Source of the DNA: Planctomycetota bacterium
GTDB lineage: Bacteria; Planctomycetota; UBA11346
Direction: 5' to 3'
Assembly (NCBI GenBank): GCA_022841245.1
Contig: JALHRW010000008.1
Span: forward strand, 1 to 61,135
DNA length: 61,135 nucleotides
Shown here: piece after piece, positions 1 through 61,135 of the stretch
Layout of the letters: each line of letters opens with the position of its first letter
Position numbering within the stretch: position 1 is the stretch's first letter
The notes under the pieces: generated by a model
What the model was told of the DNA's origin: nothing
The model's database searches: none
What the model saw: only the letters and a program-made list of their open reading frames with translations
Program-made: the position numbers and the translations under genes

Positions 1-1
1 G

Positions 2-919
2 CAGCGGCTGTCCTTGCGCCTGGCAGACGAACCGGTGGTGGGCCGCAGCGGCATCGTCGCCACCGTCCCGGTCCTGCGCCTGGGCGAGGCACGGGCCGTC
101 GCCCTGGGTCCGGACGCCGGATACCGCGGGGTTCTCGAGCGTGCGGCCGACGCCAGCTCGTGGCTGGTGGTCGGGCCGGCGCTGCCTGCTTCAGTCCAGC
201 CGCAGGGAGGCTGGACGGCGACCATCCCGCTCGATGCCGCAGGCACGGCTGCGCATCAGCCCGGGACCGTGCAGCGCAGCCTGGCGCAATGGGTCGCCGC
301 CGGACGCGCGTTCATCTGGCCGATCATCGCCGCCTGCGTCGTCGGCCTGGGCATCATCGTCGTGCGCCTGACGGTGCTGCTGCGCAGCCGGGTCGATCCG
401 CGCCGGCTGGTCGCGATCGCGGAACTGATCGCGCGGCGCGAACTGATGGCAGCGCGGGCGAGCGTCGCGCAGCGGGTCACGCCGCTCGACCGCGTGCTGG
501 GGGCCGGGCTCGACGCCGCCGATGAGCCGCGCGAGGCGCGCGAGGCGGCGGTCGAGCAGGTGCTGCTGGCCGAGTCGGCGCGACTGACCCGCGGCCTGAC
601 CGCGATCGCCGTGCTCGCCGGGGTGGCGCCGCTGCTCGGCCTGCTCGGCACGGTCACCGGCATGATCGACATGTTCTCGGTCATCGCCGCCCAGGGTTCG
701 GGCAATGCGAAGAGCTTGTCGGGGGGCATCTCAGAGGCGCTGATCTGCACCCAGGCCGGCATGCTGGTCGCGATCCCGCTGCTGCTGGCCCATGCCTGGC
801 TCAGCCGCATGGCGGAACGGCGCTCGCAGGTGCTGGAGGAGGCCGCGTGCGGCGTCCTGGGTCTGAGCGAGCACGGCGATCGCGCCGTGGTCCGCACCCC
901 GGAGGCGGTGCTGGCATGA
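2..919 (+). CDS. TtpC/ExbB-type proton channel subunit of TonB system (5' partial)
   Basis: MotA/TolQ/ExbB-family inner-membrane protein that would help couple the proton gradient to TonB. The frame is open to the window edge, so the true start lies upstream; the first in-frame TTG is at 14. About 100 N-terminal residues precede the first membrane helix (near 'FIWPIIAACVVGLGIIVV'). The family core follows with two more helices around 'LAGVAPLLGLLGTVTGMI' and 'ALICTQAGMLVAIPLLLA'. The extra N-terminal region and the position before a second ExbB, ExbD, TonB and TPR protein match TtpC of Vibrio/Shewanella TonB2 systems. Its stop overlaps the next start (ATGA). Confidence 0.85.
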   Translation, partial: QRLSLRLADEPVVGRSGIVATVPVLRLGEARAVALGPDAGYRGVLERAADASSWLVVGPALPASVQPQGGWTATIPLDAAGTAAHQPGTVQRSLAQWVAAGRAFIWPIIAACVVGLGIIVVRLTVLLRSRVDPRRLVAIAELIARRELMAARASVAQRVTPLDRVLGAGLDAADEPREAREAAVEQVLLAESARLTRGLTAIAVLAGVAPLLGLLGTVTGMIDMFSVIAAQGSGNAKSLSGGISEALICTQAGMLVAIPLLLAHAWLSRMAERRSQVLEEAACGVLGLSEHGDRAVVRTPEAVLA

Positions 920-1452
920 GCCTGTTCGCCGATGCGTGGGCATGGTGGAGCGGCGGCGACCTGCTCATGCCGGTGATGTTCGCGGTGGCGGTCGTGCTCT
1001 ACGCGATCCTCGCTGAACGCAGCGTCGCCTTGTGGGGGATCCGGCGACGGGATCGCCGCGCCGACCTGTTGGCGATCATGGCTGCCGGTCACCAGGCCGA
1101 TGACCGCTGGCGGGCCTGGGCTGCGCGCCAGCTCGCGCTCGCCGAGGCCGAGCAGCTCGCTCGCGGCTTCGCGCTCTGCCGGGCGCTGACCGCCTGTCTG
1201 CCGCTGCTCGGACTGCTGGGCACGGTGACCGGCATGGTCGACACGTTCGGCTCGCTGGGCGGACGCGGCGGCGTGGCGGCGCAGCAGGCCAGTGCCGGGA
1301 TCGGTCTGGCCCTGACCGCGACCCAGTACGGGATGGCCTTGGCGATCCCGGCGGTGCTGTGGGACTGGCTGCTGTCCTGGCGGGTCGGGCAGCTGGCGCA
1401 TCAGCGCGACGTGCTGGTGCGTGCGGCGCAATGTCGCGGTGGTGGCGCATGA
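916..1452 (+). CDS. exbB: ExbB-like MotA/TolQ/ExbB proton channel protein
   Basis: Second proton-channel subunit, 178 aa, close to normal ExbB length. ATG 916 overlaps the previous stop by four bases (ATGA), which decides the start over longer upstream readings. A helix near the N-terminus ('LLMPVMFAVAVVLYAIL') is followed by a cytoplasmic segment and the conserved 'LPLLGLLGTVTGMVDTF' and 'LALTATQYGMALAIPAVL' helices. It should form the pentameric channel around ExbD dimers in the inner membrane. Translationally coupled operon with its neighbours. Confidence 0.9.
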   Translation: MSLFADAWAWWSGGDLLMPVMFAVAVVLYAILAERSVALWGIRRRDRRADLLAIMAAGHQADDRWRAWAARQLALAEAEQLARGFALCRALTACLPLLGLLGTVTGMVDTFGSLGGRGGVAAQQASAGIGLALTATQYGMALAIPAVLWDWLLSWRVGQLAHQRDVLVRAAQCRGGGA

Positions 1453-1862
1453 GGTTCCTCCACCGCCGTCGGGCCGAGCACCGGCCGATCGACCTGAATG
1501 TCATCCCGTTGATCGACGTGGTCTTCTTCCTGCTCATCTTCTATGTCATCAGCACCGCCTTCGTGCAGGAGACGGCCGTGACGGTGCAGCGCCCGGGCAG
1601 CACCCAGGCCGCGACGGTCAACGGCGGCTTCGTGCCGGTGGCGATCGTCAAGAGCGGCGCGATCCAGGTCGGTCCGCACGTGGTCGATCTCGTCGGCCTC
1701 ACGGCTGCGGTGCGCGATGCCCTGGCCGGCGGCACTACCGCACAGGTCGTGGTCATCCCCGATCGCGAGGTGCCGACCGGCCTGCTGCTGTCGGTCATGG
1801 ATGCCTGCAGCGCCGCTGGCGCCAGTTCGGTGGACGTCGCTGCGACCCGCGAGGGCGGCTGA
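1449..1862 (+). CDS. exbD: ExbD biopolymer transport protein
   Basis: ExbD/TolR family, 137 aa. Start ATG 1449 overlaps the exbB stop (ATGA); an in-frame ATG at 1431 is an alternative. A short basic N-terminus precedes the signature 'DLNVIPLIDVVFFLLIFYV', in which Asp23 is the conserved proton-relay aspartate of the single membrane helix. The rest is a small periplasmic domain. With the upstream channel proteins it would energise the TonB encoded two bases downstream. Confidence 0.92.
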   Translation: MRFLHRRRAEHRPIDLNVIPLIDVVFFLLIFYVISTAFVQETAVTVQRPGSTQAATVNGGFVPVAIVKSGAIQVGPHVVDLVGLTAAVRDALAGGTTAQVVVIPDREVPTGLLLSVMDACSAAGASSVDVAATREGG

Positions 1863-1863
1863 T

Positions 1864-2577
1864 ATGGCCGCTCTGCCGCGTACGCGGGCATGCAGGCGCC
1901 AGCGGCCGCTGTGGCAGTGGTGGCTGCTGGTCGCCATCGCCGTCGTGGTCAATCTCGCCATCGTCCTCGCCCTCGGTCAGATCAGCCGGTTCGGGCATCC
2001 AGTCCCGCCACCGCCGCTCGCGCTGCATCGCCTGCACCGGGCCGCCCCGGAACCGCCGCCGCCAGCGCCGGAGCACATGCGGGAATCCGCTGAACCGCAG
2101 GTGGACGCTGTCGTGCCGTTGGCGTTGCCGAGCCTCGATCTGCCGGTGACGTCGGCCAGCCCGCTGATCCTGCCGGCGCTCGGCAATCCGACTGCGGACG
2201 TCGATCTGCCGATGTCGATTCCGGCCTTTGCCGCGGTCGGCCCGACCATCGACGCAGCAGCGGCGCCGGCGTCGGGATTGGCGTCCGGACCACCGGCCTT
2301 CGATACGCCGGCCCAGCGTGACGGCACCTTCGACCTGGAGCGGTTCTATCCACGGACGGCACGCAGCCGGGGCATCACCGGCACGAGCCGGATCCGCAGC
2401 CACATCGACGCCAGCGGACGGGTCACCGCCGTCGACGTGCTGGAGAGCCGTCCGCCAGGCGTCTTCGATCAGGCGGCCGAGCGCCTCGGCACTGCGCAGC
2501 GCTATCGTCCCGCCGAGCGGGCCGGAGCAGCGGTGCCGACCAACCAGGATACCACCATCAATTGGACCCTCCGATGA
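1864..2577 (+). CDS. tonB: TonB-like energy transducer
   Basis: 237 aa. A basic N-terminus and one membrane anchor ('WWLLVAIAVVVNLAIVLAL') are followed by a proline-rich stretch ('PVPPPPLALHR', 'APEPPPPAPEH'), a long linker, and a C-terminal TonB domain of about 75 residues ('SHIDASGRVTAVDVLES', 'QRYRPAE', ending 'TTINWTLR'). It would span the periplasm and pull on outer-membrane TonB-dependent receptors. ATG 1864 lies one base after the exbD stop. No receptor gene is in the window, so the substrate is unknown. Confidence 0.88.
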   Translation: MAALPRTRACRRQRPLWQWWLLVAIAVVVNLAIVLALGQISRFGHPVPPPPLALHRLHRAAPEPPPPAPEHMRESAEPQVDAVVPLALPSLDLPVTSASPLILPALGNPTADVDLPMSIPAFAAVGPTIDAAAAPASGLASGPPAFDTPAQRDGTFDLERFYPRTARSRGITGTSRIRSHIDASGRVTAVDVLESRPPGVFDQAAERLGTAQRYRPAERAGAAVPTNQDTTINWTLR

Positions 2578-3848
2578 TCCGTTCCGCCGTCGCCCTCGTC
2601 CTGGTCGTCGCTAGCGCCGTTGCCGCCGAGGCCTCCCGTGCCGTCCCGCCCCAGCTGGCCGCCGTGCTGACCCAGGCCGGGGGAGCGACGCCCGTCGAGG
2701 CGGTCCGTCTGGTCGATGGCTGGAACGGCGAGGGGCATCCGCTGCTCGACCTGGTACGCGGCCAGGCGCGCTGGCGTCTGGCCCAGGAAGCCAAGGTGTC
2801 GGAGCGCAGGGTCCTGCAGGCTGCAGCCGAGCGCGATTTCGCCGCCGCCGCCGCTGCCGACCCCGGCCTCCGCCAGGCGCACCTCGGCCTCGCGCAATGC
2901 GCCGCCGCCCGTGAGGACTGGACGATGGCTTGCCGCTCGGCAGCCGCTGGCATCGACCCGGCCACGGCTGACTGCAGCCTGCTGACCTTCCTCGCCTCCA
3001 TGGCGCTGCGGGCAGGCGACTGGCGGCTCGCGACCCTCACCGCGCAGCATGGGATCATGCGCTATCCCGGCGACCCGGCACTGCGGCGGATCGAGCTCGC
3101 GGTGCTGGTCAACTCCGGCCGTGCCGAGGATGCGCGCCAGGCGGTGCTGGCCATGCTGGTGCTGGAACCCGAGGACGCCCAGCTGTGGAGGCAGCTCGCG
3201 TGGGCGGCGCAGGAGACGCAACGCGAGGATGAGTCGCTTGCCGCGCTGGAAGTCGTGGTGGGCCTGTCGCCGGGCGACCGGGCCGTGCGGCTGCAGCTGG
3301 CCCAGGCCCAGCTCGGGCGCGGTCAGCCCCAGGCCGCGCTGATGACCGTGCGTCCGCTGATCGGCGAGCCGCCATCAGCCGCGGCGCTGGCAGATGACGC
3401 GCTGATCCAGTTCTCCACCCGGACGGCAGCCGAGGCGGGCGAGGTCAGCCTGGCGCGGAGCTGGCTGGCGGCGGTGCCCGAAGCGCAGCGCAGCCGCTCC
3501 CAGCGCATCCAGGCCGCCCGCCTGGCGGTGCAGGCCGGCGATCGTGCTGCTGCGGCGACGTCGCTGGAGACGCTGGTGGTCGCAGGCGAGCGGGATGCGG
3601 CAGTGCTGACCTGGGCGGCGACGCTTGCCGAGGCGGCCGGAGACACGGCGCGGGCCGAGACGCTCTACCTGCGCGCAGCCGCCAGCGACGGGCCGGCGGT
3701 CGCTGGCGCCTCGCTGCGTCTGGTCGCCCTTTATCTCAAGCGCGGCCGTCGGGACGAGGCGCGGACCATCCTGGCCACCTACCTCGCCAGTCGACCCGAC
3801 GACGTGCAGGCCCGCGCCCTGCAGGCGCAGCTCGACCGCAAGCGGTAG
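2574..3848 (+). CDS. Periplasmic TPR-repeat protein of TonB locus
   Basis: 424 aa with a cleavable signal peptide ('IRSAVALVLVVASAVAAEA') and then almost entirely alpha-helical, Ala/Leu-rich tetratricopeptide-like repeats (for example around 'AHLGLAQCAAAREDWTMA' and 'AQLWRQLAWAAQ'). ATG 2574 overlaps the tonB stop (ATGA). A TPR protein as last gene of a ttpC-exbB-exbD-tonB operon is a known arrangement, and the family is thought to support TonB-complex assembly or function in the periplasm. Exact role not known. Confidence 0.82.
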   Translation: MIRSAVALVLVVASAVAAEASRAVPPQLAAVLTQAGGATPVEAVRLVDGWNGEGHPLLDLVRGQARWRLAQEAKVSERRVLQAAAERDFAAAAAADPGLRQAHLGLAQCAAAREDWTMACRSAAAGIDPATADCSLLTFLASMALRAGDWRLATLTAQHGIMRYPGDPALRRIELAVLVNSGRAEDARQAVLAMLVLEPEDAQLWRQLAWAAQETQREDESLAALEVVVGLSPGDRAVRLQLAQAQLGRGQPQAALMTVRPLIGEPPSAAALADDALIQFSTRTAAEAGEVSLARSWLAAVPEAQRSRSQRIQAARLAVQAGDRAAAATSLETLVVAGERDAAVLTWAATLAEAAGDTARAETLYLRAAASDGPAVAGASLRLVALYLKRGRRDEARTILATYLASRPDDVQARALQAQLDRKR

Positions 3849-3929
3849 TGGCATGCAACCAATGTCCTGTCTGGTGCCGGTAGCCATCCCACAGGTCGGC
3901 AGCAGAATCAGCATCAACCCGGAGATCCC

Positions 3930-4439
3930 ATGCTCAGCCCCAGCCTCATCGAGCGCATGAACGCCCAAGTCACCCTGGAGTTCTTCTCCTCCAACCTCTA
4001 TCTGCAGATGGCCGCCTGGTGCGATCACAAGGGCTACCCCGGCTGCGCCGCCTTCCTCGCCCAGCACGCCAGCGAGGAGTACCAGCACGGCCGCAAGCTG
4101 TTCACCTACGTCAGCGAGACCGGCGGGCTGGCCCGCATCGGTGCCGTCGAAGCCCCCAAGGTCGAGTTCAAGGGCATCCAGGAGATCTTCGACCAGACCC
4201 TGGCCCATGAGGTGATGATCACCGCCAAGATCAACGGCCTGGTCAAGACGGCGATGGACGAGGGCGACTTCTCGACCTTCAACTTCCTCCAGTGGTACAC
4301 CGCCGAGCAGCACGAGGAGGAGAAGCTCTTCCGCAACATCCTCGACCGCATCCGCGTCATCGGCGCCGACGGCAAGGGCATCTACTGGATCGACAAGGAG
4401 ATCGGCAAGCTGGCCAAGGGATCTGCGACGGCCGGCTGA
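3930..4439 (+). CDS. ftnA: Bacterial non-haem ferritin
   Basis: 169 aa, normal FtnA length. It stores iron as a ferric mineral inside a 24-subunit shell. The four-helix-bundle signature and ferroxidase ligands are visible: N-terminal 'INAQVTLEFFSSNLYLQMA'-type helix, 'EEYQHGRKLF' (Glu and His ligands), and 'WYTAEQHEEEKLFRNI' in the third and fourth helices. It follows the TonB operon by 81 bp on the same strand and converges on the hexosaminidase gene. Together with TonB and the Fur-like site near 9.8 kb it suggests local iron-related genes. Confidence 0.95.
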   Translation: MLSPSLIERMNAQVTLEFFSSNLYLQMAAWCDHKGYPGCAAFLAQHASEEYQHGRKLFTYVSETGGLARIGAVEAPKVEFKGIQEIFDQTLAHEVMITAKINGLVKTAMDEGDFSTFNFLQWYTAEQHEEEKLFRNILDRIRVIGADGKGIYWIDKEIGKLAKGSATAG

Positions 4440-4465
4440 TTGCTCGACAGCGGCGTTTGTGCCAG

Positions 4466-6304
4466 CTAGACGCTGACCGAGCCGCTGGCCAGGTTGCGCC
4501 AGCTGCCGACGCCGGCGCCGCCGGGACGGGGGCAGCGCTCGTCCAGCTCGGGAATGGCGTCGACCTGTCCGGCGAGCAGCTCGCCTATGCGCCGCGCCAG
4601 CTCGCGGTGACGCTCGGCCTGCTGGGCCATGCGCAGCTGGATCACCTCGAAGCCCTGCGGCTTGTTGCGGCGCATCCAGCCGCGGCGCCATGAGGCGGCG
4701 AGGTCCTCGATCGCCGGCACCAGGGCGAGCGCGGCGGCGCTCACCGCCCCCAGCGCGGCGCGGTCGCGCGCGGCATAGGCCGTGGCGAGCTGTGCGCGCA
4801 AGGCGATCTTGCGTGCCAGCACGTCGGCGAGCCGTCGGGCATGGGCGAGATCGCCCCCGCCGGTCTCGACCGCGTGCGCGTCGAGGCGGTCGCGGATCGC
4901 GGCCATGGCGAAACCGATCCGCTCCCACTGCAGATCCTTGGGCAGGCCGCCGTTGGCGATGATGCCGAGGATCGGATCATCCCACAGCGCGGCGGTGTAG
5001 CGCGAGTTGCCGAGTTCGCCGGCGCCGGTCACCGCAGCCCAGTCGGCTCCGCACACCGCGCGGAAACGGGCCGGCACCTGGACCTCGCCGCGGGCGGGCG
5101 CGAAGCAGCGGTCGGTGCACCAGGCCAGCCCGGCCAACGCCGAGTCGAAGTCGCAGGCGGCGCCATCGTCGCCCCACATGGTGAAGAGCAGTTCGTCGAG
5201 GCCCTCGCTGCGCGCCGCGTCGATGCATGGACCCGCTTTGGCGACCGTCTCGGGATGCTCGTACCACAGGCGACCCCAGGTATGGATGCCGGAGGCCAGC
5301 GATACCGGCCGGCCGAGGGCGCGGTGGCGGGCGATCATGTCGCGGTAGAAGCCGACGTCGGCGTGGTAGTAGTCCCAGTAGACCAGGGTCAGGTCCTGGG
5401 GGATGGCGGCGGCGACGGCCGGCGGGATCACCGATTTGGGATCGTAGTAGTCATGATGCTCCGAGCCGAGACGGAACCACATGTCCGACCACACCATCGG
5501 CTGCAGGCCACGCTCACGGCACATCGCCTCGACCCGGGCGAGGTGGCGGGTGAGGATGTCGAACTTGGGCGTGGCACCGTGGCGGTCGAGGTGCTTGCCG
5601 CGGCCGAGGGCCCATGCCTCGTCCATGCCGATGTGGATGCGCCGCGAGCCGATGCAGGCGCCGACCGAGTCGAGCATGCGCCCGATCAGTTCATAGGTGC
5701 GTGGCTCGCCCTCGAGCAGGACGCTCTCGTAGTCGCAGCTGTCGCGATATTCCGGCCAGCGGTTGATCTGCTCGAGATGCGCCAAGGTCTGGATGCAGCC
5801 GACCATCTCGATGCCGAGGCGGCGGCAGGTGGCGTCGAGGCGTTTCAGCTCGGCCTGGGTGTAGCGTCCGCGCTGGAAGCCGAAGCGCGGCTCGCCGGGG
5901 ATCTCGTAGGTGTCCTCGGTGTAGGCCTGGAAGAGGTTGCAGCCCATCAGCGCCATGCGCCGCAGCCAGCGCTCGACGTGGTCCGGCTGCATCACCGCGT
6001 TGCGCGAGCAGTCGAGCATGATGCCGACCCGCGCGACGGCGGCATCCTCGCGCAGTTCGCCGCCATCGGCGACCACGCCGGCGAGCAGGGCGGCCACCGC
6101 GCGCAGGGCGAGATTGACCTGGCCGTAGCGGATCGTCGCGGTGGCACCGCGGCGGCTGAGCGTGCAGCTTGCGCCGGCGATGCGCTCGAAGGTCACGGCG
6201 AGATCGCCCTGGCCGGGACGGACCGGGTACTCGACGGCCAGCTCGCCGAGGGCGGCGTGCAGTTCGGTGGGAGTGGTGGCGGGATTCCAAGCGAGGATGG
6301 GCAT
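4466..6304 (-). CDS. GH20-like beta-N-acetylhexosaminidase
   Basis: 612 aa, no signal peptide visible, so probably cytoplasmic. An N-terminal alpha/beta domain of about 120 residues (GH20b-like) precedes a TIM barrel ('LDCSRNAVMQPDHVERWLR', 'GCNLFQAYTEDTYEI'). The catalytic Asp-Glu pair of family GH20 appears in 'HIGMDEAW' as Asp228-Glu229. A helical C-terminal region of about 150 residues follows. It likely removes terminal GlcNAc or GalNAc from oligosaccharides; substrate unproven. ATG 6304 chosen because the conserved domain begins there. It is divergent from an AraC-type regulator that may control it. Confidence 0.85.
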   Translation of the reverse strand: MPILAWNPATTPTELHAALGELAVEYPVRPGQGDLAVTFERIAGASCTLSRRGATATIRYGQVNLALRAVAALLAGVVADGGELREDAAVARVGIMLDCSRNAVMQPDHVERWLRRMALMGCNLFQAYTEDTYEIPGEPRFGFQRGRYTQAELKRLDATCRRLGIEMVGCIQTLAHLEQINRWPEYRDSCDYESVLLEGEPRTYELIGRMLDSVGACIGSRRIHIGMDEAWALGRGKHLDRHGATPKFDILTRHLARVEAMCRERGLQPMVWSDMWFRLGSEHHDYYDPKSVIPPAVAAAIPQDLTLVYWDYYHADVGFYRDMIARHRALGRPVSLASGIHTWGRLWYEHPETVAKAGPCIDAARSEGLDELLFTMWGDDGAACDFDSALAGLAWCTDRCFAPARGEVQVPARFRAVCGADWAAVTGAGELGNSRYTAALWDDPILGIIANGGLPKDLQWERIGFAMAAIRDRLDAHAVETGGGDLAHARRLADVLARKIALRAQLATAYAARDRAALGAVSAAALALVPAIEDLAASWRRGWMRRNKPQGFEVIQLRMAQQAERHRELARRIGELLAGQVDAIPELDERCPRPGGAGVGSWRNLASGSVSV

Positions 6305-6407
6305 GGCCTGATGGTGCGATGCGCGGCCGGGGTGCAGTGCCTTGCCGGAGCGGAAAAGGGACCGACGGTATGGGCGTGATGAGACGGATTGCTCCTTCGG
6401 GCCGGCG

Positions 6408-7208
6408 ATGATCGATCCCCGTATCCGCCATGCGCTGAGCCTGTTCGACCATGTCGCCGAGCGGTTGACCAAGGTCACCGCCTGGTCCTGCGATCCCGAG
6501 CGGGCGCCGGGGGGACCGTGGAGCCATCACGCCGTGCCGACCCTGGTCTGCGCCCTCGACGGCATGATCCGCCTGGAGGGACCGCGGCGGCGCATCGATC
6601 TGCAGGCGGGCGAGGCGCTGCTGCTGGAGCCGGCCTGCCTGCATCGCCATCTGCCGCCGCAGGGCCGCTCGATGTATCTTGGCCTTGGCGTGCTGCCGGC
6701 CTGGTGCGATCTCGTCCTGCAGGGCTCCGACCGTCTCAGCTGGTCCGCACGCCTGCCGCTCCATCCGACCAGCACGCTGCTGGAGCAGGCCCTGCTGGCC
6801 GGGGCGGGAGCGGCGCGGCTGCAGGCGACCCGCTCCGTGCTTGCGCAGGTGCTCGGTGAGCGTCACGAGGATCTGGCGCTGCTTGCCCCCGGGCTCTGGC
6901 CGATGGTGCGCCTGCTGTGGAGCTGCACCGCGGATTCCAGCGTCGATCCGGCGGCGATGGTCGCCGCCAGCGGCCTGAGCCGGGCCCAGGCCTACCGCTG
7001 CTTCCGCGCCGGCTATGGCATCACTCCGGCCGAAGCCATCACATCGACGCGATTGTCGCTGGCGCAATGGCTGCTGCGGCGCGGCATCGCAGTGGGCGAG
7101 GCGTCCAGACGTGCCGGCTTCCCCAGCCGTGCGACGTTCACCCGGCTGTGGCGGCGGCGCTTCGGCACCCCGCCGTCGCGGCTGACCCGTGCGCGGTCGC
7201 TCCTTTGA
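6408..7208 (+). CDS. AraC-family transcriptional regulator
   Basis: 266 aa. The N-terminal half resembles a cupin ligand-binding domain ('LEGPRRRIDLQAGEALLLEP', 'CLHRHLPPQG'). The C-terminal 100 residues form the double helix-turn-helix of AraC proteins ('AASGLSRAQAYRCFRAGYG', 'AVGEASRRAGFPSRATFTR'). ATG 6408 gives the family's usual beginning; in-frame TTG 6342 is possible. It is transcribed away from the GH20 gene across about 100 bp, the usual place for a sugar-responsive activator controlling that gene and itself. Ligand not identifiable from sequence. Confidence 0.88.
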   Translation: MIDPRIRHALSLFDHVAERLTKVTAWSCDPERAPGGPWSHHAVPTLVCALDGMIRLEGPRRRIDLQAGEALLLEPACLHRHLPPQGRSMYLGLGVLPAWCDLVLQGSDRLSWSARLPLHPTSTLLEQALLAGAGAARLQATRSVLAQVLGERHEDLALLAPGLWPMVRLLWSCTADSSVDPAAMVAASGLSRAQAYRCFRAGYGITPAEAITSTRLSLAQWLLRRGIAVGEASRRAGFPSRATFTRLWRRRFGTPPSRLTRARSLL

Positions 7209-7223
7209 CTCTGTCCGCGCGCA

Positions 7224-8234
7224 TCACTTCGCGCCAGTCGTCATCGCCCATTCGCGCCAGCCGCCGCTGAGTGCCGGATCGACACGGCCGAGCACCTGCT
7301 TCACCGCGCTGTCCGAGGCGGTGCCGGCGGCCGTGGCCTCGAGCAGGGCGAGGAACTTGTTCTTCGGCCCCTTGGTCGCGCCGCAGAGGCCGCGGACATA
7401 GGTGAAACCGCTCCACATCTGGTAGTAATACACCGGTGCCAGGGCGTCGAGGCTGGTGCGCATGATCTCGCTCATCGATACCGCGCGCTTGTCATTCGAA
7501 CGTATCAGTTTGGCGACCTCCTTGCCCCAACCTTCGGCTAGGACCGGTTCGGTACCGAGCTCGTAGGCGATGGTGGTTGATCTGATCGTGCCACCGCAGA
7601 GCAGCCTCTGCATCTCCGAGAGGCAGCCTTCGCGGATCCACGGCGGGGTTCTGTTCTTTCCTCGGGCGGCATAGAAGGCGTCAAGCGATAGGCAGCTGGC
7701 GCCGTAGACGGCGTAGTGCAGCGGAATCAGCTTCACCGCCTCGGCCTTGACGAACAGCGTGCGGGCGCCGGGGAATCCAGACGTCTTCTTGGTCAGCCCG
7801 GCATCGGTGAAGGCGGTGATCTTCTTCGCCTGCAGGAAATCGATCCAGCCCGTGTAGGCGTCCGCAGTGGGGAACACCACCAGCCAGAGGATCTCATCCT
7901 CGGCCGGCTTCTCGGCCAGGAACACGCTGTTCTTGCCGCTCCAGACCTCCAGGCCCTGAAGCGTCTGGCAGCCGAGTTCGAGCGCCTTCTCCACCTCGGG
8001 ATAGGCGGCGCCGCCGAGCAGCCGTGCGCGGATCGGACCGGCGCCGACATCGGCGACCGCCATCCCGCGCGACTGCGCAAACGTCTCGACCGCCTTCAGC
8101 CAGCCGGTGTTGACCACGCGTTGCGGCGCGGGTGTTGCGGCAGCGGGGAGTGCCGGCGCTTCCTCCTTCGGGATTTCACCAGCGGCGATCAGCGAGGCGA
8201 GGACGAGCAGGCAGGTGACGTGCAGGCGGAGCAT
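7224..8234 (-). CDS. Secreted protein of unknown function
   Basis: 336 aa with an N-terminal signal peptide ('MLRLHVTCLLVLASLIAAGE') and an Ala/Pro linker. The body is mixed alpha/beta. A segment 'PLHYAVYGASCLSLDAFYA' followed by 'PPWIREGCLSEMQRLLCGG' is loosely reminiscent of secreted gluzincin-like (DUF1570-type) proteins of PVC bacteria, but the HExxH zinc motif is absent, so no peptidase activity is claimed. It converges on the AraC gene with a 15-bp gap. Function unknown. Confidence 0.75.
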   Translation of the reverse strand: MLRLHVTCLLVLASLIAAGEIPKEEAPALPAAATPAPQRVVNTGWLKAVETFAQSRGMAVADVGAGPIRARLLGGAAYPEVEKALELGCQTLQGLEVWSGKNSVFLAEKPAEDEILWLVVFPTADAYTGWIDFLQAKKITAFTDAGLTKKTSGFPGARTLFVKAEAVKLIPLHYAVYGASCLSLDAFYAARGKNRTPPWIREGCLSEMQRLLCGGTIRSTTIAYELGTEPVLAEGWGKEVAKLIRSNDKRAVSMSEIMRTSLDALAPVYYYQMWSGFTYVRGLCGATKGPKNKFLALLEATAAGTASDSAVKQVLGRVDPALSGGWREWAMTTGAK

Positions 8235-8286
8235 CGCGGCACGCTAGTCCGCATGGGTGGCTGCGCATCTGCTTATATCCACCGCA

Positions 8287-9777
8287 TCACACGCTGGCTG
8301 GCATCGGCATGCCGCTGCCACCAGGCGCCACCGTCCGCCGCCAGCGCCGATGCCGCCAGGCCGAGAGGGCGACCAGGGGACGCCAGGCGGCGTGAACCAG
8401 CCCGGCGCGGATCAGCATGAGCCACAGCGGGTTGGCGCGCTTGTACAGCAGGCTCATGGCGAGGTAGGCGGGCACCGCGGCGGGGGCTGCCGGGCGCCGC
8501 CGCCAGATCGACGGCAGCGAGAAGATGCGGCGGTAGATCCAGGCGTAACCGGCTTCCAATTCCTCGGGTGACAGGTGGCGCGGACGGAATACGCAGTGGG
8601 CGGTATCGTAGCGCGACCAGTCGGTGTGCAGCAGGCGGCCCTCGGTCTGCAGCTGGCGGAACAACGGCGTGCCGGGGTAGGGGGTGAGGAGATGGAACGT
8701 GCCGCACTCGATGCGGTTGTCTTCCAGCCAGGCGGCGGTCTCGGCAAAGACGCCTGGGCGGTCGTGGTCGAAGCCGAAGACGAAGCTGGCGTTGACCTGG
8801 ATGCCGTGCTCGTGCAGCAGACGGACGCGGGCGGCGTACTCGGCGGCGCGCGGCGTCCGTTTACGTGCCGCCGCCAGGTTGCCGTCGGTCAATGACTCGA
8901 AGCCGACGAACACGCCGGTGCAGCCGGCCGCCGCCATCGCCCGCACGACATCGGGACGGTCGGTGACATCGAGGCTGACCGCGGCGCTCCAGATGATGCC
9001 GAGCGGGCGCAGCGCGGCGCACAGCTCCAGCAGGTGGTCCGGCTGCGAGCCGAGATTGTTGTCGGTGAAGACGGCGTAGGGCTCGCCGGTGGCGCGGATC
9101 GCCGCGGCCACTGAAGCAGGATCGCGCTTCTGGTAGGGTGTGTGCAGGCCATCGCTGGCCAGATAGCAGAACCCGCAGCGGTTGTGGCAGCCGCGGGTCG
9201 CGTTGACGCTGGCGGTGGTGAGGAAGGCGCCGCGTGGCAGCAGGTCGCGGCGCGGCTCGGGCTGCGCCGCGTAGTTGCCGGTGAACTGCGCCTCGTAGCG
9301 CGGGCGCAGGGCGCCTGCCGCCGCATCAGCGAGGATCATTGGCCACAGTTCGACCCCGTCGCCGATCGCGATGGCGTCGGCATGCTGCGCCGCCTCGTCC
9401 GGGCACGACTGCACATGCAGGCCGCCGAGCACGACCAGCGCGCCGCGTGAGCGGTACCAGCGGGACAGTTCGTAGGCTCGCGCTGCGAAGGTCAGGTGGA
9501 CGCTGATGCCGACCACCTGTGGGAACGGCTCGGTTGGCGGCGGTCCGGCGAGCAGGTTCTCGTCCCACAGCGCGACCTGCCACTCCGCCGGGGTGGCGGC
9601 GGCCAGAGTGGTCAGCGCCAGCGTCGGAGTCAGTACATGCTTGCCGAAGCTGGCGTGCGGATCCTTGGCGTAGAACGGGTTGATCAGCAGGGCGCGGCCG
9701 GGCCGGGGAGGACCGCATCGCCGTGCGGAAAGCACCGGTGCCCTAGCCATGGCGGCGGGTTGCCAGCGGGAGGCCAT
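8287..9777 (-). CDS. B12-binding-domain radical SAM protein
   Basis: 496 aa. An N-terminal cobalamin-binding-like Rossmann region ('ALLINPFYAKDPHASFG', 'VVGISVHLTFAARAYEL', 'VVLGGLHVQSCPDEA') precedes the radical SAM core with the [4Fe-4S] motif CxxxCxxC in 'ATRGCHNRCGFCYLAS'. Later barrel strands include 'AVFTDNNLGSQPDHLLELC' and 'CTGVFVGFESLTDGN', and a C-terminal extension of about 100 residues follows. Same broad class as BchE/HpnJ/HpnP-like enzymes; substrate unknown. ATG 9777 and ATG 9750 are both possible; neither has a good Shine-Dalgarno site. Confidence 0.85.
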   Translation of the reverse strand: MASRWQPAAMARAPVLSARRCGPPRPGRALLINPFYAKDPHASFGKHVLTPTLALTTLAAATPAEWQVALWDENLLAGPPPTEPFPQVVGISVHLTFAARAYELSRWYRSRGALVVLGGLHVQSCPDEAAQHADAIAIGDGVELWPMILADAAAGALRPRYEAQFTGNYAAQPEPRRDLLPRGAFLTTASVNATRGCHNRCGFCYLASDGLHTPYQKRDPASVAAAIRATGEPYAVFTDNNLGSQPDHLLELCAALRPLGIIWSAAVSLDVTDRPDVVRAMAAAGCTGVFVGFESLTDGNLAAARKRTPRAAEYAARVRLLHEHGIQVNASFVFGFDHDRPGVFAETAAWLEDNRIECGTFHLLTPYPGTPLFRQLQTEGRLLHTDWSRYDTAHCVFRPRHLSPEELEAGYAWIYRRIFSLPSIWRRRPAAPAAVPAYLAMSLLYKRANPLWLMLIRAGLVHAAWRPLVALSAWRHRRWRRTVAPGGSGMPMPASV

Positions 9778-9818
9778 GGCGGGATCATGCCGGGGTTCTA
9801 CCGGACGCAGCTATTCTT

Positions 9819-9845
9819 ATTGAAATCGATTATCATATTCATATA
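9819..9845. promoter_or_regulatory. AT-rich, Fur-box-like site
   Basis: Sharp AT-rich island in GC-rich DNA containing three successive NATWAT-like hexamers (GATTAT, CATATT, CATATA), the unit of Fur recognition arrays. It lies about 80 bp before the outer-membrane-type gene at 9927 and 40-70 bp before the divergent radical SAM gene. A Fur-type repressor site is an inference; it could also be only a promoter core. Confidence 0.35.
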
Positions 9846-9891
9846 GATGGAGCCGCCAACGATTCACTACCCCCCAGCCAGCCGCCGCCAG

Positions 9892-9926
9892 CCAGGGATC
9901 ACCGGGCCGAAAACCCAGGGATCACC
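9892..9926. repeat. 12-bp direct repeat at ribosome binding site
   Basis: CCAGGGATCACC occurs at 9892-9903 and again at 9915-9926; the second copy carries the likely Shine-Dalgarno AGGGA and abuts ATG 9927. Probably a small local duplication; a regulatory role is unproven. Confidence 0.5.
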
Positions 9927-10748
9927 ATGAATACCCACGTCCTCCTCCTGGCCACCTCGCTTCTCGCAGCAGTCGAGGTTGAACCAGCGAAACTGATGAC
10001 CGCTGATGCATCCCCGGTTGACCCGGGTTCCAGTGAACTGGCCATCGGCGGGACGTGGACGATGGCGGAGCGGCATCTCGACGCCGCCGGCCGGGCCCAG
10101 GATCGGAGTGGTGATCTCCGCGAACGCGGGATGGGCATCGGCTTCACCTATGGGATCGTCGAGGACCTGGATGCGGGCATCGGCATCGGCTGGATGCGGG
10201 TCGAGGACGCGGCCACCGATCCTGGTTATGGCAGCGGCCCCACCGACCTGGAGTTCGCCGGCAAGTGGCGCTTCTGGCGTTACGCGGAGGGCGATGCGGT
10301 GTGGGCTGCGGCCCTGCTGCCCGCGATCACTGCGCCGCTTGGCCGGAGCCAGGATCCCGAGAGCGTGATCCCCACCGCGTGCCGCTTCTGGACCGCTGGG
10401 CTCACCGTCGCCGGGTCGGGCAGCATCGGCATCGTCGCACTCAATGCCGACGCTGGCTACGTCCACGCCTGCGGCGGCAAAGCGGATCGCGAGGGCTACC
10501 GCGGAACCCTGGCGGCGCATGCCGCCATCGGGGTGCAGCTGGCGGATTGGATCCAGCCCGAGGTCGAGCTGTCCTGGGACTGCGATCGGCTCGAAACGGA
10601 TGACCTGCCGTGGTCGATGGCGGTCACCGTCGGCGCGCAACTGAGCCTGCCCTTCGGCCGGCTCGGACTCGGCCTGCAACGGGTCGTCGATGGCGTCGAG
10701 GTCGACGAGGCCAGCAGCGGCATCGCCGACCTGGCGATCGGCTTCTGA
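9927..10748 (+). CDS. Predicted outer-membrane beta-barrel protein
   Basis: 273 aa. The N-terminus is a short signal peptide ('MNTHVLLLATSLLAAVE'). The remainder alternates hydrophobic and polar residues with many Gly/Trp/Tyr, for example 'GIGFTYGIVEDLDAGIGIG' and 'AHAAIGVQLADWIQPEVEL', and ends in 'IADLAIGF', an aromatic C-terminus typical of beta-barrels. It resembles proteins annotated as 'transporter' related to the phenol-degradation meta-pathway family; the solute is unknown. It lies downstream of the AT-rich, Fur-like site and is convergent with the radical SAM/SPASM gene. Confidence 0.7.
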   Translation: MNTHVLLLATSLLAAVEVEPAKLMTADASPVDPGSSELAIGGTWTMAERHLDAAGRAQDRSGDLRERGMGIGFTYGIVEDLDAGIGIGWMRVEDAATDPGYGSGPTDLEFAGKWRFWRYAEGDAVWAAALLPAITAPLGRSQDPESVIPTACRFWTAGLTVAGSGSIGIVALNADAGYVHACGGKADREGYRGTLAAHAAIGVQLADWIQPEVELSWDCDRLETDDLPWSMAVTVGAQLSLPFGRLGLGLQRVVDGVEVDEASSGIADLAIGF

Positions 10749-10763
10749 GCCGCGCCCCGTGCA

Positions 10764-11855
10764 TCAGCCGGCAGCGGCAGCGCTGAGCACCGGCGGCACG
10801 TAGACGCAGGTCGGATCCGAACCGCAGGCGTCGCCGGTCAGCGCGTAGGTCCGGCTGCGGCTACCGCCGCAGATGTGCTGGAACGGACAGCGGCCGCATT
10901 TGCCGGCGAAGCGCTCCGGGGCACGCAGGCTGGTGAAGGTCGGGTGGGTGCGGTAGACCGTGGCGAGGTCGTCGTGGCGCACGTTGCCGCAAGGCAGGGG
11001 GAGGAACCCGGAGGGGCAGATGACTCCGCGGTGATCGATGAAGAGGAAGCCGTTGCCATCGTTGACGCCCAGGCCGCGGCGCGCCGCCGGCAGCACGCCG
11101 CGACGGCGGCGCTCCTGCTCCAGCACGCGGTAGTAGGGTTGACCGGCAGTGGTCTTGATGGTGATGGTGTTGGCCGGGTCGAGCGCGATCGCGGCCAGCT
11201 CATGGTAGGTCCGCTCGTGCTCCAGCGCGGTCGGGACGAGGTCGGCGCCGACGGCGCGACCGGTCGGCACCATGACGAAGACCGACCACAGGCTGACCCC
11301 GAGGAAGCGGGCCAGCGCCGCCAGCTGCTGCAGCTGGTGGCGGTTATGGGTGCCGATCGAGCTGTTGATCTGGATTTCCAGGCCGCGCGAACGGGCGTGC
11401 TTGAGGATGGCGATCGAGCGCGCGAACGTTCCGGACACGCCGCGGAACTCGTCGTGGGTGGCGGCATCGGCTCCGTCGATGCTGATGGCGAGCCGCCGCA
11501 AGCCGGCGGCGTGCAGGCGGTCGACCGCCTCTGGGGTCAGCAGCGGCGTCGCCGAGGGGGTCAGCCCCACCTCCAGGCCGAGCGAGGCGGCATGGGTTAC
11601 CATGCCGGCCAGGCCGCGGCGCTTGAGCGGATCGCCGCCGGTGATGACGAAGAGCGGCGAGCCGAAGGCGCTGTGCACGCGGTCGATCATCGCCCGCGCC
11701 TCGTGGTCGGTCAGCTCGTCCGGGACCGCCTCGGGCTGGGCCTCGGCGCGGCAGTGCTTGCAGGCGAGGTCGCAGGAGCGGGTCGCCTCCCAGATCACGA
11801 TCATGGGCGAGACGGAGAAGTCGGGGCGCATGGTCGTGATCATGGGAGGTTGCAT
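10764..11855 (-). CDS. Radical SAM/SPASM protein (TIGR04053-like)
   Basis: 363 aa. Radical SAM motif CxxxCxxC in 'SCDLACKHCRAEAQ', barrel elements 'FVITGGDPLKR' and 'RRLAISIDGADAATHDEFR', and a C-terminal SPASM-type cluster region with cysteines in 'GVICPSGFLPLPCGNV', 'CGRCPFQHICGG' and 'DACGSDPTC'. The opening and the cysteine pattern match the TIGR04053 subfamily, related to haem d1/AhbD-type enzymes; the actual reaction is unknown. ATG 11855 is chosen because upstream in-frame sequence overlaps norZ. The 19-bp gap after norZ places it in the nitric-oxide-induced operon. Confidence 0.85.
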   Translation of the reverse strand: MQPPMITTMRPDFSVSPMIVIWEATRSCDLACKHCRAEAQPEAVPDELTDHEARAMIDRVHSAFGSPLFVITGGDPLKRRGLAGMVTHAASLGLEVGLTPSATPLLTPEAVDRLHAAGLRRLAISIDGADAATHDEFRGVSGTFARSIAILKHARSRGLEIQINSSIGTHNRHQLQQLAALARFLGVSLWSVFVMVPTGRAVGADLVPTALEHERTYHELAAIALDPANTITIKTTAGQPYYRVLEQERRRRGVLPAARRGLGVNDGNGFLFIDHRGVICPSGFLPLPCGNVRHDDLATVYRTHPTFTSLRAPERFAGKCGRCPFQHICGGSRSRTYALTGDACGSDPTCVYVPPVLSAAAAG

Positions 11856-11874
11856 GTGCTGTCCTTGATTTCGC

Positions 11875-14142
11875 TCAAGTCCGCTTGATCGACCAGCCGG
11901 TCCACAGGCCGAGGGTGAACCAGGCCAGGGCGGCGCCGCCGGCGGCGAAGATGGTGTCACCGACGACGCGCAGCCAGCGCAAGGTCACCATCGCGTCCTG
12001 CTGCATGAACTCGGCCGAGCGCGCCGACCACAGGCCGACCTCGATCGATTCATGGGCCTGCCACAGGCCGACCGGCAGCAGCGACATCAGGACCATCAGG
12101 CCGAGGCCGATATTGAGCGACCAGAAGGCGAACTTCAGCACTCCGTCCTTCCACTCCTTCCCGGCCGTCGCGCGGCGGAAGATGAACAGCATCATGCCGA
12201 TCGAGAGCATGCCGTAGACGCCGAACAGGGCGGAGTGGGCATGGACCGGCGTGGTGTTGAGGCCTTGCAGGTAGTACAGGGCGATCGGCGGATTGATCAG
12301 GAAGCCGAAGATGCCTGCCCCGACCAGGTTCCAGAAGGCCACCGCCAGGAAGCAGGCGATCGGCCAGCGGTAGGCGGCGGCCCACGGCGCGGCCAGGCCG
12401 ATCTGCTGGTTCTTCCAGGCCTCGAAGCCGATCATCACCAGCGGGACCACCTCAAGGGCGCTGAAGGTGGCGCCGATCGCCATGATCGAGACCGGCGTGC
12501 CGCTGAAGTAGAGGTGGTGGAAGGTGCCGGGGATGCCGCCGAGCAGGAAGATGGCGGTGGCGAAGAGCACGGCGCGGGTCGCCGATTTGGCGCTGACCAG
12601 GCCGAGGCGGGTGAAGATGAAGCTGATCGCGACCGTGGCGAAGACCTCGAAGAAGCCCTCGACCCACAGGTGCACGACCCACCAGCGCCAGTATTCCATC
12701 ACCGACATGTGGGTGCGCGCGCCGTAGAACAGCCCGGCGCCGTAGAACAGGGCGATGGCGACGCTGGAGCCGACGAAGAGTATGAGCAGCTGCTTGCGGT
12801 TGGAGCCTTCGACGTCGTCGGGCGCTACCGGCGCGGTCAGCGCCGGCCACAGCCCGCGCAGCATCAGGCCGAGCCACAGGACCAGGCCGACGATGAGGAA
12901 GAGCTGCCAGAAGCGGCCGAGGTCGACGTATTCGTAACCCTGGTGGCCGAACCAGAAGCCGGCGTCGAGGCCCATGCGCTGCATGATCGAGGCCCACTCG
13001 CCGGCCAGGCTGCCGACCACGATGACGACCAGGGCGACGAGCAGGAACCACACGCCGGCGGCCTGGAAGCGCGGCTCGCGACCACCGACCACTGGCGCCA
13101 GGAACAGGCCGGCGGCGAGGAAGGCGGTGGCGATCCAGAAGATGCCGAGCTGGATGTGCCAGGTGCGGGTGACCGAGTAGGGCAACCACGACGATAGATC
13201 GTAGCCATAGAAGGCGCGGCCTTCGACACCGTAGTGCGCGGTGATGATGCCGAGGACGATCTGCGCCAGGAACAGGCCGATGACCGTGGCGCCGTAGATC
13301 AGCGTCACCTTCATCGAGGGGGTGAGGACGAAGCCGTCGAGCGGATCGCGTTCCGGAGCCTTGAGCGTCTCCTCATCGTGGTGGTAGGCCATCCAGTAGA
13401 CCAGGCCGCCGATGGCGGCGAGCAGCACGACGATCGAGATCAGCGACCACAGCAGGTTGGCGGTGGTCGGGACGTTGCCGATCAGCGGCTCGTGCGGCCA
13501 GTTGTTGGTGTAGGTGACGGTGGAATCCGGGCGCTGCGTGGCGCAGCTCCACGAGGCCCACCAGTAGAATGCGGTCAGCTTGCTGCGCCGTTCGGCGTCG
13601 GGGATGGCAGTGTCGTGGATGGCGTAGGCGTCACGCAGCTTGAGCACCGCGGGGTCGGTGCTGTCGCCGAAGATCGCGTCGTAGTGCGCCGCCACCTCGG
13701 CCATCACCGCGGCGCGGTCGGCCGAGACGGTGATGCGGCCGCTGGCGGCATCGTGGGTGTTGGTGCGCAACTCGCGTTTCACGCGCTCGCGCAGGCCGGC
13801 CTGGCGCTCGGGTGGCAGGGCGTCATAGGTCGAACCCTCGGCCTTGGCCCAGCGTTCGAGCAGGCCGGTGGCCTCGCGATGCAGCTGGTCGGCCGACCAG
13901 TCCGGCGCGACGTAGGCGCCGTGGCCCCACACCGTGCCGACCTGCTGACCGCCGATCGACTGGTAGACCTGCTGGCCGGTGAGGATGTCGTCCTCGGTGA
14001 ACAGCGTGCGACCGTCGGGGGTGACCACCGCCGACGGGATCGGCGGCGCCTGGCGGTAGACCTCGCGGCCGAAGAAGCCGAGCAGGAGGAAGGTGGCGCC
14101 GACGGTGACGGCGAGAAATACCCAGAGGCGGCGGTTGGTCAT
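11875..14142 (-). CDS. norZ: Quinol-dependent nitric oxide reductase (qNOR)
   Basis: 755 aa single-subunit NO reductase, reducing 2 NO to N2O with electrons from quinol in the inner membrane. After the first helix it has the qNOR-type N-terminal periplasmic domain ('DILTGQQVYQSIGGQQVG') with no CxxCH haem c motif. About 13 more helices follow. Haem and FeB ligand regions are visible: 'RTWHIQLGIFWIAT', 'VVHLWVEGFFEVFATV', 'TFHHLYFSGTP' and 'NTTPVHAHSALFGVYG'. It sits in an operon with hemerythrin-type proteins opposite norR, so it is likely for NO detoxification rather than full denitrification. Confidence 0.95.
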   Translation of the reverse strand: MTNRRLWVFLAVTVGATFLLLGFFGREVYRQAPPIPSAVVTPDGRTLFTEDDILTGQQVYQSIGGQQVGTVWGHGAYVAPDWSADQLHREATGLLERWAKAEGSTYDALPPERQAGLRERVKRELRTNTHDAASGRITVSADRAAVMAEVAAHYDAIFGDSTDPAVLKLRDAYAIHDTAIPDAERRSKLTAFYWWASWSCATQRPDSTVTYTNNWPHEPLIGNVPTTANLLWSLISIVVLLAAIGGLVYWMAYHHDEETLKAPERDPLDGFVLTPSMKVTLIYGATVIGLFLAQIVLGIITAHYGVEGRAFYGYDLSSWLPYSVTRTWHIQLGIFWIATAFLAAGLFLAPVVGGREPRFQAAGVWFLLVALVVIVVGSLAGEWASIMQRMGLDAGFWFGHQGYEYVDLGRFWQLFLIVGLVLWLGLMLRGLWPALTAPVAPDDVEGSNRKQLLILFVGSSVAIALFYGAGLFYGARTHMSVMEYWRWWVVHLWVEGFFEVFATVAISFIFTRLGLVSAKSATRAVLFATAIFLLGGIPGTFHHLYFSGTPVSIMAIGATFSALEVVPLVMIGFEAWKNQQIGLAAPWAAAYRWPIACFLAVAFWNLVGAGIFGFLINPPIALYYLQGLNTTPVHAHSALFGVYGMLSIGMMLFIFRRATAGKEWKDGVLKFAFWSLNIGLGLMVLMSLLPVGLWQAHESIEVGLWSARSAEFMQQDAMVTLRWLRVVGDTIFAAGGAALAWFTLGLWTGWSIKRT

Positions 14143-14151
14143 GACAGGTCC

Positions 14152-14427
14152 TCAGATCTTCGCCAAGCCGGCGAACAGGGCGCGCACCGAGCCGCAGGCC
14201 TCGGGCCAGGGCTGGAAGCGGTCGGTCAGGGCGGTGAGCTGGTCGCGGCGGACCGGCGTCACCGGATCTTCCGGACGATCGGCGATGGCGGAGACCACGC
14301 TGGCCAGCTCGATCATGTGCGGCTTGTGGCCGCCATGGACCAGCGCGACCTTGCGCGCCAGCAGGCGCAGGCGGGCGAGCTCGGCAGCGCGATCGGTGAG
14401 GGCTTCGGGGATGGTGCAGGAGTGCAT
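14152..14427 (-). CDS. Half-size HHE/ScdA-like small protein
   Basis: 91 aa. The segment 'ARLRLLARKVALVHG' followed by 'HKPHMIELASVVSAI' resembles the first part of the hemerythrin-like (HHE) domain of the iron-sulfur repair proteins ScdA/YtfE, in which His residues bind a di-iron site. Here the domain stops halfway: the N-terminal ScdA domain, the usual opening His pair and the second helix pair are missing. It lies 3 bp after the hemerythrin gene and 9 bp before norZ, so it is co-expressed with NO reductase. It may be a di-iron partner subunit or a degenerate remnant. Confidence 0.7.
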   Translation of the reverse strand: MHSCTIPEALTDRAAELARLRLLARKVALVHGGHKPHMIELASVVSAIADRPEDPVTPVRRDQLTALTDRFQPWPEACGSVRALFAGLAKI

Positions 14428-14430
14428 GGC

Positions 14431-15078
14431 TTATCCTTTGACCGAGTGGCAGCCGCAGACGGCGGTGAGGAGCGCGAAGGTTTGCGGGTCGCTGCTCGCC
14501 CGCTCGATGCCGTAGGCGTCGGCGAGGACGTCGGCGATGGCGAGCATGCGTTCGTGCGTGCCGTCGCCCATATCGTCGTGCTCGACCGCGCGGTAGGCCT
14601 CGACGATGGCCTCGTCCTGGGCCGGGCTGAGCATGGTCTGGGCGATGCGGAAGAGGATGTCGTCCTCCTTGGCGATGTGCGCACGCAGCAGGTCGACGTA
14701 GCCGGCGGCGGCATCGGCGAAGGCGGTGACGTGGCCGGCCTCGACTGCGCTGCCCATGCTGGCGACATAGGCGCGGCCGATGATGTGCTCCTCGCGCATC
14801 ACCGCGGTCGGGCCGAAGCCGGGCACCTGCAGTTCGAGGGCGGGGAAGAGGATGTCCTCCTCCTTGCCGTGATGGCAGCGGTCGGCGAAGGTGCGGATGA
14901 GCTCGAGCGCGTTGCGCGCATAGCCCGCCGGGATGCGATGCTCGCGCACCGCCTGCTGGCCGATGCGCTCCAGGCAGTCGATCACTTGGAGGATGACGCG
15001 GTGCTCGCCGCTGAGGATGCTGACCGCGCTGGCGCGGGTGAGGTCGACGGGCGGGAGGTGGTCGTGGCAGGAGGGCAT
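14431..15078 (-). CDS. Hemerythrin-domain protein of NO-response operon
   Basis: 215 aa cytoplasmic four-helix di-iron protein. Ligand-type residues are seen in 'SILSGEHRVILQVIDCL', 'FADRCHHGKEEDILFPAL', 'MREEHIIGRAYV' and 'LRAHIAKEDDILFRIA', the pattern of hemerythrin HHE domains. Such proteins bind O2 or NO or aid iron-sulfur repair. Cysteines at the C-terminus ('LLTAVCGCHSVKG') are unusual and could hold a metal or disulfide. First gene of the norZ operon, about 20 nt downstream of the expected start of the candidate sigma-54 promoter. Confidence 0.88.
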   Translation of the reverse strand: MPSCHDHLPPVDLTRASAVSILSGEHRVILQVIDCLERIGQQAVREHRIPAGYARNALELIRTFADRCHHGKEEDILFPALELQVPGFGPTAVMREEHIIGRAYVASMGSAVEAGHVTAFADAAAGYVDLLRAHIAKEDDILFRIAQTMLSPAQDEAIVEAYRAVEHDDMGDGTHERMLAIADVLADAYGIERASSDPQTFALLTAVCGCHSVKG

Positions 15079-15109
15079 GGGCGGATCCCGGGGGTGATGA
15101 GCGTCCTAT

Positions 15110-15126
15110 TGCGCACGGCGTGCCAG
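15110..15126 (-). promoter_or_regulatory. Candidate sigma-54 promoter of NO-response operon
   Basis: Read on the minus strand the site is TGGCAC, five bases, then GCGC: a perfect -24 element and a -12 element that keeps the essential GC at the correct spacing but lacks TT. It points at the hemerythrin gene. The divergent norR encodes a GAFTGA-containing sigma-54 activator, which supports the call. Confidence 0.6.
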
Positions 15127-15168
15127 CCACGTGATCCAGTACTGTCAATGGGTTATAGGGTTAGTGAC

Positions 15169-15193
15169 TCTAAACGAGTAATCTAAAAGAGTA
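15169..15193. promoter_or_regulatory. 12-bp tandem direct repeat, possible NorR site
   Basis: TCTAAACGAGTA (15169-15180) is repeated with one change as TCTAAAAGAGTA (15182-15193), a 13-bp period. It lies about 45-70 bp upstream of the candidate -24 element and 38-62 bp before norR, where an enhancer for NorR would be expected. The adjoining GTTAGTGACTCTAAAC is an imperfect inverted repeat. Binding protein inferred only from position. Confidence 0.4.
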
Positions 15194-15230
15194 GCATCGA
15201 CAGGCGATAAATCGATATGAGCATACGCCT

Positions 15231-16778
<1,548 letters not shown>

Positions 16779-16819
16779 GCCGCCGCTTGCGGCACTGCGG
16801 TGGCGGCGAGGCTGCGCGG

Positions 16820-17491
16820 GTGCGCATCGACGTGATCACGCTGTTCCCCGAGGCCTGCCAGGGCTATCTCGACACCTCGATCATCGGCCGCGCGCGTCGG
16901 CGCGGACTGGTCGAGGTCGAGCTGGTCGATCCGCGGCGCTGGGCCGGCGGGCGTCATCGCAAGGTCGACGACCGGCCCTTCGGCGGCGGCCCGGGCATGG
17001 TCATGGGCGCCCCGCCGATCGCCGAGGCGATCGACTGGTGCCAGACGCGCTCCAGCGCGCCGCGCCTGCTGATGACCGATCCGCGCGGCACGCGGCTGCA
17101 TCAGGGCTGGGTCGAGCAGCTGGCGCGCGAGGACCACCTGATCGTCCTCTGCGGGCACTACGAAGGCATCGACGAGCGCATCGTCGAGCTCTACCATCCC
17201 GAGCTGATCTCGATCGGCGACCTGGTCATTTCCGGCGGCGAGCTGGCGGCGCTGATCGTGGTCGACGCGGTCACCCGGCTGCAGCCCGGCGCGTTGGGCG
17301 ATGCGCAGAGCGCGGTGCAGGACAGCTTCAGCGGCGGCGGCGGCCTCGACCATCCGAGCTACACGAGACCGGAGGAGTTCCGCGACCTGCGCGTACCCGA
17401 CGCGCTGCTCTCGGGCGACCACAAGGCGATCGAGCGTTGGCGCAAGGCCGAGAGCGCTCGGCGCACCGCCGAGCGCGCACGTCCCGTCTAG
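16820..17491 (+). CDS. trmD: tRNA (guanine37-N1)-methyltransferase
   Basis: 223 aa. Methylates G37 of tRNAs reading CNN codons, preventing frameshifts. The SPOUT trefoil-knot motifs are present: '[10 protein letters not shown]', '[17 protein letters not shown]' and '[19 protein letters not shown]'. Start GTG 16820 is chosen because '[10 protein letters not shown]' is the usual TrmD opening. The usual partners rpsP, rimM and rplS are not adjacent: rplS is about 26 kb away. The stop codon falls inside the first copy of a recurring TCTAG-type motif. Confidence 0.95.
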
Positions 17492-17494
17492 GTT
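17486..17494 (+). promoter_or_regulatory. GTCTAGAAT-like motif, copy 1
   Basis: GTCTAGGTT, overlapping the trmD stop codon, about 53 bp before the first prepilin-like gene. One of five similar motifs between 17.4 and 23.4 kb. Confidence 0.3.
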
Positions 17495-17542
17495 CCGCGA
17501 CCGCTCCTGGCCGCCCGGCCAGCGCCGGCGCAGGATGGCGCC

Positions 17543-18325
17543 ATGAGCCGCGCCTTCTCCCTCATCGAGCTGCTGGTCGTCGTTGCCATCATCGCCGCGT
17601 TCGCCGCGCTGGTGCTGCCGTCGCTGGGCGTGGTACGGGACGCGGCGCGCAAGGCGACCTGCTCGTCCAACATGCGCCAAGTCGGCATGGCGATCACGGT
17701 TTACACCCAGGACCACCGCGGCCTGCTGCCCTACACCAACGGGGTCACCGCCAACCATCGCGGACACGAGGGCGGCCCGCTCGATTTCCTGCTCGCCTCG
17801 TCGCTCGGCTATGATCTCGCTCCCGACCAGGTGGAGATGAGTTCGACCGGCAACCGGGTGTTCCTCTGCCCGGCTGGTCCATACCGCACGACGCGCTCGA
17901 TCTGGGGCGGGATCAAGCGGGTGTGGGTCGATGCGTCGGGCAGCGGCGGGCTGTACGACGATCGCAACTCGTACGAAGGCAGCCTGTACTATCGTTACGA
18001 GAACAGCGAACCGGTCGCCATGGGCGGGGTGGGCGGACGTGATCTGCGCCTCAACAATCTGCCTGCTTCAGCTCGTACGCCGTGGCTGTTCTGCTCCAAC
18101 CGTGGGGCTCCCGGAGCGGGTGGCTTCGCCGGGCTGCAAGGCAGCTCGATGCACCGGCGCTTCGCCCGTCCGACCAGTTTCCTTGATGGCCATGTGCAGA
18201 TCCTGACCAGCGAGCATGGCTGCACCGGCGGCGGAAACTTCCTCCATCCCGACGTCCAGTCGCTGATGGTGCCGCCAGTTACGCCGTGGAATCCGTCTGG
18301 TGACCGCAAATTCCCGGAGAACTGA
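17543..18325 (+). CDS. Prepilin-like protein with H/DG-type C-terminus (paralogue 1)
   Basis: 260 aa. A type IV prepilin-like signal ('FSLIELLVVVAIIAAFAAL') begins at residue 5 with Ala, not Gly, before Phe. Large families of such proteins occur in Planctomycetota and Lentisphaerota. The body has 'ARKATCSSNMRQVGMAITVY', conserved Cys and Trp, and a C-terminal 'SFLDGHVQIL', the aromatic/DGH signature of that group. It is probably membrane-anchored or assembled in a pseudopilus; function unknown. It is a tandem duplicate of the next gene. Confidence 0.9.
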   Translation: MSRAFSLIELLVVVAIIAAFAALVLPSLGVVRDAARKATCSSNMRQVGMAITVYTQDHRGLLPYTNGVTANHRGHEGGPLDFLLASSLGYDLAPDQVEMSSTGNRVFLCPAGPYRTTRSIWGGIKRVWVDASGSGGLYDDRNSYEGSLYYRYENSEPVAMGGVGGRDLRLNNLPASARTPWLFCSNRGAPGAGGFAGLQGSSMHRRFARPTSFLDGHVQILTSEHGCTGGGNFLHPDVQSLMVPPVTPWNPSGDRKFPEN

Positions 18326-18333
18326 GCGCTCCT

Positions 18334-18342
18334 GTCTAGATT
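18334..18342 (+). promoter_or_regulatory. GTCTAGAAT-like motif, copy 2
   Basis: GTCTAGATT in the 78-bp gap before the second prepilin-like gene, about 66 bp from its start codon. Confidence 0.3.
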
Positions 18343-18403
18343 TCATGGGGTGCCCTGTTAGGGCTGGCCTCCGTCGCTATCATCAGGTCATGAGGGTCCG
18401 GCC

Positions 18404-19189
18404 ATGCGACGCCATGCGACATCCACCGGTTTCACTCTGATCGAACTCCTGGTGGTGATCTCGATCATCGCCATCCTCGCCTCGATGCTGCTGCCAGCCG
18501 TCGGCCTGGTCATGGAGGCGGCGCGCAAGACGAAATGCACCAGCAACATGCGCCAGGTTGGGTTGGCCGTCAGCGCCTACACCAACGATTACGAGGGGCG
18601 GCTGCCCTACAACGCCGACGTAGACGGCAATTCGCGTGGTCACGAGGGCTCGACCCTCGACAATCTGCTCGCTGATCACCTCGGATTCGAACTGCCGGCC
18701 GATCACGTCAAGGTCAGCGCCACCGGCAACAAGGTGTTCCTCTGCCCGTCAGGACCATACCGCTCGATCAAGACGATCTGGGGCGGGACCAAGAACGTGT
18801 GGGTGGACGCAGCGGGGAATGCAGGCATCTACGACCACGAGAATTCCTATGAAGGCAGCATGGCCTACCACTATTTCGCTGCCAATACCATCGCCCAGGG
18901 CGGACGGGATGGGGCTGAACTGCTGATCAACCGCTTCAAGAAGACCGCGCAGATGCCGTGGCAGTTCTGCTCCAACCGCGGAGCGCCGCCAGGAGTCGGC
19001 TTCGCTGGCGTGCAGGGTCACTCCTTCCACAGGAATTTCGCCCGTCCGACGATGTTTCTCGACGGACATGTCAAAGTGCTGTCCAGCAATGCAGGTCGCG
19101 TCGGCGGTGGCAATCTGCTTTCTGGCAATGCCCAGACCCTGATGGTGCCGTATCCGATGAGCAGCACCTACGCTTTCGCCGAATACTAG
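18404..19189 (+). CDS. Prepilin-like protein with H/DG-type C-terminus (paralogue 2)
   Basis: 261 aa. Classic prepilin cleavage site '[18 protein letters not shown]', then '[15 protein letters not shown]', '[13 protein letters not shown]', '[16 protein letters not shown]' and '[11 protein letters not shown]'. It matches paralogue 1 over nearly its whole length, including 'CSNRGAP' and the DGH tail, so the pair arose by tandem duplication. The two have separate upstream gaps carrying the same TCTAGA-type motif, suggesting co-regulated transcripts. Probable surface or pseudopilus protein of unknown function. Confidence 0.9.
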
Positions 19190-19380
19190 CGGGGGGTGAA
19201 GGCCAGACGGATGCTGAATCATCGCGACGCGCCACCGCTGCGCTGCCGTCGTCGGCGAGCGCGACATCCTCCGCCAAGAGCGGCCAGGCATGGCCAGGGT
19301 GCGGACGAGGGGCATGGCGGTCTTGAGAGGGCGCTATCCAGTATGCAGCGGAAGGGTCGCTGCTGGTGGCTTCATCAGCC

Positions 19381-19390
19381 AATTCTAGAC
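19381..19390 (-). promoter_or_regulatory. GTCTAGAAT-like motif, copy 3 (inverted)
   Basis: GTCTAGAATT read on the minus strand, about 72 bp before the start at 19458. Apart from this, the 268-bp gap between the second prepilin-like gene and that start shows nothing recognisable. Confidence 0.3.
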
Positions 19391-19457
19391 AGTTGCCCGG
19401 ATGACAACACGCACAAGCCGCGTCACGGCCACGGACAGTCGACATTTCCAAGGTATC

Positions 19458-21719
19458 ATGCATCTCCGGCTCCTCACCGCCCTCCTCCTCGCCTCCGCTG
19501 CGTCGGCTGTCGAGGTCGTCCACCCGCAGTTGCCCTTCGATCCGGCGAAGCTCACCGTCATCGACGAGGTCGATCCGGCAGCGGCCGATCCCGGTCACCG
19601 CTTCCAGGTCTGGCCCGATGCCGGCGTGATGCAGCGTGGCGAGATCCTCGGCCGTCCGGCGCTCAGCCTGCCGAATGGTCCGAAAGCACCCGACCGCTAC
19701 ATCGCCGTACGCCTGGGCGAGGGCAAGGGATTGCAGACCGGGACGCCCTACGTCCTGCAGATCGACTATCCCGAGGACGCGCCGCGCAGCCTGACCATCT
19801 GGAACACCGGCAACGAGACCTGCCGCAGCTTCCGCACCGGCAACGCGCTCGGCGACGCGCTGAAGATGGAATACGTCTACGGCAATCCCGAGTCGCTGGC
19901 CTATCCCCTGGCCAAGGCCTGGCGCACCTGGACGACGGTGGTCGAACTGCATCAGCGCTATCCCGAGTTGAAACGCATCGGCGAGCGCAACCTGACGCCG
20001 GCCGACGGCTTCACCGTGGTCGTCGCGCATTACCGCCATGAGAATGATCCGACCTCGCAGGGTGCGGCGGTCGGACGGATCCGGCTGCTCGCCCTGCCGG
20101 ACGCGAAGTCGTTGCAGCTGGCCGTGCGCCTCCCGCCCGCCGGCGTGCCGCAGCGTCACCTGTTCTGGCGCGAAGAGATGTCCGACGGCATCCTCGAGAC
20201 GCGCAAGGCCCCGACTCCGGCCTTCGACGCTGCGCGTCAGCTCGAATGGTACGCGGCGAAGATGCGGCTGATGAAGTTCCTCGGCATGAACACCTTCTGC
20301 AAGGATCTGCTGGAGTTCGGCCACAACCAGGGATGGGACTCGTCCAAGTTCGGCAGCAACGACTGGGTCAACCAGCCGGACAAGCCGCACATGTGGCACG
20401 GCCTGGTCGGCCTCGCGGGCGCGATGAAGGTCAACGTCCTGCCGATGTACGAGTACTGCGGCAGCATCGGGCAGAAGACCTCGCTGGGCACGCAGAAACG
20501 CTGCAAGACCCTGGGCCAGGCCGGCAAGGGGCCGAAGGGTTCGGATGACTACACCCACATCTGGTGGAGCGAGAAAGCCAACGCCGACATCACCGATCCC
20601 GACACGGTCGAGGACCTGCGCCGCATGCTGGAGATCACCATCGCTGACGAGGCCAAGCGCGCGACCTTCGTCGGTGCCTGGCTGCGTCCGCGCAGTGCCG
20701 GCATCCCGGTCAGCTTCTCCGACCGCTGTCTCGGCCTGTTCGCCAGCGAGAGCAGGCGCGACGTCCCGACGCGCAAGCAGCTGCAGGCCGACAAGGCGCT
20801 CTACCAGGCCTACCTCGACTGGTGGCATGGCCGCCGTCACCAGTTCTTCGCCGAGATCCGCGACTACCTGCGCAAGCCCGAGGTGATCGGCGATTCGGCG
20901 ATGCTGTTGTTCACCGGCGACCCGTCGGAGCCCGGCCGCCTGATCGACGAGCGCGGCATCGTCACCGACGATCCGGCGCGCTTCCCCGGCGAGAAGACCA
21001 TCCCCTGGGCCCGCATCGCCGCCGAGGGCCTGGTGCTCAAGGCGCAGACCGGCGTGCACGGCACCTGGGGCGGCTGGGAATGGCAGCACGCCGTGCCGCA
21101 GCTCGATCCGCAGCGCTACGCCACCACACCCGGCATCGCCCTGACCATGGCCTTCAGCCGTCAGTACACCGTGGCCGCCCCGGCGGCGATGGAGGCCTTC
21201 CGCACCCCGGACGGCCTGGCGATGATCCGCCACTATCCGCTCAACGAGCACTGCTTCGGCAAGACCAAGGACAAGGACGCCAAGGAGCACGCGCTCGGCT
21301 ACTTCGTCAGCGACTTCGAGGAGGCCGGTCCCTACTCGATGCTGGCCGAGGCCCGTGCCCTCGCCTTCGGCGATCCGCGCTTCATCGGCTACCTCGCCGC
21401 CAACAGCTTCCAGCGCGGCTTCCCCGCCTACGCCCGCGCCTTCAACCGCGCCTTCCTCGCCCTGCCGGCGGTGCCGAGCACGCGCCTCGACAGCGCGGCC
21501 AGCAAGAAGGAGGTGGTGGTGCGCAGCTACAAGACCAGCGGCCACGGCACCTGGTTCGCGGTGGTCAACACCGGCATGGAGGATGCACGCGACGTGCGCG
21601 TCGACCTCAAGCAGGCCAAGCTGAACGACGCCTGCACCGGCGAGCCGGTGCGCCTGAGCGGCACGGTGGCGACGGTTTCGCTCTACCCCGGCCAGGTGCT
21701 GGCCTGGCAGGCGCCCTGA
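19458..21719 (+). CDS. Large secreted protein, possible glycoside hydrolase fold
   Basis: 753 aa with a signal peptide ('MHLRLLTALLLASAASAVE'). Roughly residues 20-230 look like a beta-sandwich. The middle part has features of a TIM barrel ('MRLMKFLGMNTFCKDLLEF', 'MKVNVLPMYEYCGSIG', 'GAWLRPRSAGIPVSF'). The C-terminal 100 residues resemble a small beta domain ('GTWFAVVNTGMEDARDV', 'SLYPGQVLAWQA'). I recognise no specific GH family and no certain catalytic pair. Position next to a second secreted glycan-type protein and a sugar-type regulator suggests polysaccharide breakdown. ATG 19458 chosen for the signal peptide. Confidence 0.8.
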   Translation: MHLRLLTALLLASAASAVEVVHPQLPFDPAKLTVIDEVDPAAADPGHRFQVWPDAGVMQRGEILGRPALSLPNGPKAPDRYIAVRLGEGKGLQTGTPYVLQIDYPEDAPRSLTIWNTGNETCRSFRTGNALGDALKMEYVYGNPESLAYPLAKAWRTWTTVVELHQRYPELKRIGERNLTPADGFTVVVAHYRHENDPTSQGAAVGRIRLLALPDAKSLQLAVRLPPAGVPQRHLFWREEMSDGILETRKAPTPAFDAARQLEWYAAKMRLMKFLGMNTFCKDLLEFGHNQGWDSSKFGSNDWVNQPDKPHMWHGLVGLAGAMKVNVLPMYEYCGSIGQKTSLGTQKRCKTLGQAGKGPKGSDDYTHIWWSEKANADITDPDTVEDLRRMLEITIADEAKRATFVGAWLRPRSAGIPVSFSDRCLGLFASESRRDVPTRKQLQADKALYQAYLDWWHGRRHQFFAEIRDYLRKPEVIGDSAMLLFTGDPSEPGRLIDERGIVTDDPARFPGEKTIPWARIAAEGLVLKAQTGVHGTWGGWEWQHAVPQLDPQRYATTPGIALTMAFSRQYTVAAPAAMEAFRTPDGLAMIRHYPLNEHCFGKTKDKDAKEHALGYFVSDFEEAGPYSMLAEARALAFGDPRFIGYLAANSFQRGFPAYARAFNRAFLALPAVPSTRLDSAASKKEVVVRSYKTSGHGTWFAVVNTGMEDARDVRVDLKQAKLNDACTGEPVRLSGTVATVSLYPGQVLAWQAP

Positions 21720-21728
21720 TCAGGGTGA

Positions 21729-21744
21729 AACCCAGACCTGGGTT
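21729..21744 (+). terminator. Small hairpin after secreted-protein gene
   Basis: AACCCAG, two bases, CTGGGTT forms a 7-bp stem 10 bp after the stop at 21719. No U-run follows, so termination strength is doubtful. Confidence 0.35.
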
Positions 21745-21746
21745 CC

Positions 21747-21755
21747 GTCTAGAAT
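21747..21755 (+). promoter_or_regulatory. GTCTAGAAT-like motif, copy 4
   Basis: GTCTAGAAT about 67 bp before the small membrane-protein gene at 21818, directly after the small hairpin. Confidence 0.3.
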
Positions 21756-21817
21756 CCGCTCTCCCGGCCTGTCGTTGGCGGCCCGGCGGGCTAGACTGAT
21801 GGGAGCGGAGCCGTTTC

Positions 21818-22225
21818 ATGAACAGGCCAATACAGATCGCGGTCATCGTGGTAGGCCTGGGCTTGTCGGTCATCGTTCTGCGTCACAGTCTGGCCCCCGA
21901 CGTTCCCAACGGCCACATACCAGCGGACTTCCCCAATCCGTGGTTGGGACGGGACAACGCAGGACATCCTGAACGCATCGTCATCGTGCCCGCGCGCCTT
22001 GAGCCGACGTCGCCGCTGACCCGGGATGGAGTCGAATTGTGGCCGGCGTGGCGCTGCCTCGACCCGGCCTGTCCTGGCCGGAAGGATGGGCAGCCCTACG
22101 TCTTTCCCGGGCAGCAGGGGGCGATGTGCCCGCGCTGTCCCAAACGCATCGATCCGCGTCTGGTCGAGCGCGCCTACACCCCCGAGGCGGACGAGGTGCT
22201 GCAGCGCATCCGGGGCGAGCCGTGA
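21818..22225 (+). CDS. Membrane-anchored zinc-ribbon-like small protein
   Basis: 135 aa. One N-terminal membrane helix ('IQIAVIVVGLGLSVIVLRH') and a soluble part with two cysteine pairs, 'WRCLDPACPG' and 'AMCPRCPKR', spaced about 25 residues apart like a zinc ribbon. No family recognised. Its last bases overlap the GTG start of the GntR-LacI regulator (GTGA), so the two are translationally coupled, which hints at a joint role. Function unknown. Confidence 0.75.
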   Translation: MNRPIQIAVIVVGLGLSVIVLRHSLAPDVPNGHIPADFPNPWLGRDNAGHPERIVIVPARLEPTSPLTRDGVELWPAWRCLDPACPGRKDGQPYVFPGQQGAMCPRCPKRIDPRLVERAYTPEADEVLQRIRGEP

Positions 22226-23349
22226 CCACGGCCCGGCAACCCTACCAGTCCAAGGCCATCCGCCTCGCCGACCGCATGGAGGGCGAGATCGCCGAGGGCC
22301 GCTGGCCGCACGGCTGCTATCTGCCGGCCGAGGATGACCTGGCCAGGCAGCTCGACGTTGCGCGCATGACCCTGCGTCGCGCGCTGGCCGAGCTCGAGGC
22401 GCGCAACCGCGTGGTGCGGGTGCCGCGGCGTGGCGTGCTGGTGGTCGAGTCGCTCGCCGCAGGTGAATTGCCGCATCGCCGTCGGCCACGACGGGCGATC
22501 GCGGCGGTGCGCGCCTCGCGCCCCGACCAGACCCTGGCCAGCATGCAGGGCGGCATCGAGCGCTGGGCCAAGGAGAACGGCGTCTCCTTCCATCTCCTCT
22601 CCGACGACCATGACCCGGGCCGGCCCTTCGACGTGCTGACGCATGCTGAGGGCCTCGGCGTCGACGGCGTCATCGTCATGCCCTATCCTGGCGAGGACCA
22701 GGCGGCGATCATCGGGGCGCTGCTGACGCAGCACGTCCCCATCGTCTGCATCGAACGGCGGAATCACACGATCCGTGCGCCGTCGGTCGAGGTGGACAAC
22801 CGCATGGGCATGTACCGGGCGGTGCAGCATCTGCTCGAACGCCAACGCCGGCCGGTGCACTACCTCACGCTGAAGAGCGACCACCAGGCCGACCGCGACC
22901 GCCAGGAGGGCTGGGCCCTGGCCATGCGCGACGGTGGTTACGGCGAGCAGGTCGCCAGCCACCTGCTGCAGCACGCACGATCGACCGGCGACCCTGCCTA
23001 CTGGAACGAGGACCAGCCCTGGCTGCACGGCTACGAGCTGGCCAAGGCCTGCTTCGCCAGCGGCGCGCGGCACTGGTCGATGGCCTGCCAGAAGGACTAC
23101 GTCGCCTGGGGCGTCTACCGCGCCGCCGCCGAGGCCGGCCTGGCCATCGGCCGCGAAGTGGCGGTGACCGGCTTCGACGACCTCGGCCTCGCCGCCCGCC
23201 TCGATCCGCCGCTGACCACGGTGCGCCAGGACCTCGACGCCAAGGGCTACCAGGCGGCGCATCTGCTCAACCGCATCATCACCCGCCGCCTCGGCACCTC
23301 GCTCCAAGTGACCATCCCGGTCGAGCTGGTGGTGCGCGGGTCGAGTTGA
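22222..23349 (+). CDS. GntR-LacI hybrid transcriptional regulator
   Basis: 375 aa. Residues about 5-75 form a GntR-type winged helix ('IAEGRWPHGCYLPAEDDLA', 'LDVARMTLRRALAELEA', 'VVRVPRRGVLVVES'). The rest is a periplasmic-binding-protein-like sensor of LacI type ('GLGVDGVIVMPYPGED', 'VAVTGFDDLGLAARLDPPL', 'TTVRQDLDAKGYQAAHLL'). Start GTG 22222 overlaps the previous stop and gives the correct N-terminus. Such regulators usually answer to sugars, and the flanking secreted glycan-related genes fit as targets. Effector unknown. Confidence 0.92.
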   Translation: MTTARQPYQSKAIRLADRMEGEIAEGRWPHGCYLPAEDDLARQLDVARMTLRRALAELEARNRVVRVPRRGVLVVESLAAGELPHRRRPRRAIAAVRASRPDQTLASMQGGIERWAKENGVSFHLLSDDHDPGRPFDVLTHAEGLGVDGVIVMPYPGEDQAAIIGALLTQHVPIVCIERRNHTIRAPSVEVDNRMGMYRAVQHLLERQRRPVHYLTLKSDHQADRDRQEGWALAMRDGGYGEQVASHLLQHARSTGDPAYWNEDQPWLHGYELAKACFASGARHWSMACQKDYVAWGVYRAAAEAGLAIGREVAVTGFDDLGLAARLDPPLTTVRQDLDAKGYQAAHLLNRIITRRLGTSLQVTIPVELVVRGSS

Positions 23350-23354
23350 GTCCT

Positions 23355-23364
23355 GTCCAGAATT
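23355..23364 (+). promoter_or_regulatory. GTCTAGAAT-like motif, copy 5
   Basis: GTCCAGAATT (one change) about 72 bp before the 1123-aa secreted-protein gene, just after the regulator's stop codon. Confidence 0.3.
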
Positions 23365-23430
23365 GCCCGCCGACCGCATCACGAGCCGTCACCGCAGCCG
23401 TACCCAGTCGACACCCTCCGGAATACGCCC

Positions 23431-26400
23431 ATGCGCCACCTCTGTCTGCTCCTCGCCATCTGCCTCGCCAGCGCCGGCGAGACTGTCGTCACCCGCATCA
23501 TCGACACCGGCGCCGACGTGCCGTGGATCCAGGGCGAGTACGTCTCGGCCGGCGGCCGGGTGCAGCTGGTCGAGGACGCGCCGCCCGGGGCGGACGCCAA
23601 ACGCAGCATCGAGATGCTGGTCGAGTTCCCCGGCAAGGGCTTCATGTTCTACAACGCCGAACCGGCCAAGCCGCTGCTGGTGCCGGGCCGGCTGCAGAAG
23701 CTGACCTTGTGGCACAAGGGGCCCGGCGGGATCATCAACTTCCGCGACGGCTGGAACCGTGGCGAATACAAGGGCAGGAAGTTCGAGTGGGGTCTGCCTG
23801 ACGCCTCGGCCGGCTGGAAGCAGTCGACCTTCGCCATCCCCGTCGATTGGGTGCAGCCGATCCGCCTCGCCGGGGTGTCGACCCACAACTGGGGCGCCGA
23901 CAACCAGAAGATGACCAAGAGCATCCGCCTGGCCGGCATCGCGGCGGTCTACGACCTGGTCGACACCGACCCGGCCACCGGCGCGCTGAAGAGCTGGCAG
24001 CCGGATCCCGAGGCGTCGTCGCGCAAGGATGCGCCCAAGGAGTGCCCACGCACGCCGATGCTCGAGCTGTCGCTGGCCAGCGGCCGCGAGGCCAACGTCT
24101 TCGCCGGCGAGCCGGCCGCCCTGACCATCGCGGCGCGCTCGTGGCGGGCCGGCAAGCTGGAAGGCGAACTGTCCTGGCGCCTGATCGACCTGAGTTCCGG
24201 CGCGCCCGCGGCCAAGCCGCTGGCCAGCGGCACGCTCGCGGTGGCCATCGTCGACAAGCCCTTCGGTCAGATCGTGCCGCTGCCGACCCCGCGGCTCGGA
24301 CTCTACCGCGTGCAGGCGGTGATGGCGTGGAAGGACGGGGCCAAGGACGAGCGCAGCCTCGACCTGGCGGTGATCGGCGCCGTGCCGAGCGATGACGCGG
24401 CCTCGCGCGACGCCTCGCCCTACGGCCTCAACACCCACGGCGGCGGCAAGTCGACGCCCGAAGCCTGGAACAAGGCCGGCATCCGTTGGATCCGCGACTA
24501 CGCCTGGGGCTTCGGCACGATGAAGAACGCCCGCGACGGCAACGGCGCCTTCACCGGCTGGCCGTGGTACCCCAAGCTGCTGGAGCGCTACAAGAAGTAC
24601 GAACTGCGCGTGCTGCCCTGCCTCATGGATGCCATCCCCGCGGCCGACGGCTCGACCCCGAAGGTGCCGGTGCAGTGGCGCAAGGACATGTCGGCGATCT
24701 TCGCTGCCTTCCCCGACGTCGCCTTCTGGGAGCTGGCCAACGAGTGGGATCTCGACTGGGAGAACAAGCACGGCGCCAAGCTCGACCGCGCCAAGGACTG
24801 GCCGACCTACCGCGCCTATCACAAGGCCTTCGGCCAGGTGGTCGCGGCGGTCGGCGCGACGGCGGTGGAGAACGGTCGCGCCGGCGTCTACCCCGAGGAC
24901 GTGCGCAGCATGGTCAAGGATGGCAGCTTCGCCGACATCGCGGTGGTCAACGGCCACAACTACACCGGCGTCGACACGCCCGAGCTCAGCTCCAGCAACG
25001 CCAACACCGGCGGCGGTGGCGCCGCGGCCAGCCGCAAGCAGTGCTACCAGGATCTGCTGCGCGAATCGTGGCGCAGCGCCCAGGCTGATGGCAAGGAGCG
25101 CGCCTTCTGGCTCACCGAGTTCGGCTACGACACCAAGGCCGGCTTCATCGTCAGCCATTACCAGCAGGCCATCTATCTGCAGCGCGCCTGGCTGCTGTCC
25201 TTCGCCAACAAGGTCGACAAGTCGTTCTGGTTCTTCGATTTCGACAACAGCAAGGCCAACGTCTTCTTCGACGGCTGCGGCCTGATGGATCACGAGGTGC
25301 AGCCCAAGCTGAGCTATTGCGCCCTGGCCTCGCTGACCCGCATCCTGCCCAACCCGAAGTACCTCGGACCGCTCGACGCCGGCGCCGGCACCTGGGGCTA
25401 TCTCTTCGAACAGCAGGGCGTGCTGGTCGCCGCCCTGTGGACGGTGGAGAAGGCCGAGGGACCGGCGGTGCAGTTCGCCTCCGGCAAGCTCCATGACTTC
25501 CTCGGCAATCCGATCGCGGGCGACACGGTCAAGCTCGGCCTGGCGCCGGTCTACTGCGTCGGCGTCGATCCGGGCGAGCGCTGGCTGAAGCAGGCCTGCT
25601 ATGAGCTCGACGGCCTGCGTCTGCTCGACCTCGCCGCCGGCGACCGCGTCGCCATCCCGGTGGCGGTGACCAACCACCGCAAGGCGGCGCTCAGCAGCCG
25701 CCTGAAGCTGCGCCTGCCGGCCGGCTGGACCGCGCTGGCCGACGACCAGGCGGTGACCGCCGCCGCCGGGGTCAGCGCCCGCGCCGAGGTCGCCTGCACC
25801 ATCGCGCCCAACGCCAAGCCCGGCGAGTACGAGGTCGGCGTGCAGATCGACGAGGGCGGCGCGCTGGGCGAACTGCGCCTGCGTGTGCTGGTCGGTCCGG
25901 CCCTGGCCATCAGCGTGCCGGCCCTGGGCAACAAGCCCGGCACCAGTCCGGTCGCGGTGACGGTGGTCAACCGCTCGCAGCGCGCGCTCGATGGCACGGT
26001 GACGCCGCAGCTGCCCAGCGGCTGGAAGGCCGAGCCGGCAGTGCTCAAGCTCAGCCAGCTGGCGCCCGGCGCGAGCCAGTCGCTGCCGCTGCAGATCACC
26101 TGGGACGCCTCGTGGAAGGCCGGCGAGTCGGCCTGGGCGCAGATCGCCACCGCCGACGGCGTGGCCATGCGCGCCGCGCTGCAGCCGGGCGTCATCACCA
26201 TCCCGCGCCTGCCGGCCTTCAAGGCCGACGGCGACCTCGGCGAATGGCCGGCCAGCGCCCTGCTGCCCGAATGGGTCGTGGGCGTCAGCGAGGGCACCGC
26301 CAACGCCGAGATCCGCCTGGCCTGGTCCGAGCAGGGTCTGGCAGTGGCGGTGGTGGCCAAGGACTCGCTGGTCCAGTCCACCGACCCGCGCGCCTTCTGG

Positions 26401-26802
26401 GAGATGGATGCGCTCGAGATCTTCCTCGACGCCGCCGGCAACCCCACGCAACGGGCGTTCGCCGCCAGCGACCACCAGTTCTGGATGGTGCCGCAGCCGG
26501 CGCAGAAGCGCACCTACCTCGGCCGCTGGAAGCGCCACGACGAGATCCCCGCGACCGTCTACGACATCCAGGGCATGAGCAGCTTCGCCAAGGTCATTCC
26601 CGGCGGCTATCTCTACGAGGCGCTGATCCCGGCCGCCCAGATCACCGGTTTCAACCCGAAGGCCGGCGCGACCTGCGGCATCGACCTGATGCTCACCATC
26701 AACGGCGCAGCCGGCAAGCGCGAGGTGTACTGGCCGTGGAGCAAGAAGGACAACCCGGGCAGCAAGCCGCAGGATTGGGGCATGGTGCGTCTCGCTCCCT
26801 AG
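23431..26802 (+). CDS. Modular secreted glycoside hydrolase (clan GH-A-like) with CBM9-like tail
   Basis: 1123 aa with a signal peptide ('MRHLCLLLAICLASAGE'). The N-terminal 330 residues are beta-rich. A TIM barrel spans about 330-620 with the clan GH-A pattern: Asn-Glu in 'ELANEWDLDW' (Glu438, acid/base) and Glu563 in 'WLTEFGYD' (nucleophile), 125 residues apart. Two NEW3-like immunoglobulin folds follow (about 730-930), then a C-terminal family-9 carbohydrate-binding-like domain ('ADGDLGEWPA', 'FWEMDALEIFLDAAGN'). It probably cleaves an extracellular polysaccharide; GH39 or GH5-like, substrate unknown. The stop codon touches the RAYT left repeat. Confidence 0.85.
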   Translation: MRHLCLLLAICLASAGETVVTRIIDTGADVPWIQGEYVSAGGRVQLVEDAPPGADAKRSIEMLVEFPGKGFMFYNAEPAKPLLVPGRLQKLTLWHKGPGGIINFRDGWNRGEYKGRKFEWGLPDASAGWKQSTFAIPVDWVQPIRLAGVSTHNWGADNQKMTKSIRLAGIAAVYDLVDTDPATGALKSWQPDPEASSRKDAPKECPRTPMLELSLASGREANVFAGEPAALTIAARSWRAGKLEGELSWRLIDLSSGAPAAKPLASGTLAVAIVDKPFGQIVPLPTPRLGLYRVQAVMAWKDGAKDERSLDLAVIGAVPSDDAASRDASPYGLNTHGGGKSTPEAWNKAGIRWIRDYAWGFGTMKNARDGNGAFTGWPWYPKLLERYKKYELRVLPCLMDAIPAADGSTPKVPVQWRKDMSAIFAAFPDVAFWELANEWDLDWENKHGAKLDRAKDWPTYRAYHKAFGQVVAAVGATAVENGRAGVYPEDVRSMVKDGSFADIAVVNGHNYTGVDTPELSSSNANTGGGGAAASRKQCYQDLLRESWRSAQADGKERAFWLTEFGYDTKAGFIVSHYQQAIYLQRAWLLSFANKVDKSFWFFDFDNSKANVFFDGCGLMDHEVQPKLSYCALASLTRILPNPKYLGPLDAGAGTWGYLFEQQGVLVAALWTVEKAEGPAVQFASGKLHDFLGNPIAGDTVKLGLAPVYCVGVDPGERWLKQACYELDGLRLLDLAAGDRVAIPVAVTNHRKAALSSRLKLRLPAGWTALADDQAVTAAAGVSARAEVACTIAPNAKPGEYEVGVQIDEGGALGELRLRVLVGPALAISVPALGNKPGTSPVAVTVVNRSQRALDGTVTPQLPSGWKAEPAVLKLSQLAPGASQSLPLQITWDASWKAGESAWAQIATADGVAMRAALQPGVITIPRLPAFKADGDLGEWPASALLPEWVVGVSEGTANAEIRLAWSEQGLAVAVVAKDSLVQSTDPRAFWEMDALEIFLDAAGNPTQRAFAASDHQFWMVPQPAQKRTYLGRWKRHDEIPATVYDIQGMSSFAKVIPGGYLYEALIPAAQITGFNPKAGATCGIDLMLTINGAAGKREVYWPWSKKDNPGSKPQDWGMVRLAP

Positions 26803-26851
26803 GAGCGCGGGCGCCCCCGCCCGACCGGCCCGCGGGCGCCCCCGCCCGCGG
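26802..26851 (+). repeat. REP-like inverted repeat, left copy
   Basis: 50-bp GC-only-type repeat, inverted copy of 27502-27551 with one mismatch. It contains two GGGCGCCC-type palindromic cores in the same orientation, as in REP doublets. It begins at the last base of the preceding stop codon and ends 3 bp before the RAYT stop. Confidence 0.85.
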
Positions 26852-26854
26852 AGG

Positions 26855-27439
26855 TTACGCCCCGATCCCCCGCGCACTGCTCCAAGGCCACTGCTCAGCC
26901 GCCTCCACCAACCCCGCCGCGACCGGGTTCTCCTCAATATACCTGACCGTCCTGGCAAGATGGTCGCTGTCGCGGATCCATCGGTCCCAGTAGTCGCGTT
27001 GCCAGAGCGGCCCGTTTCCGCCGACCACCTTGCGGATACTGCGGCTGGAGCAGGACTTCCACGCTTCGACGATGGTGGTCAGGCTCTGCCCTTCGGCGAC
27101 CTCGATGCAGACATGGACGTGATTGGGCATGACCACATAGGCCAGGAGCCGGTAATCCTCGCCGTGCCGGTGCCGCCAGTGCTGGATCACGGCTTGAGCA
27201 GCCGATTCCTCTCGCAGTAAGCAGGCGCCATGACCGGCGTCGATCCAGGCTTCGATGCGCAGGCGCAGGGCGTGCTGATCGGGTCGGCCATCCCGATCCG
27301 GCGGCAGGTCCTGTTTCAGGCGTTCCAGGGCCTCGGCGGGCAGGCTGTCGGCAAGGCGGTAGGTCAGGGCCTGGATGCCGCCACCGAGGTCCCAATGCGG
27401 GAGGAAGCCGCGATCATGGCGTTGGCGGGGGGAAGCCAT
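26855..27439 (-). CDS. REP-associated tyrosine transposase (RAYT)
   Basis: 194 aa single-strand-specific Y1 HUH endonuclease family member, which nicks and moves REP palindromes. The HUH motif is in 'VVMPNHVHVCIE' and the catalytic Tyr is likely in 'TVRYIEENPVAAGL', the family's C-terminal signature. The family 'GPLWQRDYWDRWIR' motif is also present. Start ATG 27439 ('ASPRQRHDRGFLPHW') fits the family opening; a longer frame would run through the right repeat. It is bracketed by 50-bp inverted REP-like repeats. Appears intact. Confidence 0.93.
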   Translation of the reverse strand: MASPRQRHDRGFLPHWDLGGGIQALTYRLADSLPAEALERLKQDLPPDRDGRPDQHALRLRIEAWIDAGHGACLLREESAAQAVIQHWRHRHGEDYRLLAYVVMPNHVHVCIEVAEGQSLTTIVEAWKSCSSRSIRKVVGGNGPLWQRDYWDRWIRDSDHLARTVRYIEENPVAAGLVEAAEQWPWSSARGIGA

Positions 27440-27501
27440 GGGGATGAGGCTGGAATGGCGGGCGGGAGGGGCAAGAGGGAGGGGGCAAGTCGTGCAACCC
27501 A

Positions 27502-27551
27502 CCGCGGGCGGGGGCGCCCGCGGGCCGGTCGGGCGAGGGCGCCCGCGCTCC
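27502..27551 (-). repeat. REP-like inverted repeat, right copy
   Basis: Inverted copy of 26802-26851 (49 of 50 positions). It lies 62 bp upstream of the RAYT start and 49 bp before gyrA, so gyrA's leader may contain this foldable sequence. Confidence 0.85.
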
Positions 27552-27600
27552 CCCAATGCGGTTGCGCGGCTTGCCGTGGATCCATACTCCCCCGATCCCC

Positions 27601-30072
<2,472 letters not shown>

Positions 30073-30173
30073 AAGCTGATTGCTCTGCTGGAACCAAGCT
30101 TTTCACAGGAGGCGCGGAGACGCTATGTACGGTCGAGCAGCCGGCACAGCGAGACCAGTGCCGCGTCGGCGCG

Positions 30174-30260
30174 GGCCTCGATCGCTTGCTACACGCGAGT
30201 CACGTCCTGAACATCAAAGGTCGCAGCTATCGATTGCGCGACCTCGACGATCAACTCGGG
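30174..30260 (+). pseudogene. Relic of IS21-type istB 3' end
   Basis: A frame here encodes 'LDRLLHASHVLNIKGRSYRL', very like the C-terminus of IstB helper ATPases of IS21-family elements. No Walker motifs, istA or terminal repeats are found nearby, so only the gene's tail remains. It lies in the 271-bp gap after gyrA; the rest of the gap shows nothing recognisable. Confidence 0.6.
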
Positions 30261-30343
30261 CGTAGGAACTTCGGGAAGGTTCGGGTTCATTGACAATCGG
30301 CGTGCTGCAGCACGACTGCCTGCGGACAGCGCAGAGGAATCCC

Positions 30344-31711
30344 ATGCGACCCCCGATCCACCTCCTCCGTCTAGCCCTGATCGGCCTAGCCGCCTTCGGC
30401 GATGCGGCCGTGGTCACGGCCGATCCCGCGACATGCGCGGGACGGGTACACGCGCTCAAGCCTGGGGATACGCTGAGCCTGGAAGGCGGCACTTACAAGG
30501 GACCGCTCAATCTGACCGGACTGAAGGGGGCGGCCAATGCCTGGATCACCATCCAGGGTCCTGCCGATGGGTCGGCCATGTTCCTCGCTGATCCAAGGAA
30601 CAACACCGTCGATCTGACCGACTGCCGCTACATCGCCGTCAAGAACCTCACGCTCGATGGCCGCGGCACCGTGGCTGCCTTCGGCGTCTGCGCCAAGGGC
30701 GGCAACGCCTCGGTCAGCCATGACATCCTGATCGAGGGCCTGACGATCAAGAACTACGACGGCGGGCAGCAGATCACCGCCATTTCAACCAAATGCACGG
30801 CGTGGAACTGGACGATCCGCGGGAACCGCATCCTCTCCGCTGGAACCGGGCTGTACCTCGGCAACTCGGATGGCGAATCCCCGTTCATCAACGGGGTGAT
30901 CGAAGGGAACCTGGTCCAGGCCCCGATTGGCTACTGTATGCAGATCAAGCATCAGAACGCCCGACCGGCGCATCCCGCCATGCCGACCGGCCCCAGCCGG
31001 ACGATCATCCGCCACAACGTCTTCATCAAAAGCGACCGACCGAGTCCGGACGGCAACCGGCCCAACGTGCTGCTCGGCGGCTTCCCCGATGTTGGACCCG
31101 GCTCGACCGACCTGTACGAGGTCTATGGCAACGTCTTCGCCCACAACGGCGGCGAACCGCTGCTCCAGGCCAGCGGACGCTTCACTATCCACGACAACAT
31201 CTTCCTCGACGCGCCGAAGAACGCGGCCATCTCCTGTGTGAAGCACATGGCCAAGGACCTGAAGCTGGCGCACATCTACAACAATACCGTGGTCTCCGCC
31301 GCCGTCGGGATCCAGGTTGGCGCTCCAGCGGAGTCGATGGCGGTGGTGGCCAACCTGATCTTTGCCGGTTCGCCGCTGACCGGCACGATCAAGAACCAGC
31401 AGGCGAATGAATGCGGCAGCATCGCCGAGGCGGGCAAGTACCTCGTCGACGCCACTGCGGAACTCGGGAAGCTGAACGCCTATCCCAAGGCCGGGAAGGC
31501 CAACGGACCCGCCTATAGTCTCGCCGCCATGGTCGGCGAGACAGCCTGCGACCTGGACTTCAACGGTGAGGGCAAGGGTGCGTTCCAGCACCGCGGCGCC
31601 TATGCCGGCAGCGGGACCAATCCCGGCTGGAAGTTGGCTGCCGAGCTGAAGCCGAAGCCCGAGTCGACCGCGGGCGGCAAGCGCGGCAAGCGCCCGATCG
31701 GTCGGAAGTAG
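30344..31711 (+). CDS. Secreted right-handed parallel beta-helix protein
   Basis: 455 aa. Signal peptide ('IHLLRLALIGLAAFGDAAV'), then repeated beta-helix coils ('ALKPGDTLSLEGGTYKGPL', 'YIAVKNLTLDGRGTVAAFG', 'DILIEGLTIKNYDGG', 'TIRGNRILSAGTGLYLGN', 'RTIIRHNVFIKS'). The opening resembles chondroitinase-B/alginate lyase (PL6-type) and other polysaccharide-processing helices, but I cannot point to catalytic residues. It ends in a basic tail ('GGKRGKRPIGRK'). ATG 30344 chosen for the signal peptide. Likely polysaccharide-related, outside the cytoplasm. Confidence 0.85.
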   Translation: MRPPIHLLRLALIGLAAFGDAAVVTADPATCAGRVHALKPGDTLSLEGGTYKGPLNLTGLKGAANAWITIQGPADGSAMFLADPRNNTVDLTDCRYIAVKNLTLDGRGTVAAFGVCAKGGNASVSHDILIEGLTIKNYDGGQQITAISTKCTAWNWTIRGNRILSAGTGLYLGNSDGESPFINGVIEGNLVQAPIGYCMQIKHQNARPAHPAMPTGPSRTIIRHNVFIKSDRPSPDGNRPNVLLGGFPDVGPGSTDLYEVYGNVFAHNGGEPLLQASGRFTIHDNIFLDAPKNAAISCVKHMAKDLKLAHIYNNTVVSAAVGIQVGAPAESMAVVANLIFAGSPLTGTIKNQQANECGSIAEAGKYLVDATAELGKLNAYPKAGKANGPAYSLAAMVGETACDLDFNGEGKGAFQHRGAYAGSGTNPGWKLAAELKPKPESTAGGKRGKRPIGRK

Positions 31712-31784
31712 GCCTGGATCCGGCATCACCCCGGCAGGTAGGGTGGGTTTCTGCAATTGGTGTCTACAGAGCCGAACTGCCTGA

Positions 31785-31816
31785 AATGAAAAGCCCTCGG
31801 TTTTCACCGAGGGCTT
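31785..31816 (-). terminator. Rho-independent terminator of tRNA-Lys
   Basis: Perfect 11-bp stem (31791-31801 with 31806-31816; AAGCCCTCGGT/ACCGAGGGCTT) and a 4-nt loop. On the minus strand it is followed by a T-rich run, immediately downstream of the tRNA. Confidence 0.88.
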
Positions 31817-31817
31817 C

Positions 31818-31893
31818 TGGTGCGCGATCTAGGACTCGAACCTAGGACCCAGGGATTAAGAATCCCTTGCTCTACCAACTGAGCTAATCGCGC
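31818..31893 (-). tRNA. tRNA-Lys (anticodon CUU)
   Basis: 76 nt including an encoded 3' CCA. On the minus strand the acceptor arm GCGCGAT pairs with ATCGCGC. The D-arm contains AGCTCAGTTGGTAGAGC, and the anticodon stem AGGGA/TCCCT carries loop TTCTTAA with anticodon CTT. The T-arm has GGTTCGAGTCC. It is followed directly by a strong terminator, so it is a single-gene transcript. Confidence 0.97.
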
Positions 31894-31984
31894 ATCGTTG
31901 TGCGGGCGGGGTTTGTATGCGGTAGCGCCCCCACGTCAATGACCTGCACTTGCCCCTGCGCGCAGGAGGCCAGGATCGCCGGCG

Positions 31985-32536
31985 ATGACCACGCCGCGCC
32001 GCATCTTCCGCATCTACCACGCCTTGGGACGCGATGCCGAGACGGTGCGCGACTTCCAGCAGGCCCGCGGCGAGAAGGTCAGCGGGACGGTCAACCTGCT
32101 CATCGCCAAGGACGCCGGCAAGCTGCTGCGCAAATGGGGCGAGGAGATGGACGAGCTGTGCGGCGTGCTCGACGGCTCGCACGAAGACCCCTACATCATG
32201 GAGTCGACCCAGACCTTCTACTGGGGCTCGCTCTACGCCGTGGTCCAGGGCTGCGACTGGGAGACGCTCGGCTTCGACCAGGTGCGCCGTGACGCCGCGG
32301 CCTGCGGCATCTCCACCGTGCCGGAACTGCGCACCGCGGTCGAACGCCTGGTCGCCGTGGGTCCCGCCGCCAAGCCGGCCAAGCTGTTCCTGCTATGGAA
32401 CGTGGCTGACAGCATCTACCGGCATCAGACCCCGGCGGACGAGCAGCGCTCGCTGGCCGAACTGATGGCCTACGACCTGCACGAGATGTCGGGGCGCGAC
32501 TACCTCAAGCCGATCATCGAGCGGATCACCGACTGA
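31985..32536 (+). CDS. Uncharacterised helical protein, possibly MazG/PRA-PH-like
   Basis: 183 aa, predicted mostly helical, no signal or membrane segment. The stretch 'KLLRKWGEEMDELCGVL' (residues 46-62) has the KxxEExxEL pattern of all-alpha NTP pyrophosphatases (MazG, HisE), with further acids in 'IMESTQTFYWGS'; this is a suggestion only. Its stop overlaps the bshB1 start (TGATG), and mutL overlaps bshB1, so all three form an operon. Role unknown. Confidence 0.75.
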   Translation: MTTPRRIFRIYHALGRDAETVRDFQQARGEKVSGTVNLLIAKDAGKLLRKWGEEMDELCGVLDGSHEDPYIMESTQTFYWGSLYAVVQGCDWETLGFDQVRRDAAACGISTVPELRTAVERLVAVGPAAKPAKLFLLWNVADSIYRHQTPADEQRSLAELMAYDLHEMSGRDYLKPIIERITD

Positions 32537-33225
32537 TGTCCGATCTCCTGGTCATCGCACCGCATCCGGACGACGCGGAGATCCACGCCGGCGGGCTGAT
32601 CGCGGCGCATGTCCGGTTGGGCCGCTCGGTCGCGATCGTCGATGCCACCGCTGGCGAGCTGGGCAGCCGCGGCACGCGCGAGACGCGCGCGGTCGAGGCG
32701 GCTGCTGCGGCGACCGATCTCGGAGCATCGCGAGAGAACCTCGGCCTGCCCGACGGCGGGCTGGTCGCTGGCGACCTCGCGCAGCGCGCGGCCATCGTCG
32801 CGGCGATCCGTCGTCACCGTCCGCGCACCATCGTCACGCTGTCCGGCAACGCCCGCCATCCCGACCACATCGCTCTGGCTGACCTCGTTCGCGCCGCGGT
32901 CAAGGCCGCTGCGCTGCACAAGCTGGGCGAGCTGCCCGCAGTCGCCGACGTCCGCCTGTGGTTCGTCGAGGCCGAGCTGCCGCTGCTGCCGACCCTGCTG
33001 GTGCCGCTGACCGCCGCCGACTGGCAGCGCAAGATGCGCGCCGTGGCCCGCTACGGCAGCCAGCTCATCGGGTCGAGCGGGCCGGAGACGTCGATCAGCC
33101 GGCCCGGTTTCGCCGGCTGGATCGAGGCCCGCGGCCGCACCTGGGGCTGGCAGGCCGGCGCTGACTACGCCGAGGCGCTGAGCGGGCCGGAAGCGGCACG
33201 GACGGTGGACCTGTGCCTCGTCTGA
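32536..33225 (+). CDS. bshB1: BshB1-type LmbE-family N-acetyl-GlcN deacetylase
   Basis: 229 aa. Zinc-dependent deacetylase of the LmbE/PIG-L family; the BshB1 group removes acetate from GlcNAc-malate in bacillithiol synthesis. The zinc motif 'APHPDDAE' (normally AHPDD) opens the protein, followed by 'DATAGELGSRGTRETR', 'ENLGLPDGGL' and 'ARHPDHIAL', which match BshB1. It shares one base with the upstream gene and overlaps mutL by 13 bp. bshA and bshC are not in the window, so the pathway is inferred. Confidence 0.88.
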   Translation: MSDLLVIAPHPDDAEIHAGGLIAAHVRLGRSVAIVDATAGELGSRGTRETRAVEAAAAATDLGASRENLGLPDGGLVAGDLAQRAAIVAAIRRHRPRTIVTLSGNARHPDHIALADLVRAAVKAAALHKLGELPAVADVRLWFVEAELPLLPTLLVPLTAADWQRKMRAVARYGSQLIGSSGPETSISRPGFAGWIEARGRTWGWQAGADYAEALSGPEAARTVDLCLV

Positions 33226-35024
33226 TCGTTCCGGATATACGGCAGCTGCCGGACCTGGTGGCCAACCAGATCGCGGCCGGCGAGGTGATCGAACGGCCGG
33301 CCGCGGTGGTGAAGGAGCTGGTCGAGAACAGCCTCGATGCCGACGCCTCGCGCGTGACCGTGCGCATCGAGGACGGCGGCCGGCAGCTGATCGAGGTGCT
33401 CGACGACGGCCACGGCATGCGTCCGGAGCAGTTGCGCATCGCGCTGTCGCGCCACGCCACCTCGAAGATCGCCAGCGCCGAGGACCTCTTCCGCGTCTCG
33501 ACCCTCGGCTTCCGCGGCGAAGCCCTGCCGTCGATCGCGGCGGTCAGCGAGTTCGAGATCGCCAGCCGCACGCACGACGCCGACGGTGGCCAGCGCTTCG
33601 CCTGGGCCGGGGCCGAGGAGCGCGCCGGGGGGCCGTGTGCGATGGCGGCGGGCACCCGCATCAGCGTGCGCAACCTGTTCTGGAATGTGCCGGCGCGACT
33701 GAAGTTCCTCAAAAGCGAGGCGAGCGAGACCGGGCACATCGCCGAGCAGGTGACGCGCTTCGCCTTATCGCACCCGCATGTCGCCTTCCGACTCGAGGCC
33801 GACGGGCGGACGACTCTCGACCTGCCGCCGCAAGAGGAGCTCGACAGCCGCATCCGTGCGCTGTTCGGCGCCGAACTCGCCGGCGACCTGTGCGCCGTGG
33901 CTTCGGGCAACCCCGGGTTGGAGGTCACCGGCTTCGCCGCCCACCCGCGTCACGCCCGCCCGACCAGCAAGCGGCAGTACGTCTTCCTCAATGGCCGCTT
34001 CGTGCGCGACAAGCTGCTGCTGGCGGCGGTGCGCGACGGCTTCAAGGGCTTCCTCGAACCGCGCCTGCACGGCACGGTGTTCCTGCACCTCGACGTCGAT
34101 CCGGCGGCGGTCGACGTCAACGTGCATCCGACCAAGCACGAGGTGCGTTTCCGCCGCGACGGCGAGGTATTCGCCCTGGTCAGCAAGGCGGTGCAGGCGG
34201 CGATCAGTGAGCGCCAGGGCGGCTTCCGCCTGCTGACGCCCGAGGATCGCGCCCAGCTGCCGGTTTCGCCGATCATCTCGCGCACCGTGGTCAAGCCGGC
34301 GCAGGCGCCACCCCCACCGATGGTGGTGGTGCAGGAGCGCTTCATGCCGGCGCCGGAGCCGCCACCGGAGCCGAAGCGCGAACCGCAGCGGCCGGTTGAA
34401 ACGCCGCGCGCCGCCGAGCCGTCGACCGTCTACGCCCGTCCTGCGCCATCGCCGGACCTGCCCTCGACCGTCCGCCGCTTCTGGCAGATCAACGACATGT
34501 TCCTGCTCATCGAGACCGAGCAGGGCATCCGCATGGTCGACCAGCACGCGCTGCACGAGAAGGCGCTGTGGCAGGCGCTCGACGCCAGGGTCGGCGATCT
34601 CGCCGGGTCCGGCGTGCAGCAGCTGGCGGTGCCGATCGTGGTGCAGCTCACCGCGGCCGAGATCGGCGCCATCGCCACGCTGCTGCCCGAACTGGCCAAG
34701 CACGGCATCGAGGCCGAGCGCTTCGGCCCGTCGTCGGTGGCGATCCGCGCGCATCCCGCGGTGCTGGCGCGCTGCAACTGGGCGCGGTTCCTCGGCGAGC
34801 TGGCGGGCGATGGCGTCGGCGCGGTGGACAGGCTTTCGGAACGCATCCGCCACAGCGCGGCCTGCCACGCCGCGGTGAAGGCGGGGCAGCGGCTGGATCC
34901 GGTGCAGCAGCGCGAACTGGTGCGGATGCTGTTCGCCCTGGAAGGACTGGAGCACTGTCCGCACGGGCGACCGACGACGCTGGACCTGAGCTGGCCGGAG
35001 CTGGCCAAGCGGTTCCAGCGGTAA
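33213..35024 (+). CDS. mutL: DNA mismatch repair protein MutL
   Basis: 603 aa. N-terminal GHKL ATPase motifs 'VVKELVENSLDADAS', 'DDGHGMRPEQL' and 'STLGFRGEALPSI', a proline-rich linker (about 350-415), and a C-terminal dimerisation domain. The endonuclease motif DQHA-x2-E-x4-E reads 'DQHALHEKALWQ': Gln454 replaces the final Glu, while 'ACHAAVKAGQ' and 'CPHGRPTTLDL' remain. It couples MutS recognition to strand cleavage. Start GTG 33213 overlaps bshB1, and the start fits 'IRQLPDLVANQIAAGEV'. Confidence 0.95.
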   Translation: MPRLIVPDIRQLPDLVANQIAAGEVIERPAAVVKELVENSLDADASRVTVRIEDGGRQLIEVLDDGHGMRPEQLRIALSRHATSKIASAEDLFRVSTLGFRGEALPSIAAVSEFEIASRTHDADGGQRFAWAGAEERAGGPCAMAAGTRISVRNLFWNVPARLKFLKSEASETGHIAEQVTRFALSHPHVAFRLEADGRTTLDLPPQEELDSRIRALFGAELAGDLCAVASGNPGLEVTGFAAHPRHARPTSKRQYVFLNGRFVRDKLLLAAVRDGFKGFLEPRLHGTVFLHLDVDPAAVDVNVHPTKHEVRFRRDGEVFALVSKAVQAAISERQGGFRLLTPEDRAQLPVSPIISRTVVKPAQAPPPPMVVVQERFMPAPEPPPEPKREPQRPVETPRAAEPSTVYARPAPSPDLPSTVRRFWQINDMFLLIETEQGIRMVDQHALHEKALWQALDARVGDLAGSGVQQLAVPIVVQLTAAEIGAIATLLPELAKHGIEAERFGPSSVAIRAHPAVLARCNWARFLGELAGDGVGAVDRLSERIRHSAACHAAVKAGQRLDPVQQRELVRMLFALEGLEHCPHGRPTTLDLSWPELAKRFQR

Positions 35025-35252
35025 TCAGCGCGTCAGCAGCCAGACCCCCGAGACCAGGGACAGCGCCGCTGCCGCCAGCCGCCAGCCGACCCAGGCGTTG
35101 AACAGCCACGGCTTGGCGAACGACGCCTCGGGATCGCGGGCCGACCGGCCCTCGCGGAAGGCACGCCGCTCGCGCAGCGCCCGTCCCGCGATGGCCAGCT
35201 TGACCACCGCGAAGATGACGAGCACCACGCCGACGGCGTGCAGCGGATTCAC
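35025..35252 (-). CDS. Small two-helix membrane protein
   Basis: 75 aa from GTG 35252, which overlaps the transketolase stop (GTGA); stop at 35025 abuts mutL. Two hydrophobic segments ('AVGVVLVIFAVVKLAIA' and 'WRLAAAALSLVSGVWLL') flank a basic loop rich in Arg/Glu. No family recognised. Translational coupling to transketolase suggests co-expression only. Confidence 0.65.
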   Translation of the reverse strand: MNPLHAVGVVLVIFAVVKLAIAGRALRERRAFREGRSARDPEASFAKPWLFNAWVGWRLAAAALSLVSGVWLLTR

Positions 35253-37372
35253 GCCAGCGACTGGGCCGCGGCGATGATGCCGTCGACGCCGACGCCGTGC
35301 TTCTTGTACAGCTCGTCGGCGAGGTAGGCGCTCTGGCCGAACTCGCCGTGCACGCCGAGCGTCTTCGCCTTCAGCTTGCAGCCGGCGCCAACCAGCTTGG
35401 CCACCAGCACCTCGCCGGCGCCGCCGGTCAGCTGATGGTCCTCGACCGTGACCAGCTTGCCGCCCATCTGCTCGAGCAGCTTCTTGTGCGTCGCGACGTC
35501 GGGCTGGTTCGGCGTGCTGTTGTTCAGCACCACGCAGGCGGTCCCGCCGGCGACCAGCTTCTCGGCCGCCTTGATCGCGTGGGCGACCAGCGAGCCGTTG
35601 GCGCTGATGACCACGCCGGGCTTGCTGATCGAGAGCGACAGGTTGATGGGTCCCAGCTGGCCGCCGAAGGTGGCCTTCTCGACGCCGCCGCCGACGATCA
35701 TCGCCTTGCCCCAGGCGTAGCTGGCGCCTTCGGGCTTCAGCGACACGGCGAAGTTCTCGCGGCCGCAGAAGAAGATCACGCTCTCCGGCATCCTGCCGGC
35801 CTTGCGGGCGGCTGCGAAGCGGCTGATCGCCTCGCCCATCGCCCACTCGGCCTCCTCGGCGCTGGCCGGGCAGTAGGTGACGGTGTGCGGGATCGAGCCG
35901 GTCATCGCCAGGTACATCAGGGCCTGGTGGCTGGCGCCATCGGCGGCGTCCTGGAAGCCGGTGTGGCTGTACACCGCGATCACCGGCGCCTGGCTGAGGT
36001 TGGCCATGCACAGGGGCAGCAGGCCCTTGGTCACGCCGAACTGGGCGAAGGTGTCGACGACGGGGATGTAGCCCTGCTTGGAGAAGCCGGCGGCGACCGA
36101 GACCATGTTCGACTCGGCGATGCCGACCTCGAAGGAGTACTGCGGGTAGGCGGCGCGGAAGGGCGCCACGCCGGTCGAGCCCTGGAGGTCGGCGCTGATG
36201 CTGACCACCGGCAGGCCGGCCTTCGCCGCGGCGATCATCGCCTTGGGGAAGCCGCCCTGGATCTTGTCCTTCTTGACCGCCGGAGCGGCGGGCGCCGGGG
36301 CAGCGGCTGCCTTCTCCGCTTTGGCCTTGGCCGCGTTCTCGAGGCTCTGCAGCCATTCCTCGAACTGCGGCGGCAGCGGCTTGCCGCCGTTGATCTCGGT
36401 GACGAAGGGACGCAGCTTGGCCGGGTCGGAGATGGGGAAGCCGTGGCCGCCCGAGGCGCTCTTCTCGGTGCTGGCGACGCCGTAGCCCTTGACCGTCTTG
36501 GCCCACACCACGACCGGTTTCGTCGGATCGGCCTGTGCGGCGGCGATCGCTGACTCGACGGCGCTGAACGCGGCCTGCAGATCGTTGCCCTGGTCGCAGC
36601 GGATGACGTTCCACCCCTGGGCGGCGAAGCCGTCGAAGTAGCCCTTCTGGGGGAAGGCGTCGGCGTCGCAGCGGCCGCTGAGCTTGGTGTTGTTGTCGCT
36701 CACCACCATGACGAAGGGGGCGCACAGGCCCTTGGCGGCGAATCCCGGAATGGCGCTGACCGCCTCCTTGGCCTCGCCCTCGTAGAGCGCCCCGTCGGAG
36801 ATGACGCAGATGGTGGTGCGGCTCGTGTTGGCCAGGCGGTCGGCGATGGCCAAACCCTGGGCTACCGGCAGGCCGCTGCCGAGCGGGCCGTTGCTGATCA
36901 TCACGCCTTCGGGGAAGATGTGGCCTTCGCCGTGGCCGGTCAGCTTCGAGCTGATCGAGCGGAAGCCGCGCAGGTCGCCGATGCTCACGCCGGCGAAGCC
37001 GTAGTTGGCCTTCAGCGCGTAGACGCCGTTCTCGGTGTGGCCGGCGTCGTTGACGAAGTTGAACGACTGGTGCCAGGGGTTCTTGGCGAACATCACGCCG
37101 TGGATGGCGCTCATCAGCTCGGCCAGGGCGGCGGGTCCGCCCCAGTGGCAGGCGGCGCCGCCGACGACTGCATCCATGTCCATCAGTGCGACCGCGAGCC
37201 GGGTGGCAACCGGGCAGGCGACCTGCAGGGCCGAACCATCCGCGCGCTTGACGCTCGCGGGGTACTTCAGCGCGCCGGTCGGATTGCCGGCCAGCGGGTT
37301 GGGATAGCTCATTCCGGCGCGGTAGCGGTCCTTGGGGTCGATGGCAGCGGCGGGAGCGGTTTCGGCGCCCAT
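35249..37372 (-). CDS. tkt: Transketolase
   Basis: 707 aa thiamine-diphosphate enzyme moving two-carbon units in the pentose phosphate pathway. Full-length chain: the ThDP-binding part includes 'GHGEGHIFPEGVMISNGPLGSGLPVAQGL'-type elements (residues about 145-175) and 'CVISDGALYEGEAKEAV'. A Lys/Ala/Pro-rich linker (near 345-370) separates it from the pyrimidine domain with 'FEVGIAESNMVSVAAGFS' and 'VYSHTGFQDAADGASHQAL'. The C-terminal domain ends 'GVGVDGIIAAAQSLA'. The divergence from family consensus ('DGALYEGE' instead of DGExxEG) means the donor range is unsure. Confidence 0.88.
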   Translation of the reverse strand: MGAETAPAAAIDPKDRYRAGMSYPNPLAGNPTGALKYPASVKRADGSALQVACPVATRLAVALMDMDAVVGGAACHWGGPAALAELMSAIHGVMFAKNPWHQSFNFVNDAGHTENGVYALKANYGFAGVSIGDLRGFRSISSKLTGHGEGHIFPEGVMISNGPLGSGLPVAQGLAIADRLANTSRTTICVISDGALYEGEAKEAVSAIPGFAAKGLCAPFVMVVSDNNTKLSGRCDADAFPQKGYFDGFAAQGWNVIRCDQGNDLQAAFSAVESAIAAAQADPTKPVVVWAKTVKGYGVASTEKSASGGHGFPISDPAKLRPFVTEINGGKPLPPQFEEWLQSLENAAKAKAEKAAAAPAPAAPAVKKDKIQGGFPKAMIAAAKAGLPVVSISADLQGSTGVAPFRAAYPQYSFEVGIAESNMVSVAAGFSKQGYIPVVDTFAQFGVTKGLLPLCMANLSQAPVIAVYSHTGFQDAADGASHQALMYLAMTGSIPHTVTYCPASAEEAEWAMGEAISRFAAARKAGRMPESVIFFCGRENFAVSLKPEGASYAWGKAMIVGGGVEKATFGGQLGPINLSLSISKPGVVISANGSLVAHAIKAAEKLVAGGTACVVLNNSTPNQPDVATHKKLLEQMGGKLVTVEDHQLTGGAGEVLVAKLVGAGCKLKAKTLGVHGEFGQSAYLADELYKKHGVGVDGIIAAAQSLA

Positions 37373-37447
37373 GGCAGGTCCTTTCAGAGAGGTCGGCGCA
37401 TGCTGGCCAGCCGCTGCTCAGGGCAAGTGCATCGAAGGTAGGGGGGT

Positions 37448-37464
37448 CCAGGGCTCAGCCCTGG
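37448..37464. repeat. Palindrome in transketolase-ispH gap
   Basis: CCAGGGCT, one base, AGCCCTGG: perfect 8-bp arms upstream of tkt (minus) and 20 bp before the dispersed element. Function unknown. Confidence 0.5.
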
Positions 37465-37484
37465 CCGCAGCGTCAGCGAGGATC

Positions 37485-37620
37485 GGCCGCCGAGGGGTGC
37501 CGGGCGGATACAATGGCGAAGCATCCGCCCGCGATTTCGCCGGCCTGCCGGCGAAATCGAGCCCCGACAAAGGCCGGGGGGCAGGCCCATCAGGGCCGTG
37601 GGGGCGAAGCCCCCAAGCAG
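37485..37620 (+). repeat. Dispersed intergenic element, copy A
   Basis: Opens with GGCCGCCGAG, carries GGGCGGATACAATGG (37502) folding on CATCCGCCC, a perfect 13-bp stem (37532-37544 with 37547-37559), and ends in a GGGGGCGAAGCCCCC hairpin. Start, core and end recur in inverted orientation at 43074-43188. It occupies much of the 490-bp gap between tkt and ispH, which has no convincing gene. Confidence 0.6.
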
Positions 37621-37820
37621 AAGAAAGACATCCACTCGCGCCGGTCCCAGCAGACTACCCTGAACCGGTGTTCAGGTGGGGGCCGCCCCGTACGACCGAT
37701 GGTCGTGACGGGAGGTTGGCCCCCGGTGATAACGAAAGGCCAGGGGGATGTGGCCGGGTGTCGAACGCAGCAGATGTCCCCGGTATCGTATCCGCTCGGC
37801 GGTGTTTCCAAGCGCTGTCG

Positions 37821-37860
37821 GACTTCCCGACTTCTTGACTTCCGGACTAGCGGACAGCGT
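37821..37860 (+). repeat. Octamer tandem repeat before ispH
   Basis: Five 8-bp units each starting GAC (GACTTCCC, GACTTCTT, GACTTCCG, GACTAGCG, GACAGCGT), degenerating toward the ispH start codon at 37863. No inverted partner seen. Confidence 0.6.
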
Positions 37861-37862
37861 GG

Positions 37863-38738
37863 ATGATGCTCTGCCGCATGCCGGTCAAGATCACCCTCGC
37901 CGTCGCCATGGGCACCTGCTTCGGGGTGCAGGACGCCATCGACATGGCGCTCGACCCGGCCTATCGCGGCAACCTCACCGTGGTCGGGCAGCTGGTGCAC
38001 AACCCGCAGGTCACCGAGCGGCTGCTGGCCAACGGCGTGCGCATCGTCGAGCGCGACCAGATCGACTCGATCACCACCAAGGCGGTGATGATCACCGCGC
38101 ACGGTGCGGCCGACGCGACCAAGGCCGACCTGCAGAAGCGCGGCTTCACCGTCTACGATGCGACCTGCCCGCTGGTGATCCGCCTGCACAAGCTGGCGCG
38201 CTTCCTCGAGCGCGAGGGCTGGTTCCCGGTGATCATCGGCAAGGCCGACCACGTCGAGGTCAAAGGCGTGGTCGGCAACCTCAAGGCCAGCGCGGTGGTC
38301 TACCACGAGCAGGACTTCGAGCAGCTGCGCGGCCATCCCCGTCTCGGCGTGGTCAGCCAGACGACCAACCGCCTCGACAAGGTGACCAGGCTGCTGACCG
38401 CGATGCGCGCGCTGCCCTGGGTCGAGGAGCTGCGCTTCATCGATACGGTGTGCCAGCCGGTGAAGGAGCGCCAGGCCGCCATCGCCACCCTGCTGCAGGC
38501 CGACATCGATCTCGGCATCGTGGTGGGGGGGCGGAACAGCGCCAACACCGCCAAGCTGCGCGAGGTCATCGCCGACAAGGGCATCGCCGCCTTCCACGTC
38601 GAGCGGCCCGAGGAGGTCGATCCGCGCTGGTTCGTCGGCCGCCGTCATGTCGGCATCACCGCCGGCACCTCGACTCCGCCGGATGTGATCGAGGCGGTCG
38701 AGCGTCGCGTGCGTGAGATCGTTACGCCCGCCGCCTGA
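37863..38738 (+). CDS. ispH: 4-hydroxy-3-methylbut-2-enyl diphosphate reductase
   Basis: 291 aa. Last step of the non-mevalonate isoprenoid pathway, giving IPP and DMAPP using a [4Fe-4S] cluster. The three cluster cysteines are at 19 ('GTCFGV'), 102 ('DATCPLV') and 197 ('DTVCQPVKERQ'), with 'SQTTNR' and 'GGRNSANTAKL' of the active-site domains. The N-terminal GTCFGV replaces the common GFCAGV. Alternative ATGs at 37866 and 37881 exist; the last gives the more typical N-terminus. Confidence 0.93.
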   Translation: MMLCRMPVKITLAVAMGTCFGVQDAIDMALDPAYRGNLTVVGQLVHNPQVTERLLANGVRIVERDQIDSITTKAVMITAHGAADATKADLQKRGFTVYDATCPLVIRLHKLARFLEREGWFPVIIGKADHVEVKGVVGNLKASAVVYHEQDFEQLRGHPRLGVVSQTTNRLDKVTRLLTAMRALPWVEELRFIDTVCQPVKERQAAIATLLQADIDLGIVVGGRNSANTAKLREVIADKGIAAFHVERPEEVDPRWFVGRRHVGITAGTSTPPDVIEAVERRVREIVTPAA

Positions 38739-38782
38739 TCGCGGTTGCTTCCGGGGGCTGTTCCGCTTCTGCTGCCCGGTCC

Positions 38783-39679
38783 ATGGCGGAACCGGTGACG
38801 CGAGGAATCCCGAGGAGACGGCCGGAACGGCTGCCGCACGGCAGCTGGACGCGGCGGCTGTACGATGCCGGCCTGCTGCTGGCGGGCGTGGCTATCGCCG
38901 CACTCGCCTTCAACCACTTCCTCGTCCCGCACCATGTCGCCTGCGGCGGCGTGGTCGGCATGTCGCTGGTGCTGAACCGCGCCTTCGGGGTCGACACGGC
39001 GGTGATCCAGGTCGCGGCCAACCTCGCCATCCTCGGCCTGGGGCTCGGCGTGCTCGGTCGCGGTGCTGCTCTGCGCGCCCTCGCCGGGAGCTTGCTCATG
39101 CCGCTGGCGGTGGCGCTGGCCGGCAGGACGCCGTGGTGCGACGATCCGTTGCTCGCCGCCCTGGCCGGCGCGGCCGGCATCGGCATCGGCGTCGGTCTGA
39201 GCCTGCGCAGCGGCTGGACGGTGGGCGGCTTCAGCCTGTTCGCGCGGCTGCTCGACCGGCGCTTCGGCCTGGGCGTCGCCCGGGTGCTCGCCCTGCTCGA
39301 CGGCGCGGTGGTCATCGCCGCTGGGCTGGTCATCGGCTCGCCGCAGGCCGCGATCCTCGCCCTGGTCGCGGTGTTCACCACCACCAGAGCGGTCGACATG
39401 GTCAACGCCGGCCTCGCCCGGGCCAAGAGCGTCATGATCGTCAGCCGTCGCTCGGCCGAGGTGCGCGAGGCGGTGCTGCACGAGCTCGACCTTGGCGCCA
39501 CCGTCCTGCCGGCCCAGGGCGGCTTCACCGGCACACCGATGGAGGTGCTGCTGGTGGTGGTGCCGCCGGGCGATCTGTGGCGGCTGAAGCAGCGGGTCGG
39601 CGAGCTCGACCCCGAGGCCTTCACCGTCGTCTCCGACGCGCACGAGGTCCTCGGGCACGGCTTCCACTCCCCCGGTTGA
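38783..39679 (+). CDS. YitT-family membrane protein with DUF2179 domain
   Basis: 298 aa integral membrane protein. Five or six helices ('AGLLLAGVAIAALAFNHFLV', 'VIQVAANLAILGLGLGVL', 'LLAALAGAAGIGIGVGLSL') are followed by a cytoplasmic C-terminal DUF2179 domain of about 80 residues ('KSVMIVSRRSAEVREAVL', 'GATVLPAQGGFTGTPMEVLL'). It resembles YitT/YvjA proteins, whose substrate is not known. It follows ispH by 44 bp on the same strand. Confidence 0.88.
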   Translation: MAEPVTRGIPRRRPERLPHGSWTRRLYDAGLLLAGVAIAALAFNHFLVPHHVACGGVVGMSLVLNRAFGVDTAVIQVAANLAILGLGLGVLGRGAALRALAGSLLMPLAVALAGRTPWCDDPLLAALAGAAGIGIGVGLSLRSGWTVGGFSLFARLLDRRFGLGVARVLALLDGAVVIAAGLVIGSPQAAILALVAVFTTTRAVDMVNAGLARAKSVMIVSRRSAEVREAVLHELDLGATVLPAQGGFTGTPMEVLLVVVPPGDLWRLKQRVGELDPEAFTVVSDAHEVLGHGFHSPG

Positions 39680-39691
39680 GGCCGTAGGGGA

Positions 39692-39744
39692 AAGGGGGAG
39701 CGCCGTCTTGCCGGCGGCGCATCGTCGCCATGCTGCTCCCCCTT
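39692..39744 (+). other. Nested stem-loop between YitT gene and parC
   Basis: Outer 10-bp arms AAGGGGGAGC (39692) and GCTCCCCCTT (39735) enclose a second GC-rich inverted repeat. The right arm ends 10 bp before the parC ATG, next to its GGAG ribosome site. It could terminate the upstream transcript or modulate parC translation. Confidence 0.5.
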
Positions 39745-39754
39745 CGGAGCTTCC

Positions 39755-41707
39755 ATGGCCTACCTCGAACCGCTGATGCGGCGGAACTTCCTCGAATACG
39801 CCAGCTACGTCGTCGTCGACCGTGCCATCCCGGCTTTGCGCGACGGCTGCAAGCCGGTGCAGCGCCGCATCTTGCATACCATCTGGACGATGGACGACGG
39901 CAAGTTCATGAAGGTCGCCAACATCATCGGCGAGACCATGAAGCTGCATCCGCACGGCGACGCCTCGATCGGCGACGCGCTGGTGGTGCTGGCCAACAAG
40001 GGCCGTTGCCCGGACGACGCCGACCTCGGCTACTTCATCGAGCGCCAGGGCAACTTCGGCAACATCCTCACCGGCGACAACGCCGCCGCGCCGCGCTACA
40101 TCGAATGCCGGCTGACCGCCCTGGCCAAGGAGACGCTCTTCAACCCGGCCCTGACCGAGATGGTCCCGTCCTACGACGGCCGCAAGGAGGAGCCCGAGGC
40201 GCTGCCGAGCAAGCTGCCGACCATCCTGCTGCTGGGCACTGAAGGCATCGCGGTGGGCATGGCCACCTCGATCCTGCCGCACAACCTCGGCGAACTGCTC
40301 AAGGGCCAGATCGCCATCCTCAAGGGCGAGAAGTTCCGCCTCCATCCCGACTTCCCGCAGGGCGGGATCATGGACGCGTCCGAGTACGACGATGGCAAGG
40401 GCAAGGTGCGGGTGCGCGCCAAGATCGAGAACGATGGCGAGAAGAAGGTCATCATCCGCGAGATCCCGCCCGGCACCACGGTCGAGAGCCTGATCGAGTC
40501 GATCGAGGAGGCGATCCAGAAGGGCAAGGTCAAGATCAGCGAGATCAGCGACCGCACCGGCTCCGAGGTCGAGATCGTGCTGGTGCTGACCCGCGGCGTC
40601 TACGCCGACGAGGTCATCCCGCAGCTCTTCGCCTACACCCAGTGCGAGACCTCGATCAATTCGAACATCGTCGTCATCCGCGATGACAAGCCGGTCGAGC
40701 TGAAGGCCAGCGAGATGCTCCGCGCCTGCACCGAGCGGCTGCAGGCGCTGACCAAGGCCGAGCTCGAGCACGAGCTGGCCAAGCTGATCGGCAAGCAGCA
40801 CAACCTCACCCTCGAGCGCATCTTCATCGAGAACCGCGTCTACAAGAAGATCGAGGAGCAGAAGACGGCGGAGGGGGTCAGGAACGCGGTGATCAAGGGC
40901 ATGGATCCCTTCAAGTCGCAGTTCATCCGCGAGCTCACCGACGAGGACGTCACCCGGCTGCTCGAGATCCCGATCAAGCGCATCAGCGCCTTCGACATCG
41001 AGCAGAACCGCAAGGACATCGGTGCGATCGAGGCCGAGATCAAGCAGATCAAGGCCAAGCTCAAGGACCTGGTCGGCACCTGCATCGCCTGGCTGGAGGG
41101 GATCCTCGCCAAGTACGGCCCGAAGTTCCCCCGCCGCACCAAGGTCAAGGGCTTCGAGAGCGTCGACAAGAAGGCGGTGGCCAACGCCAACCTGCGCATC
41201 GGCTACGACTCGTCGACCGGCTTCATCGGCACCGCGGTGAAGAGCGGCGATCGCGAGCTGAAGATCAGCGAGTACGACAAGATCATCGCGATCATGCAGG
41301 ACGGCATGTACCGCATCATGGGCCCGACCGAGAAGACCGTGCTGGAAGGCAAGCTGATCCACCTCGACCGCTTCGACGAGGAGGCCGGCCTGACCATCAC
41401 CGTGGTCTACCGCGACAAGGATCGCGAGCCGTGGGGCAAGGTGACGACGATCAGCTCGTTCATCAAGGATCGCGAGTACGAGCTGATCAAGGACCGCGCC
41501 GGCAAGATCGACTACTTCGCGGTCGGCACCGGCGGTGTCGCCACCCTGCACTTCGCCCCGGCCAAGGGCCAGCGCGTGCACGAGCAGGTCGTCGACCTGG
41601 GCGCGCTCGAGCCGTGCGGGGTGACCACGCGCGGCACCAAGCTGGCTGACAAGCCGGTGCAGAAGGTGGTCGTGACGCGACCCGCCGCCGGACCGCCGAA
41701 GGCCTGA
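39755..41707 (+). CDS. parC: DNA topoisomerase IV subunit A (short form)
   Basis: 650 aa. Decatenating type II topoisomerase subunit. The catalytic Tyr115 lies in 'APRYIECRL'. No GyrA box is found, and the C-terminal region is much shorter than in gyrase. The quinolone-contact stretch reads 'HPHGDASIGDAL': Ala70 stands where gyrase has Ser, while Asp74 is kept. Sequence style ('LRIGYDSSTGFIG', many Lys/Glu) resembles the Chlamydia/Bacteroidota type of ParC. parE is not in the window. Confidence 0.92.
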   Translation: MAYLEPLMRRNFLEYASYVVVDRAIPALRDGCKPVQRRILHTIWTMDDGKFMKVANIIGETMKLHPHGDASIGDALVVLANKGRCPDDADLGYFIERQGNFGNILTGDNAAAPRYIECRLTALAKETLFNPALTEMVPSYDGRKEEPEALPSKLPTILLLGTEGIAVGMATSILPHNLGELLKGQIAILKGEKFRLHPDFPQGGIMDASEYDDGKGKVRVRAKIENDGEKKVIIREIPPGTTVESLIESIEEAIQKGKVKISEISDRTGSEVEIVLVLTRGVYADEVIPQLFAYTQCETSINSNIVVIRDDKPVELKASEMLRACTERLQALTKAELEHELAKLIGKQHNLTLERIFIENRVYKKIEEQKTAEGVRNAVIKGMDPFKSQFIRELTDEDVTRLLEIPIKRISAFDIEQNRKDIGAIEAEIKQIKAKLKDLVGTCIAWLEGILAKYGPKFPRRTKVKGFESVDKKAVANANLRIGYDSSTGFIGTAVKSGDRELKISEYDKIIAIMQDGMYRIMGPTEKTVLEGKLIHLDRFDEEAGLTITVVYRDKDREPWGKVTTISSFIKDREYELIKDRAGKIDYFAVGTGGVATLHFAPAKGQRVHEQVVDLGALEPCGVTTRGTKLADKPVQKVVVTRPAAGPPKA

Positions 41708-41708
41708 C

Positions 41709-43073
41709 ATGGAGCGCGCGGCCGCCTCCCTCGGCGGTCTAGCCCGCCTCGCTCTCCCGCTGGCCGCCAGCACCGGCCTGGGCTTCTTCATGCACTACGT
41801 CAATCGGACGGTGCTGAGCTGGTACAGCCCCGACGCCCTCGCTGCCGCCCTGCCGGCCGGCATGCTGGCGTGGGCCTTCCAGGGGCTGTTCATCGTTTCG
41901 TGCGGCTACCTCGGCGTCTTTGCCGCCCAGCACCTCGCCGCCGGCGAGCGGCGCGAGGCCGGCGCCATGGTCTGGCCGATGTTCGTGCTGTCCGGCATCG
42001 GCCTGGCGCTCTCCTTCATCCTCATCCCGCTGCGCCATCAGCTGGCCGCCGTGTTCGGCACCGAGGGTGCCGTCGAGCGCGACCTGGCCGAGCTGCTCGG
42101 CTGGTACCTCGCCGAAGTCGGCCCGCTGGCGGCAGCCTCCGGCATCGCCGGCTTCTGCGGCGGAATCGGCCGCACCACCCGCGTCCTGACCATGAGCATC
42201 GGCGGAGCATTGGTGTGCATCGTCCTCAACCGCTGGCTGGTGCTCGGGGGTTTCGGCCTGCCCGCACTCGGGGTCACCGGGGCCGGCATCGCCAGCCTCG
42301 CCACCGCCGTGGCCATGCTGCTGGGCTGGCTGGTCTGGCTGTTCGCTCCGCTGCAGCGTGCCGAGCTGGAGACCTGGGCGGCGCGCAATCTCGACATGGC
42401 GCGGCTGCGCCGCTTCCTCTCCTTCGCCGTGCCGCGTGGCGGCACCGAGATCCTCGAGATGGTCGCCTTCGTCGCCTTCACCGCCGTGCTCACCCGCCTG
42501 GGCACCGACGCGCTCAGCGCCAGCAACCTCGCCTTCAACACCTACCTGCTGCTGATGGTGCCGGTGGTCGGTTTCTCACAGGGCATCAGCATCGCGGTCG
42601 GGCACGCGATGGGCGCCGCCCGGCCGGATCTCGCCCGGCAGGTGGTGCGTTCAGCATTCATCCTGGTCGGACCATATATGGCGCTGGTGGCGCTGGCCTT
42701 CGTCCTGGTGCCGCGATTGCTGCTGCTGCCGGCGCATCACGGCGATGCCATCCTGTGGGAGCGGCAGATGGTCCTGGCAGAGCCGGTGATGTGGTTCCTC
42801 GCTGCCGCGATGCCGTTCGAGATGATGCACTGGATCTGGCGCTCGACCGTGCAGGGGGCCGGAGACACGCGCTGGCCGCTGCTCATGCTGGTCGGCGTGG
42901 CGCTGGTCGTGCTGGCCGGTCCAGCCTGGCTGCTGCTGCCGTACATGGAACCCGGCCTGGGCGGGCTGCGCATCTGCTACGGCCTGTTCATCGTGTACGT
43001 GGTCGGCATCGCGCTGGCGATGTATCTGCGTTATGCCCGAGGCCCCTGGCCAACCATGTCAGTGCGGCATTGA
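41709..43073 (+). CDS. MATE-family efflux transporter
   Basis: 454 aa with about 12 hydrophobic helices in two related halves, as in MATE (NorM-type) exporters that extrude cationic drugs using Na+ or H+. Family-like segments include 'GLFIVSCGYLGVFAAQHLA', 'GIGRTTRVLTMSIGGALV' and, in the second half, 'VVGFSQGISIAVGHAMGA'. ATG 41709 lies one base after the parC stop, suggesting co-transcription. Substrate unknown. Confidence 0.88.
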   Translation: MERAAASLGGLARLALPLAASTGLGFFMHYVNRTVLSWYSPDALAAALPAGMLAWAFQGLFIVSCGYLGVFAAQHLAAGERREAGAMVWPMFVLSGIGLALSFILIPLRHQLAAVFGTEGAVERDLAELLGWYLAEVGPLAAASGIAGFCGGIGRTTRVLTMSIGGALVCIVLNRWLVLGGFGLPALGVTGAGIASLATAVAMLLGWLVWLFAPLQRAELETWAARNLDMARLRRFLSFAVPRGGTEILEMVAFVAFTAVLTRLGTDALSASNLAFNTYLLLMVPVVGFSQGISIAVGHAMGAARPDLARQVVRSAFILVGPYMALVALAFVLVPRLLLLPAHHGDAILWERQMVLAEPVMWFLAAAMPFEMMHWIWRSTVQGAGDTRWPLLMLVGVALVVLAGPAWLLLPYMEPGLGGLRICYGLFIVYVVGIALAMYLRYARGPWPTMSVRH

Positions 43074-43188
43074 TGCTCGGGGCGTTGCCCCCGCGGCCAT
43101 TGTCGCGACTCGGTTTCGTCGCATGCGCTCCGAAGCCGTGGGCGGATGGGCTGCGCCCATTGTATCCGCCCATCGCCGCTCGGCGGCC
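43074..43188 (-). repeat. Dispersed intergenic element, copy B
   Basis: Minus-strand copy of the element at 37485-37620: GGCCGCCGAG start, GGGCGGATACAATGG with the complementary CATCCGCCC (43140-43171), and a GGGGGCAACGCCCC-type end. It starts at the first base after the MATE stop codon. Middle parts of the two copies differ. Confidence 0.6.
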
Positions 43189-43214
43189 GGCCGCTTCGCG
43201 GCTTTGAAACGCAG

Positions 43215-43240
43215 AAACCCCGGGCGGGCGCCCGGGGTTT
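43215..43240 (-). terminator. Terminator of rplS (possibly bidirectional)
   Basis: Perfect 12-bp stem AAACCCCGGGCG/CGCCCGGGGTTT with a 2-nt loop, 24 bp after the rplS stop and also downstream of the MATE gene. Short T-runs occur on both sides. Confidence 0.75.
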
Positions 43241-43264
43241 CGTGTGATCGCCGGTGATCGGCGT

Positions 43265-43645
43265 TCAGGCCTTGGCGGGAGCGGCGACTTCGGCCTCGAG
43301 CAGTTCCTTGACCTTGGTCGACTTGCCGACGCGGCCGCGCAGGTAGTAGAGCTTGGCGCGGCGGACCTTGCCGGCGCGGGTCACTTCGACCTTGGCCAGG
43401 CGCGGGCTGTTGACCGGCCAGGTGCGCTCGACGCCCTCGCCGGAGACGATGCGGCGGACGGTGAACGAGGCGTTGATCGCGCCCTGGCCGCGGCCTCGGG
43501 CGATGACCGTGCCATTGAAGACCTGGATGCGCTCCTTGTCGCCTTCCTTGATCTTGACGTGCACGTCGACGGTATCGCCGACCTTGAAGTCGCCCAAGGG
43601 CTCCTTGCGCAGCGAGGACTTGGTGGCGAGATCGATCAGGTTCAT
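43265..43645 (-). CDS. rplS: 50S ribosomal protein L19
   Basis: 126 aa. Sits at the 30S-50S interface. Clear L19 signatures: '[20 protein letters not shown]', '[17 protein letters not shown]', '[19 protein letters not shown]' and '[19 protein letters not shown]'. It has an Ala-rich C-terminal extension. Usually in the rpsP-rimM-trmD-rplS operon, but here it stands alone with its own terminator, about 26 kb from trmD. Confidence 0.97.
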
Positions 43646-43773
43646 GTGGGCTCCGCTGCTTCCGCTTTGATGAGGGGCGGGACTTTATGTCGGCCAGCAG
43701 CCTGTCAACTACGGCGGTGGCTGTCCCGGGTCGGCCAGCGGAAGCGCCTCTGCCTCGGAATCGGCGTCGCAGG

Positions 43774-43790
43774 GATGCATATCATGCATC
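43774..43790. promoter_or_regulatory. Palindrome upstream of ATP synthase operon
   Basis: GATGCAT, three bases, ATGCATC: perfect 7-bp arms in a less GC-rich patch, about 75 bp before the first atp gene. A TTGACT at 43815 might be a -35, but its -10 at 17-bp spacing (AAGGTC) is poor. Possible operator. Confidence 0.4.
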
Positions 43791-43865
43791 TTCGGCACCC
43801 CATCCCCGCCGTTCTTGACTGTCATGCGACCCCACCCAAGGTCTCGGCCTGCCGTGCCAGCCGCA

Positions 43866-44063
43866 ATGACTGAACCCAAACCCCGTAATCCGTTCGCCGG
43901 CGCCAACGCCGGCTACCTGCCGCTGTCGGGCGTGATCCTGGGCTTCGGTGGCGGCTGGCTGATCGACCGGGTGGCCGGCACGCTGCCGTTGTGGACCCTG
44001 GTACTGGGCGTGATCTTCACCGCTGCCGGTCTCTACCACATGGTGCGCGAGGCGAAGCGATGA
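43866..44063 (+). CDS. AtpZ/AtpI-like small membrane protein
   Basis: 65 aa with two membrane helices ('YLPLSGVILGFGGGWLID' and 'LWTLVLGVIFTAAGLYHMV'), the size and hairpin shape of AtpZ/AtpI-type proteins at the head of F-type ATP synthase operons. Those proteins are implicated in c-ring assembly or Mg2+/Ca2+ transport. ATG 43866 gives the compact form; its stop overlaps the next start (ATGA). Confidence 0.8.
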   Translation: MTEPKPRNPFAGANAGYLPLSGVILGFGGGWLIDRVAGTLPLWTLVLGVIFTAAGLYHMVREAKR

Positions 44064-44359
44064 GCGCCCTGATCGCCGCCGTCGTGCTCGCTCTGGCGAT
44101 CGCCACCGCCGCCAGCCTGCTGGCGCGCATGACCGTGCGCGGCGCCCTCGGCGTCTGCCTGGCTGGCCAGATGTGCGCCATGTTTGTCCGTCTGGCCGGC
44201 CTGGGCGGCATCGCCGTACTGCTGCACATGCGCTGGCCGCAGGACCTGCTCATCGGACTGGCTGGTGCAGCGGTCGTCCTGATCGGCGGATTGGCCCTGG
44301 ACGCACGCCATCTGCTCCGCACGTTGCGCACCCCTACCGAGGAGCGAGTCCGTGCCTGA
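44060..44359 (+). CDS. Second AtpI-like membrane protein of atp operon
   Basis: 99 aa, three hydrophobic segments ('ALIAAVVLALAIATAASLLA', 'MFVRLAGLGGIAVLLHM', 'LLIGLAGAAVVLIGGLAL') and a basic tail. Similar in size and place to the AtpI/AtpR subunits lying before atpB, which assist c-ring assembly. Overlaps the previous gene by four bases and atpB by eight. Confidence 0.75.
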   Translation: MSALIAAVVLALAIATAASLLARMTVRGALGVCLAGQMCAMFVRLAGLGGIAVLLHMRWPQDLLIGLAGAAVVLIGGLALDARHLLRTLRTPTEERVRA

Positions 44360-45434
44360 GCCGACTCCCGTCTCTGCCCATGATGTCGAGGTTGCCGGCC
44401 ATCAGGCCGCCGCGCCCGCCGCCCACGCCGGCTTCGACTTCGCTGCATCGATTTCGCACCACAACATGCCGTATCCGGCGATCGAGCCGCTGCACGGCAA
44501 GCCGATCCTGATCTTCGATCTCGCCGGCTACGCGAAGAAGAACCTCGACTACTACCAGCACTCCTATCCGGACAAGCTGGCCGCTGCCGATGGCGCGCCG
44601 TACATCGGCTGGGCCACCGCCAAGGTCGGCAGCGAAGGCGCCGCGCCGCTGGCCAAGGCCATGGCTCTGGCCGACCACAAGTCGGCCCTCGGTTCGCTGC
44701 CGCAGTCGATGGCCTGGCTCAACCAGCAGATCTTCTGGGGCACCATCGCCCTGCTGGTCATCGCCGTCGCCCTGGTCGGCTTCGCCAAGCGCAAGCCGGG
44801 ACAGCTGAAGCCGGAAGGCCGCATCCAGCACATGCTCGAAGCGGTGACGCTGTTCGTCCGCGACGACATCGTGCGGCCGAACTTCCACCACCACGCCGAC
44901 AGCTGGGTGCCGCACTTCGCCGCCATCTTCTTCGCCATCCTCGCCTGCAACCTGATCGGCCTGATCCCCGGCACCGGCACCGCCACCGGCAACATCGGCG
45001 TCACGGTGGCCTTGGCCATCACCACGCTGCTGTCGATGCTGTTCTTCGGCATGAAGGAGCAGGGCGTCGGCAAGTTCTGGATCAACCTGGTGCCGGTCCC
45101 CTTCAGCCTCAAGCCGGCGGAGCTGCCGATCTGGCTGATGCTCGCCGGCATCGAAGGCCTCGGCCTGCTGATCAAGCCGGTGGCCCTGGCCATCCGTCTC
45201 TTCGCCAACATGTTCGCCGGCCACACCGTGCTGCTCGCCTTCACCAGCCTCGGCCTGATCATCAACGCCGCCCGCCCCGATCTCGCCGCGCTCAGCGTCG
45301 GGATGAGCGGCTTCGGCCTGGCGCTCGCCTTCGCCATCTTCTTCCTCGAACTCCTCGTCGCCTTCATCCAGGCCTACGTCTTCACCCTGCTATCCGCGGT
45401 GTTCATCGGCTCCTCGATGCACCCGGAACACTGA
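44352..45434 (+). CDS. atpB: F-type ATP synthase subunit a
   Basis: 360 aa, about 100 residues longer than the E. coli protein because of an N-terminal extension rich in Ala/His before the first helix ('IFWGTIALLVIAVALVGF'). The conserved proton-path helix is in 'KPVALAIRLFANMFAGH', whose Arg faces the c-ring carboxylate, followed by 'ELLVAFIQAYVFTLLSAVF'. Membrane half-channel of the rotary motor. Start GTG 44352 overlaps the preceding gene. Confidence 0.95.
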   Translation: MPEPTPVSAHDVEVAGHQAAAPAAHAGFDFAASISHHNMPYPAIEPLHGKPILIFDLAGYAKKNLDYYQHSYPDKLAAADGAPYIGWATAKVGSEGAAPLAKAMALADHKSALGSLPQSMAWLNQQIFWGTIALLVIAVALVGFAKRKPGQLKPEGRIQHMLEAVTLFVRDDIVRPNFHHHADSWVPHFAAIFFAILACNLIGLIPGTGTATGNIGVTVALAITTLLSMLFFGMKEQGVGKFWINLVPVPFSLKPAELPIWLMLAGIEGLGLLIKPVALAIRLFANMFAGHTVLLAFTSLGLIINAARPDLAALSVGMSGFGLALAFAIFFLELLVAFIQAYVFTLLSAVFIGSSMHPEH

Positions 45435-45450
45435 TCCCCCGGAGCTTCCC

Positions 45451-45756
45451 ATGTCAGACCTCTCCACTGTCGTCAACGCCGTCGCCCAGGTCGCTGCCGC
45501 GGCCGAGCCCGCCGCCAACGCCGCTGCGCAGGCCGTGTCCTTCTCGCCGCTCGGCGCCGGCATCGCCTTCGGCATCGCTGCCGGTGGCGCCGGCGTCGGC
45601 ATCGGCCTGACCGCCGCGGCCGCCCTCTCCGGCATGGCCCGCCAGCCCGAGCAGGGCAGCGCGCTCAAGGGCACCATGATCCTCGGCATCGCCTTCATCG
45701 AAGGTCTCGCCCTGATCGCCATGGTGTTCGCCCTGGTGGTCGTGTTCCTCAAGTAA
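45451..45756 (+). CDS. atpE: F-type ATP synthase subunit c
   Basis: 101 aa against the usual 75-85, through an Ala-rich N-terminal extension of about 28 residues. Two helices: 'GIAFGIAAGGAGVGIGL' and 'GIAFIEGLALIAMVFALVV', with the ion-carrying carboxylate Glu84. Ser/Thr does not follow Glu84, so the typical Na+-binding pattern is lacking and proton coupling is more likely. The loop 'MARQPEQ' contacts gamma/epsilon. Confidence 0.95.
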   Translation: MSDLSTVVNAVAQVAAAAEPAANAAAQAVSFSPLGAGIAFGIAAGGAGVGIGLTAAAALSGMARQPEQGSALKGTMILGIAFIEGLALIAMVFALVVVFLK

Positions 45757-45803
45757 TCTCCGGCTAGCCGCTACCCGCCCGCACGCCAGCCTGGAGCCCG
45801 CCC

Positions 45804-46313
45804 GTGGACATCAGCGCCTTCATCTTCGACCATGCCGCCAGCTTCGTCTGGTCGTGCGTTGCGTTCGTCGCCTTCGTCCTGGTGATCTACCGCTTCGGCG
45901 TGTCGGCGATCATGACGATGGTCGATGCCCGTGATGCCCGGATCAAGGCGCAGCTGGACGAGGCCGAGAGCCTCAACGCCAAGGCGAAGGCGCTGCAGGC
46001 CGATCTCGAGCGGCGCATCCGCGCCACCGAGGACCAGACCACCCAGACGATGACCCGGGTGCGCATGGAGGCCGAGCAGTCGAAGGACGCGCTGGTCGAG
46101 AAGGGGCGGGCCGAGGTCGAGGCGATGCGCCAGCGCGCGCTGCAGGACATCGAGGCCGCGCGCCACGCCGCCATCGTCAACCTGCGTGCCGAGGTCGCCG
46201 ACATCGCCACCGATGTCGCCGCCAAGATCATCGGCCAGCGGCTCGACGACGCCCGCCAGGGCGAACTGGTCAAGCAGGCCATCGACGCCTACGAAGCGGC
46301 AGGCAAGCGCTAA
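45804..46313 (+). CDS. atpF: F-type ATP synthase subunit b
   Basis: 169 aa peripheral stalk subunit. One N-terminal membrane helix ('[19 protein letters not shown]') precedes a long charged coiled coil ('[20 protein letters not shown]' and onward) ending in '[15 protein letters not shown]', the region that binds delta. Start GTG 45804. Only one b gene is present, so the stalk is probably a homodimer. Confidence 0.93.
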
Positions 46314-46316
46314 CTC

Positions 46317-46868
46317 ATGGCCACCCCCGCCACCGTTCCCGGCGTCTACGCCCAGGGCCTGCTCGAGGTCGCGCAGCAGCGCGGCGTCCAGCCGGCCGTG
46401 GTCGACAGCTGCCGCGCCCTGGCCGAAGCGCTGACGCCCGCCGCCCTCGCCTCGCTCGACGATCCGCGGGTGGGCAAGGCGCGCGCCAAGGAGGCGCTCG
46501 GCGCCGTCCTCGCCGGCCAGCCGCGCGAGATCATCGACCTGCTGCGCCTGCTGGTCGACCGCAACCGCCTGGCCGAGGCTCCCGCCATCCTGCGCGAAGC
46601 CGTCCGCCGGGCCGAGAACGCCGCCGGCCTGGTGCGCGTGCGCGTGGTCAGCGCCCGGCCGCTGCAGGGCGACCTCGAAGCCCGCCTGACCGCCGCGGTC
46701 GGCGGCAAGGCCGAGATTTCCGTCGTCGTCAATCCCGCCCTGATCGGCGGGGCCACCGTCCGCGTCGGCGACCGCCTCGTCGATGCCAGCGTGAAGCGTC
46801 AGCTTCGCGAGATGCACAACCGCATGATCAATGCGCCCATCAGCGATGCGCTGTGGGCGAAGGAGTGA
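46317..46868 (+). CDS. atpH: F-type ATP synthase subunit delta
   Basis: 183 aa, the normal OSCP/delta length, joining the peripheral stalk to the top of the alpha3beta3 head. N-terminal helical domain ('[19 protein letters not shown]') and C-terminal domain with '[19 protein letters not shown]', a typical delta ending. Begins 3 bp after atpF and overlaps no known start of atpA. Confidence 0.93.
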
Positions 46869-46876
46869 CCTCTGTG

Positions 46877-48472
<1,596 letters not shown>

Positions 48473-48493
48473 GGCGCCGAGCCGGACCACCCC

Positions 48494-50912
<2,419 letters not shown>

Positions 50913-50920
50913 GGCGCGAC

Positions 50921-51316
50921 ATGCCCGTCACCCTCAAGCTCGTCACCCCGGTGAAGGTCCTGCCTCCGCAGCCGGGCCACCAGGTGACCTTCTCGGCCAG
51001 CGATGGTGAGATCGGCGTCCGCCAGGGCCACGCCCCGCTCGCCGCCCTGGTCGGCCACGGCCTGGTCGAGGTGCTGCAGCAGGACGGCAGCAAGAAGTCG
51101 TGGGCCGTGCGTGGCGGAGTCGCCCAGGTGCTGCAGGACGAGGTCAACGTGCTGGTCATCGAGGCGGTCGAGGTCTCGGCGATCGACACGGCCAAGGTCC
51201 AGGCCCGGCTCGAAGCCCTCGCCAGTGGCGAGAAGGCCGACAAGGACGACGAAGCAGCGTGGCTGCGCGGTCAGCTGATGGCCGTGGCCCGCTCCAAGTC
51301 CTCCGGCAAGCACTGA
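50921..51316 (+). CDS. atpC: F-type ATP synthase subunit epsilon
   Basis: 131 aa. The N-terminal beta-sandwich is clear ('LKLVTPVKVLPPQPGHQVTF', 'GEIGVRQGHAPLAALVGHG', 'WAVRGGVAQVLQDEVNVLV') and a short helical C-terminus follows. It couples the rotor to the c-ring and inhibits ATP hydrolysis. Last gene of the operon; the heptamer inverted repeat begins 17 bp after its stop. Confidence 0.93.
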   Translation: MPVTLKLVTPVKVLPPQPGHQVTFSASDGEIGVRQGHAPLAALVGHGLVEVLQQDGSKKSWAVRGGVAQVLQDEVNVLVIEAVEVSAIDTAKVQARLEALASGEKADKDDEAAWLRGQLMAVARSKSSGKH

Positions 51317-51333
51317 CCCGCCATTGCCCCTGG

Positions 51334-51488
51334 GTTCGTGGTTCGTAGTTCGTGGTTCGTGGTTCCGATCGGACCGCGCCCGAGCCACTCCATGTCCGAT
51401 AGGCAACGATCGGCTCCAGACGCTGGCACGCACGTTTGATCTGGTTGCAGGGTGCGGAACCACGAACCACGAACCACGAACCACGAAC
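51334..51488. repeat. Heptamer inverted-repeat element 1
   Basis: Left arm 51334-51366 is four heptamers GTTCGTG (one reads GTTCGTA) plus GTTCC. Right arm 51456-51488 is its inverted copy (CACGAAC units), 32 of 33 positions matching. The 89-bp spacer has no frame of note. It fills the gap between atpC and rnd. Same architecture as the element at 54205-54347. Confidence 0.9.
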
Positions 51489-51496
51489 GGATCGTC

Positions 51497-52603
51497 ATGA
51501 CCATCCCCTGGATCTCCGATGGCCCAGGCATGGCCGAGGTCGCCGCCGCCTGCGCGTCGGCGCCGTGGATCGCCCTCGATACCGAGTCGAACTCGATGCA
51601 CGCCTACACCGAGCGCGTCTGCCTGGTGCAGATCAACGCCGGCGGACGGATGTTCGTGCTCGACCCGATCGCGCTCGGCGCTGCGGCGTTCGCCGCGCTC
51701 AAGGCGCCGCTCGAGGATCCCGCGATTACCGTCTGGCTGCATGGCGGCGAGTACGACGCGGCGGTGATGCGCCGTGACTTCGGCATCCAGATGCGCGGCG
51801 TGTTCGACAGCCAGCAGGCGGCCTCGATGCTCGGCTGGGAGCGCACCGGCTACGGCTCGGTGGTCGAACGCATCCTCGGCATCCAGCTGGCCAAGGATTT
51901 CGCGCAGTACGACTGGGCGATCCGGCCGATCGATCCCATGGCGCTCGCGTACGCCATCGACGACGTCCGCCATCTGCCCGAAGTCGCGCAGCAGCTGCAG
52001 CAGCTGGTCGCTGAGGCCGATCTGGTCGAGGAGACCGCCATTGCCTGCCGTGCGGTCGAGGATGCGACCTGGGGCGGCGGCTTCGATCCGGGTGGCTTCT
52101 ACCGCGTCAAGGGCGCCCGCGATCTGGGCAAACCGTGCCTGCCGGTGCTGGCCGCGCTGTGGACCTGGCGCGATGGCATCGCGCGCGAGATCGACAAGCC
52201 GCCCGGCCGGGTGATCAACAACGAGACGCTGCTGGCCCTGGTCCGCAAGCCGATCGTCACCTGGGCCCAGCTCAAGCATCTCGGGGTGAAGAACAGCGTG
52301 CTGACGCCGCATGGCGAATCGCTGCTGGCATGCCTGCGCGAGGCCAACGCCCACCCGCCCGAACTGCCACCACCGGTCAAGCACCGCGAGGTCGAGCCGA
52401 TCGAGGAGGAGCGCGAGAAGCGGATGAAGGACTGGCGCCGCGCCGAAAGCGAGAAGCGCGCTGTTCCGATGCAGGCGGTGTTGCCGGCCAAGGCGCTGGA
52501 GTACCTCAAGCGTTATGGCGCCGGCGATCTCACGCAGGTCCCGCAGCTCGGGCCGAAGCGCATCGCGTTGTACGGCGACAAGCTGCGCGAGTTGGCCAGG
52601 TAG
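51497..52603 (+). CDS. rnd: Ribonuclease D
   Basis: 368 aa 3'-5' exoribonuclease trimming tRNA and other RNA ends. DEDD motifs: 'IALDTESNSMHAYTERVCLV' (Asp, Glu), 'LHGGEYDAAVMRRDF' (Asp) and the ExoIII region 'YAIDDVRHLPEV' (Asp). One HRDC domain follows the core ('PVLAALWTWRDGIAREIDKP'), with a second HRDC-like helical end ('YLKRYGAGDLTQVPQLGPKR'). ATG 51497 begins 9 bp after the heptamer right arm; earlier in-frame sequence is only repeat. Confidence 0.92.
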   Translation: MTIPWISDGPGMAEVAAACASAPWIALDTESNSMHAYTERVCLVQINAGGRMFVLDPIALGAAAFAALKAPLEDPAITVWLHGGEYDAAVMRRDFGIQMRGVFDSQQAASMLGWERTGYGSVVERILGIQLAKDFAQYDWAIRPIDPMALAYAIDDVRHLPEVAQQLQQLVAEADLVEETAIACRAVEDATWGGGFDPGGFYRVKGARDLGKPCLPVLAALWTWRDGIAREIDKPPGRVINNETLLALVRKPIVTWAQLKHLGVKNSVLTPHGESLLACLREANAHPPELPPPVKHREVEPIEEEREKRMKDWRRAESEKRAVPMQAVLPAKALEYLKRYGAGDLTQVPQLGPKRIALYGDKLRELAR

Positions 52604-52608
52604 TCCCT

Positions 52609-52685
52609 GGGAGCGCCGCACTCCGGTGCGGCTCGAATCGCAACTTCAAGGCCGCCTAGCAGCCGCACCGGAGTGCGGCGCTCCC
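52609..52685. repeat. Perfect 25-bp inverted repeat (REP-like)
   Basis: Arms 52609-52633 and 52661-52685 are exact inverted copies around a 27-bp spacer. Each arm contains its own small palindrome CCGCAC-TCCG-GTGCGG. It lies between the convergent rnd and YugP-type genes and may also terminate both. It differs in sequence from the RAYT-flanking repeat. Confidence 0.88.
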
Positions 52686-52687
52686 GG

Positions 52688-53410
52688 CTAGTCGTCGCGG
52701 CGCGAGCCGAACACCAGGTAGGCGTACCAGGCGAAGTGCAGCGCAGCTGTGAGTGCGGCGGCCAGGTAGGTCAGGCCGGCGGCGAGCAGCACGCTTTTCA
52801 CCGCGTCGTCCTCCTCGCCTGGGCGGGTGATGCCCATGCTGACCAGGGCCAGCTTAGCGCGCTTCGATGCGTTGAACTCGTTGACCACGATGATGGTCGA
52901 GCAGAGCACGGCGGCGCCGAACCCGTAGAGGCCGATCAAAGCGATGGTGTGGGGCATGGTGCCTTCGGTCAGGCCGCGGGCACCGGCCAGCATGAAACCG
53001 ACCATCACCAGGATCGGGCCGAGCATCGAGCCGAAGTGCGCCGGATAGACCAGGATCGTCCGGCCCCACATCGACAGGTCGCCCTGGGCGTGCTGCAGGG
53101 CATGGCCGACCTCATGGGCGGCGACGCCAGCGGCGGCGGCGGTACGGCCGTTGTAGACGTCGGGCGACAGGGCCAGTTTCTTCTCGGTTGGACTGTAGTG
53201 GTCGGAGAGGAAGCCCTGGTGCTCGACCACGGTGACGTCGTTGACGTCATTGTGGCGCAGGATGGCGCGGGCGATCTCGGCCCCGGTCTTGCCGGAGCTG
53301 ATCGGGACGCCCTTCCCCTTGTTGAACTGGTACTTCACGTAGCCGGAGGCGGCCAGCGACATGAGCAGACCGACGCCGCCGATGGCCATGTCGACGAGGC
53401 TGAACATCAT
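52688..53410 (-). CDS. YugP-type membrane zinc metallopeptidase
   Basis: 240 aa. Zinc motif HExxH in 'GVAAHEVGHALQHAQGD', with the family segment 'SPDVYNGRTAAAAG' before it and an Asn-Glu-Phe-rich helix ('VVNEFNASKRAKLAL') after. An N-terminal membrane helix and about three C-terminal helices ('SMLGPILVMVGFMLAGA', 'IALIGLYGFGAAVLCSTIIV') anchor it. Typical of the YugP family; substrates unknown. Ends 3 bp from the inverted repeat shared with rnd. Confidence 0.92.
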   Translation of the reverse strand: MMFSLVDMAIGGVGLLMSLAASGYVKYQFNKGKGVPISSGKTGAEIARAILRHNDVNDVTVVEHQGFLSDHYSPTEKKLALSPDVYNGRTAAAAGVAAHEVGHALQHAQGDLSMWGRTILVYPAHFGSMLGPILVMVGFMLAGARGLTEGTMPHTIALIGLYGFGAAVLCSTIIVVNEFNASKRAKLALVSMGITRPGEEDDAVKSVLLAAGLTYLAAALTAALHFAWYAYLVFGSRRDD

Positions 53411-53463
53411 GGTCGAATCTCCTTGGTGATGGGTGTTTTAGCACCCCGCATGCCAAAGAAACC

Positions 53464-54195
53464 CTATCCGGAGGCGCCCTCTACGGCCGGATCCTCCGGT
53501 GTTTTACCGTCTTGCAGCGCAAGCCAGCGTCCATCCACCAGCACCTCCGCCGGTCCGAACCTGGCCTTGTAGGTCATCTTGGCGCACCCCGCGACCCAGA
53601 AGCCGGAGTACCACCAGCGCAGACCTTGCCGTGCCGCCTCGGCGATCTCGGCCATCGCCAGGACGGTGCCGAGGCCACGGTCGCGCTCGGCCGGATCCCA
53701 GTAGCAGTACACGCTGCTCCAGGCATCGCCGACCACGTCGCACAGGGCGACGCCGAGCAGCCGGCCGTCGGCGGTGCGCGCGTGCAGCTCGCCGCCGCTG
53801 ATGCCGGCGTCCTCGGTCATGAAGCGGGTCGGTGGCTCGTCATCCGCATCGCCATGCACCGTCTCCTGGTAGCTCCGCCACAACGTCAGGCGCTCGTCAT
53901 CGATCCCGCGCGGCTGCCAGGTGAAGGCGAGGTCGGCGTTGCGTCGCCACGCCCGCCGCTGATCGCGTCGCGGCGTGAAGCCGGCCACCGCCACGCGGAT
54001 CGGCTGGCAGGCTTCGCAGCCCTCGCAGGTCGGGCGGTAGAACATCGCCCCGTTGCGGCGGAAGCGGTTGTCGAGCAGCACCCGGTACAACCCGTCGTCG
54101 ACCTCGTCGTCGACGTGGAAGGCGTGGAAGCGCCGCTCCGGCAGATACGGGCACGGCCCGGCGTCGATCAGCGCTCCTCGTATGCTGGGCATCAT
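53464..54195 (-). CDS. bpt: Aspartate/glutamate leucyltransferase (Bpt-type)
   Basis: 243 aa. Transfers an amino acid from aminoacyl-tRNA to protein N-termini, marking them for ClpAP-type degradation. The N-terminal Cys-rich motif 'CPYLPERRFHAF' and 'FYRPTCEGCEACQPIRVAV', plus C-terminal GNAT-fold elements ('RDRGLGTVLAMAEIAEAAR', 'LRWWYSGFWVAGCAKMTYKARF'), match the Ate1/Bpt family. Starts ATG 54195 or 54192 (GTG 54201 also in frame). The heptamer repeat's left arm lies directly upstream of the start. Confidence 0.92.
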   Translation of the reverse strand: MMPSIRGALIDAGPCPYLPERRFHAFHVDDEVDDGLYRVLLDNRFRRNGAMFYRPTCEGCEACQPIRVAVAGFTPRRDQRRAWRRNADLAFTWQPRGIDDERLTLWRSYQETVHGDADDEPPTRFMTEDAGISGGELHARTADGRLLGVALCDVVGDAWSSVYCYWDPAERDRGLGTVLAMAEIAEAARQGLRWWYSGFWVAGCAKMTYKARFGPAEVLVDGRWLALQDGKTPEDPAVEGASG

Positions 54196-54204
54196 TGCCA
54201 CCAG

Positions 54205-54347
54205 GGTCCGGGGTCCGGGGTCCGGGGTCCGGGGTCCGGACGCGTCGACACGGAGTATGACGAAAGGCGCAGAGCGGATGGTGACGGGGCCTGGTCTGGT
54301 TGCGTCGCTGCTAGGGACCCCGGACCCCGGACCCCTGACCCCGGACC
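54205..54347. repeat. Heptamer inverted-repeat element 2
   Basis: Left arm 54205-54239 is five GGTCCGG heptamers. Right arm 54315-54347 inverts 33 bp of it with one mismatch (one unit CCTGACC). The 77-bp spacer holds TCTGGTTGC, a 9-mer also present 7 bp before the right arm of element 1. It fills the gap between the bpt start and the glyA stop. Confidence 0.9.
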
Positions 54348-54361
54348 TTCAGCGGCAATGA

Positions 54362-55639
54362 TCAGTAGATCGGGAACTTGTCGCACAGCGCCCGGGCCTC
54401 GGCCTTCGCCTTGGCCAGCTTCGCCGCGTCGTCCCGGCCCTTGAGCGCGGCATCCATGATGCGCGCGACCTGCACGCACTCGGCGACGCCGAAGCCGCGG
54501 CTGCACACCGCCGGGGTGCCGATGCGGATGCCGCTGCCCTGCTGCGCCGGCTGGGTGTCGAAGGGGATCAGGTTCTTGTTTACCGTGATCCCGACCTCGT
54601 GCAGCTTGTCCTCGGCCTGCTTGCCGGTGACGCCCTGGCTCATGACGTTGAGCGAGAACAGGTGGTTGTCGCTGCCGTCCGAGACGACCTGCCAGCCGAG
54701 CCGCTTGAACTCCTCGGCCATGGCGCTGGCGCTGGCCTTGACCCGGCCCATGTACTCGGCCCATTCCGGGCGCAGCGCCTCGCCGAAGGCGGCGGCCTTG
54801 GCGGCGATGACGTGCATCAGCGGGCCGCCCTGGATGCCGGGGAACACGCGGCTGTTGACCTTCTTCATGTGCTCGGCGCTGCGCGCGAAGATCATGCCGC
54901 CGCGCGGGCCGCGCAGGGTCTTGTGCGTGGTCGTGGTGACGAAGTCGGCGTGGCCGAAGGGCGACGGGTGCAGGCCGGCGGCGACCAGGCCGGCGATGTG
55001 CGCCATGTCGACGAAGAGCAGGGCGCCGACCTTCTTGGCGATGGCGGCGAAGGCGGGGAAGTCGAGGGTGCGCGAGTAGTTCGACGCGCCGGCGATGATC
55101 ATCTTGGGCTGGAACTCGACCGCGATGCGCTCGACCTCGGCCATGTCGATGCGGCCGGTCTCCTTGGATACGCCGTAGCTCTGGATGGTGTAGTCGAGGC
55201 CGGAGAAGTTCAGCTTGTAGCCGTGGGTCAGGTGGCCGCCGTGGTCGAGCGACATGCCCAGGACCTTGTCGCCCTTCTGGAGGCCGGCGGCCATGTAGAC
55301 GGCCATGTTGGCCTGCGAGCCGGAGTGCGGCTGGACGTTGCAGCCGTAGTCGGTCTTGAACAGCTGCTGGGCGCGCTTGATCGCCAGTTCCTCGGCCTGG
55401 TCGACGAATTCGCAGCCGCCGTAGTAGCGTTTGCCGGGATAGCCTTCGGCGTACTTGTTGGTCAGCAGCGAGCCCTGCGCTTCGAGCACCGCCGTCGAGA
55501 CGATGTTCTCGGAGGCGATCAGCTCGATGGTGTGCTGCTGGCGGTCGGCTTCGCGCTGGATGATGGCGGCGAGATCGGGATCGCTGCTGGCGAGGGGACG
55601 GGGGGCGGTGAAACGGGAGGCGGGGGCGGGGTTGGACAT
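54362..55639 (-). CDS. glyA: Serine hydroxymethyltransferase
   Basis: 425 aa PLP enzyme interconverting serine and glycine with tetrahydrofolate, the main source of one-carbon units. '[11 protein letters not shown]', '[11 protein letters not shown]', '[11 protein letters not shown]' and the PLP-lysine site '[14 protein letters not shown]' are all present. The loop '[12 protein letters not shown]' has Asn where most have Ala. ATG 55639 has a GGGAG site 7 bases upstream; the leader carries a ZTP riboswitch, so expression should rise when folate-dependent purine synthesis stalls. Confidence 0.97.
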
Positions 55640-55757
55640 CGGGCATCTCCCAGTCGGGGGTTGTGGATGCCCAGGCGCGCGGCGGATACGTCGGTGACTC
55701 CCTCGCGGTTGCCCGCGTCCAGCCCGGCGGGCCGTCAGCGCCAGTCGTCACCGATGC
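55640..55757 (-). promoter_or_regulatory. ZTP (pfl) riboswitch controlling glyA
   Basis: On the minus strand, stem halves TCGGTGAC (55754-55747) and GTCACCGA (55698-55691) close a domain holding GACTGGCG and GAGGGAGTCACC. It is followed by CGCGCCTGGGCATCC (ending at 55665), the conserved ZTP/pfl pattern. GGGCATC of that last part (55672-55666) can instead pair with GATGCCC (55647-55641), covering the end of the GGGAG ribosome site and the start-codon spacer. This suggests ligand-dependent release of translation. glyA is a known target of this riboswitch class. Confidence 0.85.
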
Positions 55758-55795
55758 GCGGGAGGATGCCAGCCGAGCCCCCGGCTCAAGCGCCA

Positions 55796-55835
55796 GCTGG
55801 ACCGCCCTTTGACCGGCTGGACCGCCCTTTGACCG
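55796..55835 (+). repeat. 20-bp tandem duplication
   Basis: GCTGGACCGCCCTTTGACCG occurs twice head to tail, exactly, about 40 bp before the small lipoprotein gene and upstream of the glyA riboswitch. Recent duplication, or paired binding sites. Confidence 0.7.
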
Positions 55836-55873
55836 TCGAGCCCACCCGTGGCATGCTGCCGCCGGAGACCTCC

Positions 55874-56146
55874 ATGACCCGCCTCGCCATCCTTGCCTGC
55901 GCCCTCGCCCTCACCGCCTGTGCCGGGCCGCCGCGCACCATCTCCCTCAACTACATGAAGATGGAGGTCACCGACGTCCAGGCGGCCGAGGACAAGGCGG
56001 CGATCAAGGCGATCTCCGGAGTGAACAACGTCGTTCTCGAGCACGCCCGTGACGGCACCGTCCGCGTTCAGGTCTACGCCCTCGATGGCAAGGAAGCCGG
56101 GGTGATGCCCAAGGTCGAGGAGTTGGGCTACACGCGGGTCAGGTAA
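55874..56146 (+). CDS. Small lipoprotein with HMA-like fold
   Basis: 90 aa. The lipoprotein signal 'MTRLAILACALALTAC' predicts lipid attachment at Cys16. The mature part ('MKMEVTDVQAAEDKAAIKAI', 'GVNNVVLEHARDGTVRVQVY', 'KVEELGYTRVR') has the beta-alpha-beta-beta-alpha-beta rhythm of heavy-metal-associated domains, but the metal-binding CxxC is missing. So it is either a non-metal relative or binds differently. Divergent from glyA; 58 bp before DAHP synthase. Confidence 0.75.
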   Translation: MTRLAILACALALTACAGPPRTISLNYMKMEVTDVQAAEDKAAIKAISGVNNVVLEHARDGTVRVQVYALDGKEAGVMPKVEELGYTRVR

Positions 56147-56204
56147 GGTTGCGCGGTCCCGCTGGCGCGACGGGCAGGCTTCCTAGCATTCCCGCCCTCC
56201 TGCC

Positions 56205-57266
56205 ATGCTGCACCGCACCGACGACCTGCGCATCGAGGGGCTCTCACCCCTGCTGCCCCCAGCCATCCTCATGGAGGAGATCCCGCTGTCCGAGCGGGCT
56301 TCGGAGACTGTGGCCACCGGGCGGGCAGCGGTCGTTCGTGCCCTGCGCGGCGAGGATCACCGCCTCATCGTCGTGGTCGGGCCGTGCTCGATCCACGATC
56401 CGGTGGCAGCGCTCGACTACGCCGCCCAGCTGAAGCCGGTCGCCGCCGAACTGGCTGGCGAGCTGCTGGTGGTCATGCGCGTCTACTTCGAGAAGCCGCG
56501 CACCACAGTGGGGTGGAAGGGCCTGATCAACGACCCCGACCTCGACGGCTCGTTCCGCATCAACAAGGGCCTGCGCATCGCCCGCAAGCTGCTGTGCGAC
56601 CTCGCCGACCTCGGCCTGCCCGCCGGCTGCGAGTTTCTCGACCCGATCACTCCGCAATTCATCGCCGATCTGGTCAGCTGGGGCGCGATCGGCGCCCGCA
56701 CCACCGAGAGCCAGGTGCATCGCGAGCTGGCCTCAGGCCTGTCCGTGCCGGTCGGCTTCAAGAATGGCACGGATGGCAACCTGCAGATCGCCATCGACGC
56801 GATGCGCAGCGCGGCGCATCCGCACCGCTTCCTCTCGGTGACCAAGCAGGGGGTGGCGGCGATCGTCGCCACGCGCGGCAACCCGGACACGCATATCATC
56901 CTGCGCGGAGCCACCTCTGGCCCCAACTACGCGTCCGAGGACGTGGCGCGGGCCTGCGCCGCCCTCACCGCGGCCGGATTGCCGGGCCGGGTGATGATCG
57001 ACTGCAGCCACGGTAACAGCGCCAAGGACCATCGCCGTCAGATGGCGGTCGGCGAGGCGGTTGCCGCCCAGCTGCGCGCCGGCGCCCGCGGCATCGCCGG
57101 CGTGATGATCGAAAGCCACCTGCAGGCCGGACGCCAGAATGTGCCGAGCCACGGAGCGCCGGCCCAGCTGGTCTACGGCCAGTCGATCACCGACGCCTGC
57201 CTGGGCTGGAGCGACACCGTACCGGTGCTGCGCAGCCTGGCCGAGGCGGTCCGGGCCACGCGCTGA
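56205..57266 (+). CDS. aroG: DAHP synthase, class I (AroG/AroF type)
   Basis: 353 aa. Condenses phosphoenolpyruvate and erythrose 4-phosphate in the first step of aromatic amino acid synthesis. Class I signatures: 'VVVGPCSIHDPVAALDYA', 'MRVYFEKPRTTVGWKGLIND', 'GARTTESQVHRELASGLS', 'VGFKNGTDGNLQIAIDA' and 'MIDCSHGNSAKDHRRQ'. Length and motifs match the feedback-regulated E. coli isoenzymes; which amino acid inhibits it cannot be told. Confidence 0.95.
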   Translation: MLHRTDDLRIEGLSPLLPPAILMEEIPLSERASETVATGRAAVVRALRGEDHRLIVVVGPCSIHDPVAALDYAAQLKPVAAELAGELLVVMRVYFEKPRTTVGWKGLINDPDLDGSFRINKGLRIARKLLCDLADLGLPAGCEFLDPITPQFIADLVSWGAIGARTTESQVHRELASGLSVPVGFKNGTDGNLQIAIDAMRSAAHPHRFLSVTKQGVAAIVATRGNPDTHIILRGATSGPNYASEDVARACAALTAAGLPGRVMIDCSHGNSAKDHRRQMAVGEAVAAQLRAGARGIAGVMIESHLQAGRQNVPSHGAPAQLVYGQSITDACLGWSDTVPVLRSLAEAVRATR

Positions 57267-57334
57267 CTCGCAATCCACTCGCTGGTCTGGGCTGCTGAAC
57301 TTGCCTTGAGTGTCCGGCGGCGGACCATCGAGCC

Positions 57335-57751
57335 ATGCCGCTTACCCAATGGTCCGAGGCATGGCGAACCGGCGACGAAACGGTCGATAGCCAGCACATT
57401 GAACTGTTCCGCATGGTGAACGGCCTGCACGACGCGATCGTCGCCGGGCAGGGCCGCGAACAGCTGACCGTGACGCTCGATGCCCTCGCCGCCTACGTCG
57501 GGACCCATTTCCAGACCGAGGAGCGGCTGATGCAGCAGGGCGGCTACCCCGGCTTCGCCGCCCACAAGGCCAAGCACGAGGAGCTCAAGAAGAACGCGGC
57601 CAAGGTCATCGACGACTACCGCAGCGGTCGTGCCGTGCTGACCATCTCGCTATCGCGTTTTCTCGCCGACTGGATCCGGCATCACATCGATGGCGAGGAT
57701 CGGGCGATGATCCGCTACTTCCAGGCGAGGAGCACCCATCCGCCGGGGTGA
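57335..57751 (+). CDS. Bacteriohemerythrin
   Basis: 138 aa single-domain O2-binding di-iron protein. All ligand motifs are present: 'TVDSQHIELFRMVN', 'YVGTHFQTEERLMQQ', 'FAAHKAKHEELKK' and 'WIRHHIDGEDRAM' (His and Asp). Third hemerythrin-type gene in the window but far from the norZ operon. May carry oxygen or sense or buffer NO. Convergent with the ftsA-like gene, 6 bp apart. Confidence 0.95.
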   Translation: MPLTQWSEAWRTGDETVDSQHIELFRMVNGLHDAIVAGQGREQLTVTLDALAAYVGTHFQTEERLMQQGGYPGFAAHKAKHEELKKNAAKVIDDYRSGRAVLTISLSRFLADWIRHHIDGEDRAMIRYFQARSTHPPG

Positions 57752-57757
57752 CCCGCT

Positions 57758-58975
57758 TCAGGCCAGCGGTTGCATCAGCCAGGCGAACAGGCCGCCGGCA
57801 GCGCCGCGGATCGAGCTCGCCTCTTCCACCAGATGCTCGATGCGGCGGTCGGCGGCGCACTTGACCACGCCGGCGACCAGCAGGCCGTCGAGTTCGGCTC
57901 CCGGGTCCGACGCCTTGCTGCCGGTGCCGAGCACGACATCGAGGCGGAACACGTCGGAGAGGAACGGCACCAGGCCGCCGATCGCCGCACCGCGGCCAAC
58001 CACGTGGACCTGGCCGCGCTGGCTGAGCAGGTCGCCGTCGTCGCGCAAGTGGCGGGCACGATCGCGGAAGAAGGAACCCAGGCATTCGGCCGAGGCCCGG
58101 GCCGCGATCGACAGCTGGCGCTGGCGCTCCTGCAATTCCCCGAAGATCGACTGCTGCCCATCGGCCTCGCCGCCGGGAACCTCGTCGACATCGATCTGCC
58201 GCTTGATGTCCTCGGCACGCAACGGATCGACCCCGAGGGCGACGCCGATGCGGTCGGTGACGGTGTCGCCGCCGAAGGGGTGCGTCTCCATGTGCAGGAG
58301 GCGGCCCTTGCGGCGCACGATCAGGGTGGTGTGGCGGGCGCCGAGGTCGATCACCAGCTGGGTGCCGCCCTTGTTCATGCGCCCGGAGATGCCGCGGTAG
58401 AGCGCGATCGGCTGCGGGATCAGTCCTTCGAGGTGCAGCCCCAGCTGCTCGCAGATCTCGCGGAATTCGCCGAGCAGACCGCGCCGCGCCGTCACCCGCA
58501 GGGCGTGGCAGGTGAGGTGGTTGCCGATCTGCCCGACCGGATCGTCGCAGTCGATCTGGCCGTCGCGCGAGCGCACCGTCCAGTAGGTCGGCACGACGTC
58601 GAGCTGCTCGCGTTCGTCGGCGGTGGCGTGGGTGCGGGCACGGCCGAGGGCGAAGGCGCGTTCGTGTTCCGAGATGCGCACGTCCTCGCCCAGCGCCGAC
58701 CAGCCGGTCACCGAGGTGGCCGACAGCGACGGATCGCTGCAGGCGATGAACAGCGAGCGCGGTTCGAGGTTGAGCGGCCGGCAGGTCTGGTCGAGGGCAT
58801 CGCGCAACGCATCGACCCGGCCGGGCAGATCGAGGTCGGCCCAGCGTACCGGGTATTCCTTGTGCCGGCGCGGCTCCTCGCCGGCCCGCGGATCAAGCGC
58901 CGCTACCGTGATCGATACATGGTGACTGCTGACCAGGGCTATGACGATCAGGTTCTGCGGAGGGAGGTCGTGCAT
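57758..58975 (-). CDS. ftsA: FtsA-like cell-division ATPase
   Basis: 405 aa actin-family protein. 'LIVIALVSSHHVSITVAAL' (phosphate 1), 'QLVIDLGARHTTLIVRRKG' (phosphate 2), 'METHPFGGDTVTDRIGVALG' and 'RGQVHVVGRGAAIGGLVPFL' (adenosine loop) follow FtsA order. The insert between them could be the 1C domain. The last residues 'GGLFAWLMQPLA' could be the amphipathic membrane-targeting helix. PilM is a related alternative. An ftsQ-like gene 1.5 kb upstream on the same strand supports FtsA. ftsZ is not adjacent. Confidence 0.7.
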   Translation of the reverse strand: MHDLPPQNLIVIALVSSHHVSITVAALDPRAGEEPRRHKEYPVRWADLDLPGRVDALRDALDQTCRPLNLEPRSLFIACSDPSLSATSVTGWSALGEDVRISEHERAFALGRARTHATADEREQLDVVPTYWTVRSRDGQIDCDDPVGQIGNHLTCHALRVTARRGLLGEFREICEQLGLHLEGLIPQPIALYRGISGRMNKGGTQLVIDLGARHTTLIVRRKGRLLHMETHPFGGDTVTDRIGVALGVDPLRAEDIKRQIDVDEVPGGEADGQQSIFGELQERQRQLSIAARASAECLGSFFRDRARHLRDDGDLLSQRGQVHVVGRGAAIGGLVPFLSDVFRLDVVLGTGSKASDPGAELDGLLVAGVVKCAADRRIEHLVEEASSIRGAAGGLFAWLMQPLA

Positions 58976-59101
58976 ACCTATCCCTGAATCATCGCGGCGC
59001 GGCCACGTATGGAAGAGGGGGCAGGTGTTTCGCCACAGCAGCGCAGCGTCGCTATCACGATGTGAGAGGGGATGTGGCCGACGCGGACGAATCGCTTGCT
59101 C

Positions 59102-59135
59102 CCAACGAGTTGGTTGGAAATTGTCTCCGGAGACA
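59102..59135 (+). promoter_or_regulatory. Two palindromes in oxidoreductase leader
   Basis: CCAAC-GA-GTTGG (59102-59113) and the perfect TGTCTCCGGAGACA (59122-59135). The second contains the GGAG ribosome site and ends 3 bp before ATG 59139. They could be operators or a hairpin that hides the ribosome site. The remainder of the 163-bp gap shows nothing else. Confidence 0.5.
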
Positions 59136-59138
59136 GAC

Positions 59139-60428
59139 ATGAAAACGCGCTTCATCGTCGTAGGGACCGGTAATCGCGGTCTGGGCTGCTTTGCCAAGGG
59201 TTTGCTTGGATTTCCCAACAAGGGATTGCCGGAATTCGCCGAACGAGCGGACTTGGTGGCGTTAGTCGATCTCAATGCTGTCCGCGGGAAGGCGGCGGCT
59301 CGCGAGCTCAACCGCCCGGACATGCCGGTCTTCCGCACGGTGAAGGAGGCGCAGGCGCAGGTGCCGGCAGACTGGTGCATCGTCACCGTCACCGATCGCG
59401 AGCACCGCGACGTGGTCATCGAGGCATTGGAGGCCGGGCTGAACGTCCTGGTCGACAAGCCGCTCGCCACCAGCGTCATGGAGTGCGACGAGATCATCGC
59501 CGCCATGCACCGGACCGGACGGCAGGTCATCGTCGGCCACAACATGCGCTATGGGCGCTCGACGTTGCAGGCCGCCAAGCTGGTGCGCGGTGGGGCGATC
59601 GGCGAGGTGATCTCGATCGAGGCGGCCGAGTTGCTCGGCTATTCGCACGGCGGCGACTATTTCCACCGCTGGCACAGCGACTTCTCCAGGTCTGCCGGCC
59701 TGATGAACCACAAGTGCTGCCATCACATCGACATCCTCTGCTGGATCATCGACGACCACCCGGTCGAGGTATCGTCCTGGGGCGGCCGACGCTTCTACAC
59801 TCCGCGTCCCGAGCTGGACCATGGCGAGCGCTGCGGCGATTGCCGGATCTCGTCAACCTGTCCGCACTTCTTCGACATGAACAAGTGGGACGGGGTCTAC
59901 CGCCGCATCTACAAGGAAGCCGAGGGCGAGGACGGTTATGTCCGCGACCTCTGCGTGTTCAGCGACCGCCATACGGTCTATGACCACCAGACCGTGCAGA
60001 TCCGCTTCGCCAAGGGCGGGCTGGCGGCCTTCTCCCTGGTCACGTTCTCGCCGACCGGTGGCTGCTATTTCAACATCACCGGCAGCAAGGGTCGTATCGA
60101 ACTGGGCGAGAGCACCGTCGACGGCAAGCCGTACCTGCGTCTACAGGACGCCAGCGGCAAGTGGACCATCATCAATATCGAGGTCGACAAGACCGAGCAC
60201 GAGCACGGCCACGGCGGCGCCGACATCCGCCTGATCGCCGACCGCTTGGGCCTGGGCCAGTCGGATCCCCTGCAGGTGGCCACGACCGACGAGGCGCGGC
60301 GGGCGGTCCTGATCGCCGATCTGGCGTCGCGCTCCATCGCCGCCGGCGGCATGCCGGTCACGCCGGCCGCTGCCGGGCGTGATTTTCCGCCAGCTCCGCC
60401 CAGGGCGAAAACGCTGCCTCGCGTATAG
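59139..60428 (+). CDS. Gfo/Idh/MocA-family oxidoreductase
   Basis: 429 aa NAD(P)-dependent sugar or cyclitol dehydrogenase family. Rossmann start 'FIVVGTGNRGLGCFAKG', the catalytic-type 'VLVDKPLATSVMECDEII' (EKP-like, here DKP), and 'AGLMNHKCCHHIDILCWII' with the conserved His. A four-Cys insertion ('CGDCRISSTCPHFFDM') resembles those in PVC-group homologues. ATG 59139 is fixed by the Rossmann fold and the GGAG site. It lies on the opposite strand between the ftsA- and ftsQ-like genes. Confidence 0.92.
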   Translation: MKTRFIVVGTGNRGLGCFAKGLLGFPNKGLPEFAERADLVALVDLNAVRGKAAARELNRPDMPVFRTVKEAQAQVPADWCIVTVTDREHRDVVIEALEAGLNVLVDKPLATSVMECDEIIAAMHRTGRQVIVGHNMRYGRSTLQAAKLVRGGAIGEVISIEAAELLGYSHGGDYFHRWHSDFSRSAGLMNHKCCHHIDILCWIIDDHPVEVSSWGGRRFYTPRPELDHGERCGDCRISSTCPHFFDMNKWDGVYRRIYKEAEGEDGYVRDLCVFSDRHTVYDHQTVQIRFAKGGLAAFSLVTFSPTGGCYFNITGSKGRIELGESTVDGKPYLRLQDASGKWTIINIEVDKTEHEHGHGGADIRLIADRLGLGQSDPLQVATTDEARRAVLIADLASRSIAAGGMPVTPAAAGRDFPPAPPRAKTLPRV

Positions 60429-60444
60429 GACCAGCCATCCAGGC

Positions 60445-60462
60445 CGCGCTTCGCGAAGCGCG
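60445..60462. terminator. Palindrome between convergent genes
   Basis: CGCGCTTCGCGAAGCGCG, a perfect 18-bp palindrome in the 49-bp gap between the oxidoreductase and ftsQ-like stops. No T-run, so terminator role is tentative. Confidence 0.5.
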
Positions 60463-60477
60463 AACGCCGGATATCGG

Positions 60478-61135
60478 TCAGCGCATCGTGTAGAAGGGTT
60501 TCGCGAACCTGACGTTCACCGAGGCGATGCGCGAGAGGTCACCCTGGCAGCGGATGGTGTGCACCAGATCGCGGGCCTTGCTCTCGGGGTCGCGGCCGAG
60601 GGCGGCCTCGTCCGGTCGGCCCCACACCAGCCGGCTGCCGGCGCTGGCGTTCATCACGATGCCGCGCGCGCCGCGATCGTCGATCGGCGCCGCGCAATCG
60701 ATGCTCGCGACCAGGTTCGGCTCGACCAGCGGCTCGACCAGGCGCCAGGCCTCGACTGCGGCGCGCAGGTTGCCGCCGCCCTGTTCGAGCTGGCGCAGCA
60801 GCGGACGCCGGCGGTCGGGGCCCTGCAGGCTGCCGGGCAGGACCACGCCTTCGCGGTCGATCCACACGCGGGTGCCGGTCGCCAGCACGCCGGGCATGTA
60901 CGGCCGGCGCATGCCCAGCTCGACTTCCAGCACGCGGATCAGGCGGGTGCGGCCGGCGATGGTGGCGGTCTCGTGCTTGAGCCGGACGGCGCGCACTTCG
61001 CCGACTCCCGGCTGGGCCAGCAGATGGTCGGCGAGCTTGCCCATGACCCAGCTGTTGGTCTCGGCGAGCTGCTCGCGGCCGGGGAAGGTCGCCAGCCAGC
61101 CATCGATCTCCGCTGCGGGGCCTGCGGGCCCTCCA
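60478..61135 (-). CDS. ftsQ: FtsQ/DivIB-like division protein (N-terminus outside window)
   Basis: At least 218 residues; the frame is open to the window end, past an internal ATG at 61044. A POTRA-like part ('HLLAQPGVGEVRAVRLKHE', 'RVLEVELGMRRPYMPGV') leads to 'GTRVWIDREGVVLPGSL', the FtsQ strand before the beta domain. The tail 'SRLVWGRPDEAALGRD', 'KARDLVHTIRCQGDLS', 'RIASVNVRFAKPFYTMR' fits the FtsQ C-terminus. Periplasmic linker of the divisome; the membrane helix should lie upstream. Family call moderately sure. Confidence 0.65.
   Translation of the reverse strand, partial: GGPAGPAAEIDGWLATFPGREQLAETNSWVMGKLADHLLAQPGVGEVRAVRLKHETATIAGRTRLIRVLEVELGMRRPYMPGVLATGTRVWIDREGVVLPGSLQGPDRRRPLLRQLEQGGGNLRAAVEAWRLVEPLVEPNLVASIDCAAPIDDRGARGIVMNASAGSRLVWGRPDEAALGRDPESKARDLVHTIRCQGDLSRIASVNVRFAKPFYTMR

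Follow-up and report, generated by a model that had tools for sequence, protein, structure and literature searches.

Heptamer repeats recur in distant bacteria, and to our knowledge they have no accepted origin. One such locus lies between the genes glyA and bpt of a Planctomycetota bacterium, where two short arrays of a 7-nt unit face each other across a spacer, and it raises the question of what kind of element this is and how it came to be there. We analyzed it in the window (the whole stretch of 61,135 nucleotides in which it lies), in the genome to which the window belongs (G000, a 5.73-Mb draft in 548 contigs, 87.7% complete and 5.6% contaminated), and in related genomes, including G001 from the same genus, part of whose sequence was read. 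All compared genomes are draft assemblies, and repeats were found at several contig ends. The reading that we prefer, with a probability of roughly one half, is that the glyA-bpt element belongs, as one of many copies, to a dispersed family of mobile fold-back elements that are short and non-autonomous.

The element between glyA and bpt

Arm alignment and TRF reproduced the arms as an earlier note on this DNA had described them: GGTCCGG units form two inverted arms of 33 nt with one mismatch (97% complementarity) and 77 nt in between, with copy numbers of 5.1 and 4.7 at period 7 (Table 1). The element is longer than that note had it, because the outer tips CATTGCC and GGCAATG, which had been missed, belong to it. 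From tip to tip it exactly fills the gap between the bpt ATG (54192-54190) and the glyA stop codon (54364-54362), both on the minus strand. That it abuts the start of a transferase gene, as the note also had it, is correct, and Pfam supports the identity of the gene. Folded alone, the 168-nt strand reaches -114.5 kcal/mol as RNA (z -10.0) and -61.4 kcal/mol as DNA (z -7.5), with 0 of 200 shuffles equal in either case. An Rfam search gave no family matching the element, and no relative of its spacer was found among the other spacers or in sampled G000 and G001 sequence. As for G-quadruplex potential, judged by reading alone, the GGGGTCC arms of this element have four G3 tracts, and the GGTTCGT arms, which are commoner in the family, lack them.

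The window holds one more such element (element 1), and the 9-mer TCTGGTTGC, present in the spacers of both, had been put forward as a possible conserved spacer feature. It occurs in 0 of 32 other spacers, and some 9-mer is common to 31 of 561 spacer pairs; thus, it is not a conserved feature, and its presence in the two window spacers looks like coincidence. Nor is spacer length conserved, a possibility raised along with it: across elements it ranges from 13 to 227 nt, and the sequences are mostly unrelated.

Table 1. Coordinates of features in the window and of loci compared between G000 and G001.
Feature	Position	Strand	Remark
Element, tip to tip	54193-54360		168 nt; outer tips CATTGCC/GGCAATG
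Left outer tip CATTGCC	54193-54199	+	Directly adjoins bpt start codon; read from sequence
Left arm, GGTCCGG x5	54205-54239	+	33-nt core 54205-54237
Spacer	54240-54314	none	75-77 nt
Right arm, 4.7 inverted units	54315-54347	-	One mismatch
Right outer tip GGCAATG	54354-54360	-	One base from glyA stop codon; read from sequence
bpt, arginyl/leucyl-tRNA-protein transferase	53464-54192	-	Downstream gene; Pfam ATE_N, ATE_C
glyA, serine hydroxymethyltransferase	54362-55639	-	Upstream gene; Pfam SHMT
ZMP/ZTP riboswitch (Rfam RF01750)	55662-55758		Upstream of glyA
Element 1, GGTTCGT arms	51322-51488		Arms 51333-51365 and 51457-51488; between atpC and rnd
Element 1 tip CATTGCCCC	from about 51322		
Y1 transposase (RAYT-like)	26927-27160		Palindromic hairpins nearby
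Junctions occupied in G001 too	glyA-bpt, sufB-sufC, L036, L047, L059_7438, L075, L033_2924, L038, L054_8157		9 of 19
G000 sites unoccupied in G001	L059_2599, L061, L065, L055, L035, L042, L057, L058, L066, window 51333		10 of 19
AAGGCGG arms in longer CAATGGCGTTGCGTTAAG element (G001)	L180:8560, L186:3231, L186:7467, L193:3117		

A dispersed family with near-fixed arms

The family to which both elements belong, with the heptamers GGTCCGG, GGTTCGT and GGTTCGG, is dispersed through G000: the pattern GRTYCGK x3.7 gave 193 matches in the 5.73-Mb genome (overlaps included, <=2 mismatches) versus 0 for the reversed control. Details come from a sample of ~1.03 Mb, ~18% of the genome, which was chosen partly for array hits and is rich in copies. 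Here, 120 arrays have period 7, and no other period from 4 to 12 has more than 6. All 34 arm pairs <230 bp apart are convergent; a 35th has its arms 301 bp apart, and orientations other than convergent begin at 912 bp, which leaves every pair <900 bp convergent. Arm length is nearly fixed, with 66 of 88 arms exactly 33 nt, and about 13 arms are solitary. Of 68 paired arms, 29 have CGCA at the inner end, and an outer tip was recognized at 35. The tip GGGGCAATG occurs 45 times in the sample (reversed control, 1) and 122 times in the whole genome (reversed control, 9). An outward ATG lies <=9 nt away at 17 of 68 element ends, a count made without a formal control. A separate class of unpaired CGCTGGT-type arrays in G000 spans 20-195 nt, versus the 31-33 nt peak of the paired class. 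At three further loci (L065:7069-7241, L060:2122-2212 and L078:19256), REP-like hairpins GGGAGGGTCGAGC..GCTCGACC are followed by GGGGCAATG; there the tips lie between hairpins, the reverse of the arrangement in the heptamer elements.

The same geometry recurs in G001 with other sequences. Its arrays are of GGCGTTC, AAGGCGG, GGAGGCT, GAGCTTA/T, GGGGTTA and GGCGGGG units, many in inverted pairs; period 7 again dominates (99 arrays versus <=5 for other periods), and for several unrelated heptamers array length peaks at 31-33 nt. The earlier note had suggested a copying process that preserves arm length and inversion, and both are indeed kept while the sequence differs. GTYCGNN arms themselves are patchy among related genomes: many in G000, G003, G004 and G017, few in G019 and G058, one match in G034, and none in G001, G002 or G015 (genus of G004). 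In viral contigs, GGTTCGT arrays were found in six, none of these with a tip, and GGTCCGG arrays in none. One 13-kb contig of that collection (L283) carries several unrelated heptamer arrays, of CAATATT, GTTCGGG and TCGATGC types.

Comparison of junctions shows both empty and repeatedly occupied sites. The glyA-bpt junction of G001 holds a GGGGTTA element that has the same tips; in the congener G003 the two genes overlap and the element is absent. Among 19 comparable G000 junctions (both flanks found), nine are also occupied in G001, always by another heptamer and with spacers that are not alignable; at sufB-sufC, three species have three heptamers (GTTCGTG, GTTCGGC and GTCCGAG). The nine include L038, which has only one clear arm in G001, and leave out L035 and L057, which have imperfect repeats there. 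Conversely, the L177_9153 element of G001 corresponds to a G000 site without an element. Chance co-occupancy has p ~0.001 for 4 of 7 junctions and 2e-5 for 9 of 19 if one junction per kb is assumed over ~95 kb of collinear sequence with nine G001 elements, a base rate that comes from collinear length and not from gene calls. If the base rate is instead set at 20%, 9 of 19 has p 0.007.

These junctions bear on an explanation in which the element acts in cis within its operon: the hairpin and an SD-like tip (GGGGCA before the ATG) would adjust how the transcript is processed or translated, with selection maintaining a hairpin at certain junctions even as its sequence drifts. The exact fit into the glyA-bpt gap, the very stable RNA fold and the co-occupied junctions, several with tips at similar offsets, are consistent with this. 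However, more than half of the compared sites are element-free in G001, and in five of the 34 pairs one arm is GTTCGGG and the other GTTCGTG, which puts a mismatch into every repeat. Moreover, a regulatory hairpin needs neither a 7-nt period nor a fixed 33-nt arm. We consider this cis-acting explanation unlikely.

Copying of units and the search for an enzyme

Seven dispersed G000 copies share an 83-nt spacer and align across arms and spacer, with unrelated flanks, which means that the whole unit was copied. Copying of arm-spacer-arm units was thus borne out for one family in G000 and no further, since the remaining spacers there are unrelated to each other. Partner arms are usually of the same class, GTCC or GTTC (majority-unit distance 0.235 versus 0.634 shuffled). 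Within the GTTCGNN class, the earlier idea that an arm is copied from its partner finds no support: partner arms differ by 0.214 versus 0.195 when shuffled, and they have a variant unit in common no more often than by chance.

Local processes act too. The spacers of L065 (G000) and L182 (G001) align with native coding sequence, so arms are able to flank resident DNA; at L065:682-947, an arm is apparently in frame in a Mur-ligase-like gene. In G003, L128:894-1044 is one continuous array whose units change gradually, from GTCCGGG by way of GTCCGAG and GTTCGAG to ATCCGAG. At L262 (G001, C202), whose site matches L054_8157, a whole GTTCGGC element, arms and spacer, stands in three near-identical tandem copies. 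It might be proposed that all elements grew in situ, by slippage from a chance seed and local template switching for the inverted partner, with no mobility. The graded L128 array, the tandem duplications at L158 and L262 that take in arms, and the greater likeness of units within one arm than of partner arms (0.29 versus 0.49 differences) fit such growth. Against it stand the nearly fixed copy number of paired arms, which the unpaired CGCTGGT arrays lack, the recurrence of one unit throughout the genome and the presence of one spacer at seven sites; we judge it quite unlikely. Distinctly improbable, too, is an enzyme that would write heptamer arms of fixed length at chosen junctions or exchange them there, giving each junction a species-specific 7-base unit.

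Inverted termini and high copy number could also point to a MITE moved by a DDE transposase that duplicates its target. In G001, four AAGGCGG copies are enclosed by a more extensive terminal repeat, CAATGGCGTTGCGTTAAG, with what by eye are direct repeats of 9-10 bp on either side; these look like a MITE carrying a heptamer element. However, the L173 copy of the same AAGGCGG arm-spacer unit is without the outer repeat, so the MITE-like repeat looks like a carrier, and the window's family has no duplication at its boundaries: over 34 elements, no target-site duplication was detected at arm or tip boundaries (flank similarity 3.97 versus 3.97 shuffled). A MITE origin is accordingly very improbable. 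The tip GGGGCAATG was also considered as an insertion target and rejected, as only two places per genome have tip pairs <=30 bp apart, some of them enclosing other sequence.

The associated protein family that had been suggested was not found among the Y1 transposases and reverse transcriptases searched in selected genomes. Y1/RAYT transposases (PF01797) have two copies in G000, near which lie hairpins and, in the fetched flanks, no heptamer arrays; these transposases were rejected as neighbors of the arrays in G000. In other searched genomes, only the PF01797 loci L205, L215 and L222 are near arrays, and those are of other units. Reverse transcriptases show no consistent link to arrays and were rejected likewise, with one locus in G001 and one in G017 near a heptamer array of another unit. 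The least probable reading is that heptamers are added at DNA ends by a reverse transcriptase or telomerase-like enzyme: the dominance of period 7 and the different heptamer at every co-occupied junction would suit templated synthesis, but reverse transcriptase matches number 0-2 per searched genome, some of them in G002, which is without GTYCGNN arms, and the loci in G000, G002, G003 and G004 have no array in the fetched flanks. The sampled 1.03 Mb of G000 contains no autonomous copy, i.e., a transposase between such arms; beyond the 34 pairs, consecutive convergent arms occur in only two cases, 301 bp and 12.5 kb apart.

Altogether, the dispersed high-copy family with a control of 0, the convergent pairs, the 33-nt arms and the seven copied units argue for a mobile family, as do the element-free congener sites, the patchy GTYCGNN arms, the outward ATGs and the AAGGCGG unit with and without its outer repeat. 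The element-free sites on which this rests are glyA-bpt in G003, L177_9153 in G000, and L059_2599, L055, L042, L058 and window 51333 in G001. We count against it that no enzyme or target-site duplication was found, that most spacers are unique and two are native, that solitary arms exist and that the assemblies are drafts. We infer mobility by way of a trans-acting enzyme that would recognize the arms. Each copy consists of two convergent arms of ~33 nt, or 4.7 heptamers, which enclose a spacer of 13-301 nt and often bear CATTGCC/GGCAATG caps; different heptamers would define subfamilies. A single strand is predicted, from folding, to form one long hairpin. At least some copies probably spread as complete units, arms and spacer together, and copies would persist chiefly at junctions between genes. 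By analogy with REPINs, a transposase acting on single-stranded DNA would be the best-fitting, if unproven, enzyme type. Secondarily, the hairpin may affect the glyA-bpt transcript.

Relation to known repeats and significance

Our literature search returned no description of these heptamer units or tips, and one may exist elsewhere. The closest known system is the GGGAATC heptamer repeats of Xanthomonas, which form convergent pairs and for which G-quadruplexes have been discussed (Rehm et al. 2015; PMC4692102). Like these, the elements here are dispersed, built of a tandem 7-nt unit and paired convergently at short distance (34/34 <300 bp). In contrast, their units are not of the GGGNATC type, their arms are near-fixed at 33 nt rather than 2-26 units, many of them have the tip GGGGCAATG, G001 combines several unrelated heptamers in one genome, and congeners have different heptamers at the same junction. 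Since GTTCGTG and GAGCTTA units are without G3 tracts, quadruplex formation of the Xanthomonas type is unlikely to be the property that unites them.

Structurally, the closest are REPINs, inverted pairs of REPs that go with a RAYT (PMC3116915). These have two inverted end modules, a variable middle, one hairpin and high copy number, and are intergenic without coding capacity, as here; there the arms are palindromic REPs and not tandem heptamers, and neither RAYT copy in G000 has a heptamer repeat in its fetched flanks. The TAACTGA repeats of Beggiatoaceae (MacGregor; PMC4679880) are also heptamers that form short arrays, in many cases immediately before a start codon, but they are direct repeats with only one indirect repeat reported and a single unit sequence.

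This family shows near-fixed arm length whatever the sequence, the copying of a whole unit, and junctions that are frequently occupied in congeners too, by different heptamers. As a genome-wide repeat family with counterparts in congeners, it makes bacterial heptamer repeats easier to test, and the origin and movement of 7-nt repeats could become answerable via strain collections and a genetic assay.
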